Shown here: positions 1-64,000 of the stretch, one piece after another
Numbering within the stretch: the stretch's first letter is position 1
Layout of the letters: every line of letters begins with the position of its first letter
Assembly: GCF_018889955.1 (NCBI RefSeq)
Contig: NZ_CP076545.1
Location: 1,426,001 to 1,490,000 of the forward strand
Length of the DNA: 64,000 nt
Reading direction: 5' to 3'
From: Collinsella sp. zg1085
GTDB taxonomy: Bacteria > Actinomycetota > Coriobacteriia > Coriobacteriales > Coriobacteriaceae
Position numbers and translations under genes: made by a program
Notes under the pieces: model-generated
The model's database searches: none
Told to the model about the DNA's origin: nothing
Seen by the model: the letters and a program-made list of their open reading frames with translations, nothing else

Positions 1-1199
1 ATACCTGGCAGCGTGTAGTCGCCAATTGGAATGGCAATGCCTGCTGTTTCCATACCAACACCCAAAATAATAACCACTGAGGCAATCATCAAATTGCGAT
101 TCTGGTCAAAATCTACACCATTGCTTACCAGCATGCGCAAACCATTGCTTGCGATCAAACCAAAGAGCAACAAGCATACGCCGCCCATAACCGGTGAGGG
201 AATTGACTGCACCAACGCCGCCAACTTGGGGCAAAAACCGCCCACAATCAGTGCAAAGCCTGCTGCATACCAGAAAATCTGTGTGGAATACACGCGCGTC
301 ACGCTCATAACACCGATATTCTCAGCATAGGTAGTGGTTGGAGGACCGCCTACAAATCCAGAAATCATCGTTGATAAGCCATCGCCTGTGAGTGAGCGCG
401 GCAGCAAGTCGCGATAATCTTTACCAACAATCTCGCCCACTGCCAGCAAATGACCAATATGTTCAATCACGGTAACAACCGCAACCGGCGCAATAAGTGC
501 AATAGCTCCCACGTCAAAGCGCGGGAAACTCAAATGCGGCAAGCCAATCCAAGCGGCCTCTACCACAGGTGCAAAGTCTACAAGCCCCAGAGGAATCGAC
601 ACAATATAGCCAACCACAATAGAAAGCAGTACCGGAACCGTACCAAAAATGCCGCCCAAGCTCGAAAACACCACTGCAGCAACCAGTGTTACCGCAGCCA
701 CCAGCGTTCCTATGCCAAAAAAGACCGACACTCCATTGGCACCAGTTTGCAAAAACGCCATCTTAGCAGCCGTTGCCGATAAGCCTACACCAATAACTAC
801 CATGACACTTGCAACCAAGACCGGCGGTAAAATTCGGTCAAGCCAATTAGTTCCCACAAGCTTAATGATGCCTGCAACCACCAAAAATACGGCACCGGCA
901 ACAATAACGCCGCTCATGGCGGCGTCTAAACCACGGGACGCACCCACTGCAATAATGGGGCTAATAAAAGCAAACGACGACCCTAAATAACTGGGTATTT
1001 TGTTGCCAGTTACCAGCAAATAGCAAATGGTTCCGATACCCGAACATAAAATGGCAACGTTTGGGTCAAGTCCCGTCAAAATGGGAACCAAAACCGTTGA
1101 GCCAAACATGCTCATCATGTGCTGAATTCCCAACGGAATTGCACGACCTACGGAAACGCGATCGTCAACACCGATCACTTCGCGCTCATGAGACGCCAT
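1..1199 (-). CDS. uraA: Uracil permease (NCS2 family), C-terminus cut by the window edge
   Basis: Proton-coupled uracil uptake across the cytoplasmic membrane. The minus strand reads open from an ATG at 1199 to the window edge, giving about 399 codons, so only the last residues are missing. The product starts MASHEREVIGVDDR and soon shows QHMMSMFGSTVLVPILTGL, typical of UraA-type NCS2 carriers, followed by glycine-rich hydrophobic segments and GGPPTTTYAENIG, the conserved NCS2 segment near TM10. The gene diverges from deoD across about 240 bp, which fits a nucleobase-salvage locus. I saw no PyrR-type attenuator. Xanthine transport is less likely because the N-terminal motif is uracil-type. 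Confidence 0.9.
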   Translation of the reverse strand, partial: MASHEREVIGVDDRVSVGRAIPLGIQHMMSMFGSTVLVPILTGLDPNVAILCSGIGTICYLLVTGNKIPSYLGSSFAFISPIIAVGASRGLDAAMSGVIVAGAVFLVVAGIIKLVGTNWLDRILPPVLVASVMVVIGVGLSATAAKMAFLQTGANGVSVFFGIGTLVAAVTLVAAVVFSSLGGIFGTVPVLLSIVVGYIVSIPLGLVDFAPVVEAAWIGLPHLSFPRFDVGAIALIAPVAVVTVIEHIGHLLAVGEIVGKDYRDLLPRSLTGDGLSTMISGFVGGPPTTTYAENIGVMSVTRVYSTQIFWYAAGFALIVGGFCPKLAALVQSIPSPVMGGVCLLLFGLIASNGLRMLVSNGVDFDQNRNLMIASVVIILGVGMETAGIAIPIGDYTLPG

Positions 1200-1437
1200 G
1201 AGTGCCCCCTTTCCTCGAGGTTCACTACAGGCCTATTGGCACAAGCGCACCTTCGCCGCGCCATCGACCCGTACTACTATATCTGAAAACGGCGGCGCGA
1301 TAAGCACAGGAAACACAAAGTTTTCAAACACAGTTACCGCTTGGCAATATTAATTTCCGTCGGCCGATTTATACAAGACAAAACGCTTGTCATATGATGC
1401 TATAAAGATACAAGCACCCTATCGACAAGGAGGCTCC

Positions 1438-2175
1438 ATGTCCGTTCCAACTCCTCATAACGCGGCACGTGTTGGTGATATTGCAAAATGCGTGCTTATG
1501 CCAGGCGACCCACTACGCGCTCAGTTTATTGCCGATACCTACTTGAGCGATGTTCGCTGCGTTAATACGGTACGCAACATGCTGGCATTCACCGGCACCT
1601 ACGAGGGTACCCCCGTCACGGTAATGGGCGGTGGCATGGGAATGCCAAGCATTGGTATCTACTCGTATGAGTTATTCGAGTTCTATAACGTTGATGCCAT
1701 TATTCGCGTAGGGTCGGCAGGCGGCGTAGATGAGCGCGTTGAGTTGCGCGATGTCATTGTTGGGCTTGGCGCATGCACCGATTCAAACTATGCTGCTCAA
1801 TACCAGCTACCGGGTACCTTTGCTCCCATAGCAAGTTTTGACCTTGCAGCACAGGCGGTTGAAATTGGTCGCGCCATGCATGCCCCCATCAAAGTTGGTA
1901 ACGTGCTTTCAAGCGACCACTTCTACCTCGATGACCCCCAATCAACCAAAACCTGGCAGAAGATGGGTGTGCTTGCTGTTGAAATGGAAGCTGCTGCCCT
2001 CTACATGAACGCTGCTCGTGCACGCAAACAGGCATTGTGCCTGCTCACCGTATCCGATTTGCCCCTTACCGGAGCCTCACTGCCAGCAGAAGAGCGTCAG
2101 GTCAGCTTTACGCAGATGATGGAAATCGCGCTCAAACTGTCAGTTCAAACAACAAGAACGGCAAACGAAGCCTAG
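1438..2175 (+). CDS. deoD: Purine nucleoside phosphorylase, DeoD type
   Basis: Cytosolic phosphorolysis of purine (deoxy)ribonucleosides to free base plus (deoxy)ribose-1-phosphate. The 245-residue protein has the hexameric PNP/UDP family layout: the N-terminal phosphate loop LMPGDPLRAQF, the central MGGGMGMPSIGIYSYE, and VEMEAAALYMNA near residue 180, the DeoD-type nucleoside-binding segment. The ATG at 1438 is chosen because an AAGGAGG box sits 7 bases upstream; the frame is open further 5' to 1387 but that extension has no ribosome site. The gene stands in front of the nucleoside transport run, and deoB further down would take its ribose-1-phosphate product. Confidence 0.95.
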   Translation: MSVPTPHNAARVGDIAKCVLMPGDPLRAQFIADTYLSDVRCVNTVRNMLAFTGTYEGTPVTVMGGGMGMPSIGIYSYELFEFYNVDAIIRVGSAGGVDERVELRDVIVGLGACTDSNYAAQYQLPGTFAPIASFDLAAQAVEIGRAMHAPIKVGNVLSSDHFYLDDPQSTKTWQKMGVLAVEMEAAALYMNAARARKQALCLLTVSDLPLTGASLPAEERQVSFTQMMEIALKLSVQTTRTANEA

Positions 2176-2379
2176 GTTTGCTGCAATCTCGGGCAGAACT
2201 TATGGCTTGACGCACATCTTGAACCTAAGTAATACGCCTGAAACAAAATCGGCGCAAACTTAAAGCGTTTGTTCTTATTGGTTCTTATCGTGACCACCCA
2301 TATGGTTGCGATACAGGATATAGTAGAAACGACCTTCAACGAGAAGGCGGTTCAACATCATGCAACAGAAAGGATGAGC

Positions 2380-3453
2380 ATGAACAAGAAGCGGTTTGCT
2401 GGCATTACATCTATGGCGCTCGCTGGTACCCTAGCCCTCGCCCTCGTTGGTTGTGGCGGCGCAACCCCTGCTGCTAAAGATGCTGGCAGTGCAGAGGCAA
2501 CAAAGAGCACCTATAAGGTTGCTATGGTTACCGACATGGGTGGTGTTAACGACCAATCGTTTAACCAGCTAGCTTGGGAAGGTCTCCAGCAGCTTTCAAA
2601 GGATACCGGTATCAAGGTAGGCTACACCGAGTCAAAGCAAGAAGCCGACTACGCACCCAACCTCGACAAGGCAACAGACCAGGGCAATGACCTCGTCTGG
2701 GGCATTGGTTTTGCCATGAGCAAGGCAATACAGGAGCATGCCAAGAAAAACCCTGACGTACATGTTGCAATTATTGACTCCGCCTATGGCGATGCTGAGC
2801 AGCTCGATAACCTCACGGGCGTTACCTTCCGCTCACAAGAGCCTTCCTTTGTTGTAGGTTATATTGCTGCTATGACCTCACAAACCGGTAAAGTTGGTTT
2901 TGTAGGCGGCGTTAAGAGCGATGTACTGAATACCTTTGAGTATGGTTATCGCGCCGGTGTAGCATATGCCAATAAAGAAAACGGTAAAAATGTTGAGGTT
3001 TCCGTTCAATACCTCGAGACCTTTACCGATGCCGCTAAGGGCAAGGCAGCTGGCCAGAAGCTCTACGCTGATGGTTGCGATGTAATCTTCCAGGCCGCTG
3101 GCAACGCTGGCAATGGCGTTATTGAGGCTGCCGTTGATGCCAACAAGCTTGTTATTGGTGTAGACAAAGACCAGCACGCACAGGCTCCTGAAAATGTTTT
3201 AACCTCTGCGCTCAAGCGTGTTGACAAGGCCGTTATCGAGGTTTCAGAAATGGCCTCCAAGGGCAAAGAGATTGGTCGCCAAAATATCAACCTCGGCATG
3301 GCTGAGGATGCTGCAGGTATCTCTGAGCATCATGAGCTCATGAGTGACGATGTCTATCAAAAGGCACTCGACCTTGTGAAGCAAATTAAAGACGGCAAGA
3401 TTATGCCCCCAGCTTCTGAAAAAGATTTCAATAGCTATACGGCATCTCTCTAA
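2380..3453 (+). CDS. bmpA: Nucleoside-binding lipoprotein (BMP/Med family)
   Basis: Extracellular substrate-binding lipoprotein of a nucleoside ABC importer. The 357-residue product starts MNKKRF, then a hydrophobic signal and the lipobox LVGC with the lipidated cysteine at residue 25. The mature part has the BMP signature AMVTDMGGVNDQSFNQLAWEG, and VIFQAAGNAGNGV further on. ATG 2380 is preferred over the in-frame ATG 2374, since an AAAGGA box lies at proper distance from 2380. A strong terminator hairpin follows directly, so this gene can be made in excess over the transporter genes behind it. Close relatives bind purine or pyrimidine nucleosides; the gene context supports that role here. 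Confidence 0.92.
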   Translation: MNKKRFAGITSMALAGTLALALVGCGGATPAAKDAGSAEATKSTYKVAMVTDMGGVNDQSFNQLAWEGLQQLSKDTGIKVGYTESKQEADYAPNLDKATDQGNDLVWGIGFAMSKAIQEHAKKNPDVHVAIIDSAYGDAEQLDNLTGVTFRSQEPSFVVGYIAAMTSQTGKVGFVGGVKSDVLNTFEYGYRAGVAYANKENGKNVEVSVQYLETFTDAAKGKAAGQKLYADGCDVIFQAAGNAGNGVIEAAVDANKLVIGVDKDQHAQAPENVLTSALKRVDKAVIEVSEMASKGKEIGRQNINLGMAEDAAGISEHHELMSDDVYQKALDLVKQIKDGKIMPPASEKDFNSYTASL

Positions 3454-3466
3454 GCTTTGTGCACAG

Positions 3467-3503
3467 GCGGGGCGCGGTGATGTACGCGTCCCGCTTGTTT
3501 TTA
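3467..3503 (+). terminator. Intra-operon terminator after bmpA
   Basis: A 10-bp GC-rich stem (GCGGGGCGCG at 3467-3476 with CGCGTCCCGC at 3485-3494, one mismatch) is followed by TTGTTTTTA. Partial read-through would lower transporter mRNA relative to the binding lipoprotein. Confidence 0.85.
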
Positions 3504-3588
3504 TGCGCATGTATGTGCTGTACCAATGCCTTTCGTCTCGCTCTGTTTGAGTAGCACATCGCACGCATACACCCTGCACAGAGCCGCT

Positions 3589-3632
3589 CCGTGTTCTGCT
3601 TGCACTCATGCTTATACGCAAACAGAACACGG
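3589..3632. repeat. Inverted repeat upstream of nupA
   Basis: CCGTGTTCTG at 3589-3598 pairs perfectly with CAGAACACGG at 3623-3632 around a 24-base loop, with an extra TTGC/GCAA pairing just inside. It lies between the bmpA terminator and nupA and is not followed by a T run. It may be an mRNA leader structure or an operator; the function is unknown. Confidence 0.6.
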
Positions 3633-3689
3633 GGTGTTACCCCGCATATCTCGTTGCAACATCTTGTAGAGAGAGGAGTGCTATTACTC

Positions 3690-5219
3690 ATGAAGCCTGA
3701 TCTTTCTTATGCTGTGCAGATGCAGGGCATCGTAAAGACCTTTGGCTCGTTTTGTGCGCTCGACCATGTGAATTTGCAGGTAAAACGCGGCAGTATTCAC
3801 GCAGTTCTGGGAGAAAACGGTGCTGGCAAAAGTACGCTCATGAACGTGCTCTACGGTCTTTACCAAGCTGATGAAGGCGAGATATATCTCAACGGTGAAC
3901 CCGTATCTATCAGTTCTCCCAACGATGCTATTGCCCATGGCATTGGTATGGTTCACCAGCACTTTATGCTTGTTCATAACTTTACCGTAACAGAAAACAT
4001 CGTACTTGGTGACGAAGTGACCCGGGGCTTAGGCATCCTGGACATGCGCCGCGCGCGCAAACGTGTAGAGGCCATTATTAAACAATATGGTCTTGAGGTA
4101 GACCCCGATGCTCGAATCGAAGAGATTTCTGTTGGACAACAACAGCGCGTTGAAATTCTAAAGGCGCTCTATCGCGGCGCTGACATTTTAATTTTGGACG
4201 AGCCAACAGCAGTTTTAACACCGCAAGAAATTGAGCGACTCATCTCTATTATGCATGAGCTTGCCGCTGCTGGTAAAACTATTATTGTTATCACGCACAA
4301 GCTCAAAGAAATTAAAGCTTCCTCGGATGTCTGCACTATTATCCGCCGAGGCACCTATATTGACACCGTTCGCGTTGCCGACGTGGACGAAGAGCAGCTT
4401 GCCGATATGATGGTAGGCCACCACGTAAACCTAGTTGTTGAAAAAACCCCTGCTCAGCCAGGCAAGGTAGTTTTAGATATTTCTAAGCTCGTGGTTCAGG
4501 ACGAGCGGGGTCTTGACGCCGTTCGTGAGCTGACGCTCTCCGTCCGCGCCGGTGAGATTGTGGGTTTAGCAGGTATTGATGGCAACGGACAAAAAGAGTT
4601 TGTTGAGGCACTAACCTGCTTAACACGTGCTCAGTCAGGCAAAATTCTGGTGCATGGCGAGGAAATTCAAAACACCTCAACGCGCAATGTTCTTGACCAT
4701 AAGGTTGCCACCATTCATGAGGACCGCCAGCGTCGTGGTTTGGTGCTCCCCTATTCGGTTGCCGAAAATGCCATTTTGGAGCAATATCGCACACCTGAAT
4801 TTGGCATCCATGGCATACTTGACCAAACGCACATGCTTACATTTGCTAACCAACTCATTGAGCACTACGACATTCGCCCTGCTAACTGTGCCGAACAGCC
4901 CGCACGCGGCTTATCAGGCGGAAATCAGCAAAAAGTTATTATTGCGCGTGAGGTTTCTAACAACCCCGATGTATTAATTGCTGTGCAGCCTACCCGTGGA
5001 CTCGATGTGGGAGCTATTGAATATGTACACCAAGCACTCATCGCTGAGCGCGACCGCGGAAAGGCAATTTTGCTCATCTCCTTTGAGCTTGATGAGATTA
5101 TGAGTGTTGCAGACACTATTGCAGTTATCTATAACGGCACCATTGTGGGCACCTTCCCACAAGGTAGCGTAGACGAGCAAGGTCTTGGCTTGCTTATGGC
5201 AGGAGGCGCATCTGCATGA
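3690..5219 (+). CDS. nupA: Nucleoside ABC transporter, duplicated ATPase
   Basis: Energises nucleoside import at the cytoplasmic face. The 509-residue protein has two fused ATPase domains like RbsA/NupA. The first has Walker A GENGAGKST near residue 40, the signature SVGQQQR and Walker B ILILDEP. The second has the degenerate loop GIDGNGQKEF, the signature LSGGNQQK and a degenerate Walker B (VLIAVQPTRGLD), as usual in this family. ATG 3690 is used because the family N-terminus starts there and a GAGAGGAG box lies upstream; the upstream in-frame extension resembles nothing. The stop overlaps the next start by 4 bases (ATGA), indicating translational coupling. Confidence 0.93.
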   Translation: MKPDLSYAVQMQGIVKTFGSFCALDHVNLQVKRGSIHAVLGENGAGKSTLMNVLYGLYQADEGEIYLNGEPVSISSPNDAIAHGIGMVHQHFMLVHNFTVTENIVLGDEVTRGLGILDMRRARKRVEAIIKQYGLEVDPDARIEEISVGQQQRVEILKALYRGADILILDEPTAVLTPQEIERLISIMHELAAAGKTIIVITHKLKEIKASSDVCTIIRRGTYIDTVRVADVDEEQLADMMVGHHVNLVVEKTPAQPGKVVLDISKLVVQDERGLDAVRELTLSVRAGEIVGLAGIDGNGQKEFVEALTCLTRAQSGKILVHGEEIQNTSTRNVLDHKVATIHEDRQRRGLVLPYSVAENAILEQYRTPEFGIHGILDQTHMLTFANQLIEHYDIRPANCAEQPARGLSGGNQQKVIIAREVSNNPDVLIAVQPTRGLDVGAIEYVHQALIAERDRGKAILLISFELDEIMSVADTIAVIYNGTIVGTFPQGSVDEQGLGLLMAGGASA

Positions 5220-6370
5220 ACACACTCGATTCACGGCTCATCCGCCTCCTCAAACGACCAGTCACCTCAACTTTTCTTGCAGTGCTTTGTGGCTTTGTTG
5301 TTGCAGCAATTTTGTTAACCATTGCTGGTTTTGACCCTCATGCGTCATTTGCGGCACTTTTTGAGGGTGTGTTTTCAAAACCAAAATACATCTCACAAAC
5401 CATCATTAAAGCAGCACCTATCATTTTAACGGGCATATCGGTAGCCTTTGCCTTTAAGACCGGCTTGTTTAACATAGGAGCCGAAGGACAATATATTGCT
5501 GGCACCATATGTGCTGTGTTGGTAGGCGCTAAGCTTGATTTACCTATGCCGTTGCAAATTCCTCTTGTCATTCTTGCAGGCATTGCAGGTGGAGCGTGTA
5601 TTGGAGCAATCGCAGGCGGGCTTAAAGCGCGCTTTGGCATTCACGAAGTTATTACCTCAATTATGCTCAACTGGACTATGCTTTATCTCAATAACTTTGT
5701 GGTTAATTTAGACGCATACCATCAGCCATCATCAATCTCGAGTATTCCTGTTAACCCTTCCAGCTTTACAACTATTTTGCCCAATTGGAAAATAAGTCCC
5801 GAAGGCCTTGAAACGCTCAAGCAGATTCCTTGGCTGTACGATTTTCTGGTAAAAACAGACGTCAATATTGCCTTTGCGGTAGCACTACTTGTTGCAGCGC
5901 TCGCTTGGTTTATTTTATATCGCTCAAAGCTTGGATTTGAGCTGCGTGCAGTAGGAGCGGGTCGCGATGCTGCTGAGTTTGCCGGTATGCCGGTTGCGCG
6001 CAACACCTTACTTGCCATGGCTATTGCTGGCGGCATCTCTGGTCTTGCCGGTACACTCATGGTTACGGGCATTAGTCCGCATAGCTTATCCACCTTGGCG
6101 GGCTTTGAAAACTACGGCTTTAATGGCTTTTCGGTAGCACTCATTGCCAGCTCATCGCCTATTGGCTGCATTTTTGCAGGCCTACTCTTTGGCGGTCTCA
6201 TCTATGGCGGGCAGTCTGTTCAGATAGTTGTTGGCGCACCCACCGACATCATCAACATTATGATTGGTACCATCGTATTCTTTGTTGCTCTAGCGCGCCT
6301 AATTCCTATGGCAATACATCTCATCAATAAACGCCAGCAAGCCAAGCGAGGTGCATCTCATGCTCAATAA
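5216..6370 (+). CDS. nupB: Nucleoside ABC transporter permease 1
   Basis: Membrane permease of the BPD_transp_2 family, 384 residues with about ten hydrophobic segments. Conserved parts include ISVAFAFKTGLFNIGAEGQ near residue 75 and the coupling-helix region LRAVGAGRDAAEFAGM near residue 245, both typical of the larger permease in BmpA-type nucleoside importers. It starts inside the nupA stop codon and its end overlaps nupC, so the three transporter genes are translationally linked. Homologous systems move purine and pyrimidine nucleosides; the deo genes downstream agree. Confidence 0.92.
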   Translation: MNTLDSRLIRLLKRPVTSTFLAVLCGFVVAAILLTIAGFDPHASFAALFEGVFSKPKYISQTIIKAAPIILTGISVAFAFKTGLFNIGAEGQYIAGTICAVLVGAKLDLPMPLQIPLVILAGIAGGACIGAIAGGLKARFGIHEVITSIMLNWTMLYLNNFVVNLDAYHQPSSISSIPVNPSSFTTILPNWKISPEGLETLKQIPWLYDFLVKTDVNIAFAVALLVAALAWFILYRSKLGFELRAVGAGRDAAEFAGMPVARNTLLAMAIAGGISGLAGTLMVTGISPHSLSTLAGFENYGFNGFSVALIASSSPIGCIFAGLLFGGLIYGGQSVQIVVGAPTDIINIMIGTIVFFVALARLIPMAIHLINKRQQAKRGASHAQ

Positions 6371-7280
6371 TATTTTGCTGCTCATTGGCATTACACTTAT
6401 GTACTCAACACCGCTCGTATTTGGCGCGCTCGGCGGCGTTATTTCGGAACGCTCAGGCGTTGTCAACATTGGTATTGAAGGCATGATGACTATTGGCGCG
6501 CTCACCGGTGCAGCAGTATCGTATGCAACAGGCAATCCGTGGCTGGGATTTTTATGTGCTGGTTTAGGCGGTGGTGCCTTTGCAACACTCCATGCTTTAG
6601 CAGCAGTTACCTTCAAAGCAGACCAAAACGTTTCAGGTATTGCGCTTAACCTGTTAGGTCCTGGTATTGCGCTTTTTATAGCACGGCTTATCTGGAACGG
6701 CGGCACTCAGTCACCCTCTATTGCAACCCTGCCTAAACTCTTTGGTAAGGGAGCCTTTGCCGATACGCCATGGGCAAATCTCAACGTAGACATTACCGTA
6801 GTTCTTGGCATTATTATTTGCGCCCTTGTGTGGTTTGTTCTGTATCACACAGCCCTTGGTCTGCGCGTTCGTGCCGTAGGTGAGCACCCGGGTGCTGCCG
6901 ATACCTTGGGTATTAATGTGAGCCGTGTGCGCTTTGCCTGCGTGGTGCTTTCTGGAGTTATGGCTGGATTTGGCGGAGCATCAATCACGCTTGCTATTAT
7001 TTCGCAGTTCACCCAAACCGCCGTTGCTGGTCAGGGCTTTATTGCACTGGCCGCCGTTATCTTTGGAAAATGGACACCGCACGGCTCATACGCTGCCTGC
7101 CTGCTGTTTGGCTTGGCACAAGCGCTTGTTATTATTTTAGGTGGCGGTGTTGTACCCATTCCTAGCGAAATTCTCGCCTGTCTCCCTTATGTGCTAACCC
7201 TGTTTATTCTCATACTCTTTGTTGGTAAATCGGTTGCACCAGCTGCCGATGGTATTCCTTATGAAAAAGGAGTTCGCTAA
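6360..7280 (+). CDS. nupC: Nucleoside ABC transporter permease 2
   Basis: Second membrane permease of the same importer, 306 residues, BPD_transp_2 family. The N-terminal region GVISERSGVVNIGIEGMMT and the later LRVRAVGEHPGAADTLGI are hallmarks of the smaller NupC/YufQ-type subunit. ATG 6360 has GAGG 8 bases upstream; an in-frame GTG at 6351 is an alternative. The gene overlaps the nupB stop, and its TAA shares a base with the cdd ATG (TAATG), so cdd is probably translated by re-initiation. Confidence 0.92.
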   Translation: MLNNILLLIGITLMYSTPLVFGALGGVISERSGVVNIGIEGMMTIGALTGAAVSYATGNPWLGFLCAGLGGGAFATLHALAAVTFKADQNVSGIALNLLGPGIALFIARLIWNGGTQSPSIATLPKLFGKGAFADTPWANLNVDITVVLGIIICALVWFVLYHTALGLRVRAVGEHPGAADTLGINVSRVRFACVVLSGVMAGFGGASITLAIISQFTQTAVAGQGFIALAAVIFGKWTPHGSYAACLLFGLAQALVIILGGGVVPIPSEILACLPYVLTLFILILFVGKSVAPAADGIPYEKGVR

Positions 7281-7834
7281 TGGCACTCTTGCTGAGTGAC
7301 AGCTACCTTGTTAAACGCGCTCTTGCAGCACGTGAGCATGCCTATGTGCCCTACTCCCACTTTGCCGTAGGAACAGCACTTCTCACCCGTGATGGCACAA
7401 TATACGAGGGAGCAAACATTGAAAACGCTGCATATTCTCCCTCAAACTGTGCTGAGCGCACCGCATTTTTTCAAGCTGTTCAGGCAGGTGAGCGTGATTT
7501 TGTAGCTATTGCTATTGTGGGCGGTCCTGAAGGCGAAGCACCGCATGAGCTATGCGCACCTTGTGGTGTGTGCCGTCAGGTCATGATGGAATTTTGTGAC
7601 CCCGCAACATTTCGCATTGTACTAGGGGCAGCAAACCAGGCACCTGTGAGCAAAACCCTCGCTGAACTACTACCGCTTGGCTTTGGACCTGATAATCTCA
7701 ATAGAAACGATTCTGGGTCTGATAATCTCAACGCCTGCGATTCCTGTGCCACCTGCTCAGATTCTGCTACTCATACGTCAACGCACGCTGAATATACACC
7801 GCAAGCAGACACAACTGGCGGTGATTGCGCATGA
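7280..7834 (+). CDS. cdd: Cytidine deaminase with an unusual Cys-rich C-terminal tail
   Basis: Zinc hydrolase converting (deoxy)cytidine to (deoxy)uridine, feeding the phosphorylase encoded next. The core, residues 1 to about 135, has the full active site: NCAERTAF with Cys57 and Glu59, and PCGVCRQ with Cys95 and Cys98. Homotetrameric Cdd proteins are about 130-140 residues, but this one has 184. Residues 137-184 form a hydrophilic Asn/Asp/Ser/Thr-rich tail holding a CxxCxxC pattern (Cys153, 156, 159). At DNA level the tail contains a 30-bp tandem duplication (CTGATAATCTCAA at 7689 and again at 7719). The catalytic call is firm; the role of the tail is unknown. Confidence 0.93.
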   Translation: MALLLSDSYLVKRALAAREHAYVPYSHFAVGTALLTRDGTIYEGANIENAAYSPSNCAERTAFFQAVQAGERDFVAIAIVGGPEGEAPHELCAPCGVCRQVMMEFCDPATFRIVLGAANQAPVSKTLAELLPLGFGPDNLNRNDSGSDNLNACDSCATCSDSATHTSTHAEYTPQADTTGGDCA

Positions 7835-9207
7835 GAATGTATGACATTATAGAGCGCAAACGTGATGGTCATGAATTGAGCTGTGAAGAGATTGCCTTTG
7901 CTGTTTCGGGCTATGTAGCTGGAGATATTCCTGACTACCAAATCTCAGCGCTTTTGATGGCTATCTTTTTGCAAGGCATGACCGACGCTGAAACAACAGC
8001 GCTCACTCTTGCCATGATGAACTCAGGCGATGTGGTTGATCTTTCTGAGTTGCCTGGTGCAAGCCTTGATAAACATTCAACCGGCGGCGTAGGAGATAAA
8101 ACCTCGCTAGCTATTGTGCCCATGCTTATGGCAATGACACAAGGCCGTGCGTTTGTAGCAAAGATGAGTGGGCGTGGATTAGGTCATACGGGCGGTACCC
8201 TCGATAAACTTGAAAGTATTCCGGGGTTTCGCATTGGACTTAGCCATGACGAATTTATGCAAACGCTGCGCAAACACGGGGGAGCCATTGTAGGGCAAAC
8301 CGGCAGTTTGGTACCTGCCGACAAACTTATCTATGCCCTGCGTGATGTTACAGCAACCGTTAATTCTATTCCGCTTATCGCCTCCTCTATTATGAGTAAA
8401 AAACTCGCTGCTGGCGCAACAAGTATCGTGCTTGACGTTAAGGTTGGCTCAGGGGCATTTATGAAAACCGTGCCCGAAGCCATCAATCTTGCACGCACCA
8501 TGGTTGCCATTGGCACAGCTATGGGTCGTCAGGTTAAGGCGCTTATCACCAACATGAATCGTCCGCTTGGCACAGCTATTGGCAATGCCCTCGAAATTGC
8601 CGAGGTGGTAGAAGTGCTACATGGACAAGGGCCAGATGACCTACGCCATGAAGCTATTATGCTGTGTCGCGAACTCATGGCACTTGCCAAGCTTGAAGAT
8701 GCTGAGCAGGCAGAGCTACATGCCCAGCAGGTCTTAGACGACGGTAGCGCATTTGATGCTTTTTGTACCCTGTGTGCTGCACAGGGTGGTGATACGTCTG
8801 TCTTGCATAACACCGCACTCCTCCCCCAAGCAACATGTTGTGCAAACGTATATGCTCCCCTTGATGGATACCTTGGCTCGCTTGATACCGAGCGTATTGG
8901 TATTGCCAGCCTTGTGATGGGTGCAGGACGCGCAACTAAAGACGACGCTATTGACTACGCTGCTGGTATTCGGCTCTTAAAACACCCCGGCGACGCGGTG
9001 CACAAAGGCAATGTAATTGCCGAGCTATACGCATCAAGCAAGGAAAAACTCAGCGCTGGAGAGGCAGAACTTGCCCGCACAATAAGCATAGTCGATACAC
9101 AGCCAGCTCCTGAGCCGCTGCTCTATGCCATGGTTGATACCGATGGAGTGCATTTGGAACCGGCAGCTGAGCCTGCTCTCAATAATTCTATTCCTGCAAC
9201 ACACTAA
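7831..9207 (+). CDS. pdp: Pyrimidine-nucleoside (thymidine) phosphorylase
   Basis: Phosphorolysis of uridine, deoxyuridine and thymidine to base plus (deoxy)ribose-1-phosphate. The 458-residue protein has the family signature [14 protein letters not shown] near residue 80 and [20 protein letters not shown] near residue 112, plus the C-terminal alpha/beta domain with [18 protein letters not shown] 7831 overlaps the cdd stop as ATGA. Low-GC Gram-positive relatives act on both uridine and thymidine (Pdp), while DeoA prefers thymidine; the sequence alone does not separate these. Its sugar phosphate product goes to DeoB and then DeoC. Confidence 0.93.
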
Positions 9208-9218
9208 GGATGAATAGT

Positions 9219-9896
9219 ATGAATATAAGCCCATCAGAACTTGCCGCCTACATGGACCACACCCTTCTCAAGCCTGAAGCTACCGCAGCGCAAATAGATG
9301 CCGTGATTGATGAGGCGCGTAGCCTAGGCTGCGCGAGTGTATGCGTTAATGGCACTTGGGTTAACCGCGTTGCTACAGGTCTTTCGGGTAGTACCACTAA
9401 GACCTGCGCGGTTATTGGCTTTCCTCTCGGTGCTGGCACTACCGCTGCCAAAGTTGCCGAAACGCACGATGCTCTTGAACACGGTGCCCAAGAAATTGAC
9501 ATGGTTATCAATCTGGGTGCATTAAAAGCAGGCGACACCGAGTTGGTACGCACTGATATTGCTGCTGTAGCCAGCGCCTGCCACGAGCACAACGCACTGC
9601 TCAAAGTTATTATCGAGTGCTGTCTTTTAACCGACGAAGAAAAACGCCTCGCATGCCAGCTCTCAGAAGAAGCACAGGCAGACTTTGTCAAAACATCTAC
9701 CGGTTTTTCAACAGGAGGCGCAACCGTGGCAGATGTGGCTCTCATGAAGGAATGTGTAGGAGACCGCCTGGGTATCAAAGCAGCAGGCGGCATTCGCACA
9801 TGTGCAAGTGCTTGCGCCATGATTGAGGCCGGAGCAACGCGCTTAGGAGTTTCGGCAGCACCAGCTATTCTGAGCGAGCTTACCCTCACTCAGTAG
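9219..9896 (+). CDS. deoC: Deoxyribose-phosphate aldolase
   Basis: Class I aldolase cleaving 2-deoxyribose-5-phosphate to acetaldehyde and glyceraldehyde-3-phosphate. The 225-residue product starts with [16 protein letters not shown] and has the Schiff-base lysine in [10 protein letters not shown] and the second conserved lysine in [13 protein letters not shown] 9219 is chosen because AAGGATG lies 8 bases upstream; an ATG at 9210 in the same frame overlaps that box. It follows pdp by about 10 bases, so it is part of the same transcript. Confidence 0.95.
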
Positions 9897-9939
9897 CCTT
9901 TTTCTTTGCCCGTTACTTCATTTTCAAGCAGGAGCAAAC

Positions 9940-11145
9940 ATGGATATTCGTCGCGCATTAGTGCTGGTTATCGACTCTATTGGCGTTGGTCATGCACCTG
10001 ATGCAGAAAAATATCACAGCAATGGAGCAGATACGCTCGGACACGTTGCCAGCTGGTTTATGGAGCATGAAGGTCGTGCGCTGCAGATTCCTCATCTGGT
10101 ACAGCTTGGTATTACTAAAACTCACCCTGGCGGTCTTGCTGGTATTGATGAGCCTACCTCACCGCTTGCAGCACATGGTCGCATGCAAATTACCAGCTTT
10201 GGCAACGATTCGCTCGACGGGCATTGGGAAATGATGTGCCTACCTGCCCGCTTTGAGGTTGACTACTTTCCCAAAGGCTTCCCTGATGATTTGCTCGATA
10301 ACATAAGAGCATTTTCAGGGCGCGGTATTCTTTGCAATCAGCCCTATTCAGGTACTGAGGTTATTCACGATTATGGCGAAGAGCACCTACGTAGCGGAGA
10401 TTTGATTGTCTATACCTCAGGCGACTCAGTTATTCAGATTGCCGCTCATGAAGATGTGGTTCCCCTTGATGAGCTCTATCGAATCTGTACGTACGTGCGC
10501 ACGCTCATTAACGGCCCTGAAATTACTATGGGTCGCGTGATTGCTCGTCCCTTCGTGGGAGCAAGCGCTGATACCTTTATGCGCACCTCACACCGCCACG
10601 ACTATGGTCTGGAGCCCTATGGTCCTACCGTTGTTGATATGGTGCACAACGCCGGGCTTCACACTATAGCTGTGGGTAAAACCTATGACCTGCTCTGTGG
10701 TCATGGCTTTGATGAGGCGTTTCATAACGAGAATAACCATAATGGCATGGAACACGTGATTGATGTTATGTCACGGCGCGATTGGGAGGGCTTATGCTTT
10801 ACCAATCTTGTTGACTTTGATGCCGTCTATGGACATCGCCGAGACCCTTACGGCGATGGGCTTGCGCTGGAAGACTTTGACGCTCAACTTGGCGACGTAT
10901 GCACGCTCATGGACGAGCATGACTTATTGATTATTACCGCCGACCACGGCAACGACCCAACCTATCAGGGAACCGATCACACACGTGAGTTGGTGCCCCT
11001 GCTTGCCTGGTCGCCCGCTATGCAAGCACCGGGCGCAAACCTTGGGACACGCGCAACAGCGTCCGATGTAGGCGCAACTGTCCTAGAGGCATTAGAGCTT
11101 ACTGATGCAGGAGAAGGTACTAGCTTTTTGAGTGCTCTGCGATAA
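9940..11145 (+). CDS. deoB: Phosphopentomutase
   Basis: Moves phosphate between C1 and C5 of ribose and deoxyribose, connecting both phosphorylases (DeoD, Pdp) with DeoC and the pentose phosphate pathway. The 401-residue protein is an alkaline-phosphatase superfamily metalloenzyme: LVIDSIGVGHAPDAEKY at the N-terminus carries the first metal aspartate, and IITADHGNDPTYQGTDHTRE near residue 325 carries the rest of the di-manganese site. An AGGAG box precedes the ATG. It is the last gene of the salvage run; no clear hairpin terminator follows, and the next gene is convergent. Confidence 0.95.
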   Translation: MDIRRALVLVIDSIGVGHAPDAEKYHSNGADTLGHVASWFMEHEGRALQIPHLVQLGITKTHPGGLAGIDEPTSPLAAHGRMQITSFGNDSLDGHWEMMCLPARFEVDYFPKGFPDDLLDNIRAFSGRGILCNQPYSGTEVIHDYGEEHLRSGDLIVYTSGDSVIQIAAHEDVVPLDELYRICTYVRTLINGPEITMGRVIARPFVGASADTFMRTSHRHDYGLEPYGPTVVDMVHNAGLHTIAVGKTYDLLCGHGFDEAFHNENNHNGMEHVIDVMSRRDWEGLCFTNLVDFDAVYGHRRDPYGDGLALEDFDAQLGDVCTLMDEHDLLIITADHGNDPTYQGTDHTRELVPLLAWSPAMQAPGANLGTRATASDVGATVLEALELTDAGEGTSFLSALR

Positions 11146-11345
11146 TTTAAGTGCCCTGCGCTCACGCGGAGCCCATGCAGAACAACTAGGTGCATAGCAG
11201 ATGAGCTCAGAGCAGCGGCATATGCATGAGCTCATATAACTTAACGCAAAGTTGTAGTACGTTTAAGCGCAACCCACCGGCAGCCTGCGTCTTGCATGGA
11301 CTGTTAGGCAAAACGTAGTAACAAGCAAGCTCTCCTAAACCAGCT

Positions 11346-12296
11346 TTAATACAGCGCAGGCGCAGCACTCATAAGCAACTCATCAAAGTGCTGGTAAAAC
11401 GCATCATGGTCAGCCTTAGTTACCAAATCAACTATGCGACCCTCGCCCGCTTCTGTGCGATAGGTTCTACCGGCAGCAAAACCATAATCAATCACATCGC
11501 AGCGTACCTGCTCAGTCTCAACCACCTCGGGATACATGCTGCAGATGGTAGTCAGTACATCCCAGAGATAATATTCAGAATCTGCCTCGGCACTCATAAC
11601 AAGGGCATAGCCCTGACCAGCCAAATCAACAGCAGGATAGCGGCGATTTTTTGCAAGCCGATTGCGTAGCTCAACATCAAGCGGTATCTCTTCGGTGCTC
11701 TCCAAGCCAACCATAACAATCTTGAGATTAGAATCCCAAACGCGCTTGACCGCCTCTGGATCCCAATAGGCATTCCACTCGGCTGTACCATCATGACCGG
11801 GTTCGTGTACATTTCCATGACCATCGAGCGAACCACCCATCCAGTACAAACAATCAATCTTGTCCTGAATTGTTGGGTCGGTGTCGAGTGCGCGGGCAAG
11901 GTCAGTCAAAGGACCCGTCATCACAAGGGTGGTAAAGCCGTCAGCTGCATGTATTTTCTCAACCATATCAAGATGCGCTGGAAGTAGCGCCTCAGGCGTT
12001 ACAATCGAACCTGCCTCATTTAACAGCGGGAACGAATCAAAGGCATACGAACTTGTACGCCAGGCACTCGGGAACTGATGACGAGCACGTGAAGTTGATG
12101 AGGCTACTTCAAGCTTGTGCCCAAACTGATTAAAGCGATCGATAATTTTTCGCGACGCAAGCACCGCAGGCTCAAGCACACCGTCGCCATCAATAACTGA
12201 TACGCCCGTAAGCTTAATATGGGGAACCTGCAGCAGTAAAAGCAAACTGACTAAATCATCGACATTGCCGTCGTGGTTAAAATATACGTTTTTCAT
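11346..12296 (-). CDS. Nucleoside hydrolase (IU-NH family)
   Basis: Predicted to hydrolyse ribonucleosides to base and ribose. The 316-residue protein has the calcium/ribose site motif as NHDGNVDD near residue 7, with the three key aspartates (D9, D13, D14) present but the first Asp of the usual DxDxxxDD replaced by Asn. VMTGPLTDLARAL and a late Asp region fit the family. Start ATG 12296 follows GAGGTGG at 8 bases; an upstream in-frame ATG exists without a ribosome site. It is convergent with deoB. The substrate (purine, pyrimidine or mixed) cannot be told from sequence. Confidence 0.88.
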   Translation of the reverse strand: MKNVYFNHDGNVDDLVSLLLLLQVPHIKLTGVSVIDGDGVLEPAVLASRKIIDRFNQFGHKLEVASSTSRARHQFPSAWRTSSYAFDSFPLLNEAGSIVTPEALLPAHLDMVEKIHAADGFTTLVMTGPLTDLARALDTDPTIQDKIDCLYWMGGSLDGHGNVHEPGHDGTAEWNAYWDPEAVKRVWDSNLKIVMVGLESTEEIPLDVELRNRLAKNRRYPAVDLAGQGYALVMSAEADSEYYLWDVLTTICSMYPEVVETEQVRCDVIDYGFAAGRTYRTEAGEGRIVDLVTKADHDAFYQHFDELLMSAAPALY

Positions 12297-12377
12297 TCGC
12301 GAGCCACCTCTTTGATGCGCATGTGTACAAACAGGTTGCATTATGCCGCAAATAAGATGGCTCGCCCGCGTATGCAG

Positions 12378-12815
12378 TTACTTCACAACCAAAATGTCGC
12401 AGTCAGTATTGCGCAGCAAGAAGGTAGAAATTGAGCCCAAAAGTGCGTACTTAATGCTTGAAAGCCCGCGTGCGCCGCAAATAACAAGGTCAGGTTCATA
12501 TACATCGAGCATTTCGTCTTTGAGTGTTTCACGAATGCGTCCTGATTTAACCAAAACCTCAATAGAGGGAATCTCTGATGCCTGTTGCGCCTCAGTTACT
12601 AAGCCAGCGACAGAAGCGCGAAATGCCTCCTCAAGTCCTTTAATTAAATCAGCCGGATAGGAACCTGCTGTTTCGAGCGCTGTTGCATCAATGACATGGC
12701 CAATGATAATTGCCGCACCATTTCCCTTTGCAATACTGATAGCACGCTTGAGTACATAGTCTTGCTGCTCGGTACCATCCAGCGATACAAAGATTTTTGA
12801 ATATCCCTTAGTCAT
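12378..12815 (-). CDS. Universal stress protein (UspA family)
   Basis: A 145-residue single-domain Usp. It starts with the beta-strand KIFVSLDGTEQQ and ends with ICGARGLSSIKYALLGSIS, a complete G-2x-G-9x-G-S/T ATP-binding motif, so an ATP-binding Usp is expected. ATG 12815 is chosen for a GGAGGA box 6 bases upstream. It is divergent from uppP over 231 bp. The biological trigger is not visible from sequence. Confidence 0.9.
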   Translation of the reverse strand: MTKGYSKIFVSLDGTEQQDYVLKRAISIAKGNGAAIIIGHVIDATALETAGSYPADLIKGLEEAFRASVAGLVTEAQQASEIPSIEVLVKSGRIRETLKDEMLDVYEPDLVICGARGLSSIKYALLGSISTFLLRNTDCDILVVK

Positions 12816-13046
12816 AGGTTCCTCCATTCCACTAGGACAAGCCCACCTTGCCCAATCGATTACCAACACGAACCTTATATATAGCTATACCCCTTCACGC
12901 GCCATTTGGCGACAGCAATTCCGTAAACGAGTGCATTTTCGTTGTGAGCTGTATGTTGGCGCGCATAATGTGCAGTGCCCGCATGATAATGGTCTACGTT
13001 ACTCGCTACATGCTATGCATGTATCCATAGTATCAAGGGGGACTGC

Positions 13047-13973
13047 GTGGATATTCTCGAGCTTGTAAAATCGGCTTTTTTGGGTTTTATCGAAGGCATC
13101 TCTGAATGGCTGCCTATTTCGTCAACAGGTCACATGATTTTGGTAGACGAATTTGTTAAGCTCAATGTCTCACAAAACTTTTGGAATATGTATCTTGTTG
13201 TAATTCAACTTGGTGCAATCCTAGCTGTTTGCCTGCTGTTTTTCCGTGACCTCAATCCTTTTAGCATCAAAAAAAGACCTGTTGAGCGGCATGCAACCTG
13301 GGCGCTCTGGGGCAAAATCGTGCTTGGATGTATTCCGGCAGCCGCTCTTGGCATTCCTCTCAACGATTGGATGGAAGAGCACCTTCTGAGCGCTGAGGTA
13401 GTTGCACTGGCACTCATAGGCTATGGCATTGCGTTTATTGTCATTGAACTTGTCCGCAGGCGTCAGCATCAAAAGCGCGTTGTTGCCTTAATGTCGGAAC
13501 CGATGGGCGCTCATTTTACGGTAGACGCACAGCGCGATATTGAGGCAGACCGACAGCGCGAAGTAGGCATGAGCAATCTCGATGAGCTCTCGTGGAAAAC
13601 TGCGTTGGGTATTGGCTGCTTCCAGGTGCTATCGCTCATTCCTGGAACGTCACGCTCAGGCTCAACCATTCTGGGCGGTCTCATGCTGGGCTGCAATCGC
13701 GAGCTTGCGTCAAAGTTTACCTTCTTCTTAGCCATTCCGGTCATGTTTGGCGCAAGCCTACTTAAGGTGGTCCGCTTTTTTCAAAAAGGCGGCAGTTTTG
13801 GCACAGATGAAACGATTATTTTGTTGGTAGGCTGCGTAGTTGCCTTTGTAATTTCGCTTCTTGCCATTTCGTGGCTTATGCGTTTTGTTCGCAAGCACAG
13901 CTTCATCCCCTTTGGTGTCTATCGCATACTGCTTGGCGCTGCGGTGTTGGCATACTTTTTTGTTCTGAAATAA
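13047..13973 (+). CDS. uppP: Undecaprenyl-diphosphatase
   Basis: Membrane phosphatase recycling undecaprenyl pyrophosphate for cell-wall synthesis; it confers bacitracin tolerance in relatives. The 308-residue protein has both family motifs: GFIEGISEWLPISSTGHMIL at the N-terminus and LIPGTSRSGSTILGGL near residue 195. Between them lies a charged stretch (about residues 140-180), a hydrophilic loop somewhat longer than in E. coli UppP. The start is GTG 13047 after AAGGGGGA; no in-frame ATG gives a complete first motif. Confidence 0.94.
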   Translation: MDILELVKSAFLGFIEGISEWLPISSTGHMILVDEFVKLNVSQNFWNMYLVVIQLGAILAVCLLFFRDLNPFSIKKRPVERHATWALWGKIVLGCIPAAALGIPLNDWMEEHLLSAEVVALALIGYGIAFIVIELVRRRQHQKRVVALMSEPMGAHFTVDAQRDIEADRQREVGMSNLDELSWKTALGIGCFQVLSLIPGTSRSGSTILGGLMLGCNRELASKFTFFLAIPVMFGASLLKVVRFFQKGGSFGTDETIILLVGCVVAFVISLLAISWLMRFVRKHSFIPFGVYRILLGAAVLAYFFVLK

Positions 13974-14074
13974 ATTGCCTATCAAGCAACAAAATCTGCT
14001 GATATTTGGTATGGTTAGCGCGGTTTGACGCGTTGTGGGATTCGCGTCGTTGTCTTCCAAACAGAAGGAGAAGC

Positions 14075-15388
14075 ATGGACAACATCTTCAAGCTCACCGA
14101 GCGTGGGTCAAATGTCAGCACGGAGGCCCGTGCTGGCCTGACAACCTTCCTTGCGATGGCCTACATCATCGCAGTGAATCCCTCGCTCTTAGTAGCTGCG
14201 GGTATTCCGATGGTTGCGGCCGTAACGGCTACCTGTCTTGGCGCAGGTATCATGACAATTTTGATGGGTGTTTTTTCTAACCGACCGCTTGCCTGTGCTT
14301 CTGGCATGGGAGTAAACGCTATTGTGGCGTTTACCTTAACCGCCGCGGCAGGCAACGACTGGCATGCGGCAAACGCAGTCATCTTTGTTGAAGGCATTGC
14401 TATTTTGCTTCTCGTTTTGTGCGGGCTTCGCGAGGCAATCATGGATGCCATTCCGGTTTCTTTGCGCCACGCCATCTCAGTAGGTCTAGGCCTGTTTATT
14501 GCCATGATTGGTCTTAAAAATGGTGGAGTTATTGTTGCTAATGAGGCAACCATGGTGGCGCTGGGCAACGTTAGTGACCCTATCTTTATCATGGCGCTGA
14601 TTTCGATTATCGCAACTGTCTCGCTCTATGCTTTTAAGGTACCGGGCGCCCTTCTTGGCGGTATCATTATTTCTGTTTTAGCAGGCATTCCTTTAGGCGT
14701 TACGCACATGCCCGAAGGCCTTGTATCTGGTCTTGACTTTAGCTCTTTTGGTGCACCGTTTTTAACCGATGAAGCCGGCACTATGGGCATTGTAAAAGTT
14801 CTTACCAACCCAACGCTTATTGTGTTTGCTTTCTCGCTTATGATGTCTGACTTCTTTGACACCATGGGTACTGCTATGGCTGTTGCCAAGCAGGGCGACT
14901 TCTTAACCGAGGACGGCAACGTAAAAGATATTAAGCCTATTTTGATTGTGGACTCAGCAGCGGCCGCCGTTGGTGGCTTTGTTGGCGCGTCCTCAATTAC
15001 AACCTTCATTGAGTCATCGTCAGGTGCTGCGGACGGCGGACGTTCTGGTTTATCGTCAATCGTTGTTGGTATTTTGTTTATTCTTGCAGCATTTTTCTCA
15101 CCGCTGATTGCCGTCATTCACTCAGCCGCCACCTGCGGTGCACTGGTCTTTGTTGGCTTCCTTATGATGAGCGAGGTGCACGACATCGATTGGTCTGACT
15201 TGCTCGAGGGTTTCCCCGCGTTTGCGATTGCTGCAGGCATTCCGTTTACGTATTCAATTTCTGATGGTATTGGCTTTGGCTTCTTGTCCTTTGTACTGGT
15301 TGCCTCGCTGACTGGTCAGATTAAGCGCGTGAAGCCGCTGATGTGGGTGGCAACACTTGCGTTTTTGGTGTACTTCCTCATCGTGTAA
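14075..15388 (+). CDS. Hypoxanthine/guanine permease (AzgA-like NCS2)
   Basis: Proton-coupled purine base uptake. The 437-residue protein begins MDNIFKLTERGSNVSTEARAG and has TFLAMAYIIAVNPS, the hallmark of the AzgA/PbuG branch, followed by GMGVNAIVAFT and DFFDTMGTAMAVAKQ. ATG 14075 follows AAGGAG closely. I looked for a purine riboswitch in the 100-bp leader and did not find one. The gene likely works with deoD and the nucleoside genes but is a separate unit; the hairpin locus begins 80 bp downstream. Confidence 0.92.
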   Translation: MDNIFKLTERGSNVSTEARAGLTTFLAMAYIIAVNPSLLVAAGIPMVAAVTATCLGAGIMTILMGVFSNRPLACASGMGVNAIVAFTLTAAAGNDWHAANAVIFVEGIAILLLVLCGLREAIMDAIPVSLRHAISVGLGLFIAMIGLKNGGVIVANEATMVALGNVSDPIFIMALISIIATVSLYAFKVPGALLGGIIISVLAGIPLGVTHMPEGLVSGLDFSSFGAPFLTDEAGTMGIVKVLTNPTLIVFAFSLMMSDFFDTMGTAMAVAKQGDFLTEDGNVKDIKPILIVDSAAAAVGGFVGASSITTFIESSSGAADGGRSGLSSIVVGILFILAAFFSPLIAVIHSAATCGALVFVGFLMMSEVHDIDWSDLLEGFPAFAIAAGIPFTYSISDGIGFGFLSFVLVASLTGQIKRVKPLMWVATLAFLVYFLIV

Positions 15389-15467
15389 TACGCCGCTGCT
15401 TATTATCCTGGAGGCGGGGTGTGGGGCGAGCTAGCCTTGCAGCTACTGTTTAAGTTGCAAACGTATG

Positions 15468-15533
15468 GGGTGGCATAGTCTTTTCACGGGAACTGCGCTA
15501 CGCGAAAGTTCCCTTAGAAAAGCTATGCCACCC
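15468..15533. repeat. Palindromic hairpin element 1 (66 nt)
   Basis: GGGTGGCATAG plus CTTTTC pairs with GAAAAG plus CTATGCCACCC, one base bulged; inside an internal loop comes GGGAACT/AGTTCCC, then a G/RA asymmetric loop and a CGC-TAC-GCG-type tip. The layout matches hairpins 2 and 3, with covarying pairs. Confidence 0.85.
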
Positions 15534-15563
15534 TTATGCTACCGCACTATCTCACCAGCTTTG

Positions 15564-15660
15564 TACTGTAGTTCTGTCTCAACGGGACGAATGATTGCGC
15601 TCTCCGAATGTGCTTCGCAGAATTCTCCGAGCACAATCATTCGTCCCCTTTCTTACAGTA
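15564..15660. repeat. Palindromic hairpin element 2 (64-nt core, 97 nt with outer stem)
   Basis: The core spans 15584-15647: GGGACGAATGATTG pairs with CAATCATTCGTCCC, then GCTC/GAGC, a symmetric TCC/TCC internal loop, GAAT/ATTC, a G/GA bulge and the tip TGC-TTC-GCA. An outer TACTGTA/TACAGTA pair extends it to 15564-15660. The inner 25 bases match hairpin 3 at 24 positions. Confidence 0.88.
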
Positions 15661-15854
15661 AATGCCAAACACACATGCAGTGGTCAGCTCACCTCATACT
15701 CCGCCATGTACAAGCAGCGCTTATAAGATGAAAGGATTGGGGTTGCAGCTCTTACGGGACAAAAGCGAAATGCCCACTTCAAAAGGACACTACTACTCAA
15801 AAGTCTGTCTTGAAGCGTAAACTCAGCAAAGCTGCTCGTTTCTCAACTCGAAAT

Positions 15855-15918
15855 AGACCAAGGTATTGCATTCTACGAATGTGCTACGCAGAATTCTCCG
15901 AATGCAATACCTTGGTCT
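15855..15918. repeat. Palindromic hairpin element 3 (64 nt)
   Basis: AGACCAAGGTATTGCATTC pairs perfectly with the reverse copy ending at 15918, then a TAC/TCC internal loop, GAAT/ATTC, a G/GA bulge and the tip TGC-TAC-GCA. The outer arms share no sequence with hairpin 2, yet length (64 nt), loop positions and the inner core are the same. Confidence 0.88.
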
Positions 15919-16050
15919 TTCACCTGCTTTCCGCACTTGAAGCAACCGAACACTCCAATAAAACTGTGTTCCGCGAACACTTCTCTGAAAAAAAGCTTGT
16001 TCTTCATATGCATGGGCAGATTTCAAAACACCGCTAACTTGTATAAGCTG

Positions 16051-16216
16051 TTTTGACAGAAACGGGCAATTTGGCAGTAAAACCTGACAAAAATAGGTAA
16101 TCTGGCAATAAACCCCCTATGGCACGAAAACCTACAACTCATCTACCTGCAGATTCACAAAACAACGAATAACCCACGGGGGTTCTACACTGCCAAATTG
16201 CCCATTTCTGTCAAAA
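16051..16216. repeat. Inverted-repeat-bounded element, copy A
   Basis: A 28-bp terminal inverted repeat (16051-16078 with 16189-16216, one mismatch) encloses about 110 bp; a nested AACCCCC/GGGGGTT pair lies at 16111-16117 and 16178-16184. It is collinear with copy B about 207 bp downstream. There is no transposase and no evident target-site duplication, so it is MITE-like at most. Confidence 0.82.
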
Positions 16217-16257
16217 AGGGTTGGACTAGAATCGCCCGTGCAATGCTGCTGACCAGA

Positions 16258-16424
16258 GCTTTGGCAAAAATGACCAATTTGACGGAAAAATCTGTCATTT
16301 TTGACTAATTTGGCATAAAGAGACAACTGTAGCTTTACTTGTGGCTCGTCTACCTGCGGCTTTGTATGAAAAATACTAACCCGCTGGGTTATAGAGAGTA
16401 CTTTTTCGTCATTTTTGCCAAAGC
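16258..16424. repeat. Inverted-repeat-bounded element, copy B
   Basis: A 17-bp perfect inverted repeat (GCTTTGGCAAAAATGAC at 16258-16274 and its complement at 16408-16424), extended inside by GAAAAA/TTTTTC. The interior aligns with copy A at a constant offset of 207 (for example CTCATCTACCTGC at 16138 and CTCGTCTACCTGC at 16345). Arm differences from copy A are compensated on the opposite arm. Confidence 0.82.
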
Positions 16425-16656
16425 GACAGGTGTAACTTATCGATGCGCCAATAGTGTTAGCACCCGATACGGCGTATTTGTGCTGCTATTTCGCTTTGCG
16501 GAGCAATGCCGGTATGTTAACCCAACGTGTAACGATGCATTATTGGCTTGGTGCGGCAATGTCTTGACTGAATGGAGAGTCACAGGGATTCATGAAGCAA
16601 GCAACGTTCTCACGAAATTGCAAAAATGCAGCGGCTCGCGAAGGAAATCGACCCAG

Positions 16657-16778
16657 TGTACGAATTTTTGCCACCAGCCTGTGTATAGGGGGTCTGTACA
16701 AAGGAACTTTTCAGCATTTCCGCAGAAAAGACGCTACTTTGCTAGAGTGTACTTGACCCCTTGCAAAAAATTCGTACA
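16657..16778. repeat. Long imperfect palindrome
   Basis: The outer arms TGTACGAATTTTTGC and GCAAAAAATTCGTACA enclose nested partial arms (GGGGGTC/GACCCC, GTACA/TGTAC) and a central CTTTTC/GAAAAG hairpin. The total is 122 nt. It resembles the layered arms of the other elements but shares no long sequence with them. Confidence 0.7.
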
Positions 16779-16813
16779 TTAGACGGATTTACTTCTCAAG
16801 CAAATCCGTCTAA
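16779..16813. repeat. 12-bp perfect hairpin
   Basis: TTAGACGGATTT pairs with AAATCCGTCTAA around an 11-base loop. No T run follows on either strand, so an ordinary intrinsic terminator is doubtful, although it faces the end of the EIIA gene at 17001. Confidence 0.7.
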
Positions 16814-17000
16814 CAGTACATTTAGCTATATCACCTACTGTGTACCCGTGTAGCACCTATCCCCTAGAAAGTTGAACCGCTGCACAGAATAGTGCAGACT
16901 ATCTCGCGACCAACTCATTATGCCAAGAGTCACACAGCCCGTTTACTTTCACATAAGACCACTACGCCGCATACACCCGTCTGCCTCATGCCTAGTCGCT

Positions 17001-17459
17001 TTACCGCTCGCCCTCAAGTCTAGCGTTGATAATCTCAGCCAACTGTACCGGGTTATCGCAGGCACGCAACTCTGCACGAAATTCCGCACGCATTAATAGA
17101 GTTGCAGCGCGCGACAAAAGACGCAGATGTGTAGTTCCCGCCTCACTTGCCGGAACATACAACGCCAAGGCAATATCAACCGGCTGCTTGTCAAAACTAG
17201 GCCACTCGACCGGCTCCGCCAGCTTCAGTACAAAAACGCCAGGCTCAACAATTGCCTCACTCTTTGCATGCGGCACAGCAAAGCCATCCATAAGCCCTGT
17301 CTCAGCTTCTGCCTCGCGTGCCAAAAATGCCTGATACAAAGCCTCCTTATCACTTGCAAAACCACGTGCAACCCCATGCTCTGCAAGTCGTAACAGTGCA
17401 TCTTCACGCGTAGTAGCAGCAAAGCCAATCTCAACTTGCTCAGCACTCAGTAACGCCAC
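17001..17459 (-). CDS. PTS EIIA component, fructose/mannitol type
   Basis: Phosphoryl carrier taking phosphate from HPr. The 152-residue PTS_EIIA_2 domain has its active histidine at position 64 in GFAVPHAKS. It is the last gene of an operon IIB-IIC-GatZ-like-IIA and follows the GatZ-like gene by 9 bases. A GAGG box sits before the ATG. Domains are encoded as separate proteins, as in many fructose-family or Frw/Fry-like systems. The substrate is undetermined. Confidence 0.9.
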   Translation of the reverse strand: MALLSAEQVEIGFAATTREDALLRLAEHGVARGFASDKEALYQAFLAREAEAETGLMDGFAVPHAKSEAIVEPGVFVLKLAEPVEWPSFDKQPVDIALALYVPASEAGTTHLRLLSRAATLLMRAEFRAELRACDNPVQLAEIINARLEGER

Positions 17460-17468
17460 GTTTGCCTC

Positions 17469-18743
17469 CTACTCTGCCAGCACCTTCACGATACGGCTCG
17501 TAACACCCTTCAAATTCAGGCACTCAATATACTGCTGCAGCGGACGCTTAATATGATCAACCACAAAACGCTGACCATCAATATGATGTGCCGCCAAATT
17601 ATCATACAGATGCGCAATCTCAGCCTTGACCTCGTCATCGTTAAAGACATAGTGCCCTGAAATATCAAGAATCTCAAGTGAGAGCTCTCTATCAGCTAAA
17701 ATCTCTTCAACGCTTAGCTTGGTCTGCTCGCCCACCATCCACTTGCGCCAACGCTCAGTTTTGATAGCTTTATCCAGCAGAACATCACGCAGCTTAGACG
17801 GTGCGCTCACCAGACCTTCTGCCACTAAAATTTGCTCAACATCGCAAAGCTTGAGATACGCACGTGTCTCCTCGGTACCATATTGCGGTGCCACATTTGA
17901 AGCGGTAACCTCAGCCGGAATATGCTCGAGAAGCGTCGCGTCGTCCATATAATCGGCATTATGCTCTTTCAGACCAACGCCATAGCTCTCTGCCATTTTG
18001 GCAAGCGACAATGCATTCTGAAAATGGTACTGTCCAACTTGCTCAGTTTTGCGCGTTAAGGTGCCGGTCTGACCAACAATAAAGGTTGGCATAGGCAAAC
18101 CACGTGCATCAAGCTCAGCCTTTAAGCGCTCAATAAACTCTTGGTACTTCTCAGTTGAGGTCAAGCCTCCATTAGTCTCTTCGGTGCCAACCTCATAGCC
18201 AATCTCTGGAAGATTGCGCGCTTTGCGCTCTTGCTCGCAAAACTCAATTAAATCAACGGTACGAGTAAGCACTAAATCAAGCGGAATAACCTTGCCAATA
18301 ACAAAGGGGTCCTTGGTAGGATCAATCATGAGCAGGTCAAAACCAGCTTCAATATCGGCCACATAAGACTTACGCGCAAGCTCCATGGCTTCTTCCTCAG
18401 GCAGATGTGCGTTGCGCTCGCCATCGCGCTGCCAAGGGCCACCATGGTCGCGGCAGAGGTAATACATGCCATCAAAGCCCACTTCATCGGCAATTGCTTG
18501 AATATCACGGGCAAAACGCTGCTGATCCCAAGCGTTTACGTAACCGCCGCCCAGCTCATCAGCATCAACCTGATTACGGCTTGCAATGTACATCAGTGGC
18601 AAATCAAAGTCGCGACCAAGCTCAAAGCTCGCACGCAACAAGTTTGACGACATAGGCCCAATGCCCAATAGCGTTGCCGACTCACCCGTCTTTTTGAGTT
18701 TGAGCAGTCCTTCTACCACGCGCTTGATAGGTAGCTTTTCCAT
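17469..18743 (-). CDS. Tagatose-bisphosphate aldolase non-catalytic subunit, GatZ/KbaZ-like
   Basis: In E. coli GatZ and KbaZ are needed for full activity of the class II tagatose-1,6-bisphosphate aldolases GatY and KbaY. This 424-residue TIM-barrel protein has YYLCRDHGGPWQRDGE, FDLLMIDPTKDPF and YEVGTEETNGGLT, all as in GatZ/KbaZ. ATG 18743 is preferred for AAGGAA about 8 bases upstream; two upstream in-frame ATGs lack a box. No GatY/KbaY partner is in this operon; the nearest class II aldolase gene lies at 29189-30073. The family is clear; whether it acts alone on a different sugar phosphate is open. Confidence 0.85.
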   Translation of the reverse strand: MEKLPIKRVVEGLLKLKKTGESATLLGIGPMSSNLLRASFELGRDFDLPLMYIASRNQVDADELGGGYVNAWDQQRFARDIQAIADEVGFDGMYYLCRDHGGPWQRDGERNAHLPEEEAMELARKSYVADIEAGFDLLMIDPTKDPFVIGKVIPLDLVLTRTVDLIEFCEQERKARNLPEIGYEVGTEETNGGLTSTEKYQEFIERLKAELDARGLPMPTFIVGQTGTLTRKTEQVGQYHFQNALSLAKMAESYGVGLKEHNADYMDDATLLEHIPAEVTASNVAPQYGTEETRAYLKLCDVEQILVAEGLVSAPSKLRDVLLDKAIKTERWRKWMVGEQTKLSVEEILADRELSLEILDISGHYVFNDDEVKAEIAHLYDNLAAHHIDGQRFVVDHIKRPLQQYIECLNLKGVTSRIVKVLAE

Positions 18744-19060
18744 AGGTATATTCCTTTCCATACAATTCCGTGCAATCGTGTCATACATACGAGGTCATAC
18801 GTACGAGGTGAGATGAGCAACCCAGCTGTGAGATGAACTCTCCCTGCGTGCGAATGCCGTCATGAGATGAACTCACCCCACATGAAACTACAATCCTGAA
18901 TTAACTCCCAATCCTGAAATGTTCATCCACGTTGAATGAAACCTTAGTTTTTAGGTCAGCGAGACCTAGCCCGTTCACTCCAGGTTTCTTTTTCCTCGTA
19001 TGTAGTTGTAAACGTAATATGCATGCGGGCAGCCACAGGGATGCCCGCAGGCAACGTATC
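18744..19060. other. Intra-operon spacer with repeats and a hairpin
   Basis: This 317-bp gap between the EIIC gene and the GatZ-like gene holds three near copies of GTGAGATGAACTC (18808, 18828, 18862), two copies of AATCCTGAA (18891 and 18910), and a TAGGTC/GACCTA hairpin at 18952-18968. No open frame is credible. It may harbour a second promoter for the GatZ-like and EIIA genes. Confidence 0.5.
19024..19049 (-). terminator. Hairpin after the EIIC gene
   Basis: An 8-bp perfect GC-rich stem, TGCGGGCA with TGCCCGCA, lies 12 bp beyond the EIIC stop. No good T run follows on the minus strand, so it may work as an attenuator or mRNA-stabilising hairpin rather than a full terminator. Confidence 0.55.
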
Positions 19061-20110
19061 TTATGCAGCAGTAGTTTCAAGCTTTGGCTTTAGAGCTATC
19101 AGCAGGATAACGCCTACCGCAGTTCCAATTGCCATATCAAGGGTAAAGAGCAGCGGATTGCTTGTTGCAAGTACCACAATCATGCCACCATGCGGCACAA
19201 GGCACTCAACCCCTTGGAAAGCAGCAAGAGCAGCGCCTACAGCTGAGCCAATCATAATTGCGGGCAGGATACGCTTTAAATCTTTAACCGCAAAGGGAAT
19301 GGCACCCTCGGTAATGCCGATAAGACCCATAAAGATTGCCGTAATGCCAAGCTGACGGTCTGCTGCCTCAAACTTACTCTTTGCAATAAGCGACGCAATG
19401 CCGCAAACCAGAGGCGGAATAGCAACAGCCACGCGAAACGCGCCATTGGGCATATAAATGCTCTCTGCCATAAGTACCATCGTGAAGGTTGAAGCAGTTT
19501 TATTGATGGGACCACCCATATCAACAGCGGTCATAAGTCCAATAACCGCACCCAACACGATAGCAGATCCGCCCTGAAGCCCGCTCAACATGCTGGTTAA
19601 CCAGCCCATAAAAAGGCTGATGGGATATGCTAAAACGTAGATATAAAACATGCCCAGAACCAGCGCAGAAAGCGTTGGCATAATAAGCACGGGCATGATG
19701 GTACGAACCGTGTTGTTGACCTTCCAAGTCTTCATCCACTTAACGAAGTATCCAGCAGCAACGCCTAAAAGCATTGCACCCAAAAATCCAGTTGAAACAT
19801 TAACGTCGCCAACACTGACCGGATTATTTGCCAGATAGCCCAAGACAAAACCCGGGGCAAGTGCTGGTTTGCCACCAATGGAGTAGGCAATATATGCCGC
19901 CAAGACCGGAATCATCATGTGAATACCAGCCATACCGATGGTATTCAGGTTTTGCATGACTGGGTTGGTGACTTCCATGCCGCCCGAGCCCGCCTGACCG
20001 GTGGCCAGCGAAAATGCTAGGAACACGCCACCAATAACGACAACCGGAATAAAATAGGACACGCCCGTATTAAATGCTTTGACGAGGTCTTTTCCTACTT
20101 TTTGAAACAT
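19061..20110 (-). CDS. PTS EIIC component, fructose family
   Basis: Membrane channel of a fructose-type PTS, 349 residues with about nine hydrophobic segments. It begins VGKDLVKAFNTGVSYFIPVVVIGG, typical of EIIC-Fru, and has AVDMGGPINKTASTF near residue 215 and GITEGAIPFAVKDL near residue 265, the conserved substrate-loop motifs. EIIB is encoded 12 bp upstream. Substrate candidates are fructose, mannose-type or tagatose-like ketoses; the GatZ-like gene downstream suggests a product that becomes a ketose-1,6-bisphosphate. Confidence 0.9.
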   Translation of the reverse strand: MFQKVGKDLVKAFNTGVSYFIPVVVIGGVFLAFSLATGQAGSGGMEVTNPVMQNLNTIGMAGIHMMIPVLAAYIAYSIGGKPALAPGFVLGYLANNPVSVGDVNVSTGFLGAMLLGVAAGYFVKWMKTWKVNNTVRTIMPVLIMPTLSALVLGMFYIYVLAYPISLFMGWLTSMLSGLQGGSAIVLGAVIGLMTAVDMGGPINKTASTFTMVLMAESIYMPNGAFRVAVAIPPLVCGIASLIAKSKFEAADRQLGITAIFMGLIGITEGAIPFAVKDLKRILPAIMIGSAVGAALAAFQGVECLVPHGGMIVVLATSNPLLFTLDMAIGTAVGVILLIALKPKLETTAA

Positions 20111-20122
20111 GGCTCCGCTCCT

Positions 20123-20437
20123 TTATTGTGCGATAAGCTGGTCAATAATCTCAGCAGGATTTGCAATAACCTTAGAGGGGTCAACGGTTAACACGCGACC
20201 AGCGTCTTCCTTTTCCTCAAAGCGCTCTTCGCCCTCAATGCCAATGGCAACAGCCAACAACACATAATCTGCTTCGGCAATCTCATCTTCCTCAAGCTCA
20301 TCATCGATACCCATACCACCTTGCGTCTCGACTTTGCATTCAAAGCCACGACGCGCACACTCCTGCTCAATCGCCTCTTTTGCCATGTAGGTGTGTGCGA
20401 TGCCAATCGTGCACGCAGCAACTGCAACAATTTTCAT
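20123..20437 (-). CDS. PTS EIIB component, fructose family
   Basis: Transfers phosphate from EIIA to the incoming sugar. The 104-residue protein has the active Cys9 in VAACTIGIAHTYMAKEAIE and the KVETQGGMGIDDEL segment, both diagnostic of EIIB-Fru. An acidic stretch near residues 48-56 is notable. GGAG precedes the ATG. First gene of the operon, opposite the LacI regulator gene across a 353-bp regulatory region. Confidence 0.92.
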   Translation of the reverse strand: MKIVAVAACTIGIAHTYMAKEAIEQECARRGFECKVETQGGMGIDDELEEDEIAEADYVLLAVAIGIEGEERFEEKEDAGRVLTVDPSKVIANPAEIIDQLIAQ

Positions 20438-20600
20438 AGTGCTCCACTCCTTGTCTGGTTATGTGCCACGCTTTTGGGTTACCTCTGGATGACCCCTTCA
20501 TTTGCGCGCACCTATATGTACCAAAGATTATGGTTGCCCGATAGTGCTTCTCTCAAACGACTTTCGGCAAAAGGTATAGTAGCTACGAATTTTTTATTAT

Positions 20601-20620
20601 TTAGTTAACGGTTTAACTAA
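20601..20620. promoter_or_regulatory. LacI-type operator candidate
   Basis: TTAGTTAA and TTAACTAA flank a CGGT centre, giving perfect 8-bp half-sites. The size and position between EIIB and its divergent LacI-family regulator gene match an operator for that regulator. Confidence 0.65.
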
Positions 20621-20675
20621 GCGTGATACCATGAGATTGAAGATAGGTTACAAAAGTCAAGAAATATTTTATTTA

Positions 20676-20690
20676 CTCGGTGAACGGTAG
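20676..20690 (-). promoter_or_regulatory. Shared direct-repeat activator-like motif (PTS operon 1)
   Basis: On the minus strand this reads CTACCGTTCACCGAG. The 12-mer TACCGTTCACCG is identical to that upstream of the second PTS operon. A second copy 22 bp further upstream is weak here. Confidence 0.5.
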
Positions 20691-20790
20691 AACAAGCGCC
20701 AGATAGTCCTGTGCACCGAGCAACAAAACCGTCACCACTGCGACTGAATTGCAGATGGCACCCGCACGAACTCATGGGAGGAGCACGGCA

Positions 20791-21822
20791 ATGGCTCACA
20801 ATAGCGACGGAAAACGCGCTCGCGTCACCATTATGGATGTTGCCCGCGCGGCACAGGTCTCAACAGCGGCCGTATCCTACTACCTCAATGGTCAGCATCA
20901 CAAGCTGAGCGCAAAAACCCGACAGGTCATAGAGGGTGTAATACGCGATAGTGGCTATGTTCCCAACGCACAAGCACGCACGCTCAGCGGAAAGCAAACA
21001 CACGTCATTGCTATTTTAATTTTGGATAACACCAATGCTTGGGCGGGGCAATTTCTTGCCGGTGTTGAAGAGGCGGCGCTTCAACATGGCTATGCTACGG
21101 TAGTTTGTACCAGCAATTTTGATACCGAGACTGAGCTTATGTACGTCGAAAAAATGCTCGCCATGGGCATTGATGGCTTTATCGTACAGCCCACGCAAAA
21201 CTTTAAGGCGGTAAGCGAGCGCATTACCAAAACGGGAACGCCCCTTGTCTTTTTTGACTTTAATGCCTACAACCTCGCCTCTACCTGGATTAAAACAAAT
21301 CTCTATGACGGCGTATATAGCGCAACAACGCAGCTTATTGAAGCGGGTTATCAGGACTTTATAAGCATTGCTGCAGACATTACCACGATGCGCACGCGCA
21401 TGGAACGTTTTCAAGGCTTTATTGATGCTCTGGTAGCGCAGGGACAACACTATCGAAGCATCTCTATTGACCATAACCAACCAAGCGCAGAAGAGCTCAC
21501 AAACTACTTTCAGTATGAATTAAATCCCGCCCATAAAACTCTATTGTTTGTGCAAAACTCTTGGGCGCTCAACCGAGTCTTTAAGGCACTCCAACCGCTT
21601 TCCCATCTTATCCCAAACCAAATTGGATTAATTGGTCTGAATTGTGAGGAATGGACTGATTTGGTTCATCCCTCAATTAGCACAATTACCGAGCCAGTAC
21701 GCGAAGAAGGTATACAGGCATGCGAAATGCTACTTGAGATGCTTAGCGATAATCCGCCCGAGGCACAGCAACGTGTGCTTGACTGTAGCGTTATTTGGAA
21801 AGACTCAACCTTGCACGAATAA
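20791..21822 (+). CDS. LacI-family transcriptional regulator
   Basis: Sugar-responsive repressor, 343 residues. The N-terminal helix-turn-helix TIMDVARAAQVSTAAVSYYLNG is followed by the hinge and a periplasmic-binding-protein-like sensor with the ILILDNTNAWAGQFLAGVEEAA start. ATG 20791 is chosen because GGGAGGAG lies upstream; the frame is open earlier but without family similarity. It is divergent from the fructose-type PTS operon, which it most likely controls through the palindrome at 20601-20620. The effector is unknown, perhaps a sugar phosphate from that pathway. Confidence 0.88.
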   Translation: MAHNSDGKRARVTIMDVARAAQVSTAAVSYYLNGQHHKLSAKTRQVIEGVIRDSGYVPNAQARTLSGKQTHVIAILILDNTNAWAGQFLAGVEEAALQHGYATVVCTSNFDTETELMYVEKMLAMGIDGFIVQPTQNFKAVSERITKTGTPLVFFDFNAYNLASTWIKTNLYDGVYSATTQLIEAGYQDFISIAADITTMRTRMERFQGFIDALVAQGQHYRSISIDHNQPSAEELTNYFQYELNPAHKTLLFVQNSWALNRVFKALQPLSHLIPNQIGLIGLNCEEWTDLVHPSISTITEPVREEGIQACEMLLEMLSDNPPEAQQRVLDCSVIWKDSTLHE

Positions 21823-21879
21823 GCGCTGCTTGAAGCCCGAGAATCGTGCTTGATGCCTTCTTAATGCCTTGACATAATA

Positions 21880-21914
21880 AAAGCGTGCAGGGCACTACCA
21901 CCTCTGCACGCTTT
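21880..21914. terminator. Bidirectional terminator between lacI-type gene and feoB
   Basis: An 11-bp perfect stem, AAAGCGTGCAG with CTGCACGCTTT. T-rich sequence follows on the minus strand (TTATTATG), and TTT ends the plus-strand stem. It lies between two converging genes. Confidence 0.75.
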
Positions 21915-22000
21915 GAAGCACCGTAGCGCGATGCGTCCTATATAGCGCATCCGCGTGAATAAATCACATTGATTACGCCCTTGCAAACTACCTATAAGCG

Positions 22001-24223
22001 CTAGGCCGCACTTTTAACTGCCGCCTCATCTTCCTCACCAAAGGCGCCCTTTGGCATAGGACGGAAGAGTTGGAAGAGAATCAGTGCAGCAAAGGCGCCT
22101 GCCACAACAGTCCATACGCTGAACTCGCCCATAGCTGCCAGATAGAACTGGTTAATCATAAGACCAATAACCCAAGCAAAGCCGCACTCATACGCAAGCG
22201 CAATGAAGGTCCACTTTGCAGAGTTCATCTGGGTGCGGATGGTTCCGATAGCAGCAAAGCAGGGTGCGCATAGCAAGTTAAAGGCACCAAAGGCCGCAAT
22301 ACCGCCAACCGTCTTAAACATAGCAGCAAAAGCTACCCACAGCTCGGCGTCGGTCTCGCCCACATCGCCTAGATGTAGCAAGGAAGCAGCGGTTGCAATG
22401 ACGTTTTCTTTAGCAACCAATCCGGTAAACGACATTGCGGTTGCCTGCCAAGAATCAAAGCCCAGAGGAGCAAAAATCCACGCAATAGCGCTACCGAGCA
22501 TAGCCAGAATCGAATAGTCGGTAAACTCCTCAACACCCTCGGCAATCTCTGGCAAAAAGCCAAAGCTTCCCTCATAGGTTCCAAAGTTAGAGAGGAACCA
22601 CACAATAACCGTTGAGGCAAAGATGATGGTAAAGGCCTTCTTGATGTAAGCGCTTACACGCTCCCACACATGCAAAGCCCAAGAACGAAGAGAGGGCATG
22701 TGATAGGCGGGAAGCTCCATAACAAAAGGCGTTGGACGACCCGCAAATGCTTTGGTCTTTTTGAGCATGATGCCCGAAACAATAACTGCAGCAACGCCCA
22801 AGAAATAGAACAGCGGCGCAATCCAATCGCCCTCAGCAGTGCCGACCAAAGCGCCCATCAACAGCGCAATGATAGGAAGCTTGGCACCACAAGGAATAAA
22901 GGTTGTGGTAATAACCGTCATACGGCGATCGTTCTCGTTCTCAATAGTCTTTGTAGACAGAACGCCTGGAACACCACAGCCCGAAGACACCAACATAGGA
23001 ATAAAGGACTTGCCCGAAAGACCAAAGCGGCGAAATACGCGGTCCATAACAAAGGCCACACGAGACATATAGCCGCAGTCTTCAAGGAAGGTCAGAAGAA
23101 TAAAGAGCACTGCCATCTGCGGGATAAAGCCCAAAACAGCTCCAACACCAGCAACAACGCCATCGTTTACGAGGCTGATAACCAAGTCGCTCGCACCCAT
23201 AGAGGTTAACATGCCCTCAAAGAAGGCAGGCACGCTGGGCATAGCGGTGCCAAAGAACTCCCAGCCCTCACCAAAGAGATTATCGTTTACCCAGTCGGTC
23301 ATGGCAGTACCAAAGGTTGAGATGGCAAGCCAATAGACAGCAAACATAACGAGCGCAAAGATAGGCAAACCAAGCCAGCGATTGGTAACAATGCGGTCAA
23401 TCTTTTCAGATGTGCTCATTGTGGCAGGAGCGCGATGCAGGCACTCATCAACAATATGGGCAATTGCGCCATAGCGCTCAGCCGTGATGATGGACTCCGC
23501 GTCGTCATCGCAGTCGGCCTCGCACTGAGCGATGATGCTCTCAACATGTGCCTTTTGCTCAGCACTCAGCTTTGCAAGGCGCTGAGCAGACTCATCGCGC
23601 TCGAAAAGCTTTACAGCCACATAGCGACGATGCTCAGCGGCAACGCTCTCAGGCAGCAGTTGCTCTATGGACACTAATACATCTTCAATGGCAGCGTCAA
23701 AGAAATGCTTGGGTACAGATGACTTGCTCTGTGCAAGAGCGCGCGTCTGATCAAAAAGCTCATCGATGCCCGTGTTTTTAAGTGCAGAAATCAGCACAAC
23801 CGGACAACCCAAGGTTTTTGCCAGAGCTTGGGTATTTATCTTGTCGCCGTTTTTCTCAACAAGGTCTGCCATGTTAAGTGCAACAACCACAGGCAGGCCG
23901 GTCTCAATAACCTGCAGCGCAAGATAGAGATTACGCTCAAGGTTTGTGGCGTCAACAATCTGTACAACAACATCTACCTCGCCGCTCAAGAGGTAATCGC
24001 GCGAGACTTGCTCCTCGGGGCTATAGGGGGAAAGTGAATAGATACCGGGGAGGTCGGTAATGGTTACGGTCTTATCTTTAAGAAGCTTAGCTTCTTTCTT
24101 TTCAACCGTAACGCCTGGCCAGTTACCAACGTAGCCATTTTGACCTGTAATAAGATTAAACAATGTTGTTTTACCGCAGTTGGGGTTACCCGCCAATGCG
24201 ATATGGAGCTCAGAAGCTGCCAT
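22001..24223 (-). CDS. feoB: Ferrous iron transporter FeoB
   Basis: Fe2+ uptake, with an N-terminal G domain fused to a membrane permease. The 740-residue protein has G1 GNPNCGKTT at residues 12-20, the G3 region DLPGIYSLSPYSPEE, G4 NMAD, then Gate motifs and two Nucleoside-recognition-type membrane halves (VSSGCGVPGVLSTK, FIPCGAKLPIIALL). ATG 24223 is taken for AAGGA 6 bases upstream. Two FeoA genes precede it. The upstream control region carries a triple direct repeat (25105-25160). Confidence 0.96.
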   Translation of the reverse strand: MAASELHIALAGNPNCGKTTLFNLITGQNGYVGNWPGVTVEKKEAKLLKDKTVTITDLPGIYSLSPYSPEEQVSRDYLLSGEVDVVVQIVDATNLERNLYLALQVIETGLPVVVALNMADLVEKNGDKINTQALAKTLGCPVVLISALKNTGIDELFDQTRALAQSKSSVPKHFFDAAIEDVLVSIEQLLPESVAAEHRRYVAVKLFERDESAQRLAKLSAEQKAHVESIIAQCEADCDDDAESIITAERYGAIAHIVDECLHRAPATMSTSEKIDRIVTNRWLGLPIFALVMFAVYWLAISTFGTAMTDWVNDNLFGEGWEFFGTAMPSVPAFFEGMLTSMGASDLVISLVNDGVVAGVGAVLGFIPQMAVLFILLTFLEDCGYMSRVAFVMDRVFRRFGLSGKSFIPMLVSSGCGVPGVLSTKTIENENDRRMTVITTTFIPCGAKLPIIALLMGALVGTAEGDWIAPLFYFLGVAAVIVSGIMLKKTKAFAGRPTPFVMELPAYHMPSLRSWALHVWERVSAYIKKAFTIIFASTVIVWFLSNFGTYEGSFGFLPEIAEGVEEFTDYSILAMLGSAIAWIFAPLGFDSWQATAMSFTGLVAKENVIATAASLLHLGDVGETDAELWVAFAAMFKTVGGIAAFGAFNLLCAPCFAAIGTIRTQMNSAKWTFIALAYECGFAWVIGLMINQFYLAAMGEFSVWTVVAGAFAALILFQLFRPMPKGAFGEEDEAAVKSAA

Positions 24224-24323
24224 GTAATCCTTCTTCCATAGGCTTTGAAACGATGTGGTGTTCTGGGTATGTGCTGCATACAGCTGAGCAAACACCTACC
24301 CTACCTGGGCATTCGTGAAATAC

Positions 24324-24545
24324 CTAGAGTACCTCTACGATTGCAGCCTCTTCCTTTCGGATAGAGAGCTCATAGCCGCGAACGGTAATTTCAATCGGAT
24401 CACCAAGCGGAGCAACCTTAACCACCTTGAACGGGGTTCCTTTAATTAAACCCAAGTCCATGAGGTGCCGGCGCAAAGCCCCTTCACCGTGCAGCTTTAC
24501 TACAGTAGAAGACGATCCTACTGCAATATCTCCCAATGTTTTCAT
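24324..24545 (-). CDS. feoA: FeoA family protein (second)
   Basis: A 73-residue SH3-like cytosolic partner of FeoB. It has the family pattern LRRHLMDLGLIKGTPFKVVKVAPLGDP, followed by the terminal strand ELSIRKEEAAIVEV. A GGGG box precedes the ATG and feoB starts 100 bp downstream. It is closer to classic FeoA than the copy at 24618. Confidence 0.92.
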   Translation of the reverse strand: MKTLGDIAVGSSSTVVKLHGEGALRRHLMDLGLIKGTPFKVVKVAPLGDPIEITVRGYELSIRKEEAAIVEVL

Positions 24546-24617
24546 ACTTCCCCCTTTCGCAACATGTACATGCGCCGCCTACTCATATCAGGCGCGCACC
24601 TTAACCCCAAACCATGC

Positions 24618-24839
24618 TTATACGGTCATAACATTTTTTGCTACTTTGACATCCAAGCCAAAACGAGCACCTTTAATCATGACAATGATGTTGCTTTTAC
24701 TTGACGTCACCACATGTACCTCGGCTCCCTCAACAAAGCCAAGATTCTGGAGATGATGCTTGATTGCCTCGGCACCACGTACGCGAACAACCCGCACCGT
24801 TTCGCCCGCTCGAACGAGCGATAGTGGCATGGCTGGCAT
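24618..24839 (-). CDS. feoA: FeoA-like protein (first)
   Basis: A second SH3-like FeoA, 73 residues from ATG 24839, with AIKHHLQNLGFVEGAEVHVV and IIVMIKGARFGLDVKVAKNV. There is no convincing ribosome site, and a TTG at 24851 and an ATG at 24830 are alternative starts, so the N-terminus is uncertain. Paired FeoA genes before feoB occur in several anaerobes; the two copies here differ clearly and are not a recent duplication. Confidence 0.85.
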   Translation of the reverse strand: MPAMPLSLVRAGETVRVVRVRGAEAIKHHLQNLGFVEGAEVHVVTSSKSNIIVMIKGARFGLDVKVAKNVMTV

Positions 24840-25268
24840 ATGGTCTGTCAAAAATATGCACCCACCCTTATCACGGACCGCATTTCATAGATGCGAAAAC
24901 TTTCCTATGCAAGCGTCCTTAACAAGAAAAGTTAACCACTTCTATGTTTGAACTAGTAAACTAGCACGCTTTGAAGGAAATGTGAAGTATCTCACGCACT
25001 TCTCTGCAAAAAAGGTATCCTTGTTTAACTCCATTTATGCAGCTTATCCCGTGTTTAAGAGGGTTTTCCTTAGGAAAGCTTGTAAGGTGATGGGGTGTGT
25101 GTAATCGATAAACGGATAAGCCTACCTGATGAACGGATACGGTTTATCGAAAAACGGGTAAAAGGTGCGCGCTCTTTTGTTTTACGCTCGCAACGTGAAC
25201 GAGGCGGATGGATGCGGTTAATCAAGTGAGGCGCGGGCTGCTTCTTGACTAGGCTTCTTCAACTATAT
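24840..25268. promoter_or_regulatory. feo control region, 429 bp
   Basis: Apart from the three direct repeats at 25105-25160, there is no gene or terminator I can support. The distance from the repeats to the first FeoA start is about 270 bp, so a long mRNA leader or a nearer promoter is possible. No typical 19-bp Fur box was recognised. Confidence 0.5.
25105..25160 (-). promoter_or_regulatory. Three direct repeats at 21-bp spacing upstream of feo
   Basis: On the plus strand AACGGATA at 25111, AACGGATA at 25132 and AACGGGTA at 25153 recur with an exact 21-bp period. On the minus strand, toward feo, they read TATCCGTTTATC, TATCCGTTCATC and TACCCGTTTTTC. TCGATAAAC and GTTTATCGA (25105-25113, 25142-25150) also form an inverted pair. 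The core CCGTTYAYC resembles the sugar-operon motif. Confidence 0.65.
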
Positions 25269-26450
25269 TTATGAATATGCAGATTGATAAAGCGCTTTTA
25301 TATCCGCCGCAGTCACTTCACGTATCGTATTCGCTGGGCTACCACTTGCAAGTGCATCTGAAACCATAATATCAAGAAGCTCCTCAAGTTTTGCGTGCTC
25401 AATGCCATATTCCGACATCGATGGAACCGGTAATGCATGAATAAGTTCATGTACTGCAGCTTGAAAGTCTGCTGCTCCCTGATCGTCATGCTTATCTTCA
25501 GTCAAGCCACAGTACCGTGCAATCTCAGCAAATCTATCCTTTGCTGCTTCTTGAACAAACTGCAAGCAGGGTTCCATCAACATCGCATTTGAAAAGCCAT
25601 GTGGCACATGAAAATATGCTCCTAATGGCCGACTCATACCATGAATTAAAGTAACACCTGCATTATTCAAGGCAATTCCTGCCTCAAGCGCTGCCACGGA
25701 CATTTCAGTACGTGCTTTCTTATTATCTGGCTCCAAAATACATTGAGGCAGATAGGTAAAAATGCGACGAGTCGCTGATAATGAATAGGTTTTTGAAAGT
25801 GGCTGCGCATTTTTTGATGTATATGACTCAACCGCATGGCATAGCGCATCGAGACCTGTTGCCGCAGTTACCAATGCCGGTGCTGTACTGCTAAAAACAG
25901 GGTCAACAATGGCGATATTTGGAATCAAACGTTCGTGAGCAATAAGCATTTTTACTTCATGCTGAGTATCCCGAATAATAGTGAACTGAGTTGCTTCTGA
26001 ACCGGTACCAGCAGTTGTAGGAATTGCCACCATGTTACAAGGCTGTACAAAACTATGGGTAATCTTTGGATCAGCAATATCAAGACCAGTGCTCGCCATC
26101 AAAGCAATGGCTTTCATGGTGTCTAATGAACTTCCACCACCTATACCCACAATACAATCGCAGGCATGAGACTGATATACAGCTACTCCTACACGCACCA
26201 ACTCATCAGTTGGCTCGTCATTTACCTCAGCAAAAATATGACTCTTAATGCCTATCTCAGCGAGCAAATCAATCACCAGAGAAACACTCCCTAAGCGTAC
26301 CAGAGTTTCACCAGTAACAATCAGCGCTGTAGTGCCAATCGCACGTAAACACTCTTTTGCTTGCTGTAAAGCGCCCTCTCCATACTGTATTACAGACGGC
26401 ATTGTGAACGTGTGGCCTTGAGCGTACATACAAGTAGACATATCCCTCAT
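25269..26450 (-). CDS. Iron-containing alcohol dehydrogenase
   Basis: NAD(P)H-dependent reduction of an aldehyde (or the reverse). The 393-residue group III dehydrogenase has the nucleotide motif GIGGGSSLDTMKA near residue 100, TTAGTGSEATQFTI near residue 143, and metal histidines in GLDALCHAVE, IHGMSRPLG and HGFSNAML. Its ATG overlaps the reductase gene stop as ATGA. Last gene of the second PTS operon, where it could reduce the aldehyde released by the aldolase. The substrate is unknown. Confidence 0.88.
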   Translation of the reverse strand: MRDMSTCMYAQGHTFTMPSVIQYGEGALQQAKECLRAIGTTALIVTGETLVRLGSVSLVIDLLAEIGIKSHIFAEVNDEPTDELVRVGVAVYQSHACDCIVGIGGGSSLDTMKAIALMASTGLDIADPKITHSFVQPCNMVAIPTTAGTGSEATQFTIIRDTQHEVKMLIAHERLIPNIAIVDPVFSSTAPALVTAATGLDALCHAVESYTSKNAQPLSKTYSLSATRRIFTYLPQCILEPDNKKARTEMSVAALEAGIALNNAGVTLIHGMSRPLGAYFHVPHGFSNAMLMEPCLQFVQEAAKDRFAEIARYCGLTEDKHDDQGAADFQAAVHELIHALPVPSMSEYGIEHAKLEELLDIMVSDALASGSPANTIREVTAADIKALYQSAYS

Positions 26451-27427
26451 CTCAACCTAGCATTCCGAGCAGCACGTTCGTCTGCATGAGCCCGTGCCAC
26501 ACGCTCTTTCCATTCAGGTAAGCGATCGGGATGGAAAGTATAGTTTTGAGGATCATCCAGAGCATCTAACATCGCCAAATCATCAATGCTCAATTCAAAA
26601 TCAAATACCTGGGCGTTGCTCTTTATGCGCTCAAGTTTGCTTGATTTTGGCATGGTGACAAACCCCTTTTGCAAGGCATAACGCACACATATTTGTCCTG
26701 GATCTTTCCCATAACGCGCTGCCAACGCACAGATCTCAGGATTATGCATCAAACGGCTTCGACCCAAAGGAGCCCAAGCCTCAAGCTGCACACCATGTTG
26801 CTCACACCATCGAACTATCTCGCGCTGTTGATAGCTCGGATTAAGCTCTATCTGATTAACCATAGGAAGAATATTCGCCTGTGCTTTCAAAACTTCCATG
26901 TGATGAACGAGGAAATTTGATACACCAATAGCACGAATACGACCTGCTTGATACAGCTCCTCAAAAGCGCTCCACGTCTCTACAATACGGTTCTTCCATG
27001 CATCAGGCCTATCTGGATCGCGGGGCCAATGAATAAGATAAAGATCCAAATAGTCGGTTTTTAAAGCTGCACAAGAACGTTCAAATGCAGCGAATGTGCT
27101 TTCATATCCTTGATCGGGATTTCTCAACTTGCTCGTAATAAAAACATCCGAACGCGCAAGACCAACATCTTCAAGTGCTTGCGCAACTATTGCTTCATTC
27201 CCATACGCTGCTGCAGTATCAATATGACGAAAACCCAGTTTCAAAGCAGACGTTATTGATGCTAAACCTTCACCATCAGGCGGAACCATATAGGTTCCAA
27301 ACCCCAAACAAGGTATTTGAACGCCATTGGCTAAGATATAACGATCGCACGCTTGAGCAAGCTGTACCGCTGGCAGCAACCGTGTAGACGGCGAAATAAT
27401 AGTGTGAATAGGGCAATTATTGTTCAT
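26447..27427 (-). CDS. Aldo/keto reductase
   Basis: A 326-residue NADPH-dependent TIM-barrel reductase. It has GFRHIDTAAAYGNE (catalytic Asp and Tyr), ITSKLRN (Lys), YLDLYLIHWP (His) and the coenzyme segment MPKSSKLERIKSN. ATG 27427 has GGGAG 6 bases upstream; 31 upstream in-frame codons overlap the kinase gene and show no ribosome site. The extra N-terminal stretch before NGVQIPCLGFGTYMV is slightly long. Together with the dehydrogenase behind it, this gives the pathway two reductive steps. Confidence 0.9.
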   Translation of the reverse strand: MNNNCPIHTIISPSTRLLPAVQLAQACDRYILANGVQIPCLGFGTYMVPPDGEGLASITSALKLGFRHIDTAAAYGNEAIVAQALEDVGLARSDVFITSKLRNPDQGYESTFAAFERSCAALKTDYLDLYLIHWPRDPDRPDAWKNRIVETWSAFEELYQAGRIRAIGVSNFLVHHMEVLKAQANILPMVNQIELNPSYQQREIVRWCEQHGVQLEAWAPLGRSRLMHNPEICALAARYGKDPGQICVRYALQKGFVTMPKSSKLERIKSNAQVFDFELSIDDLAMLDALDDPQNYTFHPDRLPEWKERVARAHADERAARNARLR

Positions 27428-27458
27428 GATTACTCCCTCGATGAATTCCAATAAACGA

Positions 27459-28496
27459 TTACGAAACACGCTCAGCACTTCTGTTGCCATGTACCTTTGC
27501 TTCTGTAATAAATTCTTCAACTGCTTCTAAGTTGGGTAGGGCATCAGAGCAATTATTTGCGCGAACCATCATCGATGCTTCCGCAGAACCAAATTCCAAA
27601 CAGCGAGCTATTGACCAGTCTTGAAACAGTCCATAAATAAAACCTGCACCGTAGCCATCGCCGCCGCCAAAACCCTTACGCGCCTTTACGGGAAACGCTT
27701 GTATTGAATAAGAGTCTCCTGATGAAAGAAAGGCAGACGATCCTTTCATACCATGTTTGATAAGCACAATACGTGCGTGATGCTTATGCCAATAACATGC
27801 ACTCTCTTCATCGGTCATTCCTGAACAGATAAGCGCTTCAGCTAGGTCAAACTCTTCTCGTGAACCCATGATAATATCCGCCTGACGGGCAAGTGCTGCA
27901 TAGTAGATAGCAATATCATCAGTATGCTTCCAAGTATAAGCACGGTAGTCAATATCAAAGAGCAGCGGCGTATTTGTTTTACGTGCTAGTAGTGCCGCTT
28001 TGAGTACCGCTTCCCGGCTAGGACTTTCAGCAAGTGCTGTTCCCGAAATGACCAAAAGCTTTGCCTGAGCGATATACGTCTCATGCACGTCATCCACGCT
28101 CAATTGCAAATCGGCAATACCGTTTCTATACATCAACAAAGAGCTCTCAGTTGAAGAACGCATTTCAGTGAAAGTTAAACCTAGGTTTTCACCACCAATT
28201 GAGCGAGTAACTTCTGATGTATCGATGCCTTCACGCTCAAAATACTCGATTACAAAATCACCAAACTGGTCATCTGAAACCTTTCCAATAAAACCTGCTC
28301 TCAAACCGTGACGAGTAACACCAACTGCCATATTTGCTGGTGAGCCGCCCACAAATTTCTCAAAATAATGTACGTCTTTTAAGGGCTTAAACTCCTCCTG
28401 TACCAGCTCTGAGTATGCCGGATTGAAATCAATTGCAATACGTCCAAGAAATACCACATCAAGTGGACGTGTATGATCAAACGATATTAACCCCAT
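27459..28496 (-). CDS. iolC: PfkB-family sugar kinase, IolC-like
   Basis: Most similar in pattern to 5-dehydro-2-deoxygluconokinase. The 345-residue protein begins LDVVFLGRIAIDFNPAY, has FVGGSPANMAVGVTRHGL (sugar site) and ends the active site with GFGGGDGYGAGFIYGL, where the catalytic Asp is present though the first Gly-Ala of the usual GAGD is Gly-Gly. It sits between an RpiB/LacA-like isomerase and a reductase in a PTS operon, so a phosphorylated substrate (ketose-6-phosphate type) is as plausible as the inositol intermediate; no other inositol genes are present. The symbol denotes the closest family, not a proven role. Confidence 0.75.
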   Translation of the reverse strand: MGLISFDHTRPLDVVFLGRIAIDFNPAYSELVQEEFKPLKDVHYFEKFVGGSPANMAVGVTRHGLRAGFIGKVSDDQFGDFVIEYFEREGIDTSEVTRSIGGENLGLTFTEMRSSTESSLLMYRNGIADLQLSVDDVHETYIAQAKLLVISGTALAESPSREAVLKAALLARKTNTPLLFDIDYRAYTWKHTDDIAIYYAALARQADIIMGSREEFDLAEALICSGMTDEESACYWHKHHARIVLIKHGMKGSSAFLSSGDSYSIQAFPVKARKGFGGGDGYGAGFIYGLFQDWSIARCLEFGSAEASMMVRANNCSDALPNLEAVEEFITEAKVHGNRSAERVS

Positions 28497-28508
28497 GCCC
28501 CCACCTGC

Positions 28509-29186
28509 TCATGTAAGAGGAGCAACAAGCTCGCGTACTAAAGACTCAAGCTCCTGATCAGTACAACCTGTATAAAAACAATCCAAAAATGGCTTAGTTA
28601 GCGCTCTACAAACCAACTCTGAATCGAGTGTACGCAAGCTTTCTATCAGTGGTTTAGTAACAATACGTTTAACGTCATTGAGTATTTGAACATTGTTATT
28701 CTGTGCTTCTTTTCGATCCGAGGGATACCCTTGACCTTTTGGTGAGGAAAAAGCCCGCATAAAGATATTTTCAAGGTTAAGTTCTCCACCCCAACCAAAG
28801 CCCTTTGCAAAAGGAATTGAAAGCGCATTGCCATCATTTATCTGCAAAAACAAATAGGCATCAGTTGGCTCAATACAATACCCACAACACACGCCCGGAT
28901 ACATATTGCAACTCATAAGCGCGCCTTGACCAGTCCCGCAACCTGTTACTACAAAATCAACGGCACCAGAATTGAGCAATAAAGCAGCCTGAATTCCAAT
29001 GTGTAAATAGGTCAGACGTGGATTGTCGGCGGAATAATCCTCCGGGCGATCAAAGGAGTTTTCAAGCTGTTGCATGCCGGTATTAAACACGGTGTGCCCA
29101 AGCGGCTCTGCAACTGAACGTAAAGTCTTCTCAATAAGAGCATTTTTTGCTGCCTGCGAAAACTCTTGAATAAGGGCAATTTTCAT
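28509..29186 (-). CDS. RpiB/LacA/LacB-family sugar-phosphate isomerase
   Basis: Predicted aldose-ketose isomerase for a phosphorylated sugar. The N-terminal 140 residues show the RpiB fold, including DFVVTGCGTGQGALMSCNMYPGV, equivalent to the Cys-Gly-Thr active loop of RpiB. Residues 145-225 form an extra C-terminal helical part, so the 225-residue protein is longer than typical RpiB (about 150). An AAAGGAG box precedes the ATG. It lies between the aldolase and kinase genes, the same functional trio as LacAB-LacC-LacD in the tagatose-6-phosphate pathway but from other families. Confidence 0.8.
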   Translation of the reverse strand: MKIALIQEFSQAAKNALIEKTLRSVAEPLGHTVFNTGMQQLENSFDRPEDYSADNPRLTYLHIGIQAALLLNSGAVDFVVTGCGTGQGALMSCNMYPGVCCGYCIEPTDAYLFLQINDGNALSIPFAKGFGWGGELNLENIFMRAFSSPKGQGYPSDRKEAQNNNVQILNDVKRIVTKPLIESLRTLDSELVCRALTKPFLDCFYTGCTDQELESLVRELVAPLT

Positions 29187-29188
29187 GA

Positions 29189-30073
29189 CTACTCCTTTGA
29201 GCTGGAATTAAATGCTGCATATACATAGCGATTGCTTGAACCAATAAGCTGCATATATGCTTTGACAAATTGCTTAATTGAGGCCTCAGCTTGTATTTGA
29301 AGCGCTAGAAAATCTGCCGCCGGGTTCTGAACCAAAAGTTTCTGCATACCTGTTTTTGCTGCCTGAAAAGCATCGGTACAGACATTTATTTTGTTGATAC
29401 CACCTGCAACAGCACGCCGCACATTATCTTCTCCGGAACCAGATCCCCCGTGCATAACAAGAGGCATATCAAGTGCCTCTTTCAATTCTTGCAAGCGCTC
29501 AAAATCAAGCTTGGGAATATAACCTGCTGGATATTTTCCATGAGCCGTTCCTATAGCCACCGCAAGAGCATCAACTTGTGTGCGTGCAACAAATTCTTTT
29601 GCCTGCTCTACATTGGTATAGAAGTCGTCAGTTTGCCCGTCGCCATCGACTGCCTGCCCAACATGTCCAAGCTCAGCTTCCACTGAAATACCAAGGGGGT
29701 GCGCCAACGAAACGATAGTTTGTGTGCGCTGAATATTTTCTTCAAAAGCAAGAGATGATGCATCAATCATGACATTGGTAAATCCAGACCGAAGTGCCAT
29801 CAATTCGTCTTCAAGCAAAGCACCATGATCAAGATTGAGTGCAATGGGTACCGAAGCTTTGTTTGCTAACGCAAAAAAAGCGGGGAGTAAGGCATCGAGG
29901 TGTGCATGTTTGGCAATTTGTCCGGGACCCATTTGAATAATAATTGGTGCATATTCTTCGACTGCAGCCTCGATACCCGCGCGGATCATTTCAATATTGA
30001 TTGAATTCATTGCCAAAACAGCATAGGTATGCTGATGCGCATGATCGAGCAGCGACTTCATAGTGACGAGCAT
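29189..30073 (-). CDS. Class II sugar-bisphosphate aldolase
   Basis: Zinc-dependent aldol cleavage of a ketose-bisphosphate or similar. The 294-residue protein belongs to the FbaA/KbaY/GatY/IolJ family: ALNLDHG carries the catalytic Asp and a zinc His, VEAELGHVG the metal Glu, AIGTAHGKYPAG and PLVMHGGSGSGEDNVRRA the other zinc histidines and phosphate loop. ATG 30073 has a TGAGG box. Relatives include tagatose-bisphosphate and IolJ aldolases; the kinase gene next to it supports a 1,6-bisphosphate or DKG-phosphate substrate. It could also partner the GatZ-like protein of the first PTS operon. Confidence 0.85.
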   Translation of the reverse strand: MLVTMKSLLDHAHQHTYAVLAMNSINIEMIRAGIEAAVEEYAPIIIQMGPGQIAKHAHLDALLPAFFALANKASVPIALNLDHGALLEDELMALRSGFTNVMIDASSLAFEENIQRTQTIVSLAHPLGISVEAELGHVGQAVDGDGQTDDFYTNVEQAKEFVARTQVDALAVAIGTAHGKYPAGYIPKLDFERLQELKEALDMPLVMHGGSGSGEDNVRRAVAGGINKINVCTDAFQAAKTGMQKLLVQNPAADFLALQIQAEASIKQFVKAYMQLIGSSNRYVYAAFNSSSKE

Positions 30074-30132
30074 ATATACCTCAGGTTTCTTTTGCCTAAC
30101 AAGGTGCCGATGCATATCGGCACCGTATCTTT

Positions 30133-31245
30133 TTATAAATCAATATCAAGGTCAATAATTTCTTCTTCAACTTGTTCTACATTCTCAGGCTTGGGCTTTA
30201 TCAATGCGTATACAACACCAGTAACCACTGAGCCAGCAACGAGCGCAATAACGGCCCATAGCGGGTTAATCATCGTGGGAAAAACAAAGATACCGCCATG
30301 ACCAGCTACAGACTCAACACCCATCCCAACAGCAATAGCACCTGCTGTGGCTGAGCCTAGCATTGATGCAGGAATAAACCGCACTGGATCAGCAGCCGCA
30401 AACGGCAGAACGCCTTCAGTAATAAAGCAAAGCCCCATAGGAAATGCTGTAATCGCGGTATCACGCTCAGTCTGAGTGAACTTCTTACGAGCTACCAATG
30501 AAGCAATAAATGCCCCAACAGGTGGTGTCATACCGCCAATAATCTTTGCCGACATAGGACCAAAGATTCCGTCGGCACCTAATCCATTTGCTGCCATCGA
30601 AGCTGTTTTGTTCACCGGACCGCCCATATCGAAACCCATACAAGCACCAATAACTGCACCAATAAGTGCCTTAGATCCACCATTGAGGGAGATAATCCAA
30701 GCTTGAAACACATCCATAATCCACGCGAGTGGTTGAGCAAACACAGCTAAAAACAACATACCGCACACAAAAGTTGAGAGAACTGGCATGATTAACACCG
30801 GCATAAGCCCACTTAACCATGCTGGCAGCTTCCACGTCTTCATCCATAAAAGGAAATACCCGATAACAAAGCCCATCACTAAGCCACCCAAGAAGCCAGC
30901 TTTCGACATCGTACAGGTGTATCCAATAATAAAACCGGGAACGATGCCTGGGCGCTCAGCAATTGAATAGGCCATATAGGCGCACAAGATTGCAACTGCA
31001 AAACTCATGGCATAACTTGAGAGCATATTGACGCCCCACCAAAATCCTCCCCAAGTAAAGGGCTCCATGCCAGTAAAGGGTGTAGGCCATGTACCGGCAA
31101 CTTCTTTGTAGTAGTCGCCAATTAAGTAACCTCCAAAACCTTTTGCTAGAGCCCCAAGGATTCCTCCGGCAACCACCATAGGAATCATGTAGGAAATGCC
31201 CGTCATAATAGTTTTCATAATCCCTAAGCGTTTAATATTTGACAT
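30133..31245 (-). CDS. PTS EIIC component, fructose family
   Basis: Membrane permease of a second fructose-type PTS, 370 residues. MKTIMTGISYMIPMVVAGGILGAL opens the first membrane segment, and GFDMGGPVNKTASMAANG and CFITEGVLPFAAADPVRFIP are the conserved loops. The C-terminus ends with a short acidic tail (EQVEEEIIDLDIDL). ATG 31245 is taken for an AAGGAGG box. It is organised IIA-IIB-IIC, unlike the first system, and followed by catabolic enzymes. Substrate unknown. Confidence 0.9.
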   Translation of the reverse strand: MSNIKRLGIMKTIMTGISYMIPMVVAGGILGALAKGFGGYLIGDYYKEVAGTWPTPFTGMEPFTWGGFWWGVNMLSSYAMSFAVAILCAYMAYSIAERPGIVPGFIIGYTCTMSKAGFLGGLVMGFVIGYFLLWMKTWKLPAWLSGLMPVLIMPVLSTFVCGMLFLAVFAQPLAWIMDVFQAWIISLNGGSKALIGAVIGACMGFDMGGPVNKTASMAANGLGADGIFGPMSAKIIGGMTPPVGAFIASLVARKKFTQTERDTAITAFPMGLCFITEGVLPFAAADPVRFIPASMLGSATAGAIAVGMGVESVAGHGGIFVFPTMINPLWAVIALVAGSVVTGVVYALIKPKPENVEQVEEEIIDLDIDL

Positions 31246-31290
31246 ACAAACCCTCCTTAATAAATAACTTTTAGCAGTTATCAAACTGCT

Positions 31291-31599
31291 CTAACCGGCA
31301 AGCCTCTTTTCGATGGTTGCAATGAGACTTTTCGGATTTTTCATAGCAACGCTTATGGGAATATCAACAAGCTTTTTTTCAGCGAAGCGAGTAAGCTCCA
31401 CCGCAATATCATGCGCAACGATAACAACATCAGCTGCAGCAATTTCTGCTTCAGTTAATACATTATCAGCACCAATGGTACCTTGTGTCTCAATCTTAAT
31501 TTCATGACCCGCCTGCTCTGCTGCATCCTTTATTTTTTGTGCAACAATATAGGTATGGGCAATGCCTGCCGTACATGCCGTTACTCCAACAATTTTCAT
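31291..31599 (-). CDS. PTS EIIB component, fructose family
   Basis: A 102-residue EIIB-Fru with active Cys9 in VTACTAGIAHTYIVAQ and KIETQGTIGADN following. Upstream in-frame codons (to 31632) lack support; the ATG at 31599 has AAAGGCGGG upstream. It donates phosphate to the sugar carried by the EIIC encoded downstream. Confidence 0.92.
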   Translation of the reverse strand: MKIVGVTACTAGIAHTYIVAQKIKDAAEQAGHEIKIETQGTIGADNVLTEAEIAAADVVIVAHDIAVELTRFAEKKLVDIPISVAMKNPKSLIATIEKRLAG

Positions 31600-31649
31600 G
31601 ATTGACCCGCCTTTCTCATAACTTTGACCCATAACCCGATGGGACTTAT

Positions 31650-32102
31650 TTACTTTGTTAAAATCGCAATGACATCAGCAGGATCGGAAGCCTGCTGCAA
31701 CTCAGCTACAAGACTGTCCTTGCCAATTTTTCCTGCAAGCTCAGCTAAAAGCCGCATATGATTCTGCGTAAAGGACTCATCATCCGAAACACAGAATAAG
31801 AAGAAAAGGTTAACTGGCTCATCGTCATAGCTTTCCCAAGGCACGTCATGCCTTGAGCGACCAATAGCGATAGTGTTCCGACACACGACTGAACTTTTTC
31901 CATGTGGAATCGCGATATGATTGCCAGCGCCGGTGATACCAGCAGCCTCGCGCACGTATATATCAGCCATAAACTGGTCAATGTCAGAAATGTAGCCCGC
32001 ACTATGAAGTAGTGCCGATAGCTCACGCAGTACATCATCTTTCGTACAGCCTTTTACATTCAAGTTAATAATGTCTTTGCTCAAAATGTCACATAATTCC
32101 AT
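31650..32102 (-). CDS. PTS EIIA component, fructose/mannitol type
   Basis: A 150-residue PTS_EIIA_2 domain with its active His67 in GNHIAIPHGKS. First gene of the second PTS operon; GGGGAGG precedes ATG 32102. Upstream are a TTGACG box, the shared TACC-type direct repeats and an AT-rich leader, then the DeoR gene. Confidence 0.92.
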   Translation of the reverse strand: MELCDILSKDIINLNVKGCTKDDVLRELSALLHSAGYISDIDQFMADIYVREAAGITGAGNHIAIPHGKSSVVCRNTIAIGRSRHDVPWESYDDEPVNLFFLFCVSDDESFTQNHMRLLAELAGKIGKDSLVAELQQASDPADVIAILTK

Positions 32103-32185
32103 GATGCGTGTCCTCCCCTTCACTCATCCCGCGCCTTATTGGCATATCTATTGATACGTCAAGAAAACCAGGGGCATTGTTAGTA

Positions 32186-32220
32186 GTCGGTGAACGGTAG
32201 TATTTCATACGTAAGTGGTA
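32186..32220 (-). promoter_or_regulatory. Shared direct-repeat activator-like motif pair (PTS operon 2)
   Basis: Read toward the operon: TACCACTTACG, then 22 bp downstream TACCGTTCACCG. A TTGACG box lies 24 bp after the second copy (32157-32162). The geometry equals that before mglB. Confidence 0.6.
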
Positions 32221-32424
32221 TGTAAAATGTAAAACTTGTGTATGAGTCACGTGCTAATTTACTAATATTCTTGATATTTTAGCAGGTAGATACCTATTTT
32301 TTATGAAAACAGATAAGCGTAGCGAAGGTATTTTACACTTTCGATATATTTTGTTTTATATATTAATATTCTAATTAAGAATATATTTACAAGATAAACT
32401 TACGTTTTCTTTTGAATAAGGCTC

Positions 32425-32484
32425 TAGGTGGTAGACTGTGCCGATGAAGCTCCACTATCGAATTCGGCACCAATTTGTCACCTA
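32425..32484. repeat. Nested palindrome downstream of the DeoR gene
   Basis: An outer TAGGTG/CACCTA pair and an inner GTGCCG/CGGCAC pair are separated by unpaired bases. It lies just after the stop of the DeoR-type gene and may act as its transcription end; no T run is obvious. Confidence 0.55.
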
Positions 32485-32501
32485 AAACACTTCTCGTTAG
32501 C

Positions 32502-33311
32502 TTATATCCCTGTCAGCATCAACTCGGTATTTGTCTCTGCCGCTTTTATTGCCGAGCGAACACGAGACTCAGGGTCTTGATCCATCACGATGGTATCAAA
32601 ATCGCTAATCTCAGCAAATTTTACAAAGCGTGGCTTCCGAACTTTTGATGCATCCATCAGCATTACGACCAATGACGCCCGGGTAAGCATAATACGTTTG
32701 ATATCTGCATTTCCGGAGTACTCAGTGGTAAAACCAAAATCAGGATGAAATGAATCTGTTGCCAAAAAAGCCTTATCAAGATATAGTTCACTCAGATTCC
32801 GGTTGGTTACTGATCCGGTCATATATCGATGATTTTTGCGTAGTAATCCGCCTAAAAGCATAACATTGGCATGCGGCAAATTAGAATCAACAAAACTTGC
32901 AATCGATAAATCACTGGTCACAATTGTAATATCTCGCTTCTCATAGAGAGCATGTATAAACTCAAAGGTTGTAGTTCCTGTATCAATAAGCAGAGAATCT
33001 CCATGGGATACTAGCGCCGCTGCTCGGCGGGCAATAGCACGTTTAGCTTCAACATTAATATTCAGACGCTGATCTGGATATGAAACCGTAATGGCACGCG
33101 TGATTGAGACTGCACCTCCATATGTACGCCGCAGCTTTCCACCCTTTTCAAGCTTATCGAGGTCATTGCGTGCAGTCACCTCCGAAACGGCAAAATACTC
33201 ACAAATATCTGCCACACGAATTGAAGACCTTCGATTAATCTCCTCGATTATCATGGCATGACGCTCATCAATTGACACGCGCTGGCCTTCAGGTTTTGAT
33301 GACTCCCACAT
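32502..33311 (-). CDS. DeoR-family transcriptional regulator
   Basis: Repressor sensing a sugar phosphate, 269 residues. The N-terminal helix-turn-helix IRVADICEYFAVSEVTARNDLDKLEKGGKLRRTYGGA is of DeoR/GlpR type, and the sensor domain has LIDTGTTTFEF and VTSDLSIA like phosphosugar-binding regulators. ATG 33311 has GGAG 7 bases before it; GTG 33344 is an alternative. It lies upstream of the second PTS operon in the same direction, so it is the obvious candidate regulator. Confidence 0.9.
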   Translation of the reverse strand: MWESSKPEGQRVSIDERHAMIIEEINRRSSIRVADICEYFAVSEVTARNDLDKLEKGGKLRRTYGGAVSITRAITVSYPDQRLNINVEAKRAIARRAAALVSHGDSLLIDTGTTTFEFIHALYEKRDITIVTSDLSIASFVDSNLPHANVMLLGGLLRKNHRYMTGSVTNRNLSELYLDKAFLATDSFHPDFGFTTEYSGNADIKRIMLTRASLVVMLMDASKVRKPRFVKFAEISDFDTIVMDQDPESRVRSAIKAAETNTELMLTGI

Positions 33312-33496
33312 CACATGCTCCAGCTCTCTGCCTTCAAAAAACACGCTAGTTATACCATGTCCAAAAGCTTCGTGCGCACTTGATTATGCTCTAGGTTGGC
33401 AAACATATGTCATAACTCGACAGAATTAATCAAACCCGTCTATGCTGAACTATAGCTTACACTATCCTAAAAGTGCTTTGCAGCACGTATTGCCCC

Positions 33497-34270
33497 TCAG
33501 CCATTAACACCTGGGCTCTCAAGTAGCGCCAACACCTCACGCTTTGCCTCAAGATAGCTTGCCTGCACAGAGAAGTTCAAGCGCTCGGTGCGCGGAAACA
33601 CAATTGAAGTACATCCCGCCACGCGCGTGGGCACCCCTTGCCGAGGCGCCCCTTTTAGCACATACACCACATCTGCAAGCATAAGTGCCTCATCAATATC
33701 ATGTGTCACGATAAGCGCCGTTGTATGAAACTCGGTGCACACGCGCAAAAACCAGGCATGAAGCTCTTGTTTAGTAAAGGAATCAAGTGCCGAAAATGGC
33801 TCATCAAGCAGTAAAAAATTCTGATTAAACAAAAAGGTGCGCAAGAAGGCGGCACGCTGTCGCATACCGCCGGATAAACTTGCCGGCCACAGCTGTTCAG
33901 TGCCTGCAAGACCAAAGGTATCAAGATAGCCTGCCGCCCGCTGACGTGCTTGTTCCTTACTCAATCCTCGCAAAATAAGCGGCAAGGCTACGTTATCAAG
34001 TACTGTTTTATGCGGCAGCAATAAATCTTTTTGCAGCATATACCCCACAGCACCCGGCTGTCCTACAACAGACAAGCCCTCCAGAAGCACATCTCCAGAA
34101 TCAGGCGTATCCAAGCCTGCAATCACATGAAAAAGCGTTGTTTTTCCGCAGCCAGAGGGACCCAGCACGCAGGCAATCTGCCCTGCATCAACCCGAAGCG
34201 TTATATCTTCAAGCACAGCTAAATCGCCAAAGCCTACCGAAACCTTATCTACCTCAAGATGTGCTCGCAC
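33497..34270 (-). CDS. thiZ: Thiamine-precursor ABC transporter ATPase
   Basis: A 257-residue ATPase of the nitrate/taurine/HMP family: Walker A GPSGCGKTT near residue 40, signature LSGGMRQRAAFLRTF, Walker B FLLLDEPFSALD. It follows thiY by 14 bases. The riboswitch at the operon head and the NMT1-like binding protein identify the substrate class as a thiamine pyrimidine precursor rather than a sulfonate. Confidence 0.88.
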   Translation of the reverse strand: MRAHLEVDKVSVGFGDLAVLEDITLRVDAGQIACVLGPSGCGKTTLFHVIAGLDTPDSGDVLLEGLSVVGQPGAVGYMLQKDLLLPHKTVLDNVALPLILRGLSKEQARQRAAGYLDTFGLAGTEQLWPASLSGGMRQRAAFLRTFLFNQNFLLLDEPFSALDSFTKQELHAWFLRVCTEFHTTALIVTHDIDEALMLADVVYVLKGAPRQGVPTRVAGCTSIVFPRTERLNFSVQASYLEAKREVLALLESPGVNG

Positions 34271-34284
34271 CTAAATCTCCTAGC

Positions 34285-35322
34285 TTAAGCGCCCAGTACA
34301 AACTTATCAGTCATACCAGCACCCAACGCAGGGGCAGGCACAATTCCCTGCTCACCCACCCATTTCAAGAACGCATCCCAGCGCTTTTGGTCGAGCATTC
34401 CCCACTGCTTGGCATCCGCCTGATACTGCTCAGACAAATAGCGTTGTGAAGCCCGAACAAGCTTTTTATCCAACTCAGGTGCTGCCTCAAGTAAAACCTC
34501 AGCACAGGCATCAGGGTCTTTTATGCAATCCTCATAGCCTTGTCGTGCAGCGTCAACAAAGGATTGAACCAGATTTGCGTCGTTATTGATGAGCTTATCG
34601 TTTGAAATAATGACAGGTGAATAATAATCAAACAGTGGATCTAAATCACGGAAGGCAAAATAATTAACGTCGAGGCCCTCAAGCTCACATTTAACGCCAG
34701 CCCAACCCCAATAGACCCAAATACAATCAACTTGATTGGTTGACAAGGCACTTACCTCATCAGTAACCGTTGAAGGAATGATATTGACGCGATTAAAATC
34801 TCCTCCATCTTTGGTGACAACATGCTTTAACACGGCAAGCTCGATGGGTAGCTCCCAAGAGGCATAGCTTGCGCCTACCATCTTTGAGGGACGGTCGATT
34901 CCCTTGTCTTTTAGACTAATGATGCCTGAGGTGTTGTGCTGTACAATAGCGGCGATCGCTTTTACCGGCAGCGGCTTGTCTGAGCTGATGTAGCCCGCAA
35001 TGCTATCGGCAAAACTTACACCAAATTCTGCATCCCCCGCCGCTACCAGAGCATCAGCACCGTTTTCAGGTGCCTGCAAAATCTCAACATCCAAGCCGGC
35101 TTGAGCAAAATAACCCCGCTTTGCCGCAACATATATACCGGTATGATTGGTATTTGGAGTCCAATCGAGCGCAAAACGTACCTTTTTAAGCTTTGAAGAA
35201 CTGCCACCAGACTCAACGGTTGAGCCAGGTGTATCTGGACGCGAACAGCCGGCAAGAAGCGCCGCACCTCCCATACCTGCGAGGCTCAGCAACTGACGGC
35301 GAGAAATCATAGGGCTTTTCAT
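34285..35322 (-). CDS. thiY: Thiamine-precursor-binding lipoprotein (ThiY/NMT1-like)
   Basis: Extracellular binding protein for a pyrimidine precursor of thiamine. The 345-residue product starts MKSPMISRRQLLSLAG, a twin-arginine motif, and has the lipobox LLAGC with Cys26, so a Tat-exported lipoprotein is likely. The mature part shows DWTPNTNHTGIYVAAKRGYF, the ThiY/THI5 signature. ATG 35322 has AAGGAG upstream; a longer in-frame extension overlaps thiX and is rejected. Confidence 0.9.
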   Translation of the reverse strand: MKSPMISRRQLLSLAGMGGAALLAGCSRPDTPGSTVESGGSSSKLKKVRFALDWTPNTNHTGIYVAAKRGYFAQAGLDVEILQAPENGADALVAAGDAEFGVSFADSIAGYISSDKPLPVKAIAAIVQHNTSGIISLKDKGIDRPSKMVGASYASWELPIELAVLKHVVTKDGGDFNRVNIIPSTVTDEVSALSTNQVDCIWVYWGWAGVKCELEGLDVNYFAFRDLDPLFDYYSPVIISNDKLINNDANLVQSFVDAARQGYEDCIKDPDACAEVLLEAAPELDKKLVRASQRYLSEQYQADAKQWGMLDQKRWDAFLKWVGEQGIVPAPALGAGMTDKFVLGA

Positions 35323-35335
35323 GGAATACTCCTTA

Positions 35336-36193
35336 TCAAAATAAATTAGTAGTATGAATTGCGTGCTCCGTATCCAACGGAGCAGTTGATGTTTTGGGGA
35401 CATCGATTGTCTGAGACTGTGAACGGCGTTCCCAAGGCATAGCCATATAGCGCAGCACATCAACAAGTTTCATGAGCGCCAAGCTTAAAACCGAGATAAC
35501 AACTATTACGGCAAACATCTTGTCAAACGCATAGGCTTTGCGAACCCGCGTCATGTACACGCCAAGACCCGAAAATCCGCCCAGCCACTCAGCAATAACA
35601 GCACCAACAAGGGCGTATGCCGCTGATATTTTGAGCCCAGCAAAAAACTGAGGCAGGGCTGCAGGAACCTTAACGTGTATAAAAATATCCCACGTTGTTG
35701 CCCCCATAGATCGCATCAGGTCAATTTGGTCAGCATCGACTGAGCGCATGCCACTCAAGGTGCCTACCGTAATAGGGAAAAAGGTTGTCAGGATAACCAG
35801 CACCACCTTGGGAAGCATGTCGTATCCAAACCAGAGCACCAAAAGCGGCGCCACTGCCACCGCAGGAACTGTTTGCGAAATAACAATAAGCGGATACAGC
35901 GCTCGATACACCATGTCAAAACGATCCATGACACACGCTGCTAACACACCTATAACTAAACCTGCTACAAGGCCTATTCCTGCCTCAATAAGCGTCGTAG
36001 CAAGATGGCTCATCAGCAAAGGAGCGTCCTTTGCTAGCGCCTCAAAAATAGCCAACGGACTTGGCAGCAAAAAGGCCGGAACAAAACCTGCTATGCAAAT
36101 AAGCTGCCATACCAAAACAAGCACGGCAAGAGTACTTGGAGCAACAAAGCGCGAAAGGTAATAGCTGCGCTGCTTGTTGTGCATGTTGCGCAT
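35336..36193 (-). CDS. thiX: Thiamine-precursor ABC transporter permease
   Basis: A 285-residue BPD_transp_1 permease with six hydrophobic segments. The EAA loop reads MRSMGATTWDIFIHVKVPAALP, typical of the SsuC/ThiX group. It starts 7 bases after the thiamine-binding protein gene stop. ATG 36193 and ATG 36184 are both possible starts. It forms the membrane channel for ThiY and ThiZ. Confidence 0.88.
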   Translation of the reverse strand: MRNMHNKQRSYYLSRFVAPSTLAVLVLVWQLICIAGFVPAFLLPSPLAIFEALAKDAPLLMSHLATTLIEAGIGLVAGLVIGVLAACVMDRFDMVYRALYPLIVISQTVPAVAVAPLLVLWFGYDMLPKVVLVILTTFFPITVGTLSGMRSVDADQIDLMRSMGATTWDIFIHVKVPAALPQFFAGLKISAAYALVGAVIAEWLGGFSGLGVYMTRVRKAYAFDKMFAVIVVISVLSLALMKLVDVLRYMAMPWERRSQSQTIDVPKTSTAPLDTEHAIHTTNLF

Positions 36194-36200
36194 AGAGTAT

Positions 36201-36509
36201 CTATTTCGCGTTTACGTGATATGGTGCAATCTTTTCTTCGGTGCTCAGCACACCATCTCTAGGCGAGAAGAAAATTTTGACATACGCAGCAACTTCAGGC
36301 GCACCTGCAGCAATCACCCGTCGATTAACCTCGGCAACTACCTCCATGCAATGCGTATAGTCACCTTCAATGGTTGTCTCAAACGGCCCAACATAAGCAT
36401 CAGGAAATTCTTGCTTGATGTAGGCAATAGCCTCATCCACCATACGCACTATGGCATCGGTTTGTTCAACCCTCATAGGTAGAACTTGAATCGCAACACT
36501 TGCTTCCAT
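36201..36509 (-). CDS. Thiamine-binding protein, MTH1187/YqgV family
   Basis: A 102-residue cytosolic protein of the DUF77 family, with SVAIQVLPMRVEQ at the start and GPFETTIEGDYTHCMEVV in the middle. Relatives bind thiamine or its pyrimidine part and form ferredoxin-like dimers. A GAAGGAGG box precedes the ATG. It is the first gene under the TPP riboswitch, with the ABC transporter genes behind it. Confidence 0.85.
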   Translation of the reverse strand: MEASVAIQVLPMRVEQTDAIVRMVDEAIAYIKQEFPDAYVGPFETTIEGDYTHCMEVVAEVNRRVIAAGAPEVAAYVKIFFSPRDGVLSTEEKIAPYHVNAK

Positions 36510-36574
36510 AATCCTCCTTCTGGAGCCAGCTTGGCCCCGAACTCGTAGGGGTCCCTGGCATATGCGAGGATGAA

Positions 36575-36661
36575 GCGTCCCTACGCCGGCATTACCCGGA
36601 TCAGGTTTTGGGTCGAAGACAACAGCCTTCCTCTCAGCCGGGTTTCACCCAGCTCCCCACG
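36575..36661 (-). ncRNA. TPP riboswitch
   Basis: The minus strand shows the full THI box: GGGGAGC at the start, TGAAAC, CTGAGAGGAAG, GACCC, then CTGATCCGGGTAATGCCGGC and GTAGGGA. A hairpin with GACCCC/GGGGCC at about 36535-36563 lies between the aptamer and the AGGAGG ribosome site and is the probable expression platform, likely controlling translation start. It governs the thiamine-binding protein gene and thiXYZ. Confidence 0.96.
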
Positions 36662-36690
36662 TGCAGGTTGAGTATAGCACGCATTGAGCA

Positions 36691-36725
36691 TCAGGGCTGC
36701 TATGTACAACACACAACAGCCCTGA
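36691..36725. terminator. Hairpin between the TPP riboswitch and aspS
   Basis: A perfect 9-bp stem, TCAGGGCTG with CAGCCCTGA, 17-base loop. No clear T run follows on the minus strand, so termination of upstream aspS transcription is only probable. Confidence 0.5.
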
Positions 36726-36822
36726 CACATTCAAATATTTTGAAGCATTGCAGTCACACGATAAACGCGTACTACTAAACGCATATCATGAACGTGAACT
36801 TGTCACCTCTTACATACATGCC

Positions 36823-38595
36823 TTATTCGAGACGCAGACCAACTTCTTTAAGCTGGCGCGACGATACCTTACTTGGTGCATTGCTCATTAAATCTGAACC
36901 TGAACTTGTCTTTGGAAAGGCCATAACTTCACGGATTGAATCAGCCCCCGCCAACAGCATGCACACGCGGTCAAGACCAAGGGCAAAGCCGCCCATAGGA
37001 GGAGCGCCAAACTCCAGCGCATCGAGCATGAAGCCAAACTGCTCACGCGCAGACTCCATGGTAAAGCCCAACTTCTCAAGAATCTTTGCCTGCAGTTGAG
37101 CATCATGGATACGCATGCCGCCACCGCCTGCCTCATAGCCGTCCATCACAAAGTCATAGGTACGTGAACCAACACTGAGCGGTTCGATATCCAAGCGTTC
37201 AATATCGTCTTCAATTGGCTGCGTAAAGGGCTGATGCTCTGCAGCATACGCCTGACGGTCTTCGTCCCAATGAAACAACGGGAAGTTTACTACCCACAAG
37301 AAATCATGGCCGTCACGTTCAATTTCAAGCGCATCTGCCAGATGTGTACGCATACCACCTAAAATCTCGCAACTTTCAAGACGCGGGCCAGCGGCAAAGA
37401 GCACCAAGTCACCCGGCTCAATCTGTGACCGCTCACGAAGCGCTGCCATTTCTTCATCGCTAAAGAACTTTACGATAGGGCTATTGATACTGCCGTCTTC
37501 ACGGAATGCAATCCATGCAAGACCCTTTGCGCCTAAATCTTTTGCAACCGGCTCAAGCTTATCAATGCGCGCTCGTGCCCAAGTTCCTGCTCCCTTTGCA
37601 TTGATGCACTTAACAACTGAGCCTTGTGTAGACGCAGCACCTGCAAACACCTTAAACGATGAATGTTCAAACACATCGGTCACATCAACAAGCTTCATGC
37701 CATAGCGCGTATCGGGTTTATCAGAGCCATAGGTTTCCATGGCATCCCAGTAATCCATCCGACGAAGCGGTAAAGGCATATCCACACCCAAAGCAGCAAA
37801 TGCATCATGTAGCACTGCCTCAAGAGCTCCCATAACATCGTCTTGTTCTACAAAACTCATCTCAATATCAACCTGAGTAAATTCAGGCTGACGATCAGCA
37901 CGCAAATCCTCATCACGAAAGCACTTAGCAACCTGATAGTAGCGCTCAATGCCACCAACCATAAGCAGCTGCTTTAAGAGCTGCGGGCTTTGAGGAAGTG
38001 CATAGAGGTGCCCCGGTTGAATGCGGCTGGGCACCAAAAAGTCACGAGCTCCCTCGGGAGTTGACTTAAAGAGCGATGGCGTCTCAACTTCCATAAACGC
38101 ACGGCGATGCAGAGCTTCGCGTATAGCAAAGGTGAAATCAGAGCGAAGCTTGAGATTTGCCATCATCTTAGGACGACGAATATCCAGATAACGATAGGTT
38201 AAACGAATATCTTCACCGGCTTCGATATGGTCTTCAATCTGAAACGGAGGAGTTTTTGAGCGGTTTAAGATAGTAATTGCTGAGACTAAAACCTCGATGT
38301 TACCTGTTGCTAGCTTTGCATTCTCCATGCCCTGTGGACGCTCACGAACTACGCCAACCACCTTAATAGGCCACTCAGACCTGATTGTCTCGGCACTATG
38401 AAATGCCTCTCCACCTGAGTGGTCAGGGTCAAAAGAAATCTGCGTAACGCCTGCGCGGTCGCGCAAATCAACAAAGATAAGACCACCGTGGTCGCGACGA
38501 CGCCAAACCCAACCGGTGAGTGTTACCTCAGTGCCAATATGTTCGCGACGCAGTTCACCACAGGTGTGCGTGTGCATAGACAGAGTTTTGTGCAT
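36823..38595 (-). CDS. aspS: Aspartyl-tRNA synthetase
   Basis: Charges tRNA-Asp (possibly also tRNA-Asn). A 590-residue bacterial-type class II enzyme: N-terminal OB fold with LTGWVWRRRDHGGLIFVDLRDR, motif 2 CFRDEDLRADRQPEFTQVD, an inserted GAD domain in the middle (about residues 300-400), and motif 3 GGFALGLDRVCMLL near the end. ATG 38595 has GGGAG 5 bases upstream. The length is usual for the family. Confidence 0.97.
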   Translation of the reverse strand: MHKTLSMHTHTCGELRREHIGTEVTLTGWVWRRRDHGGLIFVDLRDRAGVTQISFDPDHSGGEAFHSAETIRSEWPIKVVGVVRERPQGMENAKLATGNIEVLVSAITILNRSKTPPFQIEDHIEAGEDIRLTYRYLDIRRPKMMANLKLRSDFTFAIREALHRRAFMEVETPSLFKSTPEGARDFLVPSRIQPGHLYALPQSPQLLKQLLMVGGIERYYQVAKCFRDEDLRADRQPEFTQVDIEMSFVEQDDVMGALEAVLHDAFAALGVDMPLPLRRMDYWDAMETYGSDKPDTRYGMKLVDVTDVFEHSSFKVFAGAASTQGSVVKCINAKGAGTWARARIDKLEPVAKDLGAKGLAWIAFREDGSINSPIVKFFSDEEMAALRERSQIEPGDLVLFAAGPRLESCEILGGMRTHLADALEIERDGHDFLWVVNFPLFHWDEDRQAYAAEHQPFTQPIEDDIERLDIEPLSVGSRTYDFVMDGYEAGGGGMRIHDAQLQAKILEKLGFTMESAREQFGFMLDALEFGAPPMGGFALGLDRVCMLLAGADSIREVMAFPKTSSGSDLMSNAPSKVSSRQLKEVGLRLE

Positions 38596-38788
38596 ATATG
38601 CTCCCAAGGTCCGTGTTGCCCCGTGTCGGTGCGGACAACCTCAATACAGACTGCGCAGCTGCGTAGACAGCGTAGTTGCGCGCATGGTCAACCATCATAC
38701 TCTCCTCACACGCAGAACAACACCACTACCTCACACATCCCAGAATTTGTAATCATTTAGGAATAAACCACGTCCACGTCGTGCCCTC

Positions 38789-41700
38789 CTATATACACGC
38801 TGCCTGCAGTTGATCTGACATAATCTGCTCAAAGAGTTGTTTTGTTTCTGGCTCAGGCTCCCCTTTCATCTCTTTCTGTAAAAATCCTACATGAGCTGCA
38901 TATACGTCATATACTTCACGCCTTCTACCTACAGCTAAAAGCACCGTCATAATGCGTCGCAAGCAGTCCTCCCGTGTTGGCGATTGTTTGAGCGCTGCAT
39001 CAACCAACCAAGATGCAGAAGCCATGTCATCATCTTCCATAGCAGCATCAATTCCGCGAACTAGACAATCAAGGTATTTTGATTCGTATGCTCGGCGCAT
39101 ACGCTTAAAGTAGGCATCATGCGTAGTTGGGCAATAAAGCTTTCCAGCATATATTTCTTCAAGCAACAAGCATGCTTCAACAATATCTTGGGATGACCCA
39201 TGTGGCTTTGCTAGCAAAATATCTTTAGCCAAAAGGTCAAAGCGCAAAACATCTGAGAATACATACTCGGCATTAAGTCCAATACCGTCTCCTTGACCCA
39301 CAATATAGTCTGGACCGGTGCCGGTTTGCCCAAGCGCATGCTTGAGTGCTGAAGTTGCAGAATACAGAGCCTGTCGTGCACGAAGACGCGGGCTATCAGG
39401 CCAAAGCTGTTCAAGTAACACATCACGCGACACAAATGTACCTAGACTCAAAGCAAGCCGTGCAATCAAGTCACTTGAGCGCTTTCTGCGCATCGAGGAA
39501 TGTACAATAATGTGCCCATTTCGCTCAACGCGCAGACCCCCAAACAAGGCAATAACAAGCTGACCAATTTCTGCTTCATGCATGCTTACAAGCGCAGTTT
39601 TACCTGAACTAACATGCTTCATATCCTGTGAAGCAAACTCAGGATTAAGCTCATACAAAGGTCCAGTTGAAAGCGGAAGTAGCTGCCTTATTGAGCTAGA
39701 CCAATCTCCCATAAGCGCAAGTGGCAAGCGCAAAAGGGCAACATAGTTTTCGTTAAGCATAAGCTGCTTGTGCCGAGAATACCAAATAGACAAATCGGTA
39801 TCATATCGCGCGGCTGACAACTGCATGGCAGAAACCCATGCATCTATACCTGTTTCTACCTCACTTGCCACATCAAACAATCCCGCTTCTTCGCGCACCT
39901 TAACGCGCGACCCACCTATTAAGTGCGAGCACTGCTCAAGTAATTTCGCCCATGCCTCAACCCGTACATAACTGCCCTCTCCATGTTTAAGTACCTGCTG
40001 CCCGCGAAATTGTCCCGTTACATGCTGTCCCAAACTCAGAGCCTGCCACCCCTCGCACAACATAGCAGTTAATTGAGTAGCATGGTCTGCCTCACGCACT
40101 GAAATGATATTAAGGTCGCAAAATGCTCGCTCATCAACCACCGGCAAACCTTGCAATAGACGGGAAAGTGATGCAACAAAACGCAACTTTGCAGCCATCG
40201 GAATAAGTTTGTGCTTTTCAAGATGTGCAATCAAAAGTTTTAATTCATTCTCATGCAAAAGCCGCCGCTTTTGAAGAGGAAACCAAATTGCCTCAAGCTC
40301 CCGATTTACCAGCTCAAGCATCTGAATATAGTTAAAGTTATCACACAGGGCTTGAGCGATATGCTTACTCTCAAGCACTTCTCCTTGAAGCAAGTCCTCA
40401 AGCAGCGACCTACGACGCTTAATGGGCTGTTCCAGCTCCTGAATAAGACATCTAAAGCGCTGTGCCTCTTGTTTAAGACATCGTGATGGTATTTCCTCAG
40501 CTTGGCGCAGATATGCATCTGATAATTCAGGAAGACCCACCCCTATACACGTTGCATGAACCTCGTATAGTCCACGCAGTATGTTCCAGTCGTGAATGCT
40601 GATATTTTGCTCTATCTCTGACGCTCTCTTGTGCAATAAATGGCTTGCTGTACGTGCAGTTTTTAACTCTCCCATCACTAAACTTGCTCCATACAAAGCA
40701 GCAAGCACCCCAATATCTACCTGATGAACCTCAGCTACCTGGATTTGAGACAAAATCTTAAGCACAAAACTTGGACGCCCTGCCAGAGTACAGGCGGTTG
40801 GAAACTGTGCAATGAGCTCAAGCTTTTGCTCATGTGAAAACAGCGCTTCAACAAGTTCAAGTGCCGTGTCAACACGACCTGTCTTCATCTGAATACGCAC
40901 CGCTTTAGCAAGTAAATCAGGGTGCTTACGTGCAATAGTTCGGCGCAGGGTGCTCAGTTTTGTTCCCCTTCCTTTAAGACACGCAAAGCGCCGCTCCGCC
41001 ATATCAAACAAAAAGATGGGATATTCATGCTGCAAGCGAGATAGCTCGGTATGTTTTATTTTCAAGCCAACCAAATCTAAGTCTTGAAAATGGCTCGAAT
41101 CAACAAGCATCATAAGCCGAATAATGCGTCCCATACCCTGCTCATCATGAGCGGTTTCGTCCAAGATTGACTGATATAGTGCAATAATTTGCTCATCTAA
41201 ATAATCACCATCAGGAGCCGAAGAAGATACAGAACCCATGGCTGCAACTAAGCTGGGGATACCTTGAGTCATTCCGTACATATCAAGTGTTTTTGAAATG
41301 GTATAGGCCTTTGCCCAATCTCGGTACTCCGCTGGCTGTACCCGCACCATATGGGCTCTCAACTTATATGAATCACCAACTGCATTCACCATATGTCTAT
41401 GTGCGGGAGTGCAGGTAATGACGCTAGTGCAGTTTTGCTTTCTAAGCGCTCTCAGTACCCGCGCAAAGGCCTTAACCTCACACAAATCCAGAGGTGGCAG
41501 GTCATCAATAAACATAAATGAGTGAATAGACTCTGGTATTTGTGTCCGAATCTCTCGAATTCGTTTCACCAAATCTTGAATGCAAAACTTATTACCCGAT
41601 ACCAAGCTCACCATACCCTGCCCTGGCTCATTCTGTATGAGTGCGCTGCATTGCAAAAGCAAACTTGTTTTTCCAAAGCCTTTTGGCGCGCAGATAAAAG

Positions 41701-41866
41701 CAATACCAGCTGTTTTTGCCTCCGCAAGAAGTGTTCGCACCAAGCGCTCGCGCAACACCATCGAACCTGCCAGTTCAGGAACCGTCAGTTGGGCGAGAGG
41801 CTGAACGCGCTCGCGCTTTGTCACATGCTTTTGGGCTCGCTTTTTTGTTCCAGATTGACCGCTCAT
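38789..41866 (-). CDS. Large SARP/BTAD-type transcriptional regulator with P-loop ATPase domain
   Basis: A 1025-residue signal-transduction regulator. Near residues 60-67 is a Walker A (APKGFGKT) and around residue 120 a Walker-B-like FMFIDDLPP, giving a STAND-like NTPase. The long middle is helical with Leu/Ala-rich repeats (TPR-like). From about residue 780 comes a winged helix, RKRSSDLIARLALSLGTFVSRDVLLEQLWPD, as in OmpR/SARP proteins, then a bacterial transcriptional activation domain (YAGKLYCPTTHDAYFKRMRRAYE). The order NTPase, repeats, DNA-binding, BTAD differs from AfsR, where the DNA-binding part is N-terminal. ATG 41866 has GGGAGG upstream. No obvious target operon is adjacent. Confidence 0.82.
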   Translation of the reverse strand: MSGQSGTKKRAQKHVTKRERVQPLAQLTVPELAGSMVLRERLVRTLLAEAKTAGIAFICAPKGFGKTSLLLQCSALIQNEPGQGMVSLVSGNKFCIQDLVKRIREIRTQIPESIHSFMFIDDLPPLDLCEVKAFARVLRALRKQNCTSVITCTPAHRHMVNAVGDSYKLRAHMVRVQPAEYRDWAKAYTISKTLDMYGMTQGIPSLVAAMGSVSSSAPDGDYLDEQIIALYQSILDETAHDEQGMGRIIRLMMLVDSSHFQDLDLVGLKIKHTELSRLQHEYPIFLFDMAERRFACLKGRGTKLSTLRRTIARKHPDLLAKAVRIQMKTGRVDTALELVEALFSHEQKLELIAQFPTACTLAGRPSFVLKILSQIQVAEVHQVDIGVLAALYGASLVMGELKTARTASHLLHKRASEIEQNISIHDWNILRGLYEVHATCIGVGLPELSDAYLRQAEEIPSRCLKQEAQRFRCLIQELEQPIKRRRSLLEDLLQGEVLESKHIAQALCDNFNYIQMLELVNRELEAIWFPLQKRRLLHENELKLLIAHLEKHKLIPMAAKLRFVASLSRLLQGLPVVDERAFCDLNIISVREADHATQLTAMLCEGWQALSLGQHVTGQFRGQQVLKHGEGSYVRVEAWAKLLEQCSHLIGGSRVKVREEAGLFDVASEVETGIDAWVSAMQLSAARYDTDLSIWYSRHKQLMLNENYVALLRLPLALMGDWSSSIRQLLPLSTGPLYELNPEFASQDMKHVSSGKTALVSMHEAEIGQLVIALFGGLRVERNGHIIVHSSMRRKRSSDLIARLALSLGTFVSRDVLLEQLWPDSPRLRARQALYSATSALKHALGQTGTGPDYIVGQGDGIGLNAEYVFSDVLRFDLLAKDILLAKPHGSSQDIVEACLLLEEIYAGKLYCPTTHDAYFKRMRRAYESKYLDCLVRGIDAAMEDDDMASASWLVDAALKQSPTREDCLRRIMTVLLAVGRRREVYDVYAAHVGFLQKEMKGEPEPETKQLFEQIMSDQLQAACI

Positions 41867-42401
41867 TTCAACCTCCCTGTATACGGTGGGCAATCTACGC
41901 TACAGCACGCAGGAAGATAGAACTATAGAAAACAGATGAAAATAAGCGCTTAAACATGCATTTGACCAGATGTATTGTCTATGGAGACACATATCAACCG
42001 ATATATGCGCACGCGCTTAAACCTTATTTTCAGCAGGTAAAAGACCTGTCCTATCCCCTACATCTATTACTGTATACCGCTGGCCGAAAAATAGCTCCAC
42101 TGAACCGGATTGTAGGTTGATATATTCGCTCAATGGTTTATCAAAATAATCTTCATCCTGCTCAGGTATTATTAATATTCGCGGAGAAAAACGGCTAGTT
42201 TATTCGTATATACAACACCCTATTTGTGGAAAATACCCCCTGCCGGGTTATCCTTGCCACTACAACTCAGGCATTTTCATCGTATTATTCATATTCGCTT
42301 CACAATCTCAGTATCTTGTTCACCCAATTTAGGTTATTCACAAATATACTTTGGCGCCTACAATACTTTTCATTTGTAGGCATTTATATTCATGAGGAAA
42401 T
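41867..42401. promoter_or_regulatory. AT-rich intergenic region before the AbiEi-like gene
   Basis: No gene is supportable in these 535 bp. A near-identical 17-mer direct repeat (42166 and 42282), several other ATTCG words, an inverted ATATCAACC/GGTTGATAT pair (near 41993 and 42114) and a GCCTACAA/TTGTAGGC hairpin (42356-42381) are present. It holds the divergent promoters of the BTAD regulator and the AbiEi-like gene. Confidence 0.5.
42166..42298 (+). repeat. Direct repeats upstream of the AbiEi-like gene
   Basis: GTATTATTAATATTCGC at 42166-42182 and GTATTATTCATATTCGC at 42282-42298 match at 16 of 17 positions, 116 bp apart. They are possible binding sites for the AbiEi-like protein encoded downstream. 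Confidence 0.5.
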
Positions 42402-42944
42402 ATGGTTCTTTTGTATCAAGAAGCTATACAGCAATTTGGCAGCAAATACTTTGTCTATCAGGCGCTTAAACAGGGAGTTCTTCGGCGGCTCCAGCGAGGC
42501 TTGTATGTTACTAGTTCTAACGAAAACCCCATCATCGTGGCCATAAAACAATATCCACACGGGATTATCACTGGTCTTACGGCCTTGTACCTTCACGGCC
42601 TCATCAAGACCTCGTCTACCCCTGTTGAGCTTGCCATAAAACGAGGAACTACCCAAGTTCACACTGCAAACATCCAGCAACATATTCAGACAGAGCTCGC
42701 ATATGAAATTGGTAAAACCTATATACGAATTGAGGGCTATCCTGTGCCCATCTATAATCGCGAACGCATGGCACTTGAGCTTATGCGTCTTAAATCTAAG
42801 CTGCCCTACGACTCATACCGCGAAGCCATTCACAGCTTTAGAGACATCTCTCATCAGCTCAATTTTTATACTATTGAAGACTATGCCACGTATATACCGC
42901 GCGGAAACTGCTATCTAACCCGTCTGATTGAGGAAATCTTCTAG
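42402..42944 (+). CDS. AbiEi-like antitoxin/transcriptional regulator, solitary
   Basis: A 180-residue protein resembling the type IV antitoxin AbiEi. The N-terminal winged helix (YFVYQALKQGVLRRLQRGLYV) is followed by ITGLTALYLHGLIKTSSTPVELAIKRG and YPVPIYNRERMALELMRLKSKLPYDSYREAI, typical of that family. GAGGA lies before the ATG. Normally a nucleotidyltransferase toxin AbiEii follows; here the next gene is nagB on the other strand, so the toxin is absent in this window. It may be a relic or a regulator with its own role. The gene is somewhat AT-rich relative to neighbours. Confidence 0.75.
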   Translation: MVLLYQEAIQQFGSKYFVYQALKQGVLRRLQRGLYVTSSNENPIIVAIKQYPHGIITGLTALYLHGLIKTSSTPVELAIKRGTTQVHTANIQQHIQTELAYEIGKTYIRIEGYPVPIYNRERMALELMRLKSKLPYDSYREAIHSFRDISHQLNFYTIEDYATYIPRGNCYLTRLIEEIF

Positions 42945-43039
42945 CACGCCGCTTTCGGCTATGTCCGAGAAGCATATACGCAAGCCTCAGTTAAAACTGC
43001 GCACATATAAGTTTATGCGCAAACTCACACATAGCAAAA

Positions 43040-43083
43040 CGTGTTTGAAACAAGTCCTGGCCATTCAGGCTGTTTCAAACACG
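43040..43083. terminator. Strong hairpin between AbiEi-like gene and nagB
   Basis: CGTGTTTGAAAC pairs with GTTTCAAACACG (12 bp), an inner CCTG/CAGG stem lies above an asymmetric loop. It sits between two converging genes and probably ends transcription on both strands, though T runs are weak. Confidence 0.6.
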
Positions 43084-43168
43084 CATAAAAACACTAATCA
43101 CGCTGTTAAAAGCAGTCTAACAGCTGCCAAACTGCCTAAACAATACTAATTGTGGGTCAACCCTGACT

Positions 43169-43894
43169 TTAGAACAAAGACAGCGCATCCTCATCAGCAA
43201 CAACAATTGCATGCGGGTGCAGCTGCAAAATTGATGCGGGGCACGCGGGCGTTACCGGACCCTTACACATATCAAATACCGCCTGTGCCTTGTTAGAACC
43301 GCTGGCAATTACCAAAATACTCCGCGCCTGCATGATGGTTTGCACACCCATGGTATACGCCTGCCGTGGAACCTCATCAGGGCTGTTAAACAGCCTACTA
43401 TTTGCTTCAATAGTGCTCTCTGTTAAATCAACACAATGTGTGCCCTTAGAAAAGACGCTATCCGGCTCATTAAAGCCAATATGGCCATTATTTCCAATGC
43501 CCAACAACTGCAAATCAGGATAACCTGCCGCCTCAACCAGACGGTCATACTCTGCACACGCCGCTTCGGCATCGGGATTTGAGCCATCGGGTACATGCGT
43601 ATGTGCCGGTTTGATGTCAATAGAGCTAAAGAACTGCTCATTCATAAAATAGTGATAGCTTTGCGGTTCGTCGTGCTTAAGACCGCGATACTCATCAAGA
43701 TTGTAAGTACTTACCTCAGCAAAGCTCACATCCCCTTTTTGATGCCATGCAATAAGCTGCTGATAAGCTCCAATGGGCGTTGTTCCGGTGGCCAGACCAA
43801 GTACCGAATCAGGCTTCAAAATAACCTGAGCAGAAATAATATTGGCTGCTTTCCGGCTCATGTCGTCATAGTTTTTTGCATGAATAATACGCAT
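43169..43894 (-). CDS. nagB: Glucosamine-6-phosphate deaminase
   Basis: Converts glucosamine-6-phosphate to fructose-6-phosphate and ammonia. The 241-residue protein has LGLATGTTPIGAYQQLI (phosphate loop), TYNLDEYRGL and LLGIGNNGHIGFNEP (catalytic Asp and His), and TMGVQTIMQAR. ATG 43894 is chosen for GGAAGGG upstream; an in-frame extension of 39 codons has no family similarity. It lies apart from nagA (61323), which supplies its substrate. A 14-bp palindrome CTTGTTACAACAAG (44017-44030) is in its promoter region. Confidence 0.95.
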   Translation of the reverse strand: MRIIHAKNYDDMSRKAANIISAQVILKPDSVLGLATGTTPIGAYQQLIAWHQKGDVSFAEVSTYNLDEYRGLKHDEPQSYHYFMNEQFFSSIDIKPAHTHVPDGSNPDAEAACAEYDRLVEAAGYPDLQLLGIGNNGHIGFNEPDSVFSKGTHCVDLTESTIEANSRLFNSPDEVPRQAYTMGVQTIMQARSILVIASGSNKAQAVFDMCKGPVTPACPASILQLHPHAIVVADEDALSLF

Positions 43895-44185
43895 AGGTCT
43901 TCTACCCTTCCGCATCAGCGGCATACACCGCCTCAAACTGAGGCGCGGCCACCAGGGCGCAGACACGCGCGATTCACCTTGCTCCGTATGTCGGGGCCCC
44001 TGCCCGTCCATAGGGACTTGTTACAACAAGCATCTCTATTCTAGCTGTTATATTTCTTAATAAAAGCTGCCCATAAACCCAAGCGGATAAATGACATACC
44101 AAATTCAAGTAGAAACAGGCTACAGAGCGTAATATAACTTCAGCGCACCCAACTTCAATGCAAAAACTCTCATGCAGCCAAGCAG

Positions 44186-44683
44186 CTACTGTATACGACC
44201 CACCAGCAAATCATCAAGCTCATCAACATAATCCTGCGCCACCACACGAAGCCCTGAAAACTCAAGTGTATTGCGAATAAGCACCGGAACAATCGTATCG
44301 TAGCCCTCATATGCAATGGCTGGACCATCAAACTCAATGAGCACGTCACCGCGCGAAACCGTATCTCCTGGCTCAGCGTAAACCTTGAAGTGCTCGCCCT
44401 GCAAGCGAACCGTATCGAGACCCAAATGTATCAAAATGCTGAAATCATCTACCGTGCGCAAAGCTAGTGCGTGACCAGTAGGAAAAATGGCTTCAATTTT
44501 TGCATCGGCAGGAGCTACCACGCGAGAACCAGTAGGTCTAATGGCAACACCATCACCTAAAAGTCCTGCAGCAAAAGTTTCGTCATTAACCTCAGACAGT
44601 GGAATAACCTTGCCAGCTAACGGCGAGGATAACACTACCTCTCGAGGGCGCAGGCGAAATGTTCGCATAAATCCATCAAACAT
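44186..44683 (-). CDS. PTS EIIA component, glucose type (Crr-like)
   Basis: A stand-alone 165-residue EIIA-Glc domain. SSPLAGKVIPLSEVNDETFA is the usual opening, and the two active-site histidines are His71 (PTGHALAL) and His86 (ILIHLGLDTV). GGAGGA precedes ATG 44683. No EIICB-Glc/Nag gene is in this window, so it must serve a membrane partner encoded elsewhere, possibly an N-acetylglucosamine permease given nagB and glmM next to it. Confidence 0.9.
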   Translation of the reverse strand: MFDGFMRTFRLRPREVVLSSPLAGKVIPLSEVNDETFAAGLLGDGVAIRPTGSRVVAPADAKIEAIFPTGHALALRTVDDFSILIHLGLDTVRLQGEHFKVYAEPGDTVSRGDVLIEFDGPAIAYEGYDTIVPVLIRNTLEFSGLRVVAQDYVDELDDLLVGRIQ

Positions 44684-44772
44684 GAAGTCCTCCACCACGC
44701 GCTCTGCATCGCGTACATCTATCCTATCGCACATGCAAAGAATGTGCGATATTGTAACGTGAGAATATGCCC

Positions 44773-46107
44773 TTAGGGAAGCTCACGCTTTACCACAGCA
44801 ACAAGCTGATCGACAGCCTGCTGTGCAGTCTCATGCGTCTTGGCCTCAACCATCACACGCACCAAAGGCTCCGTACCCGATGGACGCACCAGCACGCGCC
44901 CACTATCTCCCAGCTCAGCCTCAACTGTGTGCACGGCATTCCAAAGTGGCGTACACTGCTCTAGCTCGGCCTTGCTTTCAGAGAAAACATTCTCTAAAAC
45001 TTGCGGGAAGCGCGTCATAACGTGTGCAAGCTCGGCAAGACTACGACCAGTGCGCTTCATAACACTCAACAGCTGAACCGCTGTTACTAAGCCGTCACCT
45101 GTTGTATTGTGCTCGAGAAAAATAATGTGACCCGACTGCTCGCCACCCAATACAGCACCGTCTTGCACCATACGCTCCAGCACATAGCGGTCTCCAACAG
45201 CTGTTTGAACCACCTGAAAACCAGCTTCGCGCATAGCAGTTGTAAAGCCAAGATTACACATTACGGTTGAGACAATCTCAGCATTTTTTAGCTTACCTTG
45301 AGCCGCTAAATCAGAGCCACAGATTGCAAGAATAAAATCGCCGTCTATCTCGCGGCCATCTGCATCAACAAACAGCACACGATCGGCATCTCCGTCATGC
45401 GCCATGCCTACATCCGCGCCAGTCTGGCGCACAAGCTCTCGCAGTGATTCTAAATGCGTAGACCCACAATCCACGTTAATATCCATGCCATCATAGTCGG
45501 TGTTAATGGCATGCACCGTAGCACCCAAACGCTGAAGCGCCACAGGAGTTGTAAGGCAGGCTGCACCGTGTCCACAGTCCACCGCAACAACCAGCCCTTC
45601 AAGATTGCCGCTCACGGTGTGAACGGCGTGCTCAATGTAGAGATTGCGGGCATCTTTCATCTTTATGATATGTCCCACACCAGCACCAGTGGGCAGCTCC
45701 TGCGTTGATGCGGCAGCATCAGATAGAACCCATGCAGAAATTTCTTCTTCCAAAGCATCGGGCAGCTTCATACCCTTTGAGCTAAAAAACTTAATGCCAT
45801 TAAACTCAGGTGGATTATGCGAGGCAGATATAACAATGCCACCATCGAGCTCATTTTGAACCGTTAACAGCGCAACTGCTGGCGTAGGAATAATGCCACA
45901 GCAGTGCGGCATACCGCCCTCCGCCATAATTCCTGCCGTCAATGCAGACTCAAGCATAGTGCCCGAGCGGCGCGTATCACGACCCACACAGATGTTTGGA
46001 CCTAAAAACTTAGTAGCCGCGCGTCCTAAACGAAATGCCAAATCATAAGACAAATCAGCGTTAGCTACGCCGCGCACACCATCGGTACCAAAGAGATTGA
46101 TAGACAT
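44773..46107 (-). CDS. glmM: Phosphoglucosamine mutase
   Basis: Interconverts glucosamine-6-phosphate and glucosamine-1-phosphate for UDP-GlcNAc synthesis. The 444-residue phosphohexomutase has GTDGVRG at the start, the phosphoserine loop VISASHNPPEFNGIKFF with Ser96, the magnesium loop HDGDADRVLF and the C-terminal phosphate-binding RPSGTEPLVRVMVEA. The genome neighbours are rplM-rpsI upstream, a common glmM location in Gram-positives. Confidence 0.96.
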   Translation of the reverse strand: MSINLFGTDGVRGVANADLSYDLAFRLGRAATKFLGPNICVGRDTRRSGTMLESALTAGIMAEGGMPHCCGIIPTPAVALLTVQNELDGGIVISASHNPPEFNGIKFFSSKGMKLPDALEEEISAWVLSDAAASTQELPTGAGVGHIIKMKDARNLYIEHAVHTVSGNLEGLVVAVDCGHGAACLTTPVALQRLGATVHAINTDYDGMDINVDCGSTHLESLRELVRQTGADVGMAHDGDADRVLFVDADGREIDGDFILAICGSDLAAQGKLKNAEIVSTVMCNLGFTTAMREAGFQVVQTAVGDRYVLERMVQDGAVLGGEQSGHIIFLEHNTTGDGLVTAVQLLSVMKRTGRSLAELAHVMTRFPQVLENVFSESKAELEQCTPLWNAVHTVEAELGDSGRVLVRPSGTEPLVRVMVEAKTHETAQQAVDQLVAVVKRELP

Positions 46108-46140
46108 AGCTGCTCACTTTCAAGATATTGAAGCCGGCGG

Positions 46141-46176
46141 CTAAAAACAGGACCCACCGTAAGAACGGCAGGTCCC
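46141..46176 (-). terminator. Terminator after rpsI
   Basis: On the minus strand GGACC and CCGT pair with ACGG and GGTCC around a 4-base loop with a two-base internal mismatch, followed by TGTTTTTAG. It separates the ribosomal operon from glmM. Confidence 0.88.
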
Positions 46177-46205
46177 GTTTGAACTGAATACAGCCAAAAA
46201 GCGGA

Positions 46206-46601
46206 TTAACGCTTGGAGAACTGTGGAGCGCGACGTGCCTTCTTGAGACCGTACTTTTTGCGCTCGACCACACGTGCATCGCGGGTCAAGAAGCCAGCAC
46301 GCTTAAGATCGGCGCGGTAATCGCCCGCCTCAAGCAGCGCACGGGAAATGCCCAAACGCAGCGCACCAGACTGACCTGTAATGCCACCACCATCGCAACG
46401 CGCGATGACGTCAAACGAGCCGACGGTATCAGTTACTTTGAACGGTGCCAGCGCATCCTCAACAAGCTGAGCGCGACCAAAATAATCGACAGCATCACGC
46501 TTGTTGATGGTTACCTTGCCGGTACCTGGAACAATACGAACACGAGCAACGGCGTTCTTACGACGGCCGGTGCCGTAATATACAACGGTATTCTCAGCCA
46601 T
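46206..46601 (-). CDS. rpsI: 30S ribosomal protein S9
   Basis: 131-residue S9. It has [16 protein letters not shown] at the N-terminus, [19 protein letters not shown] in the middle and ends [12 protein letters not shown], the conserved tail reaching the P-site tRNA. It starts 3 bases after the rplM stop. Confidence 0.98.
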
Positions 46602-46603
46602 CT

Positions 46604-47047
46604 TTAGCCCTCCAGCTCAATAGTAGTTGGGTTTTGTGCTGCATGCGGGTGCTCAGGACCTGCATACACCTTGAGCTTCTTAAGCTGAGCACGTCCGAGC
46701 GTTGTCTTAGGGAGCATGCCGCGAACAGCGCGCTCGATAACAGCCTCAGGGTGCTTCTCCATAGCCTGACGGAAGCTCTCAGCCTTGAGGCCGCCGTTGT
46801 AACCGCTGTGACGGTAGTAAACCTTTGTGTCAGCCTTATTGCCGGTCAGCTGGACCTTCTCGGCATTAATGACGACAACAAAGTCACCACAGTCGGAGTT
46901 GGGCGTGTACTGGGGCTTGGTCTTGCCGCGCAGAATTGCTGCAACCTGAGTAGCAAGGCGACCCAGAACGGCGCCTTCAGCATCCACGACAACCCAGTTA
47001 CGCTGGGCCTCGGTTTGCTTGGTGTAGTGAGTCGATTTGGTAATCAA
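46604..47047 (-). CDS. rplM: 50S ribosomal protein L13
   Basis: 147-residue L13 with [43 protein letters not shown] and [13 protein letters not shown], all diagnostic. The start is a TTG at 47047 preceded by GGAGGAG at 6 bases; no ATG is available near the correct N-terminus. It is the first gene of the rplM-rpsI operon. Confidence 0.97.
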
Positions 47048-47114
47048 CGTGACTCCTCCATGTACAGATACGTGTTGTTACAGAGTTTCACGGGGCTCTG
47101 CAAGTAACTGGTTT

Positions 47115-47142
47115 ATTGTAGCCGCATGACAGGTGAAGTCAA
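47115..47142 (-). promoter_or_regulatory. Promoter of rplM-rpsI
   Basis: TTGACT and TACAAT are separated by 16 bp on the minus strand, about 70 bp upstream of the rplM start. A CAGAG/CTCTG hairpin in the leader follows. Confidence 0.8.
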
Positions 47143-47222
47143 CTGATGGGCGATAGTGTCAAAGTTTCTGCACAGCTACGACGCTACAAAATGCGCAGCG
47201 TTCATGAGTTGTATATCTATAT

Positions 47223-48134
47223 CTAAACGCTGCCTATAAATTCTTTCACGGCCTCAACCATGCGCGCACCCTCTTGACGACCCTGAATATAAAGCGCCAA
47301 AAGTTTCTCGGGGTCGTGCTCAACATGACCAACAGCCACCGAGGTCTGCGGGGCAATAACCAACGCACGACCTTGCGACTCATACTCCCACACGTGCTCA
47401 CGCTGCTCGTTATAGCGTAGGTGGCGCGTCTCGATAGCTTCTACCAGATAGGGATAGGCATGATAGCGCTTGCGAATGGGACCCACATGCTCATAGGGTT
47501 CTTTTATATAGGAGCGCTCCTGTGTGAGAATTACAACCACGCGGTCATAACCCTCATCTTCAAGCATATGCTCAATTGGTACAGAATCGGCAATACCACC
47601 ATCAAGATAGACCGACGAGCCAATCTGCACTGGCTGAGTTACCAATGGCAGCGATGTTGTTGCTTGGATAATATCAACATCGAGCACCGGATGCGTAATC
47701 TCGTGGTATTCAGCGGTGCCAAATACGATATTGGTCAGCGTTGCCGTGAGCGTCATAGGATTAGCAAGATAGGCTTCGTTATCAAAAGGGTCTAACTTAT
47801 CCTGTACCTCATTGAGTAGAAAGTCATATCCCACCAAGCTACCGCTTGTCACTAGCGAACGGGCACTTACATACCGTGGGTCATTACAAAATGCCAGATT
47901 GACGCGATTAGCGCGCCCAAGTTGGCGCGACTTATAACTAAGTCCATGCAAAACGCCCGCCGAGACCCCAATAGCCGCATCAAAATAGACGTTTTGCTCC
48001 ATAAAAATGTCAAGCACGCCCGCGCTAAATTGCCCACGATAGCTCCCGCCTTCAAGAACAAGTGCCACCTTGCCCGCACCTGACCGCGGCAATTTAGTAT
48101 CTGTCTGTTCTGTAAGCTGGGCTATATCTTGCAT
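47223..48134 (-). CDS. Patatin-like phospholipase (RssA/YjjU-type)
   Basis: A 303-residue serine lipase/esterase. It has the oxyanion loop LEGGSYRGQFSAGVL near residue 28, nucleophile Ser58 in GVSAG, and the catalytic Asp in DGGIADSVP. ATG 48134 has GAGAGG 8 bases upstream; GTG 48143 is in frame but overlaps the box. A decayed copy of part of this gene lies at 49238-49330 beyond the Fic gene. The substrate is unknown. Confidence 0.9.
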   Translation of the reverse strand: MQDIAQLTEQTDTKLPRSGAGKVALVLEGGSYRGQFSAGVLDIFMEQNVYFDAAIGVSAGVLHGLSYKSRQLGRANRVNLAFCNDPRYVSARSLVTSGSLVGYDFLLNEVQDKLDPFDNEAYLANPMTLTATLTNIVFGTAEYHEITHPVLDVDIIQATTSLPLVTQPVQIGSSVYLDGGIADSVPIEHMLEDEGYDRVVVILTQERSYIKEPYEHVGPIRKRYHAYPYLVEAIETRHLRYNEQREHVWEYESQGRALVIAPQTSVAVGHVEHDPEKLLALYIQGRQEGARMVEAVKEFIGSV

Positions 48135-48230
48135 GAAATTCACCTCTCAAAGCGCTGTCAATGTATGCTTTTCTACCCCATTACGTGCAAAAATTAGCCA
48201 TGAGTTTATGTAGCTTTTTCAAAAGACAAC

Positions 48231-49124
48231 CTACTCATCCAACATAGACAGATATAAATCTAGTCTCTGATTTAAATATCCGGCAAACATGTCTGCCATT
48301 GCTGATAAGTTATGTTTTACATGATATGCATCAAAGGCTTCATAATATTTCAAGCGGTCGGTAAACTTTATGTCTATCGGCGGATAACCCGCTTTCATGA
48401 GTTCCAAATTAACGAGTAATCTTCCGGTTCTTCCATTTCCATCAATAAAAGGATGTATGCTTTCAAATTCAATATGGAAACGAGCCAGCTTGGTCACAAT
48501 ATCTTCCGTGCTATTTGTATATTGTTCCAGTAATTCTTCCATCTTAGGAATAATCAAATAGGGCTGTACAGGTTCATGTGCTGCTCCCATAATCCGAACA
48601 GGAACTCTTCTGTATACTCCTCTATCCTCTTTTTTATCAGCCAAAACTAAATAGTGAATGTCCTTTATTAACTTTTCAGATATTTGAACATTTTCACGAA
48701 CAAGCTGTCTTATATATTCAAAAGCTTCTTTATGTCCAATTACCTCTAAATGCTCCTTTAATGATTTCTGTTCAATAGTAAGCCCTCTCAGGACCATGTC
48801 TGTCTCTCGTAACGTTAATGTGTTGCCTTCGATTGCATTTGAGTTATAGGTATATTCTGTGAGAAATTCTTCATGTAATCTTTCCAGCTCTCCTGCTGTT
48901 AAAGGCCGTCTTTTTCTAAGCACCTCTAATTTATCTTCTATGATTGGAATAAGGGATTCCTTAGTTTTATATCTTCCATCAGGTGGTTTTATTGCATCAT
49001 GTGGTATTTTCCAAGCTCTTCCTTCTCGATATGCACCGAGAACCTTTCCTTCTGAGCATAAAATTCTTACTCTTCTATCAGATACCATCCATTTTTCAGC
49101 CGCTTGTTTCACCGTAATATACAT
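48231..49124 (-). CDS. Fic family protein with N-terminal HTH
   Basis: A likely AMP-transferase. The 297-residue protein has an excisionase-like N-terminal DNA-binding part (VKQAAEKWMVSDRRVRILCSEGKV, residues 5-28), an inhibitory motif SNAIEG at residues 95-100 that places it in class II (inhibitory helix N-terminal to the Fic core), and the complete catalytic motif HPFIDGNGRTGR at 224-235. The gene is clearly AT-rich against its neighbours, indicating recent transfer. Its promoter region has repeated CGGAATA words. Target proteins are unknown; with an intact inhibitor helix it should be self-regulated. Confidence 0.92.
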   Translation of the reverse strand: MYITVKQAAEKWMVSDRRVRILCSEGKVLGAYREGRAWKIPHDAIKPPDGRYKTKESLIPIIEDKLEVLRKRRPLTAGELERLHEEFLTEYTYNSNAIEGNTLTLRETDMVLRGLTIEQKSLKEHLEVIGHKEAFEYIRQLVRENVQISEKLIKDIHYLVLADKKEDRGVYRRVPVRIMGAAHEPVQPYLIIPKMEELLEQYTNSTEDIVTKLARFHIEFESIHPFIDGNGRTGRLLVNLELMKAGYPPIDIKFTDRLKYYEAFDAYHVKHNLSAMADMFAGYLNQRLDLYLSMLDE

Positions 49125-49160
49125 ACATTATCCTTCCCGTTTTTCACGTTAAACCATTTT

Positions 49161-49230
49161 ATCGGAATAGTATAAGCAATTGCGGAATAACATATATCAT
49201 TTAACGGAATGATATATGGCTGCGAAATAA
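49161..49230 (-). promoter_or_regulatory. Repeat-rich promoter region of the Fic gene
   Basis: Four CGGAATA-like words occur at 49163, 49183, 49205 and 49223, 18-22 bp apart. A perfect 11-bp inverted repeat (CATATATCATT at 49191-49201, AATGATATATG at 49208-49218) overlaps them. They may be sites for autoregulation by the HTH domain of the Fic protein. Confidence 0.5.
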
Positions 49231-49237
49231 TGTCTGG

Positions 49238-49330
49238 CTAGTGCCGCTTGTTGCCAGCGAACAGGCACTTACATAATGTGGGTGTTGCAAAATGCCAAAT
49301 TGACACGATTAGCTCGCACAAGTTGGCTAG
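49238..49330 (-). pseudogene. Remnant of a second patatin-like gene
   Basis: About 90 bp match positions 47838-47929 inside the intact patatin gene, in the same orientation, including GGCACTTACATA, CAAAATGCCA and CGATTAGC words, at roughly 80 percent identity by eye. The frame is not maintained outside this piece. It suggests an old tandem duplicate mostly lost, with the Fic gene now lying between the two. Confidence 0.75.
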
Positions 49331-49610
49331 TTGTGTAGTGTCTGAAAAAGAGCCGTGCAGTCTTCTCCTCAAACTACCCCCCACAATGTAAGCAGAATCA
49401 CGCAGGGGAAGTCATCACGCTGACACCTTAGAGCATGAAACTCTCGCCGTTTGCCTTGAGAGGGCTCATCCACAGGCAGACCCCCTGTGCACAACTTGCA
49501 GGCAAACAAAATGGGATGTATAGCCAAGCTATACATCCCAAATCTACTCCATAACGCACATATAAACTAACTGATAATAGACAATAAACAACCTACAACA
49601 AGCAGCTAGT
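49331..49610. other. Intergenic stretch between the patatin remnant and EIIB gene
   Basis: No open frame is credible. The only structure seen is the 13-bp terminator stem at 49512-49540 serving the EIIB gene or its operon. Confidence 0.5.
49504..49540 (-). terminator. Terminator after the orphan EIIB gene
   Basis: A 13-bp perfect stem, TGGGATGTATAGC with GCTATACATCCCA around a 3-base loop, followed on the minus strand by TTTTGTTTG. Confidence 0.85.
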
Positions 49611-49898
49611 CTACAGCTCAACTGTCTCCAAAATCCCTGCAGCATCGGCACGTGCATACAAATCTGGGTCAATCACCTGCACGGGAACATCAGTTGTTTC
49701 TTGAATACTTCCTTGCGCATATCCAATCTGCGGGCCTAACAACACAAGGTCTGCGTCATTGAGATGGTCAACCGCATCTGCTAAAGGACGCGCTTCAATA
49801 GCAACATCAAGACCCTTTAGTTCAGCCTCGCGCTTAAGCTTTTGCACCAATAAACTCGTTGATACACCAGCATTACAACAAACCAATATATGCTTCAT
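49611..49898 (-). CDS. PTS EIIB component, lactose/cellobiose type, orphan
   Basis: A 95-residue EIIB of the ChbB/LacB-domain type, starting MKHILVCCNAGVSTSLLVQKL; Cys8 is the likely phosphorylation site. GGAGGAAG precedes ATG 49898. Neither EIIC nor EIIA of this class is near; the gene follows the mgl operon behind a terminator. It may serve a remote permease or be a regulatory phosphoprotein. Confidence 0.85.
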   Translation of the reverse strand: MKHILVCCNAGVSTSLLVQKLKREAELKGLDVAIEARPLADAVDHLNDADLVLLGPQIGYAQGSIQETTDVPVQVIDPDLYARADAAGILETVEL

Positions 49899-50000
49899 GA
49901 GGCTTCCTCCTTGGGAAGTCGGGAACGAGCTTATACCATGCTGACAAGCTTTACCCAAACTCTAATAACAAGCCGCCACCAACTCAAACAAGTGGCTCAA

Positions 50001-50034
50001 CCAAAACAAAAACGCGCGAGCCAAGGCCCGCGCG
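50001..50034 (-). terminator. Terminator of the mgl operon
   Basis: On the minus strand CGCGCGGG and CTCGCGCG form a GC-rich stem (with small mismatch) closed by a short loop, followed by TTTTTGTTTTGG. It starts 14 bp after the mglC stop. Confidence 0.9.
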
Positions 50035-50047
50035 CCTCAACAAGTAG

Positions 50048-51700
50048 CTACTTCTTACGGACGTACTTCAAGCAGTCAAGCGTAACAGCAATCAGGATAA
50101 TGACACCTGAGAATACAAACTGAAGATTGGTATCAATACCCAAGATAGTCAGCGCGTAGGTTAATGCCGTGAAAATCAATACACCAACGGTCACGCCAGA
50201 AATCTTGCCGATACCGCCGGTAAATGAAATGCCACCAACAACGCAGGCTGCAATAGCGTCCATCTCCCAGCCCTGACCGTATGCAGCCGAACCAGAGCCA
50301 ACCATACGAATGCATTCAAGCCAAGCGCCAAAGCCATACAGCACGCCTGCCAGCAAGAACGCTCCAATAGATACCGCAAAGACGTTAATACCTGATACGG
50401 AGGCTGCCTCGGGGTTGCCACCAACAGCGTACATGTTCTTACCAAAGGTGGTCTTATTCCAAATAAACCAAACAATGCCAATAGCTGCAATCGCCCAAAG
50501 AATAATTGTTGGGAAGCCACTAATCTTAGGTGTAACCATCATCGGAATGATAGGTTCAATAGCGCCAAAGGAAACGCCCTTGGTTGCGTAGGTAACAATA
50601 CCAAAGATAATAAGCATGTTTGCCATGGTTGATACAAACCAGTGCATCTTAAAGCGCGCTGTAAAGAAACCGGCAATCGCAGAGAAGCACGTGCAGAGCA
50701 CTACGCATACCAACAAAGCCATTACGATACGACCAACAACTGGGATGCCGGTCAGGTCAAATGCCATGCCAAAGAAGGTGCCGGTATTTGGTCCTTGGTG
50801 CATGATAATGGTTGAAGCCACCATACTCATACCAACCATACGACCAATTGAAAGGTCAGTACCGGTCTGCAAAATCAAGCCAGCGGCACCCAACGCCAAG
50901 AACATACGAGGCGATGCCTGCTGCAAAATATTCAGCAGGTTTTGCGGTGTCAAAAGCTGCGTGCCTTTAACAGCTGGGGTAACCACGCAAAGACCAGCAA
51001 AGACCAGCAAAATAGCAATATATAGACCATTGTTTAGGAAGAAGTCACGAGCGCTAAAGGTATAGCGATAGGCCTCAACACGCTGCGCCAGCTTTTCATT
51101 CAAGGTAAAGCGCGACATGCGCAGCAGGTCAATCAGGTGATAGCGATAGGCAAAGGCCTCGTGCTCACGGTCTTTAATGCGCTGAAGTTCAAGCTGGTAG
51201 GTTACTTTTGCGTCAAACTGCTTGTTCTTATAGACGTATTTTTCTTCTTTCAGCTCTTTTTGATCGCTCATCTGAGCAGTAAGCCCTTTGTGCTCTTGCT
51301 CAAGCTCACTCAAACGCTGTTGATACGCTACTTTTGCCGCTTCGCGCTCGGCTACACAGCTCGCCTTAACAGGGCTCAAATACTCGCTGTCAAAGTGAGC
51401 ATTGAGATACGCCTCTGCCTCAGCAATGAGCTTATCAACCTCAGCCTTATTGGCTGCTTCAACTTGCTTAGCAGCATCCATCTCGGTACGCAGACGAGCA
51501 ATCTCTTGGTCGCGCTCCTGCGCACTTAAAATCTTGTCTGTCTTAGTTGCATCAATACTTGATTGCAACATAACAACGGCAGTGGTACCGTGCTCGCGGA
51601 GCGCATCAATCTTGGACTGGATGTCACTCACAAACGCATCAATGGGTGCCAGGAGGGACGTCTCCTCCTCAACCGTTAAAATCTTCATGGTGTCAGACAT
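50048..51700 (-). CDS. mglC: Galactose/methylgalactoside ABC permease with long coiled-coil N-terminus
   Basis: Membrane subunit of a MglBAC-type importer. The C-terminal part from about residue 222 is a complete BPD_transp_2 permease (NNGLYIAILLVFAGL onward, LILQTGTDLSIGRMVGMSM, NMYAVGGNPEAASVSGINV). The first 220 residues are soluble, rich in Glu, Lys, Ala and Gln, with heptad-like stretches (about 60-95 and 115-185), predicted coiled coil in the cytosol. E. coli MglC is about 336 residues, so this is a large extension. It is not an out-of-frame artefact: start ATG 51700 has GAGGGG upstream and the frame is continuous. Confidence 0.9.
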   Translation of the reverse strand: MSDTMKILTVEEETSLLAPIDAFVSDIQSKIDALREHGTTAVVMLQSSIDATKTDKILSAQERDQEIARLRTEMDAAKQVEAANKAEVDKLIAEAEAYLNAHFDSEYLSPVKASCVAEREAAKVAYQQRLSELEQEHKGLTAQMSDQKELKEEKYVYKNKQFDAKVTYQLELQRIKDREHEAFAYRYHLIDLLRMSRFTLNEKLAQRVEAYRYTFSARDFFLNNGLYIAILLVFAGLCVVTPAVKGTQLLTPQNLLNILQQASPRMFLALGAAGLILQTGTDLSIGRMVGMSMVASTIIMHQGPNTGTFFGMAFDLTGIPVVGRIVMALLVCVVLCTCFSAIAGFFTARFKMHWFVSTMANMLIIFGIVTYATKGVSFGAIEPIIPMMVTPKISGFPTIILWAIAAIGIVWFIWNKTTFGKNMYAVGGNPEAASVSGINVFAVSIGAFLLAGVLYGFGAWLECIRMVGSGSAAYGQGWEMDAIAACVVGGISFTGGIGKISGVTVGVLIFTALTYALTILGIDTNLQFVFSGVIILIAVTLDCLKYVRKK

Positions 51701-51715
51701 AGTCGTACCCCTCGC

Positions 51716-53224
51716 TTATAGATATTTTGCGCTCAAACGCAGGAGTTCTTCCTGGTCCGTCGCCTTGGTGTCCACAATTCCAGATAAACGCCCGTTGGAC
51801 ATTACGCCAATACGGTTAGTAATGCCTAAAATTTCTGGCATCTCAGATGAAACAACGATAACCGTGGTGCCTTGCTTTGCCATCTGAATAATGAGCTCAT
51901 AAATCTCGTATTTTGCACCAACGTCGATACCACGAGTTGGTTCGTCCATCAAGAACACCTGCGGATAGCGCTCAAGCCACTTGCCAAAAATAACCTTTTG
52001 CTGGTTACCACCCGAAAGACTTGAAATCAAATCATCAGGACCCATGCATTTGGTATTCATAGTTTTAATTTCGCGGTTTGTTGCACGTACCATCTTGTCG
52101 TTTGAAAGCGCAAGACCGCTCTTATATTGATCAAGATTAGCAATGGTAGTATTAAAGGTTAAATCGCCCTTGAGAAACAGACCATTTGCCTTGCGTTCCT
52201 CGGTAATAAGAGCAAAACCATGGTCCATAGCATCACGCGCTGTATTAAAGGTCATAAGGTGGTCGCGGAAATACACACGACCAGCCGCGCGCGTACGAAT
52301 ACCAAAGATGGTTTCAAGCAACTCGGTGCGGCCTGCGCCTACCAAACCATACAAACCAAAAATCTCACCTCGACGAACCTCAAAGCTCACGTCTTGCAGA
52401 TGCGGCTCATATTTGGTTGAGAGGTGCTGAACCTTTAACACTGGGTCACCCGGTATATTGTCAACCGGCGGGAAACGGTTATCCAAAGAGCGTCCAACCA
52501 TAGCCGAGATGAGCTCGTTCATGTTGGTCTCGTCGGTACGCTTGGTCATAACGAGATTACCGTCACGCAAAACAGAAACCTCATCGCAAATCTCAAAAAT
52601 CTCATCCATCTTATGAGAGATATAAATAAGAGAAATGCCCTGTTCACGCAGCATACGCATCATGTGAAACAGCTTATCAACCTCTTGTGCCATAAGCGAG
52701 GACGACGGCTCATCCAATACAATAACCTTTGCATTATAAGAAATGGCCTTTGCAATCTCGCACATTTGGCGCTGCGAGACCGACATGGTGCGCATGGGTT
52801 GCGACAGGTTGACCGTCATGCCTAAACGACGGAACAGCTCATTTGCTTCCTTGCGCATACGTGCTTCGTCAACCAGCCCCATAGCATTTTTGGGATAGCG
52901 GCCTAAGAACAGGTTATCAACCACGTTGCGCTCAAGGCACTGGTTAAGCTCTTGGTGCACCATTGCAATGCCGTTTTCGAGGGCATCTTTAGGGCCAGAG
53001 AAGCTAATCTCTTTACCATCGAGCACAATGGTACCTTCGTCTTTTTGATAGGTGCCAAATAGGCACTTCATCATCGTAGACTTTCCAGCGCCATTCTCGC
53101 CCATAAGACCCATAACACTGCCGCGTCTCAGATTAAGCGTAATGTGATCGAGCACGCGGTTACGCCCAAAGGTCTTACTCATGCCCTGAATTGAAAGCAC
53201 ATAATCATCTTGTACGTTTGTCAT
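51716..53224 (-). CDS. mglA: Galactose/methylgalactoside ABC ATPase
   Basis: A 502-residue double ATPase of the RbsA/MglA type. First domain: GENGAGKST, SVSQRQM signature, VIVLDEPSSSL. Second domain: GLVGAGRTELLETIFG, LSGGNQQKVIFGKWL, VFLMDEPTRGIDVGA. It starts after a 159-bp gap from mglB that contains two strong hairpins and precedes mglC by 15 bases. It energises uptake of galactose or a related glycoside. Confidence 0.93.
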   Translation of the reverse strand: MTNVQDDYVLSIQGMSKTFGRNRVLDHITLNLRRGSVMGLMGENGAGKSTMMKCLFGTYQKDEGTIVLDGKEISFSGPKDALENGIAMVHQELNQCLERNVVDNLFLGRYPKNAMGLVDEARMRKEANELFRRLGMTVNLSQPMRTMSVSQRQMCEIAKAISYNAKVIVLDEPSSSLMAQEVDKLFHMMRMLREQGISLIYISHKMDEIFEICDEVSVLRDGNLVMTKRTDETNMNELISAMVGRSLDNRFPPVDNIPGDPVLKVQHLSTKYEPHLQDVSFEVRRGEIFGLYGLVGAGRTELLETIFGIRTRAAGRVYFRDHLMTFNTARDAMDHGFALITEERKANGLFLKGDLTFNTTIANLDQYKSGLALSNDKMVRATNREIKTMNTKCMGPDDLISSLSGGNQQKVIFGKWLERYPQVFLMDEPTRGIDVGAKYEIYELIIQMAKQGTTVIVVSSEMPEILGITNRIGVMSNGRLSGIVDTKATDQEELLRLSAKYL

Positions 53225-53276
53225 TGTTCACCCCTTGGATATACCAAAGAACTCGTTTAACACGAGCAAATACGAA

Positions 53277-53347
53277 AGACACGCACCGTATCCGTGCCCG
53301 ATGCGTGTCTCTCAAAATCAAGGGAGAGAAGATGCTTCTCCCCCTTG
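53277..53347 (-). terminator. Two stacked hairpins between mglB and mglA
   Basis: Toward mglA come first CAAGGG-GAGAAG with CTTCTC-CCCTTG (53319-53347), then AGACACGCA with TGCGTGTCT (53277-53310) followed by TTTCGTATTTG. They should attenuate read-through or protect mglB mRNA, giving excess binding protein. Confidence 0.7.
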
Positions 53348-53383
53348 AACAAACTCAGAATACGCTGAGCGTATAGGCTGTGC

Positions 53384-54670
53384 TTAGCCGAGGAGCTGCG
53401 TATAGGAAGCGCCGTTGTCGGTCTTAACCATGTTAATGGCGAAGCCGTCAAATGCACTTGGGTCAGCCAGCTTGTTGGTGATGCTGGACTCGGACTGACC
53501 GTCGCCGCCAACAAACTCAACGTCGAGGTTCAGAAGCTTTGCATACTTCTCAAGCAGCGGCTGATACGTAGCGGAGAGGAAGTTGTCGGCAGAGTTGTAA
53601 ACACTCAGCCATACCTTCTTCATAGGGCTATCAGAGTCTTTGAGCTGCATCTGAGCGGTCTTGTAGGTTGCGGTTGCATCCATGAAGTCCTTGTAGTTCT
53701 CAGCAGTAACAGCGAGGTTCATAGCATAGTAGGAGCGCTCGTCTGCGTTGACCTTGTAGTCCTCAGAGGCAATCATGTTGCCAACTGCGTCCTCTTTGCC
53801 AATACCGGTATCGATATCAACGCCATCCAAAACGTTGCGAATCAGGCGCAGTGTGAAGTAAGCCTGAACTGCAGGGTTCTGTGAGATGGTGCCTGCATAG
53901 CCCTCTGCAATAGCGGCAACAGCGTCAGAGTTAGCGTCATAACCAAAGGTTGGAACCTTGTTCTCTTTAGCCCAGCCGTTAAACATAGCCATGCCCATGC
54001 CGTCATTGTTAGAAACAACGACGTCAATCTGATCACCAAAGGAGGATGCCCAAGTGCTGATAGCGTTACCAGCAGTAGGAGCGTCCCACGTTGCACCAGC
54101 GGTGGTCTTCATCTCCTGAGAAGCCAGCTCACGAATGGTGTACTTCTTGCCGTTAACCTCGAGCTCACCGTCTTTAACAGCCTCGGCCTTACCGTCGGTG
54201 TTGGTACCAACAGCGTCAGAAACAATAACGCCATCCTTCTCTACGGCTGTACCAAGAGCCTTGCGGCAACCACGGGTACGAGCGATGGAGTCGTTGTGTC
54301 CCACGTCACCGATGGCGAGAACGTAACCGATGACACCGTCACCGTTGCGGTCAATCTCGGCAGCATGTGCCTTGATGTAGTCAGCTACCATCTGACCCTC
54401 AAGCTCGCCACCCTGGTTTGCGTCAAAGCCTACGTAATAGGTGTTCTTGTTGTAGTTGAGCGTGGTCATATCGAGCTCACCGGTTGAGCTGTTAGACGGC
54501 TGGCGGTTGTAGAAAATAACCGGCTTCTCAGAGCCAGCGGCGGCAGGAGCACTACCTGCTGCTTTGGGCTCAGAGCCAGATCCACCGCAGCCAGCAAGTA
54601 CACCAGCACCCATGACACCGGCGACACCCAGGCCACTCACCTGCAAGAACTGACGACGTGACATTCCCAT
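53384..54670 (-). CDS. mglB: Galactose/glucose-binding lipoprotein MglB
   Basis: A 428-residue extracellular binding protein. The N-terminus MGMSRRQFLQ is a twin-arginine motif and VLAGC with Cys28 a lipobox, so a Tat lipoprotein is likely. The mature protein has IFYNRQPSN, YYVGFDANQGG and IDRNGDGVIGYV, which matches the EF-hand-like calcium loop of MglB. ATG 54670 is chosen for AGGGG 8 bases upstream; the ATG at 54664 is another choice. A LacI-type operator and the shared TACC repeats are upstream. Confidence 0.9.
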   Translation of the reverse strand: MGMSRRQFLQVSGLGVAGVMGAGVLAGCGGSGSEPKAAGSAPAAAGSEKPVIFYNRQPSNSSTGELDMTTLNYNKNTYYVGFDANQGGELEGQMVADYIKAHAAEIDRNGDGVIGYVLAIGDVGHNDSIARTRGCRKALGTAVEKDGVIVSDAVGTNTDGKAEAVKDGELEVNGKKYTIRELASQEMKTTAGATWDAPTAGNAISTWASSFGDQIDVVVSNNDGMGMAMFNGWAKENKVPTFGYDANSDAVAAIAEGYAGTISQNPAVQAYFTLRLIRNVLDGVDIDTGIGKEDAVGNMIASEDYKVNADERSYYAMNLAVTAENYKDFMDATATYKTAQMQLKDSDSPMKKVWLSVYNSADNFLSATYQPLLEKYAKLLNLDVEFVGGDGQSESSITNKLADPSAFDGFAINMVKTDNGASYTQLLG

Positions 54671-54775
54671 ATGAACTGCCCCTTTCATACAACGCACTCT
54701 GTGCGTCTCCCTGACTGCATGGCTGGCATTGCCATGCACCCCTCGAATACGGAGTATCCGCTTCGACTTGCTAGT

Positions 54776-54793
54776 GATAACGTTAACATTATC
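54776..54793. promoter_or_regulatory. LacI-type operator of mgl
   Basis: GATAACGTT and AACATTATC form an 18-bp palindrome with one mismatched pair. The 11-mer ACGTTAACATT recurs exactly at 56095 before galM. A GATAAT box in the same site on the minus strand could be the -10 element. Confidence 0.75.
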
Positions 54794-54824
54794 TCAACAA
54801 ATAATCCCCTGAGACTAGCAATTG

Positions 54825-54860
54825 CTCGGTAGACGGTAGATTACTATCCGTGAGTGGTAG
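54825..54860 (-). promoter_or_regulatory. Shared direct-repeat activator-like motif pair (mgl)
   Basis: Read toward mglB: TACCACTCACGG, then 22 bp downstream TACCGTCTACCG. The same spacing and order occur before the second PTS operon. Confidence 0.6.
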
Positions 54861-54869
54861 TTTTCGCAG

Positions 54870-55916
54870 CTAGAAGCGTTGCGCAACTGTGGACCTTTTC
54901 ACCAAAGTTCCCGGAATTCGGATAGCAACTGGGTCAGTTGAGGGCTCCTGCACGCTATGCTCAAAGACAATACGACCACGTTCGCGCAGGTCAAAGCGCA
55001 CTGTGCTCAGTTCTACATGAGGAACCATAATATCAAGCGAGTCGTCAATACCTATAACACTAATTTCTTCAGGAACGCGCCGTCCAGCTTCACGAAGCGC
55101 CGCGATTACCCCCATAGCCATCTGATCGTTCGCAACGTATATGGCGGTCATATCCTTATCACTGACAAGCTTTTTGCCAATTTCGTAGCCACTGTTTGCC
55201 GTCCAGTCTCCCTCATACGGCTCAGGCGTGGGAAGCCCTCGCTCTTGCAAAGCCTCGCGCCAGCCCGCTTCTCTAAATTGGCTATCTATTGAGTGACTGG
55301 GGCCTGCCACAAAACGAATCTGCTCGTGTCCGTGTTCAAACAAATGATTCATAACTAAAGCAGAGCAACCATAGTGGTCAGAATCGACGGTGGTACACCA
55401 CGGATGCGCATACATAGTCACAATAACCGTTGACATACCAGGCTGCGGCAAAAAGGTCTCAAAATCGGGCGCCATACGGCTCATACCAATAATCATGCCA
55501 TCAACCGGCAGCTCAGCCATACGACGTGATGCCTCAGCCAGAGTAAAAGCTTCGTCATCTGCCATCTCAATCATAGTAACGGCGCGGTTATGCTCGCGGG
55601 CAGCAGCTAAAATTCCGTCGAGCATGGTGAGGTTGCCAATCTTGGTAATGTCATAAACACACAAACCAACTGCATGATACGCACCATGGCGTAGCGAGCG
55701 TCCTGCGTAGTTGGGGCGAAACCCCAAATCGCGCATGGCTTCAAGCACCTGCCGGCGCGTTTTCTCGCTCACGTTATCCATACCATTTGCCACACGCGAA
55801 ACGGTCTGCTGTGAAACGCCCGCTGCTGCCGCAACATCTGACATCGAAACAGGACGTGGATTATGTGTCGTCCGCGGTGCTGAAGCTCTTGAAATGTGCC
55901 GTCGATTGGTGGGCAT
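54870..55916 (-). CDS. LacI-family regulator of the galactose genes
   Basis: A 348-residue repressor with helix-turn-helix VSMSDVAAAAGVSQQTVSRVANG (residues about 23-45) and a sugar-sensing domain. ATG 55916 has AGAGG 5 bases upstream. It lies between mglBAC and galMKT, and identical operator cores (54780, 56095) flank it, so it most likely controls both with galactose as inducer. The effector is inferred from context. Confidence 0.88.
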   Translation of the reverse strand: MPTNRRHISRASAPRTTHNPRPVSMSDVAAAAGVSQQTVSRVANGMDNVSEKTRRQVLEAMRDLGFRPNYAGRSLRHGAYHAVGLCVYDITKIGNLTMLDGILAAAREHNRAVTMIEMADDEAFTLAEASRRMAELPVDGMIIGMSRMAPDFETFLPQPGMSTVIVTMYAHPWCTTVDSDHYGCSALVMNHLFEHGHEQIRFVAGPSHSIDSQFREAGWREALQERGLPTPEPYEGDWTANSGYEIGKKLVSDKDMTAIYVANDQMAMGVIAALREAGRRVPEEISVIGIDDSLDIMVPHVELSTVRFDLRERGRIVFEHSVQEPSTDPVAIRIPGTLVKRSTVAQRF

Positions 55917-56026
55917 GTTACCTCTTTTCACATGATTGCTACTACTAGGATACCTATCCCCACGCGCGCGTAGTTCATTTTTTGTTCAAATCAACAGAGT
56001 TATACAGAAAAATAAGCTGGGGTTTT

Positions 56027-56058
56027 TACCGTTTACGGCGTATTTTCTACCGGTCAGG
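56027..56058 (+). promoter_or_regulatory. Shared direct-repeat activator-like motif pair (galM)
   Basis: TACCGTTTACGG at 56027 and TACCGGTCAGG at 56048, 21 bp apart, oriented toward galM and upstream of the LacI operator core. Confidence 0.5.
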
Positions 56059-56094
56059 AGAAACTCAAGAAACTCGGTCTAAATGGCTGTGAGT

Positions 56095-56105
56095 ACGTTA
56101 ACATT
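56095..56105. promoter_or_regulatory. LacI-type operator core before galM
   Basis: ACGTTAACATT, identical to the centre of the mgl operator at 54780-54790; the outer half-site bases are less symmetric. It lies 67 bp upstream of the galM start. Confidence 0.65.
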
Positions 56106-56171
56106 TAGGACAGCTACTCTTTGATATAACGAAGCGTGGCACGTGTTAGCTCTACCAGAGGAAGGACAGCT

Positions 56172-57245
56172 ATGATTCGCTGTACACCATTTGGAACAAC
56201 TCCAACAGGAGTTGAGGTTCATGCTTGGGAGCTTAGTCTGGGAGATGTATGCCTTACTGTGCTTGATTTAGGCGCCACCATACAAGCACTGACCTGTCCA
56301 GATGCACAAGGGCAGCTCGCAGATATTGTTCTGGGTTTTGACACCCTTACCGGCTATCTTGATAACCCCGCCTGCTACGGCGCAACCATAGGACCCTCTG
56401 CCAACAGAAGTGATAAGGCTGAGGTGTGCGTTTCGTATAATCAGTGGTTTGAGCTTCCTCATAACGATGGACCAGAGCTTACAAATAACCTGCATACCGA
56501 CCTTGCCGACGGTCTTCATAAGCGCATGTGGGCAGTAACACCTGATGAAGCGCATAACACGCTCACTTTGAGCTGTGACGTTGTAGATGGTTGCTATGGA
56601 CTGCCCGGAAACCGGCGCTTTACTGTAAGCTTTAGCCTTTCACAAGACGATGATGCCGCATGCATTACCGAAACGCTTCATTGTGATACCGACGCAGCTA
56701 CCTTCGTGAATCTAACCAATCACAGCTACGTTAATTTATCGGGCGTAGGTTCTGGCTCTGCCCTCTCCCATCTTGTACGCATTGCGGCAAGCTCCTATCT
56801 TCCGGTGCGTGAAGACAGTGTTTCTGAGGGCTTCCTTGAACCAGTTGCTCACACACCTTTTGACTTTACCGAGCTAAAAGCCCTTGGCGCCGATATTGAA
56901 GCTGACCATATTCAGCTTGCACGCGGGCGGGGGTATGACCACTGCTTCTGCATTGATGGCTATACACCAGATGGTGCTCCGCGCCCTGCCTTACATGTTG
57001 AAGATGTGCATTCTGGTCGCGTGCTTGATATTGCTATCACCATGCCCGGCGCTCACCTCTACACCGGCAACTGGCTATCTGATGCTGCCGTCAAAGGCAA
57101 TCTTGCTGCACAGCCCCGTGATGGCTTTGCCTTTGAACCCGAATACTATCCCGATGCATCGCATAACCCCACATGGCCGCAAAGTATTTGTACACCAGAA
57201 AAGCCCTACCACGAGCAAATCGTATACCGCCTGAGCACACGCTAG
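56172..57245 (+). CDS. galM: Aldose 1-epimerase (mutarotase)
   Basis: Interconverts alpha and beta galactose so GalK can use it. The 357-residue protein has TIQALTCPDAQGQLADIVLG early, NLTNHSYVNLSG with the catalytic His, and FEPEYYPDA with the catalytic Glu. GGAAGGA lies before ATG 56172; a longer frame to 56136 has no support. First of the galM-galK-galT run. Confidence 0.93.
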   Translation: MIRCTPFGTTPTGVEVHAWELSLGDVCLTVLDLGATIQALTCPDAQGQLADIVLGFDTLTGYLDNPACYGATIGPSANRSDKAEVCVSYNQWFELPHNDGPELTNNLHTDLADGLHKRMWAVTPDEAHNTLTLSCDVVDGCYGLPGNRRFTVSFSLSQDDDAACITETLHCDTDAATFVNLTNHSYVNLSGVGSGSALSHLVRIAASSYLPVREDSVSEGFLEPVAHTPFDFTELKALGADIEADHIQLARGRGYDHCFCIDGYTPDGAPRPALHVEDVHSGRVLDIAITMPGAHLYTGNWLSDAAVKGNLAAQPRDGFAFEPEYYPDASHNPTWPQSICTPEKPYHEQIVYRLSTR

Positions 57246-57346
57246 CTGCATGCATAGTCTAGCTGCTCAATGCGCTTACCTGCTTTCGAGCAAATATCAC
57301 GTGGAGTCATGTCTGCACTAAGCAGATAAAAAAGAAAGGATGTTAT

Positions 57347-58558
57347 ATGTCAACACACACCCATGAAGCTGCACTTGCCCGTGCACGCGCCCTCTACGAA
57401 GAAACCTTTGGACCTATTCCAGAGGGAACACCGGTGCTTGCCGTACATGCGCCGGGGCGCTCTGAGATTTCTGGTAACCACACCGATCACGAGGGTGGAC
57501 GCGTTATTGCCGGTGCCCTTGACGTTTCTATTGATGGCATTGCAGTTGCCACAGACAATCTCACGGTCTCTGCCGTTGACGAGAATTTCCCGCTTTTTAG
57601 CCTTGAACTTGATGATTTATCTGTACACCAAGACGAGCTTGAGAGCTCAGCTGCGCTGGTCAGAGGCATGGCAGCCAAGCTTGCAGAGACTGGACGCACT
57701 CCTCAAGGCTTTAACTTTGCATCGGTGTGCACCGTGCCCGCAGGAGGCGGTCTGTCAAGCTCTGCCGCCATTGAGGCAGCCTATGGCCGCGTAATGGAAG
57801 CTCTGTGGGAAGGTCCTGCTATTGAGGCTGTTGAGCTTGCTAAGATGAGCCAATATGTTGAGAACAACTACTTTGGCAAGCCCTGTGGTCTTATGGATCA
57901 GGCATCTGTTTGCCTAGGTGGTCTCGCCTATATGGACTTTGAAGTTCCCACTGAGCCTAAAACCGCCAAGCTCGATTTTGACTTTGATGCAGCGGGATAT
58001 GCACTTTGCTTGGTAAAGGTAGGTAGTGACCACGCCGACCTAACCTCCGAGTACGCTGCTATCCCTGGTGAAATGCAAGCTATTGCTGCCGAGTTTGGCA
58101 AACAGCGCCTGTGCGAAGTTGACCCTGCCGATTTTAATGCCCGCGTGCCTGAGCTACGCCAACAGTTTGGTGACCGTGCGGTGTTGCGCGCCATTCACTA
58201 CTGGTATGAAGTTGAGCTGGTTGACCAGCGCTGGGATGCCTTGCAATCTGGCGATATTGAACGATTCTTGGATTTAACGCGCAAATCTGGTTCAAGCTCT
58301 GCAAGCTTCTTACAAAATGTATCTGTGGGTGATGTTCAAAAGCAACATGCCATGGTTGCCCTCGCACTGGCTGAGCACGTACTATGCGGACGTGGAGCCA
58401 CGCGCATTCATGGCGGCGGATTTGGCGGCACTATTCAGTGCTTTGTTCCACTTGATGTGCTGGATACCTTTAAGGAGCATATGGATGGCTGGCTAGGCGA
58501 AGGCTCCTGCCGCCACTATGCCATTACCGAGGAGGGGGCGTATGCTGCATGGCTGTAA
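57347..58558 (+). CDS. galK: Galactokinase
   Basis: ATP-dependent phosphorylation of galactose at C1. The 403-residue GHMP kinase has PGRSEISGNHTDHEGG at the position of the galactokinase signature (usually GEHTDYN, so Glu and Tyr are replaced by Asn and His), the ATP loop PAGGGLSSSAAIEA, and GGGFGGTIQCF near the C-terminus. AAAGGATG precedes the ATG, and the stop overlaps galT. Many Gram-positive galactokinases carry the same variant, so galactose remains the likely substrate. Confidence 0.9.
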   Translation: MSTHTHEAALARARALYEETFGPIPEGTPVLAVHAPGRSEISGNHTDHEGGRVIAGALDVSIDGIAVATDNLTVSAVDENFPLFSLELDDLSVHQDELESSAALVRGMAAKLAETGRTPQGFNFASVCTVPAGGGLSSSAAIEAAYGRVMEALWEGPAIEAVELAKMSQYVENNYFGKPCGLMDQASVCLGGLAYMDFEVPTEPKTAKLDFDFDAAGYALCLVKVGSDHADLTSEYAAIPGEMQAIAAEFGKQRLCEVDPADFNARVPELRQQFGDRAVLRAIHYWYEVELVDQRWDALQSGDIERFLDLTRKSGSSSASFLQNVSVGDVQKQHAMVALALAEHVLCGRGATRIHGGGFGGTIQCFVPLDVLDTFKEHMDGWLGEGSCRHYAITEEGAYAAWL

Positions 58559-60171
58559 GCGACGCCGCTGAAGCATATCTAACAGACGAAGCGCTGCAGC
58601 ACACGCTCCAACTCTTTGTTGGCTATCTAGCGCATGAGGGCTTCATTCGCGACCAAGATATTATCTGGGCATATAACGTTTGTCTGGCGCTCATTGGTCA
58701 AGACGGGCCAGGTCCAGACCTTGACTGGCTCTATGCTCAAGACTTTGAGCATTTCTCGATTGATATTGAGCCGGTACTTACCAGTTTAGCTGAGCAAGCT
58801 TGCATACACGGACGCTTTGAGCATACAGGCGCTGGTATTGACCGTGCTAGCATGGAGCTTATGGGTCGCTTTATGCCCTCACCTTCACAGGTTCACGATG
58901 TCTGGAAGACCCTTTGCAAGTCTTCTTCAAAGCGCGCAACCAACTGGCTGTACGGTCTTTGCTGTAAGGCGGGCTATGTTCGCCAGTCTGCAATTGCAAA
59001 AAACATTCAATGGACCACAAAGTCGCCGTGGGGCATGCTGGAGATTACCATCAACCTCTCAAAACCTGAGAAGGATCCAAAAGACATAGCAGCCGCTCTT
59101 CATGCCACCCATGGTAAAGACCCCTACCCCGCCTGCCAGCTCTGCATGACCAACGTTGGCTATGCAGGACGTGGCGCAGCATCGGCAGCCGGTCCGCACC
59201 CTGCGCGGCAAAATCTACGTGTTGTCCCCTTTGCCTTTGAGGATGAAACATGGGCGCTGCAATATAGCCCCTATGCCTATTTCAACGAACACTGCATTGC
59301 CCTTGCACCAGCACATCGACCTATGAAAATTGACCGGCGCTGTTTTGAGCGGCTGATACAGCTCACCCAAAGTATTCCGCATTATTTCTTTGGGTCAAAT
59401 GCCGATTTGCCTATTGTAGGTGGCTCTATTCTGACGCATGACCACTTTCAAGGTGGCAGACACGAGTTTCCCATGATGCGTGCGGTTGCTGTTCAAGAGT
59501 TCAGCATTGCCAGTGCTCCTGATGTCACTGCAGAAGTGCTCAAATGGCCGCTCACAGTGCTGCGCCTGCGCTCAACCAATGCAGAAAGCCTCCTCAATGC
59601 TGCAGAACAAGTTCTGCACACATGGGCTTCTTATAGCGACGAGGCTTTGGGCATTATTGCTCAAAGTGCTGATGGCACGCCGCATAACACCATCACGCCA
59701 GTTGCTGCTTATGATGCTCATAGCAAGATGCACACCCTCTATCTTGCACTGCGCTGCAATATCACCAGCGATGAGCACCCCTTAGGGGTCTTTCACCCGC
59801 ATGCAGACAAGCATCATATCAAGAAAGAAAACATTGGTCTGATTGAGGTTATGGGTCTAGCCATTTTGCCTCCGCGCCTTGTTGATGAGCTTGCCACGCT
59901 GCAAGAACTACTCCTTGATGCCGCAACGCGCTCTATATCAAAAGACGAGCTTGTTCGTGCACTAGAGAATAATCCGCTAACCAGCTCACATGCCACGTGG
60001 GCGCTCAATCTCTTTGAAAAACACCCTGAGCTGAGTGCTGATACCGCAGAAACGATTCTGCGCGATGCCGTTGGCACCGTCTTTGGCGAGGTACTTGAAG
60101 ATGCAGGTGTATATGCTTGGGATGAGGATGGTCGTGCGGGGCTTTCGCGCTTCCTCAAGCAGCTTGGCTAA
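58549..60171 (+). CDS. galT: UDP-glucose-hexose-1-phosphate uridylyltransferase, type 2
   Basis: Transfers UMP between UDP-glucose and galactose-1-phosphate. The 540-residue protein is the large Firmicute-type GalT without similarity in length to the 350-residue E. coli form: it has NEHCIALAPAHRPMKI, GGSILTHDHFQGGRHEFPM and VFHPHADKHHIKKENIGLIE. Its ATG overlaps the galK end by 10 bases. No galE is present in this window. Confidence 0.94.
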   Translation: MAVSDAAEAYLTDEALQHTLQLFVGYLAHEGFIRDQDIIWAYNVCLALIGQDGPGPDLDWLYAQDFEHFSIDIEPVLTSLAEQACIHGRFEHTGAGIDRASMELMGRFMPSPSQVHDVWKTLCKSSSKRATNWLYGLCCKAGYVRQSAIAKNIQWTTKSPWGMLEITINLSKPEKDPKDIAAALHATHGKDPYPACQLCMTNVGYAGRGAASAAGPHPARQNLRVVPFAFEDETWALQYSPYAYFNEHCIALAPAHRPMKIDRRCFERLIQLTQSIPHYFFGSNADLPIVGGSILTHDHFQGGRHEFPMMRAVAVQEFSIASAPDVTAEVLKWPLTVLRLRSTNAESLLNAAEQVLHTWASYSDEALGIIAQSADGTPHNTITPVAAYDAHSKMHTLYLALRCNITSDEHPLGVFHPHADKHHIKKENIGLIEVMGLAILPPRLVDELATLQELLLDAATRSISKDELVRALENNPLTSSHATWALNLFEKHPELSADTAETILRDAVGTVFGEVLEDAGVYAWDEDGRAGLSRFLKQLG

Positions 60172-60231
60172 ATAGCTGCTCATGTGTAGCGCCGCTTTAT
60201 GAAAAGCCCTGAAGCGTAACAGCTTCAAACA

Positions 60232-60265
60232 AACATGGTCTCCCACATTCGTGAGAGACCATGTT
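60232..60265. terminator. Terminator between galT and the lacC-like gene
   Basis: An 11-bp perfect stem, AACATGGTCTC with GAGACCATGTT, with an inner CAC/GTG pair. It lies between converging genes; T runs are weak on both sides. Confidence 0.7.
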
Positions 60266-60325
60266 GCTATTGATACAGCACAGCAAGATGAAAACCCCGC
60301 AGCGCCGTATCTGTTAGCCCTCCCC

Positions 60326-61267
60326 TTAGAGCGTAACAACCTCAATACCTGAGAATACCTCATCAAAGCGCTCAAGTACCAAGTGACCTGTTTGTGGGTC
60401 CATGGCATTGAGTTTACCGCAGGTCATGCCCCAGCGAAGCACGTCCTCACAAGCCATGCCCTGAGCAATTGCATAGGCAAAACCAGCAACCGTTGAGTCA
60501 CCTGACCCTGTTGCATTAACCGCAGGAATCGCCGGGACTTGCACGCGATACGCCTGGTCTTTTATAAAGGCAACTGCGCCAGCGCCGCCCATAGTCACCA
60601 CAACCCATGCAATATCTGCAAAGCGTGCATCACTTGCAAGTGCCGCCTGCAACTCTGCTACCTCATCAGGCGTAAATGAAGTAGTAAGCAGTGCGTTAAT
60701 CTCACTGAGATTTGGCTTAATGAGCGTAGGCTTAACCGGAGCTGCCAGAGCCTCAGTTAATGCCGCTCCCGATGTATCAAGTAACACAGGCTTTTCTGCA
60801 GCCTGCGCCAGATGAACTAACAGTGCGTAATAATCAGCTGGCACGCCTTTTGGTAGCGAACCCGAAAGAGTCACACAATCACAATCATCGCGCGCTACCA
60901 ACTCACGAAAATGCGCGGTAAAAATATCGAGCTCGCCCTCAGAAATACAAGGTCCTGCTTCTAAAAACTCGGTCTGATTGCCGTCGTGCAGCACTGCAAT
61001 GCAAACACGCGACTCACCCGCAATAGTAGTAAAACTGTGTTGAATGCCATCGTCGTCCATGCGGTCTGCCAAAAACTCACCCATATGACCACCGAGCAAG
61101 CCTGTTGCCAAAACCTCCGCATCGAGCTGACGCAATACGCGACTCACATTGAGGCCTTTACCGCCGGCGGTTTTATGGGCAACAACGCGGTTAACATCAT
61201 CAACTGCCAAATGATTGAGCTGATAAGAAGTATCAATCGATGGGTTCATGGTAACCGTAAGTATCAT
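60326..61267 (-). CDS. lacC: Tagatose-6-phosphate kinase / 1-phosphofructokinase (PfkB family)
   Basis: A 313-residue PfkB kinase producing a ketose-1,6-bisphosphate. It begins MILTVTMNPSIDTSYQL, with TAGGKGLNVSRVLRQL next (phosphosugar site) and NATGSGDSTVAGFAYAI at the catalytic Asp, close to LacC. Behind agaS and nagA, tagatose-6-phosphate is the natural substrate: AgaS makes it from galactosamine-6-phosphate. FruK activity is possible as well. Confidence 0.85.
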   Translation of the reverse strand: MILTVTMNPSIDTSYQLNHLAVDDVNRVVAHKTAGGKGLNVSRVLRQLDAEVLATGLLGGHMGEFLADRMDDDGIQHSFTTIAGESRVCIAVLHDGNQTEFLEAGPCISEGELDIFTAHFRELVARDDCDCVTLSGSLPKGVPADYYALLVHLAQAAEKPVLLDTSGAALTEALAAPVKPTLIKPNLSEINALLTTSFTPDEVAELQAALASDARFADIAWVVVTMGGAGAVAFIKDQAYRVQVPAIPAVNATGSGDSTVAGFAYAIAQGMACEDVLRWGMTCGKLNAMDPQTGHLVLERFDEVFSGIEVVTL

Positions 61268-61322
61268 GAGAGCACCTTTCTGAGAGCTTAAGACCGGTGT
61301 AAAACGCTAGCTGTATGTGACC

Positions 61323-62474
61323 TTATGCCTGATAAACCTGCTTACCACCCAGATAGGTTGCACTGAGACTCATATCTGGTTCAAGCACCACAAAGTCGGC
61401 GTTGCGCCCCGCACGAATAGAACCGCAAACATCACCGATACCGTTTGCCTCAGCCGGAGCCTGACTTGCCATATAAACAGCCTCAGCAGGTGTTGCAATG
61501 CCCCAGTCAACAAGGTTTTTAACCGCATCTTTCATGCAGAGCACCGAGCCCGCAAGGGAACCGCCCTCTTTCAGGCGAGCGGTGCCGCCTGCTACAACAA
61601 CCGGCAGCTCACCGAGCATGTAATCGCCATCAGGCATGCCGCCTGCGCGCATACAATCGGTTACCAGAGCTACGCGCTCGTGACCCTTAGTATTCATAAC
61701 GAGACGAGCAGCGAGCGGATTAACATGATGTCCATCACAGATAAGCTCTGCAAAAGCATCACTGGTAAGCGCTGCACCCACCATACCCGGCTCACGATGA
61801 TGTAGCGGGCTCATGCCATTAAAGAGATGTACAAAAACCGAAGCCCCTGCTGCCAAGCAACGATAGGCCTGCAATACGGTTGCGTCTGAGTGTCCGAGCG
61901 CCACTACAATACCTTGCTTGGTTGCCTCAGCCGTAAACGCGGGGCTTTCATCGTATTCAGGTGCAAGCGCGATTTTTTTAATTAGGCCTTTTGCCGCTGT
62001 TTGCCAACGCTCAAGCTTATCGAGTGACGGCGGACACAGATAGGCAGGATTTTGAGCTCCTTTGTGCTTCTCGGTAAAGAAGGGTCCCTCTAAAAAGATA
62101 CCCTGAATACGTGCGCCGGTATTCTTTTCAATGTTATCGCCGATTGCGCGGCAAGCATCTTCAAGCTGCTCGGTTGTAGCAGTTAATGTTGTGGGCAACC
62201 ATGAGGTAACGCCATTGCGCAAAACGCCCTCGGCGATATGCGCCACGCTATCCCACGAGCAATCCATAACGTCATAATCATCGAAACCGTGGATATGCGT
62301 GTCAACATAACCAGGTGCAATATGCTTGCCTGATAGGTTCACAATCTCACACTCTGGTTGTGCTTCGGCAGGAAGATAGGCACCAAACACGCCATCTTCA
62401 ACCATAAGATAGCCACCGCGAGCAACGTGGGTAGGAAGATAAAAAACATCAGCTTGTATAGCGTACGTACTCAT
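61323..62474 (-). CDS. nagA: N-acetylglucosamine/galactosamine-6-phosphate deacetylase
   Basis: Amidohydrolase removing acetate from N-acetylhexosamine-6-phosphate. The 383-residue protein has APGYVDTHIHGFDDYDVMD (metal His-x-His), LEGPFF (metal Glu), VALGHSDA and HLFNGMSPLHHREPG, and the catalytic Asp in ALVTDCMRAGGMPDG. It lies between agaS and the lacC-like gene, which favours a GalNAc role (AgaA), while nagB at 43169 would use it for GlcNAc; one deacetylase may serve both. Confidence 0.93.
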   Translation of the reverse strand: MSTYAIQADVFYLPTHVARGGYLMVEDGVFGAYLPAEAQPECEIVNLSGKHIAPGYVDTHIHGFDDYDVMDCSWDSVAHIAEGVLRNGVTSWLPTTLTATTEQLEDACRAIGDNIEKNTGARIQGIFLEGPFFTEKHKGAQNPAYLCPPSLDKLERWQTAAKGLIKKIALAPEYDESPAFTAEATKQGIVVALGHSDATVLQAYRCLAAGASVFVHLFNGMSPLHHREPGMVGAALTSDAFAELICDGHHVNPLAARLVMNTKGHERVALVTDCMRAGGMPDGDYMLGELPVVVAGGTARLKEGGSLAGSVLCMKDAVKNLVDWGIATPAEAVYMASQAPAEANGIGDVCGSIRAGRNADFVVLEPDMSLSATYLGGKQVYQA

Positions 62475-62516
62475 ACATAGGTCCTCTCAACAATGATGGC
62501 AGAGACGACTGTCATC

Positions 62517-62552
62517 GAAAAACAAAAACCCGCCCGCACCATGCGAGCGGGC
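62517..62552 (-). terminator. Terminator after agaS
   Basis: On the minus strand CCCGC and CGCA pair with TGCG and GCGGG (one mismatch), loop of 3, followed by TTTTTGTTTTT. Confidence 0.9.
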
Positions 62553-62574
62553 TGAAAAACATCTATACCCCAGT

Positions 62575-63741
62575 TTATGCCTTGAAGGGGTGAATAGTCA
62601 CACCCTTGACCACGCGATTGACCGCGCCCGTGGGATTAGGGGTATCAGGGGTGTTGCCTACGCGCACCGAGTTTAAGAGTGAAACCGTCTGTCCAACCAT
62701 GATAAAGGGCAGAGCGAGATAGGCTTCTGGAAGCTCGGGATAATCGGTAAACGTGAAGGACTCACCAGCAAAGAGCTCACCAGCATCTTGCTGAATAGCA
62801 ATTACCTTACGACAGATTCCATCAGCACGAATCTCGTTGAGAATGTCAAGGTCATACTGACGGGTGTAAGGGTCGTTGCTCACATAAACAAAAACTAGCG
62901 TCCTGTCATCAACAAACGACTTAGGCCCATGTCGATAACCCATAGAGGTGTCATACGATGTGGCAACCAATCCATGTGCCAGCTCAAGAATCTTGAGCTG
63001 AGCCTCCTGCGCCAAACCGCCAAAGCCAGCAGAACCCAGATACGTTACTCGATTAAAATCGGTTAGCAAGAACTGCATAACCTCAGCCTCACGAGCAATA
63101 ACCTCGTTACCCATGTTAGCGGCAGTTTCAATCCAGCTGTGCTTTTGCTCATCAGGAGCGCAATCAAAAACAAGGGTAGAGAGCAGCGCCATGCAGGTAT
63201 AGCTGCCCGTCATGGCAAAGCCACCATCGTTAGCGCGCGGAATGAGCAAATTGAGCGCATGATTGTCCCCTATAGCCTTCTGAGCAAGAGTGCCCTCAGG
63301 AGCGCAGGTAATATTGAGGAAGCGTGCATTTTTAACGTATGAGCGTACTACCTCTACCGCAGCCAAGCTCTCAGGGCTGTTGCCGGAGCGGGCAAAGGAT
63401 ACCAAAAGGGTTGGCTCATCGGGGTTCAAAAAGCTCAAAGGCGCGCTTACCAGATCGGTTGTTGCAATTGAGGCAAAGTCATAGAGGCTTCGGTCGGAAG
63501 CATGGCGCAAATACGGAGCAACGGTATCTCCAACATAGTCTGATGTTCCTGCACCAGCAAAGATAACCTTAAGACGACCTTCACCCATATTGCGAGCCTC
63601 AGCCAAAAAACTCTCAATAGCATGTTTGTTAGTTTGATAAATCTCAAAGGTATCAAGCCAAAGCTCAGGCTGCTGCATAACCTCAGCAGTAGTTATGTCG
63701 GCTCCGAGACCTTTTAGCTCTTCTGCTGCCTTCTCAAACAT
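62575..63741 (-). CDS. agaS: SIS-domain ketose/aldose isomerase, AgaS family
   Basis: Galactosamine-6-phosphate deaminase/isomerase yielding tagatose-6-phosphate. The 388-residue protein has two SIS domains: VIFAGAGTSDYVGD and VSFARSGNSPESLAAVE in the first, YLGSAGFGGLAQEAQLKILEL and MGYRHGPKSFVDD in the second. ATG 63741 is preferred, since AAAGG is 7 bases upstream of it but only 1 from the ATG at 63747. Followed by a full terminator, then nagA. Upstream is a GntR/NagR-type palindrome. Confidence 0.92.
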   Translation of the reverse strand: MFEKAAEELKGLGADITTAEVMQQPELWLDTFEIYQTNKHAIESFLAEARNMGEGRLKVIFAGAGTSDYVGDTVAPYLRHASDRSLYDFASIATTDLVSAPLSFLNPDEPTLLVSFARSGNSPESLAAVEVVRSYVKNARFLNITCAPEGTLAQKAIGDNHALNLLIPRANDGGFAMTGSYTCMALLSTLVFDCAPDEQKHSWIETAANMGNEVIAREAEVMQFLLTDFNRVTYLGSAGFGGLAQEAQLKILELAHGLVATSYDTSMGYRHGPKSFVDDRTLVFVYVSNDPYTRQYDLDILNEIRADGICRKVIAIQQDAGELFAGESFTFTDYPELPEAYLALPFIMVGQTVSLLNSVRVGNTPDTPNPTGAVNRVVKGVTIHPFKA

Positions 63742-64000
63742 ATGCATACCTTTCTGTATGAAGTTTAGCGCTACCTGCTATTATAGGTCATAATTCATCA
63801 TCTGGTAGTAACCAGTTGAATATTTATATAAAAGCTCTTTGCTCGTATTTTCTAATAAAAGCTTTCAGTAGAAGGGGTAAACAACCGCTCATTTAAGTAA
63901 CACCTCATAAGGTATCACAAGCCCATCAGTGAACATGTTTATTCACTCCGACGATGATAGACCTTGTACTTAAACTGATCGGCACGAGCTACTGAAAGTG
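63742..64000. promoter_or_regulatory. agaS promoter region with NagR/DasR-like operator
   Basis: TCTGGTAGTAACCAGT at 63801-63816 has the half-sites CTGGT and ACCAG found in GntR/HutC amino-sugar regulator sites. AGTGAA/TTCACT at 63928-63947 is a further palindrome. No gene is seen up to the window end. Confidence 0.65.

Follow-up and report, generated by a model that had tools for sequence, protein, structure and literature searches.

Bacterial palindromic repeats are usually described by their conserved stems. REP elements, according to two published accounts, are short palindromes of extragenic DNA whose stem is broken by irregular places; they often lie 3′ of genes and often form inverted pairs (PMC8266576, PMC3733652). 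These traits link the hairpins analyzed here to the REP, REPIN and BIME systems with RAYT. Unlike those, our hairpins have a conserved tip and varying arms, rarely carry GTAG or CGTC at the foot, and do not lie beside the Y1 genes inspected. Hairpin elements of sponge organelles have conserved stems and variable loops, according to one account (PMC2800124). With such organelle elements (RHE, DHE, GC clusters) our family shares the character of repeated palindromes thought to be mobile, but relative to the sponge elements it is the reverse: its tip is conserved and its stems vary.

Two further classes are close. Intrinsic (Rho-independent) terminators have in common with our hairpins a GC-rich stem right past the stop codon and, less clearly, a T-enriched 3′ side, and plain homologues of our hairpins occur at groEL; the difference is that our hairpins carry, instead of a loop, a conserved structured module of about 40 nt that is common to different genes and species. 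The composite repeat in which the hairpins are embedded in their own genome is similar to MITEs and to pneumococcal repeats of the BOX/RUP type in being non-coding, dispersed and furnished with terminal inverted repeats; it differs from them in that neither a common target duplication nor an autonomous partner was found. At the level of the tip, d(GCGNAGC) minihairpins and (GNA)2 motifs with sheared G·A pairs are known from in-vitro work, and the tip and the type I internal loop of our hairpins appear, from their letters, to obey the same GNA rule on the non-coding strand. Literature searches confined to open-access papers gave nothing comparable to such terminator caps.

Three hairpins and the repeat that carries them

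The stretch of DNA analyzed (the window, 64,000 nt) contains three plus-strand palindromes, H1 (15468..15533), H2 (15584..15647) and H3 (15855..15918), exactly where a first-pass annotation made from the letters alone had placed them. Their surroundings are 1.6 kb without a convincing gene, from the end of a permease gene (Pfam Xan_ur_permease) to a PTS EIIA gene on the opposite strand. All three fold better than each of 200 dinucleotide shuffles, as DNA and as RNA and on either strand (z -6.8 to -10.0). H1 is of type II, with an AC/TTA internal loop and the tip GCTACGC at 15497-15503. H2 and H3 are of type I: the former has a TCC/TCC internal loop (15603-15605, 15626-15628) and the tip GCTTCGC at 15612-15618, the latter a TAC/TCC loop (15874-15876, 15897-15899) and the tip GCTACGC at 15883-15889. 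The common layout proposed for the three hairpins held on inspection. Near-identity of the H2 and H3 cores, given as 24 of 25 bases, was found as 25 of 26 shared core bases, and the pair changes on both sides between the tips of H1 and H3 (A-T/G-C, C-G/A-T, C-G/T-A) are as described. The hairpins are also real, but the description of their arms as perfect was too strong: in H1 a T is bulged and the internal loop is 2/3, and mismatches occur in many copies of H2 and H3.

Rfam 15 at gathering score placed no family on the hairpins of the window, where its only matches lie elsewhere on the minus strand: an aspS RNA at 38602-38681 and a TPP riboswitch at 36561-36669. Below the cut-off, eight hairpin loci gave miRNA and snoRNA models only, far under threshold.

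A DNA search of the host genome (1.72 Mb, one contig), combined with a map of 12 modules on 33 stretches fetched from it, revealed that the hairpins are parts of a mosaic, non-coding dispersed repeat. Its local copy occupies 15388..16800 on the plus strand in the order A-H1-H2-A(inverted)-H3-C-D-E. Module A (15389..15440, plus strand), with the ends TATACGC...GCGTATA, is the outer end of the repeat and begins at the stop codon of the permease gene. An inverted copy of it, read by eye at 15685..15725 on the minus strand, completes an A...A unit, about 340 bp long, that encloses H1 and H2. The remaining modules are all on the plus strand: C (16040..16230) and D (16241..16445) are inverted-repeat elements of about 190 and 205 bp that also occur alone elsewhere in the genome, and E (16611..16800) marks the end of homology in the window copy. 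The order recurs entire or in part, and several copies run on into the inverted set; complete copies pass from E to inverted hairpins and A, whereas the window copy stops at E. The repeat thus measures 1.4 kb in the window and 2.1-2.2 kb when complete, and in four complete copies the inverted repeats at the termini span about 320-600 bp. Hairpin H1 was registered at 27 places, H2 at 22 and H3 at 23 (72 together), mostly inside the repeat.

Plus-oriented copies of module A start 0-9 nt past the stop of a frame in all seven cases, minus-oriented ones in neither of two. A stand-alone unit like A...A lies between divergent frames at 67.65-68.05 kb of the genome. Between A and H1 a variable number of degenerate tandem units resembling the left arms of H1 and H2 could be seen by eye. 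Modules C and D form separate families, with places that include genome positions 41251, 44593, 479995, 515398, 650008, 746883, 1402276 and others. At one locus (L062, G000:C1:1602014-1604250) a 197-aa acetyltransferase-like frame lies between inverted hairpin arrays in a cargo-like manner.

Sixty-two of the 72 hairpin copies were registered by script, the other ten having been dropped as they had no tip that the script could register; 1436 of their 1566 cells are Watson-Crick pairs. Mismatches read on the plus strand comprise 54 A·C and 30 G·T. This bias was rejected as proof of the functional strand because few sites drive it. Arm sets other than those of the three families are present at 1598870, 277092/277400 and 1520132. 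Two hairpins are hybrids with the left arm of H2 and the right arm of H3 (G000:C1:1275510-1275573 and 1297447-1297510), and therefore recombination or deletion between tips does occur. The hairpins at 260249 and 1649039 also resemble H2/H3 hybrids.

These data reverse one claim of the first-pass annotation, which had seen in H1-H3 a conserved structure and not copied sequence. Since the repeat neighbourhood is found many times in the host genome, H1-H3 belong there to a dispersed repeat and were copied as blocks of it. The freely varying arms that it described fare better outside this genome than within: here three arm families were copied 22-27 times, with a few others, but elsewhere arms do vary between genes and species.

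As expected of a MITE, the composite has terminal inverted repeats. No target-site duplication is common to four composites and one stand-alone unit, where the longest shared end strings are 4-6 nt at approximate boundaries, and no autonomous partner of the composite was found. By DNA search the repeat is present in one of 39 genomes, the host's own, and plasmids and phages gave no match. The exact tip occurs in one of 43 genomes of the genus; a scan of genome_contigs for the exact core gave 4 matches, about the chance expectation by our estimate, and two patterns gave 0 matches in viral_contigs.

Covariation, distribution and tip of the hairpin family

The hairpins keep their structure while their letters change. 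In an alignment of 33 of the 43 distinct hairpins of the host genome (A1), 192 cells carry two-sided changes, where shuffles give 61.6. When congeners were added and fitted to the model (A4), covariation was 0.814 against 0.205. For the second family, f5, an alignment of 23 selected stretches of 64 nt, of which two were trimmed (A7), has 99.3% of cells paired, and 21 of 26 pairs are changed on both sides.

Covariance models extended the family beyond the host genome. Model R1, made from the 33 rows with strong covariation, detected the hairpin, on different arms, in 16 of 42 congeners (E≤0.05, strict filters), and some of its matches are perfect palindromes that share the centre and have arms of 27-37 bp. 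R2, with the congeners added, matched 25 of 39 genomes of the genus at E≤0.01, that is, 24 of 38 congeners and the host genome itself; in the order it matched 29 of 149 genomes, belonging to seven genera and two families, f1 and f5. R3 was built from f5 only, with the host genome excluded, and matched all 13 sampled genomes of genus g13 (f5). Its 7-37 matches per g13 genome are upper bounds and not hairpin counts, since a palindrome can match on both strands; in G081 at least 17 distinct hairpin places are among the R3 matches listed. Against the host genome R3 gave 26 matches among the 26 candidates scored, again not a count of hairpins, with E values of 1e-8 to 1e-11 at copies of H1. In the window it matched H1 at 15469-15532 (E 2.9e-10) and H3 at 15858-15915 (E 2.4e-6), and H2 had no match at E≤1. 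A search of the class with strict filters gave 30 of 197 genomes, all of f1 or f5.

A conserved structure had been proposed by the first-pass annotation, and A1, A4, A7 and the return matches of R3 support one that has covarying arms and extends well beyond the three copies. The covariance-model search proposed there yielded many covarying matches in far more than three copies, with arms that stay complementary. We conclude that H1-H3 belong to a large, apparently undescribed palindrome family in two related bacterial families.

Statistics on the tip were drawn from the best 107 of 150 rows of alignment A8, 74 of them distinct; the rows used for building R3 are among them. Of these 74 distinct hairpins of the second family (the g13 side), 69 have a TNC triloop. 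A 3x3 internal loop is present in 64, with TNC on the left side in 56 and on the right in 59, and its middle base can be any of the four. The H2 and H3 hairpins of the host genome have TNC on both sides of the internal loop in 30 of 34 cases. Ten of the 74 lack the 3x3 loop, eight of them being of the ACG/CTTA type, and therefore the rule given below is confined to the triloop and to type I loops. Read on the complementary, non-coding strand, each of these places is GNA, so that the triloop becomes C(GNA)G and the internal loop GNA/GNA.

GNA loops in DNA are stabilised by sheared G·A pairs. The occurrence of GNA on the non-coding strand at the three irregular places suggests that this is the strand that folds as DNA, by way of C(GNA)G and sheared G·A pairs. 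Computed energy favours the GNA strand as DNA in 57 of 74 hairpins on the g13 side and 29 of 34 in the host genome, and as RNA in 56 and 27, respectively; the mean gain as DNA is small, about 0.5 kcal/mol on the g13 side and 1.6 in the host genome. The strongly sense orientation relative to the gene would also fit a transcript-level role. Scarcity of G·U pairs was considered as proof of a process at the DNA level and not relied upon, as two counts disagree on its extent: capped hairpins have 10 in 1391 pairs against 171 in 1667 of a rough control that holds many antisense frames, and the contrast shrinks to 148 in 2627 against 172 in 1698 when longer stretches are folded.

Hairpins at gene ends and their alleles

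Outside the host genome the hairpins of both families follow genes. For 39 of 49 distinct hairpins, a frame of 100 aa or more on the same strand ends 8-57 nt upstream, as against 9 of 49 with a frame within 60 nt on the opposite side, in a count made without a gene caller and with orthologues kept, where about three of the 39 frames look antisense. In the second family the usual place is 8-45 nt past the stop codon (groEL, rplX, leuS, pnp). The genes ahead of the hairpins, named by eye from their sequence, include groEL, rplX, leuS, pnp, gpmA, htpG, asnS, polA, a phosphoketolase and ABC transporters. The rplX hairpin lies inside the ribosomal (spc) operon, in the gap before rplE, which in the two species measured is 339 and 471 nt long and contains promoter-like sequence. 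At one locus downstream of rplX (L182) the intergenic stretch is filled by repeated ATACTCAAATCCGGATTTGAG-like palindromes.

The 10 nt past the hairpin are enriched in T on the sense side (0.308 versus 0.151 on the other side and 0.157 in the background, 49 hairpins). The T-tract is clear at most groEL loci and weak at leuS and after H1-H3 in the host genome; because of this weakness, terminator action of the H1-H3 copies is putative.

Six of 49 capped hairpins (L158, L162, L167, L173, L179, L182) lie within an outer inverted repeat of at least 11/12 nt, and direct repeats of at least 11/12 nt flank 2 of 49, that at leuS of G099 included; shuffles gave 0 of either. With only 2 of 49 flanked, general target-site duplication of the hairpins was rejected. 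The hairpins found 5.2-5.7 kb apart in G002, G048 and G043 were considered as ends of 5-6 kb transposons; this was also rejected, as ordinary genes lie between them in G002 and G043. At the g13 places listed, hairpins are mostly single. Four inverted pairs were inspected, in which only one member clearly follows a gene; convergent genes do not account for the inverted pairs in g13.

The groEL 3′ ends were compared in 25 species, each of which shows a GC-rich hairpin in the corresponding position. Twenty-two have a sense cap, one an inverted cap (G184) and two a plain terminator-like hairpin with the stem GAGCCCCCGGTC and a 4-nt loop (G099, G185). The 22 with a sense cap have a like stem on which the module replaces the loop, in two versions, with either a TNC/TNC or an ACG/CTTA internal loop, so both types are observed at the same locus. 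At leuS, 15 of 26 species have a sense cap, one an inverted cap (G177), three a plain hairpin and seven neither at this place, some of the seven with a hairpin further on. States were assigned by eye at both genes, and both inversions agree with the strand of the R3 matches. Only at groEL do alleles with and without the cap have stems that are clearly similar. The sister pair G092/G183 shows, by eye, a filled versus a single-copy state at leuS, and the direct repeat at leuS of G099 is 11/12 nt. On a tree of 24 genomes the state at groEL must have changed at least 8 times and the presence at leuS at least 7 times, counts which may be too high since 8 of the 21 branches are open.

Arms and module behave differently in 78 hairpins from 22 loci of 27 genomes. 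Arm similarity is 0.725 at the same locus and 0.60-0.61 at other loci; module similarity has no locus signal (0.809 at the same locus, 0.820 and 0.809 at others). Given locus-specific arms, a module that is not so, and repeated changes of state, cap and stem seem to differ in history, unless the few free sites of the module have become saturated. Concerted evolution was not detected, modules being no more alike within a genome (as high a similarity arose in 244 of 1000 shuffles of the labels). A plain explanation of the free arms, to judge from their likeness to it and from their going with the gene, is that in the second family they may be the gene's own terminator stem. The H1 of the host genome resembles the ACG/CTTA version at groEL, and H2 and H3 resemble TNC/TNC; hence both versions predate the split of the families or moved between them.

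Possible origins of the hairpins

The explanation towards which we lean is that H1-H3 are palindromic "terminator caps", a module seemingly mobile on terminator-like tips that was amplified here in a MITE-like composite. The unit is an apical module of about 40 nt, made of an inner stem, an internal loop of the TNC/TNC or the AC/TTA type, an asymmetric G/RA step, a short stem and a TNC triloop closed by C-G. It sits on top of hairpins like those of intrinsic terminators, with outer arms that go with the gene. It may enter hairpin tips, drop out of them or be exchanged between them by conversion, by way of a cruciform or of single-stranded DNA, and termination would persist because the stem is left intact. 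In the host genome, capped hairpins would have been captured in the composite and then amplified to the 72 places registered. On this account the module comes and goes on intrinsic terminators and is probably mobile; its enzyme and its function we infer, and no enzyme linked to the module was found. Of the three guesses of the first-pass annotation, a mobile palindrome fits best, a protein-binding ssDNA hairpin is conceivable, and a small-RNA family is not indicated. More tentatively, and with some doubt on our part, the module might be a mobile single-strand palindrome with the terminator loop as its target, recognised as folded DNA through GNA; it would insert, flip and leave with termination unharmed, and host terminators would be its safe sites.

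We place the family among the small palindromic repeats known from bacteria, within which its relation to terminators is unusual. With its tip fixed and its stem following the host gene, the repeat amounts to an accessory of transcription terminators, and since its presence, absence, inversion and swaps of type can be read at orthologous terminators, gain and loss can be counted between strains. If the reading of the GNA strand is true, an enzyme or a binding protein specific for folded DNA may be expected in two families of the order.

Several points speak against the cap account. No enzyme was linked to the module, target-site duplication is not general, and modules have no excess likeness within a genome. 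A module without locus signal could reflect saturation of few constrained free sites, and the sense orientation and the housekeeping genes also fit a transcript-level function. The latter leads to the strongest rival, a functional RNA element of the 3′-UTR: a protein would bind the tip on the mRNA end (for stability, processing or regulated termination), the element would be selected at housekeeping genes, and gain and loss would be regulatory turnover. Such an element would be expected in sense orientation after stop codons, at genes such as groEL, rplX, leuS, pnp, gpmA and htpG (named by eye) and in the rplX-rplE gap of the spc operon, and strong covariation also agrees with it. It is nevertheless rather unlikely in our opinion: GNA stands at the irregular places of the antisense strand and not of the mRNA, caps are inverted at groEL and leuS, presence among species is patchy, and Rfam gave no family at gathering score and only miRNA and snoRNA models far below it. 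A pure terminator role is likewise a poor fit to the inverted pairs and to the stand-alone unit between divergent frames at 67.65 kb.

A much less probable view takes the hairpins of the window for incidental palindromes of a MITE-like composite repeat and puts their likeness to hairpins elsewhere down to convergence among stable terminators. The window copy does lie plainly in a dispersed composite with long terminal inverted repeats, and in the own-genome copies H2 and H3 (80-96% identity to the window copy) are conserved much like modules C and D and no better. However, H1 is the best-kept part of the repeat, with 93-100% identity against 64-83% in the spacers x23 and x3C, and R3 matches the H1 copies of a genome that was excluded from it, as well as H1 and H3 of the window.

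REP or REPIN elements mobilised by RAYT, a Y1 transposase, are slightly less credible again. Imperfect palindromes located after genes would suit them, as would inverted pairs (for example in G042, G018, G039, G081 and G063) spaced about 70-190 bp from start to start, with many copies nonetheless single, and Y1 genes (PF01797) are present in 14 of the 18 genomes checked. Yet Y1 is absent from the hairpin carriers G000, G035 and G099 (and from G001), and none of 15 neighbourhoods, out of 32 Y1 matches, has a hairpin near the gene, the nearest being about 5 kb away with most spans covering about 2 kb on each side; in five, palindromes of another kind adjoin the gene. GTAG was found within 12 nt of the foot in 7 of 74 distinct second-family hairpins and CGTC in 7 of 74, and arms vary on a fixed tip. 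Identity with REP/RAYT was rejected on the foot tags, on the absence of Y1 from hairpin carriers and on the Y1 neighbourhoods. The RAYT-like Y1 genes at L193, L194, L195, L197 and L198 have nearby palindromes of their own (GTGCAAAAGGGACAGTC in three), which are unlike the cap hairpins.

Least credible is template switching, in which mutational correction keeps the arms of a hairpin without role complementary: one-sided changes are indeed rare in the second family (2 of 598 cells) and congeners have perfect arms of 27-37 bp, but the loops, which correction is expected to erase, are the conserved part.

Some loci show further arrangements of these palindromes. At L209 (1593-1657 and 1901-1965) two similar family hairpins with another arm set lie 308 bp apart, flanked by frames that look like surface proteins. 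At L161 (~100-210) a plain GC-rich palindrome seems to lie inside the tip of a capped hairpin, which would be the reverse nesting.
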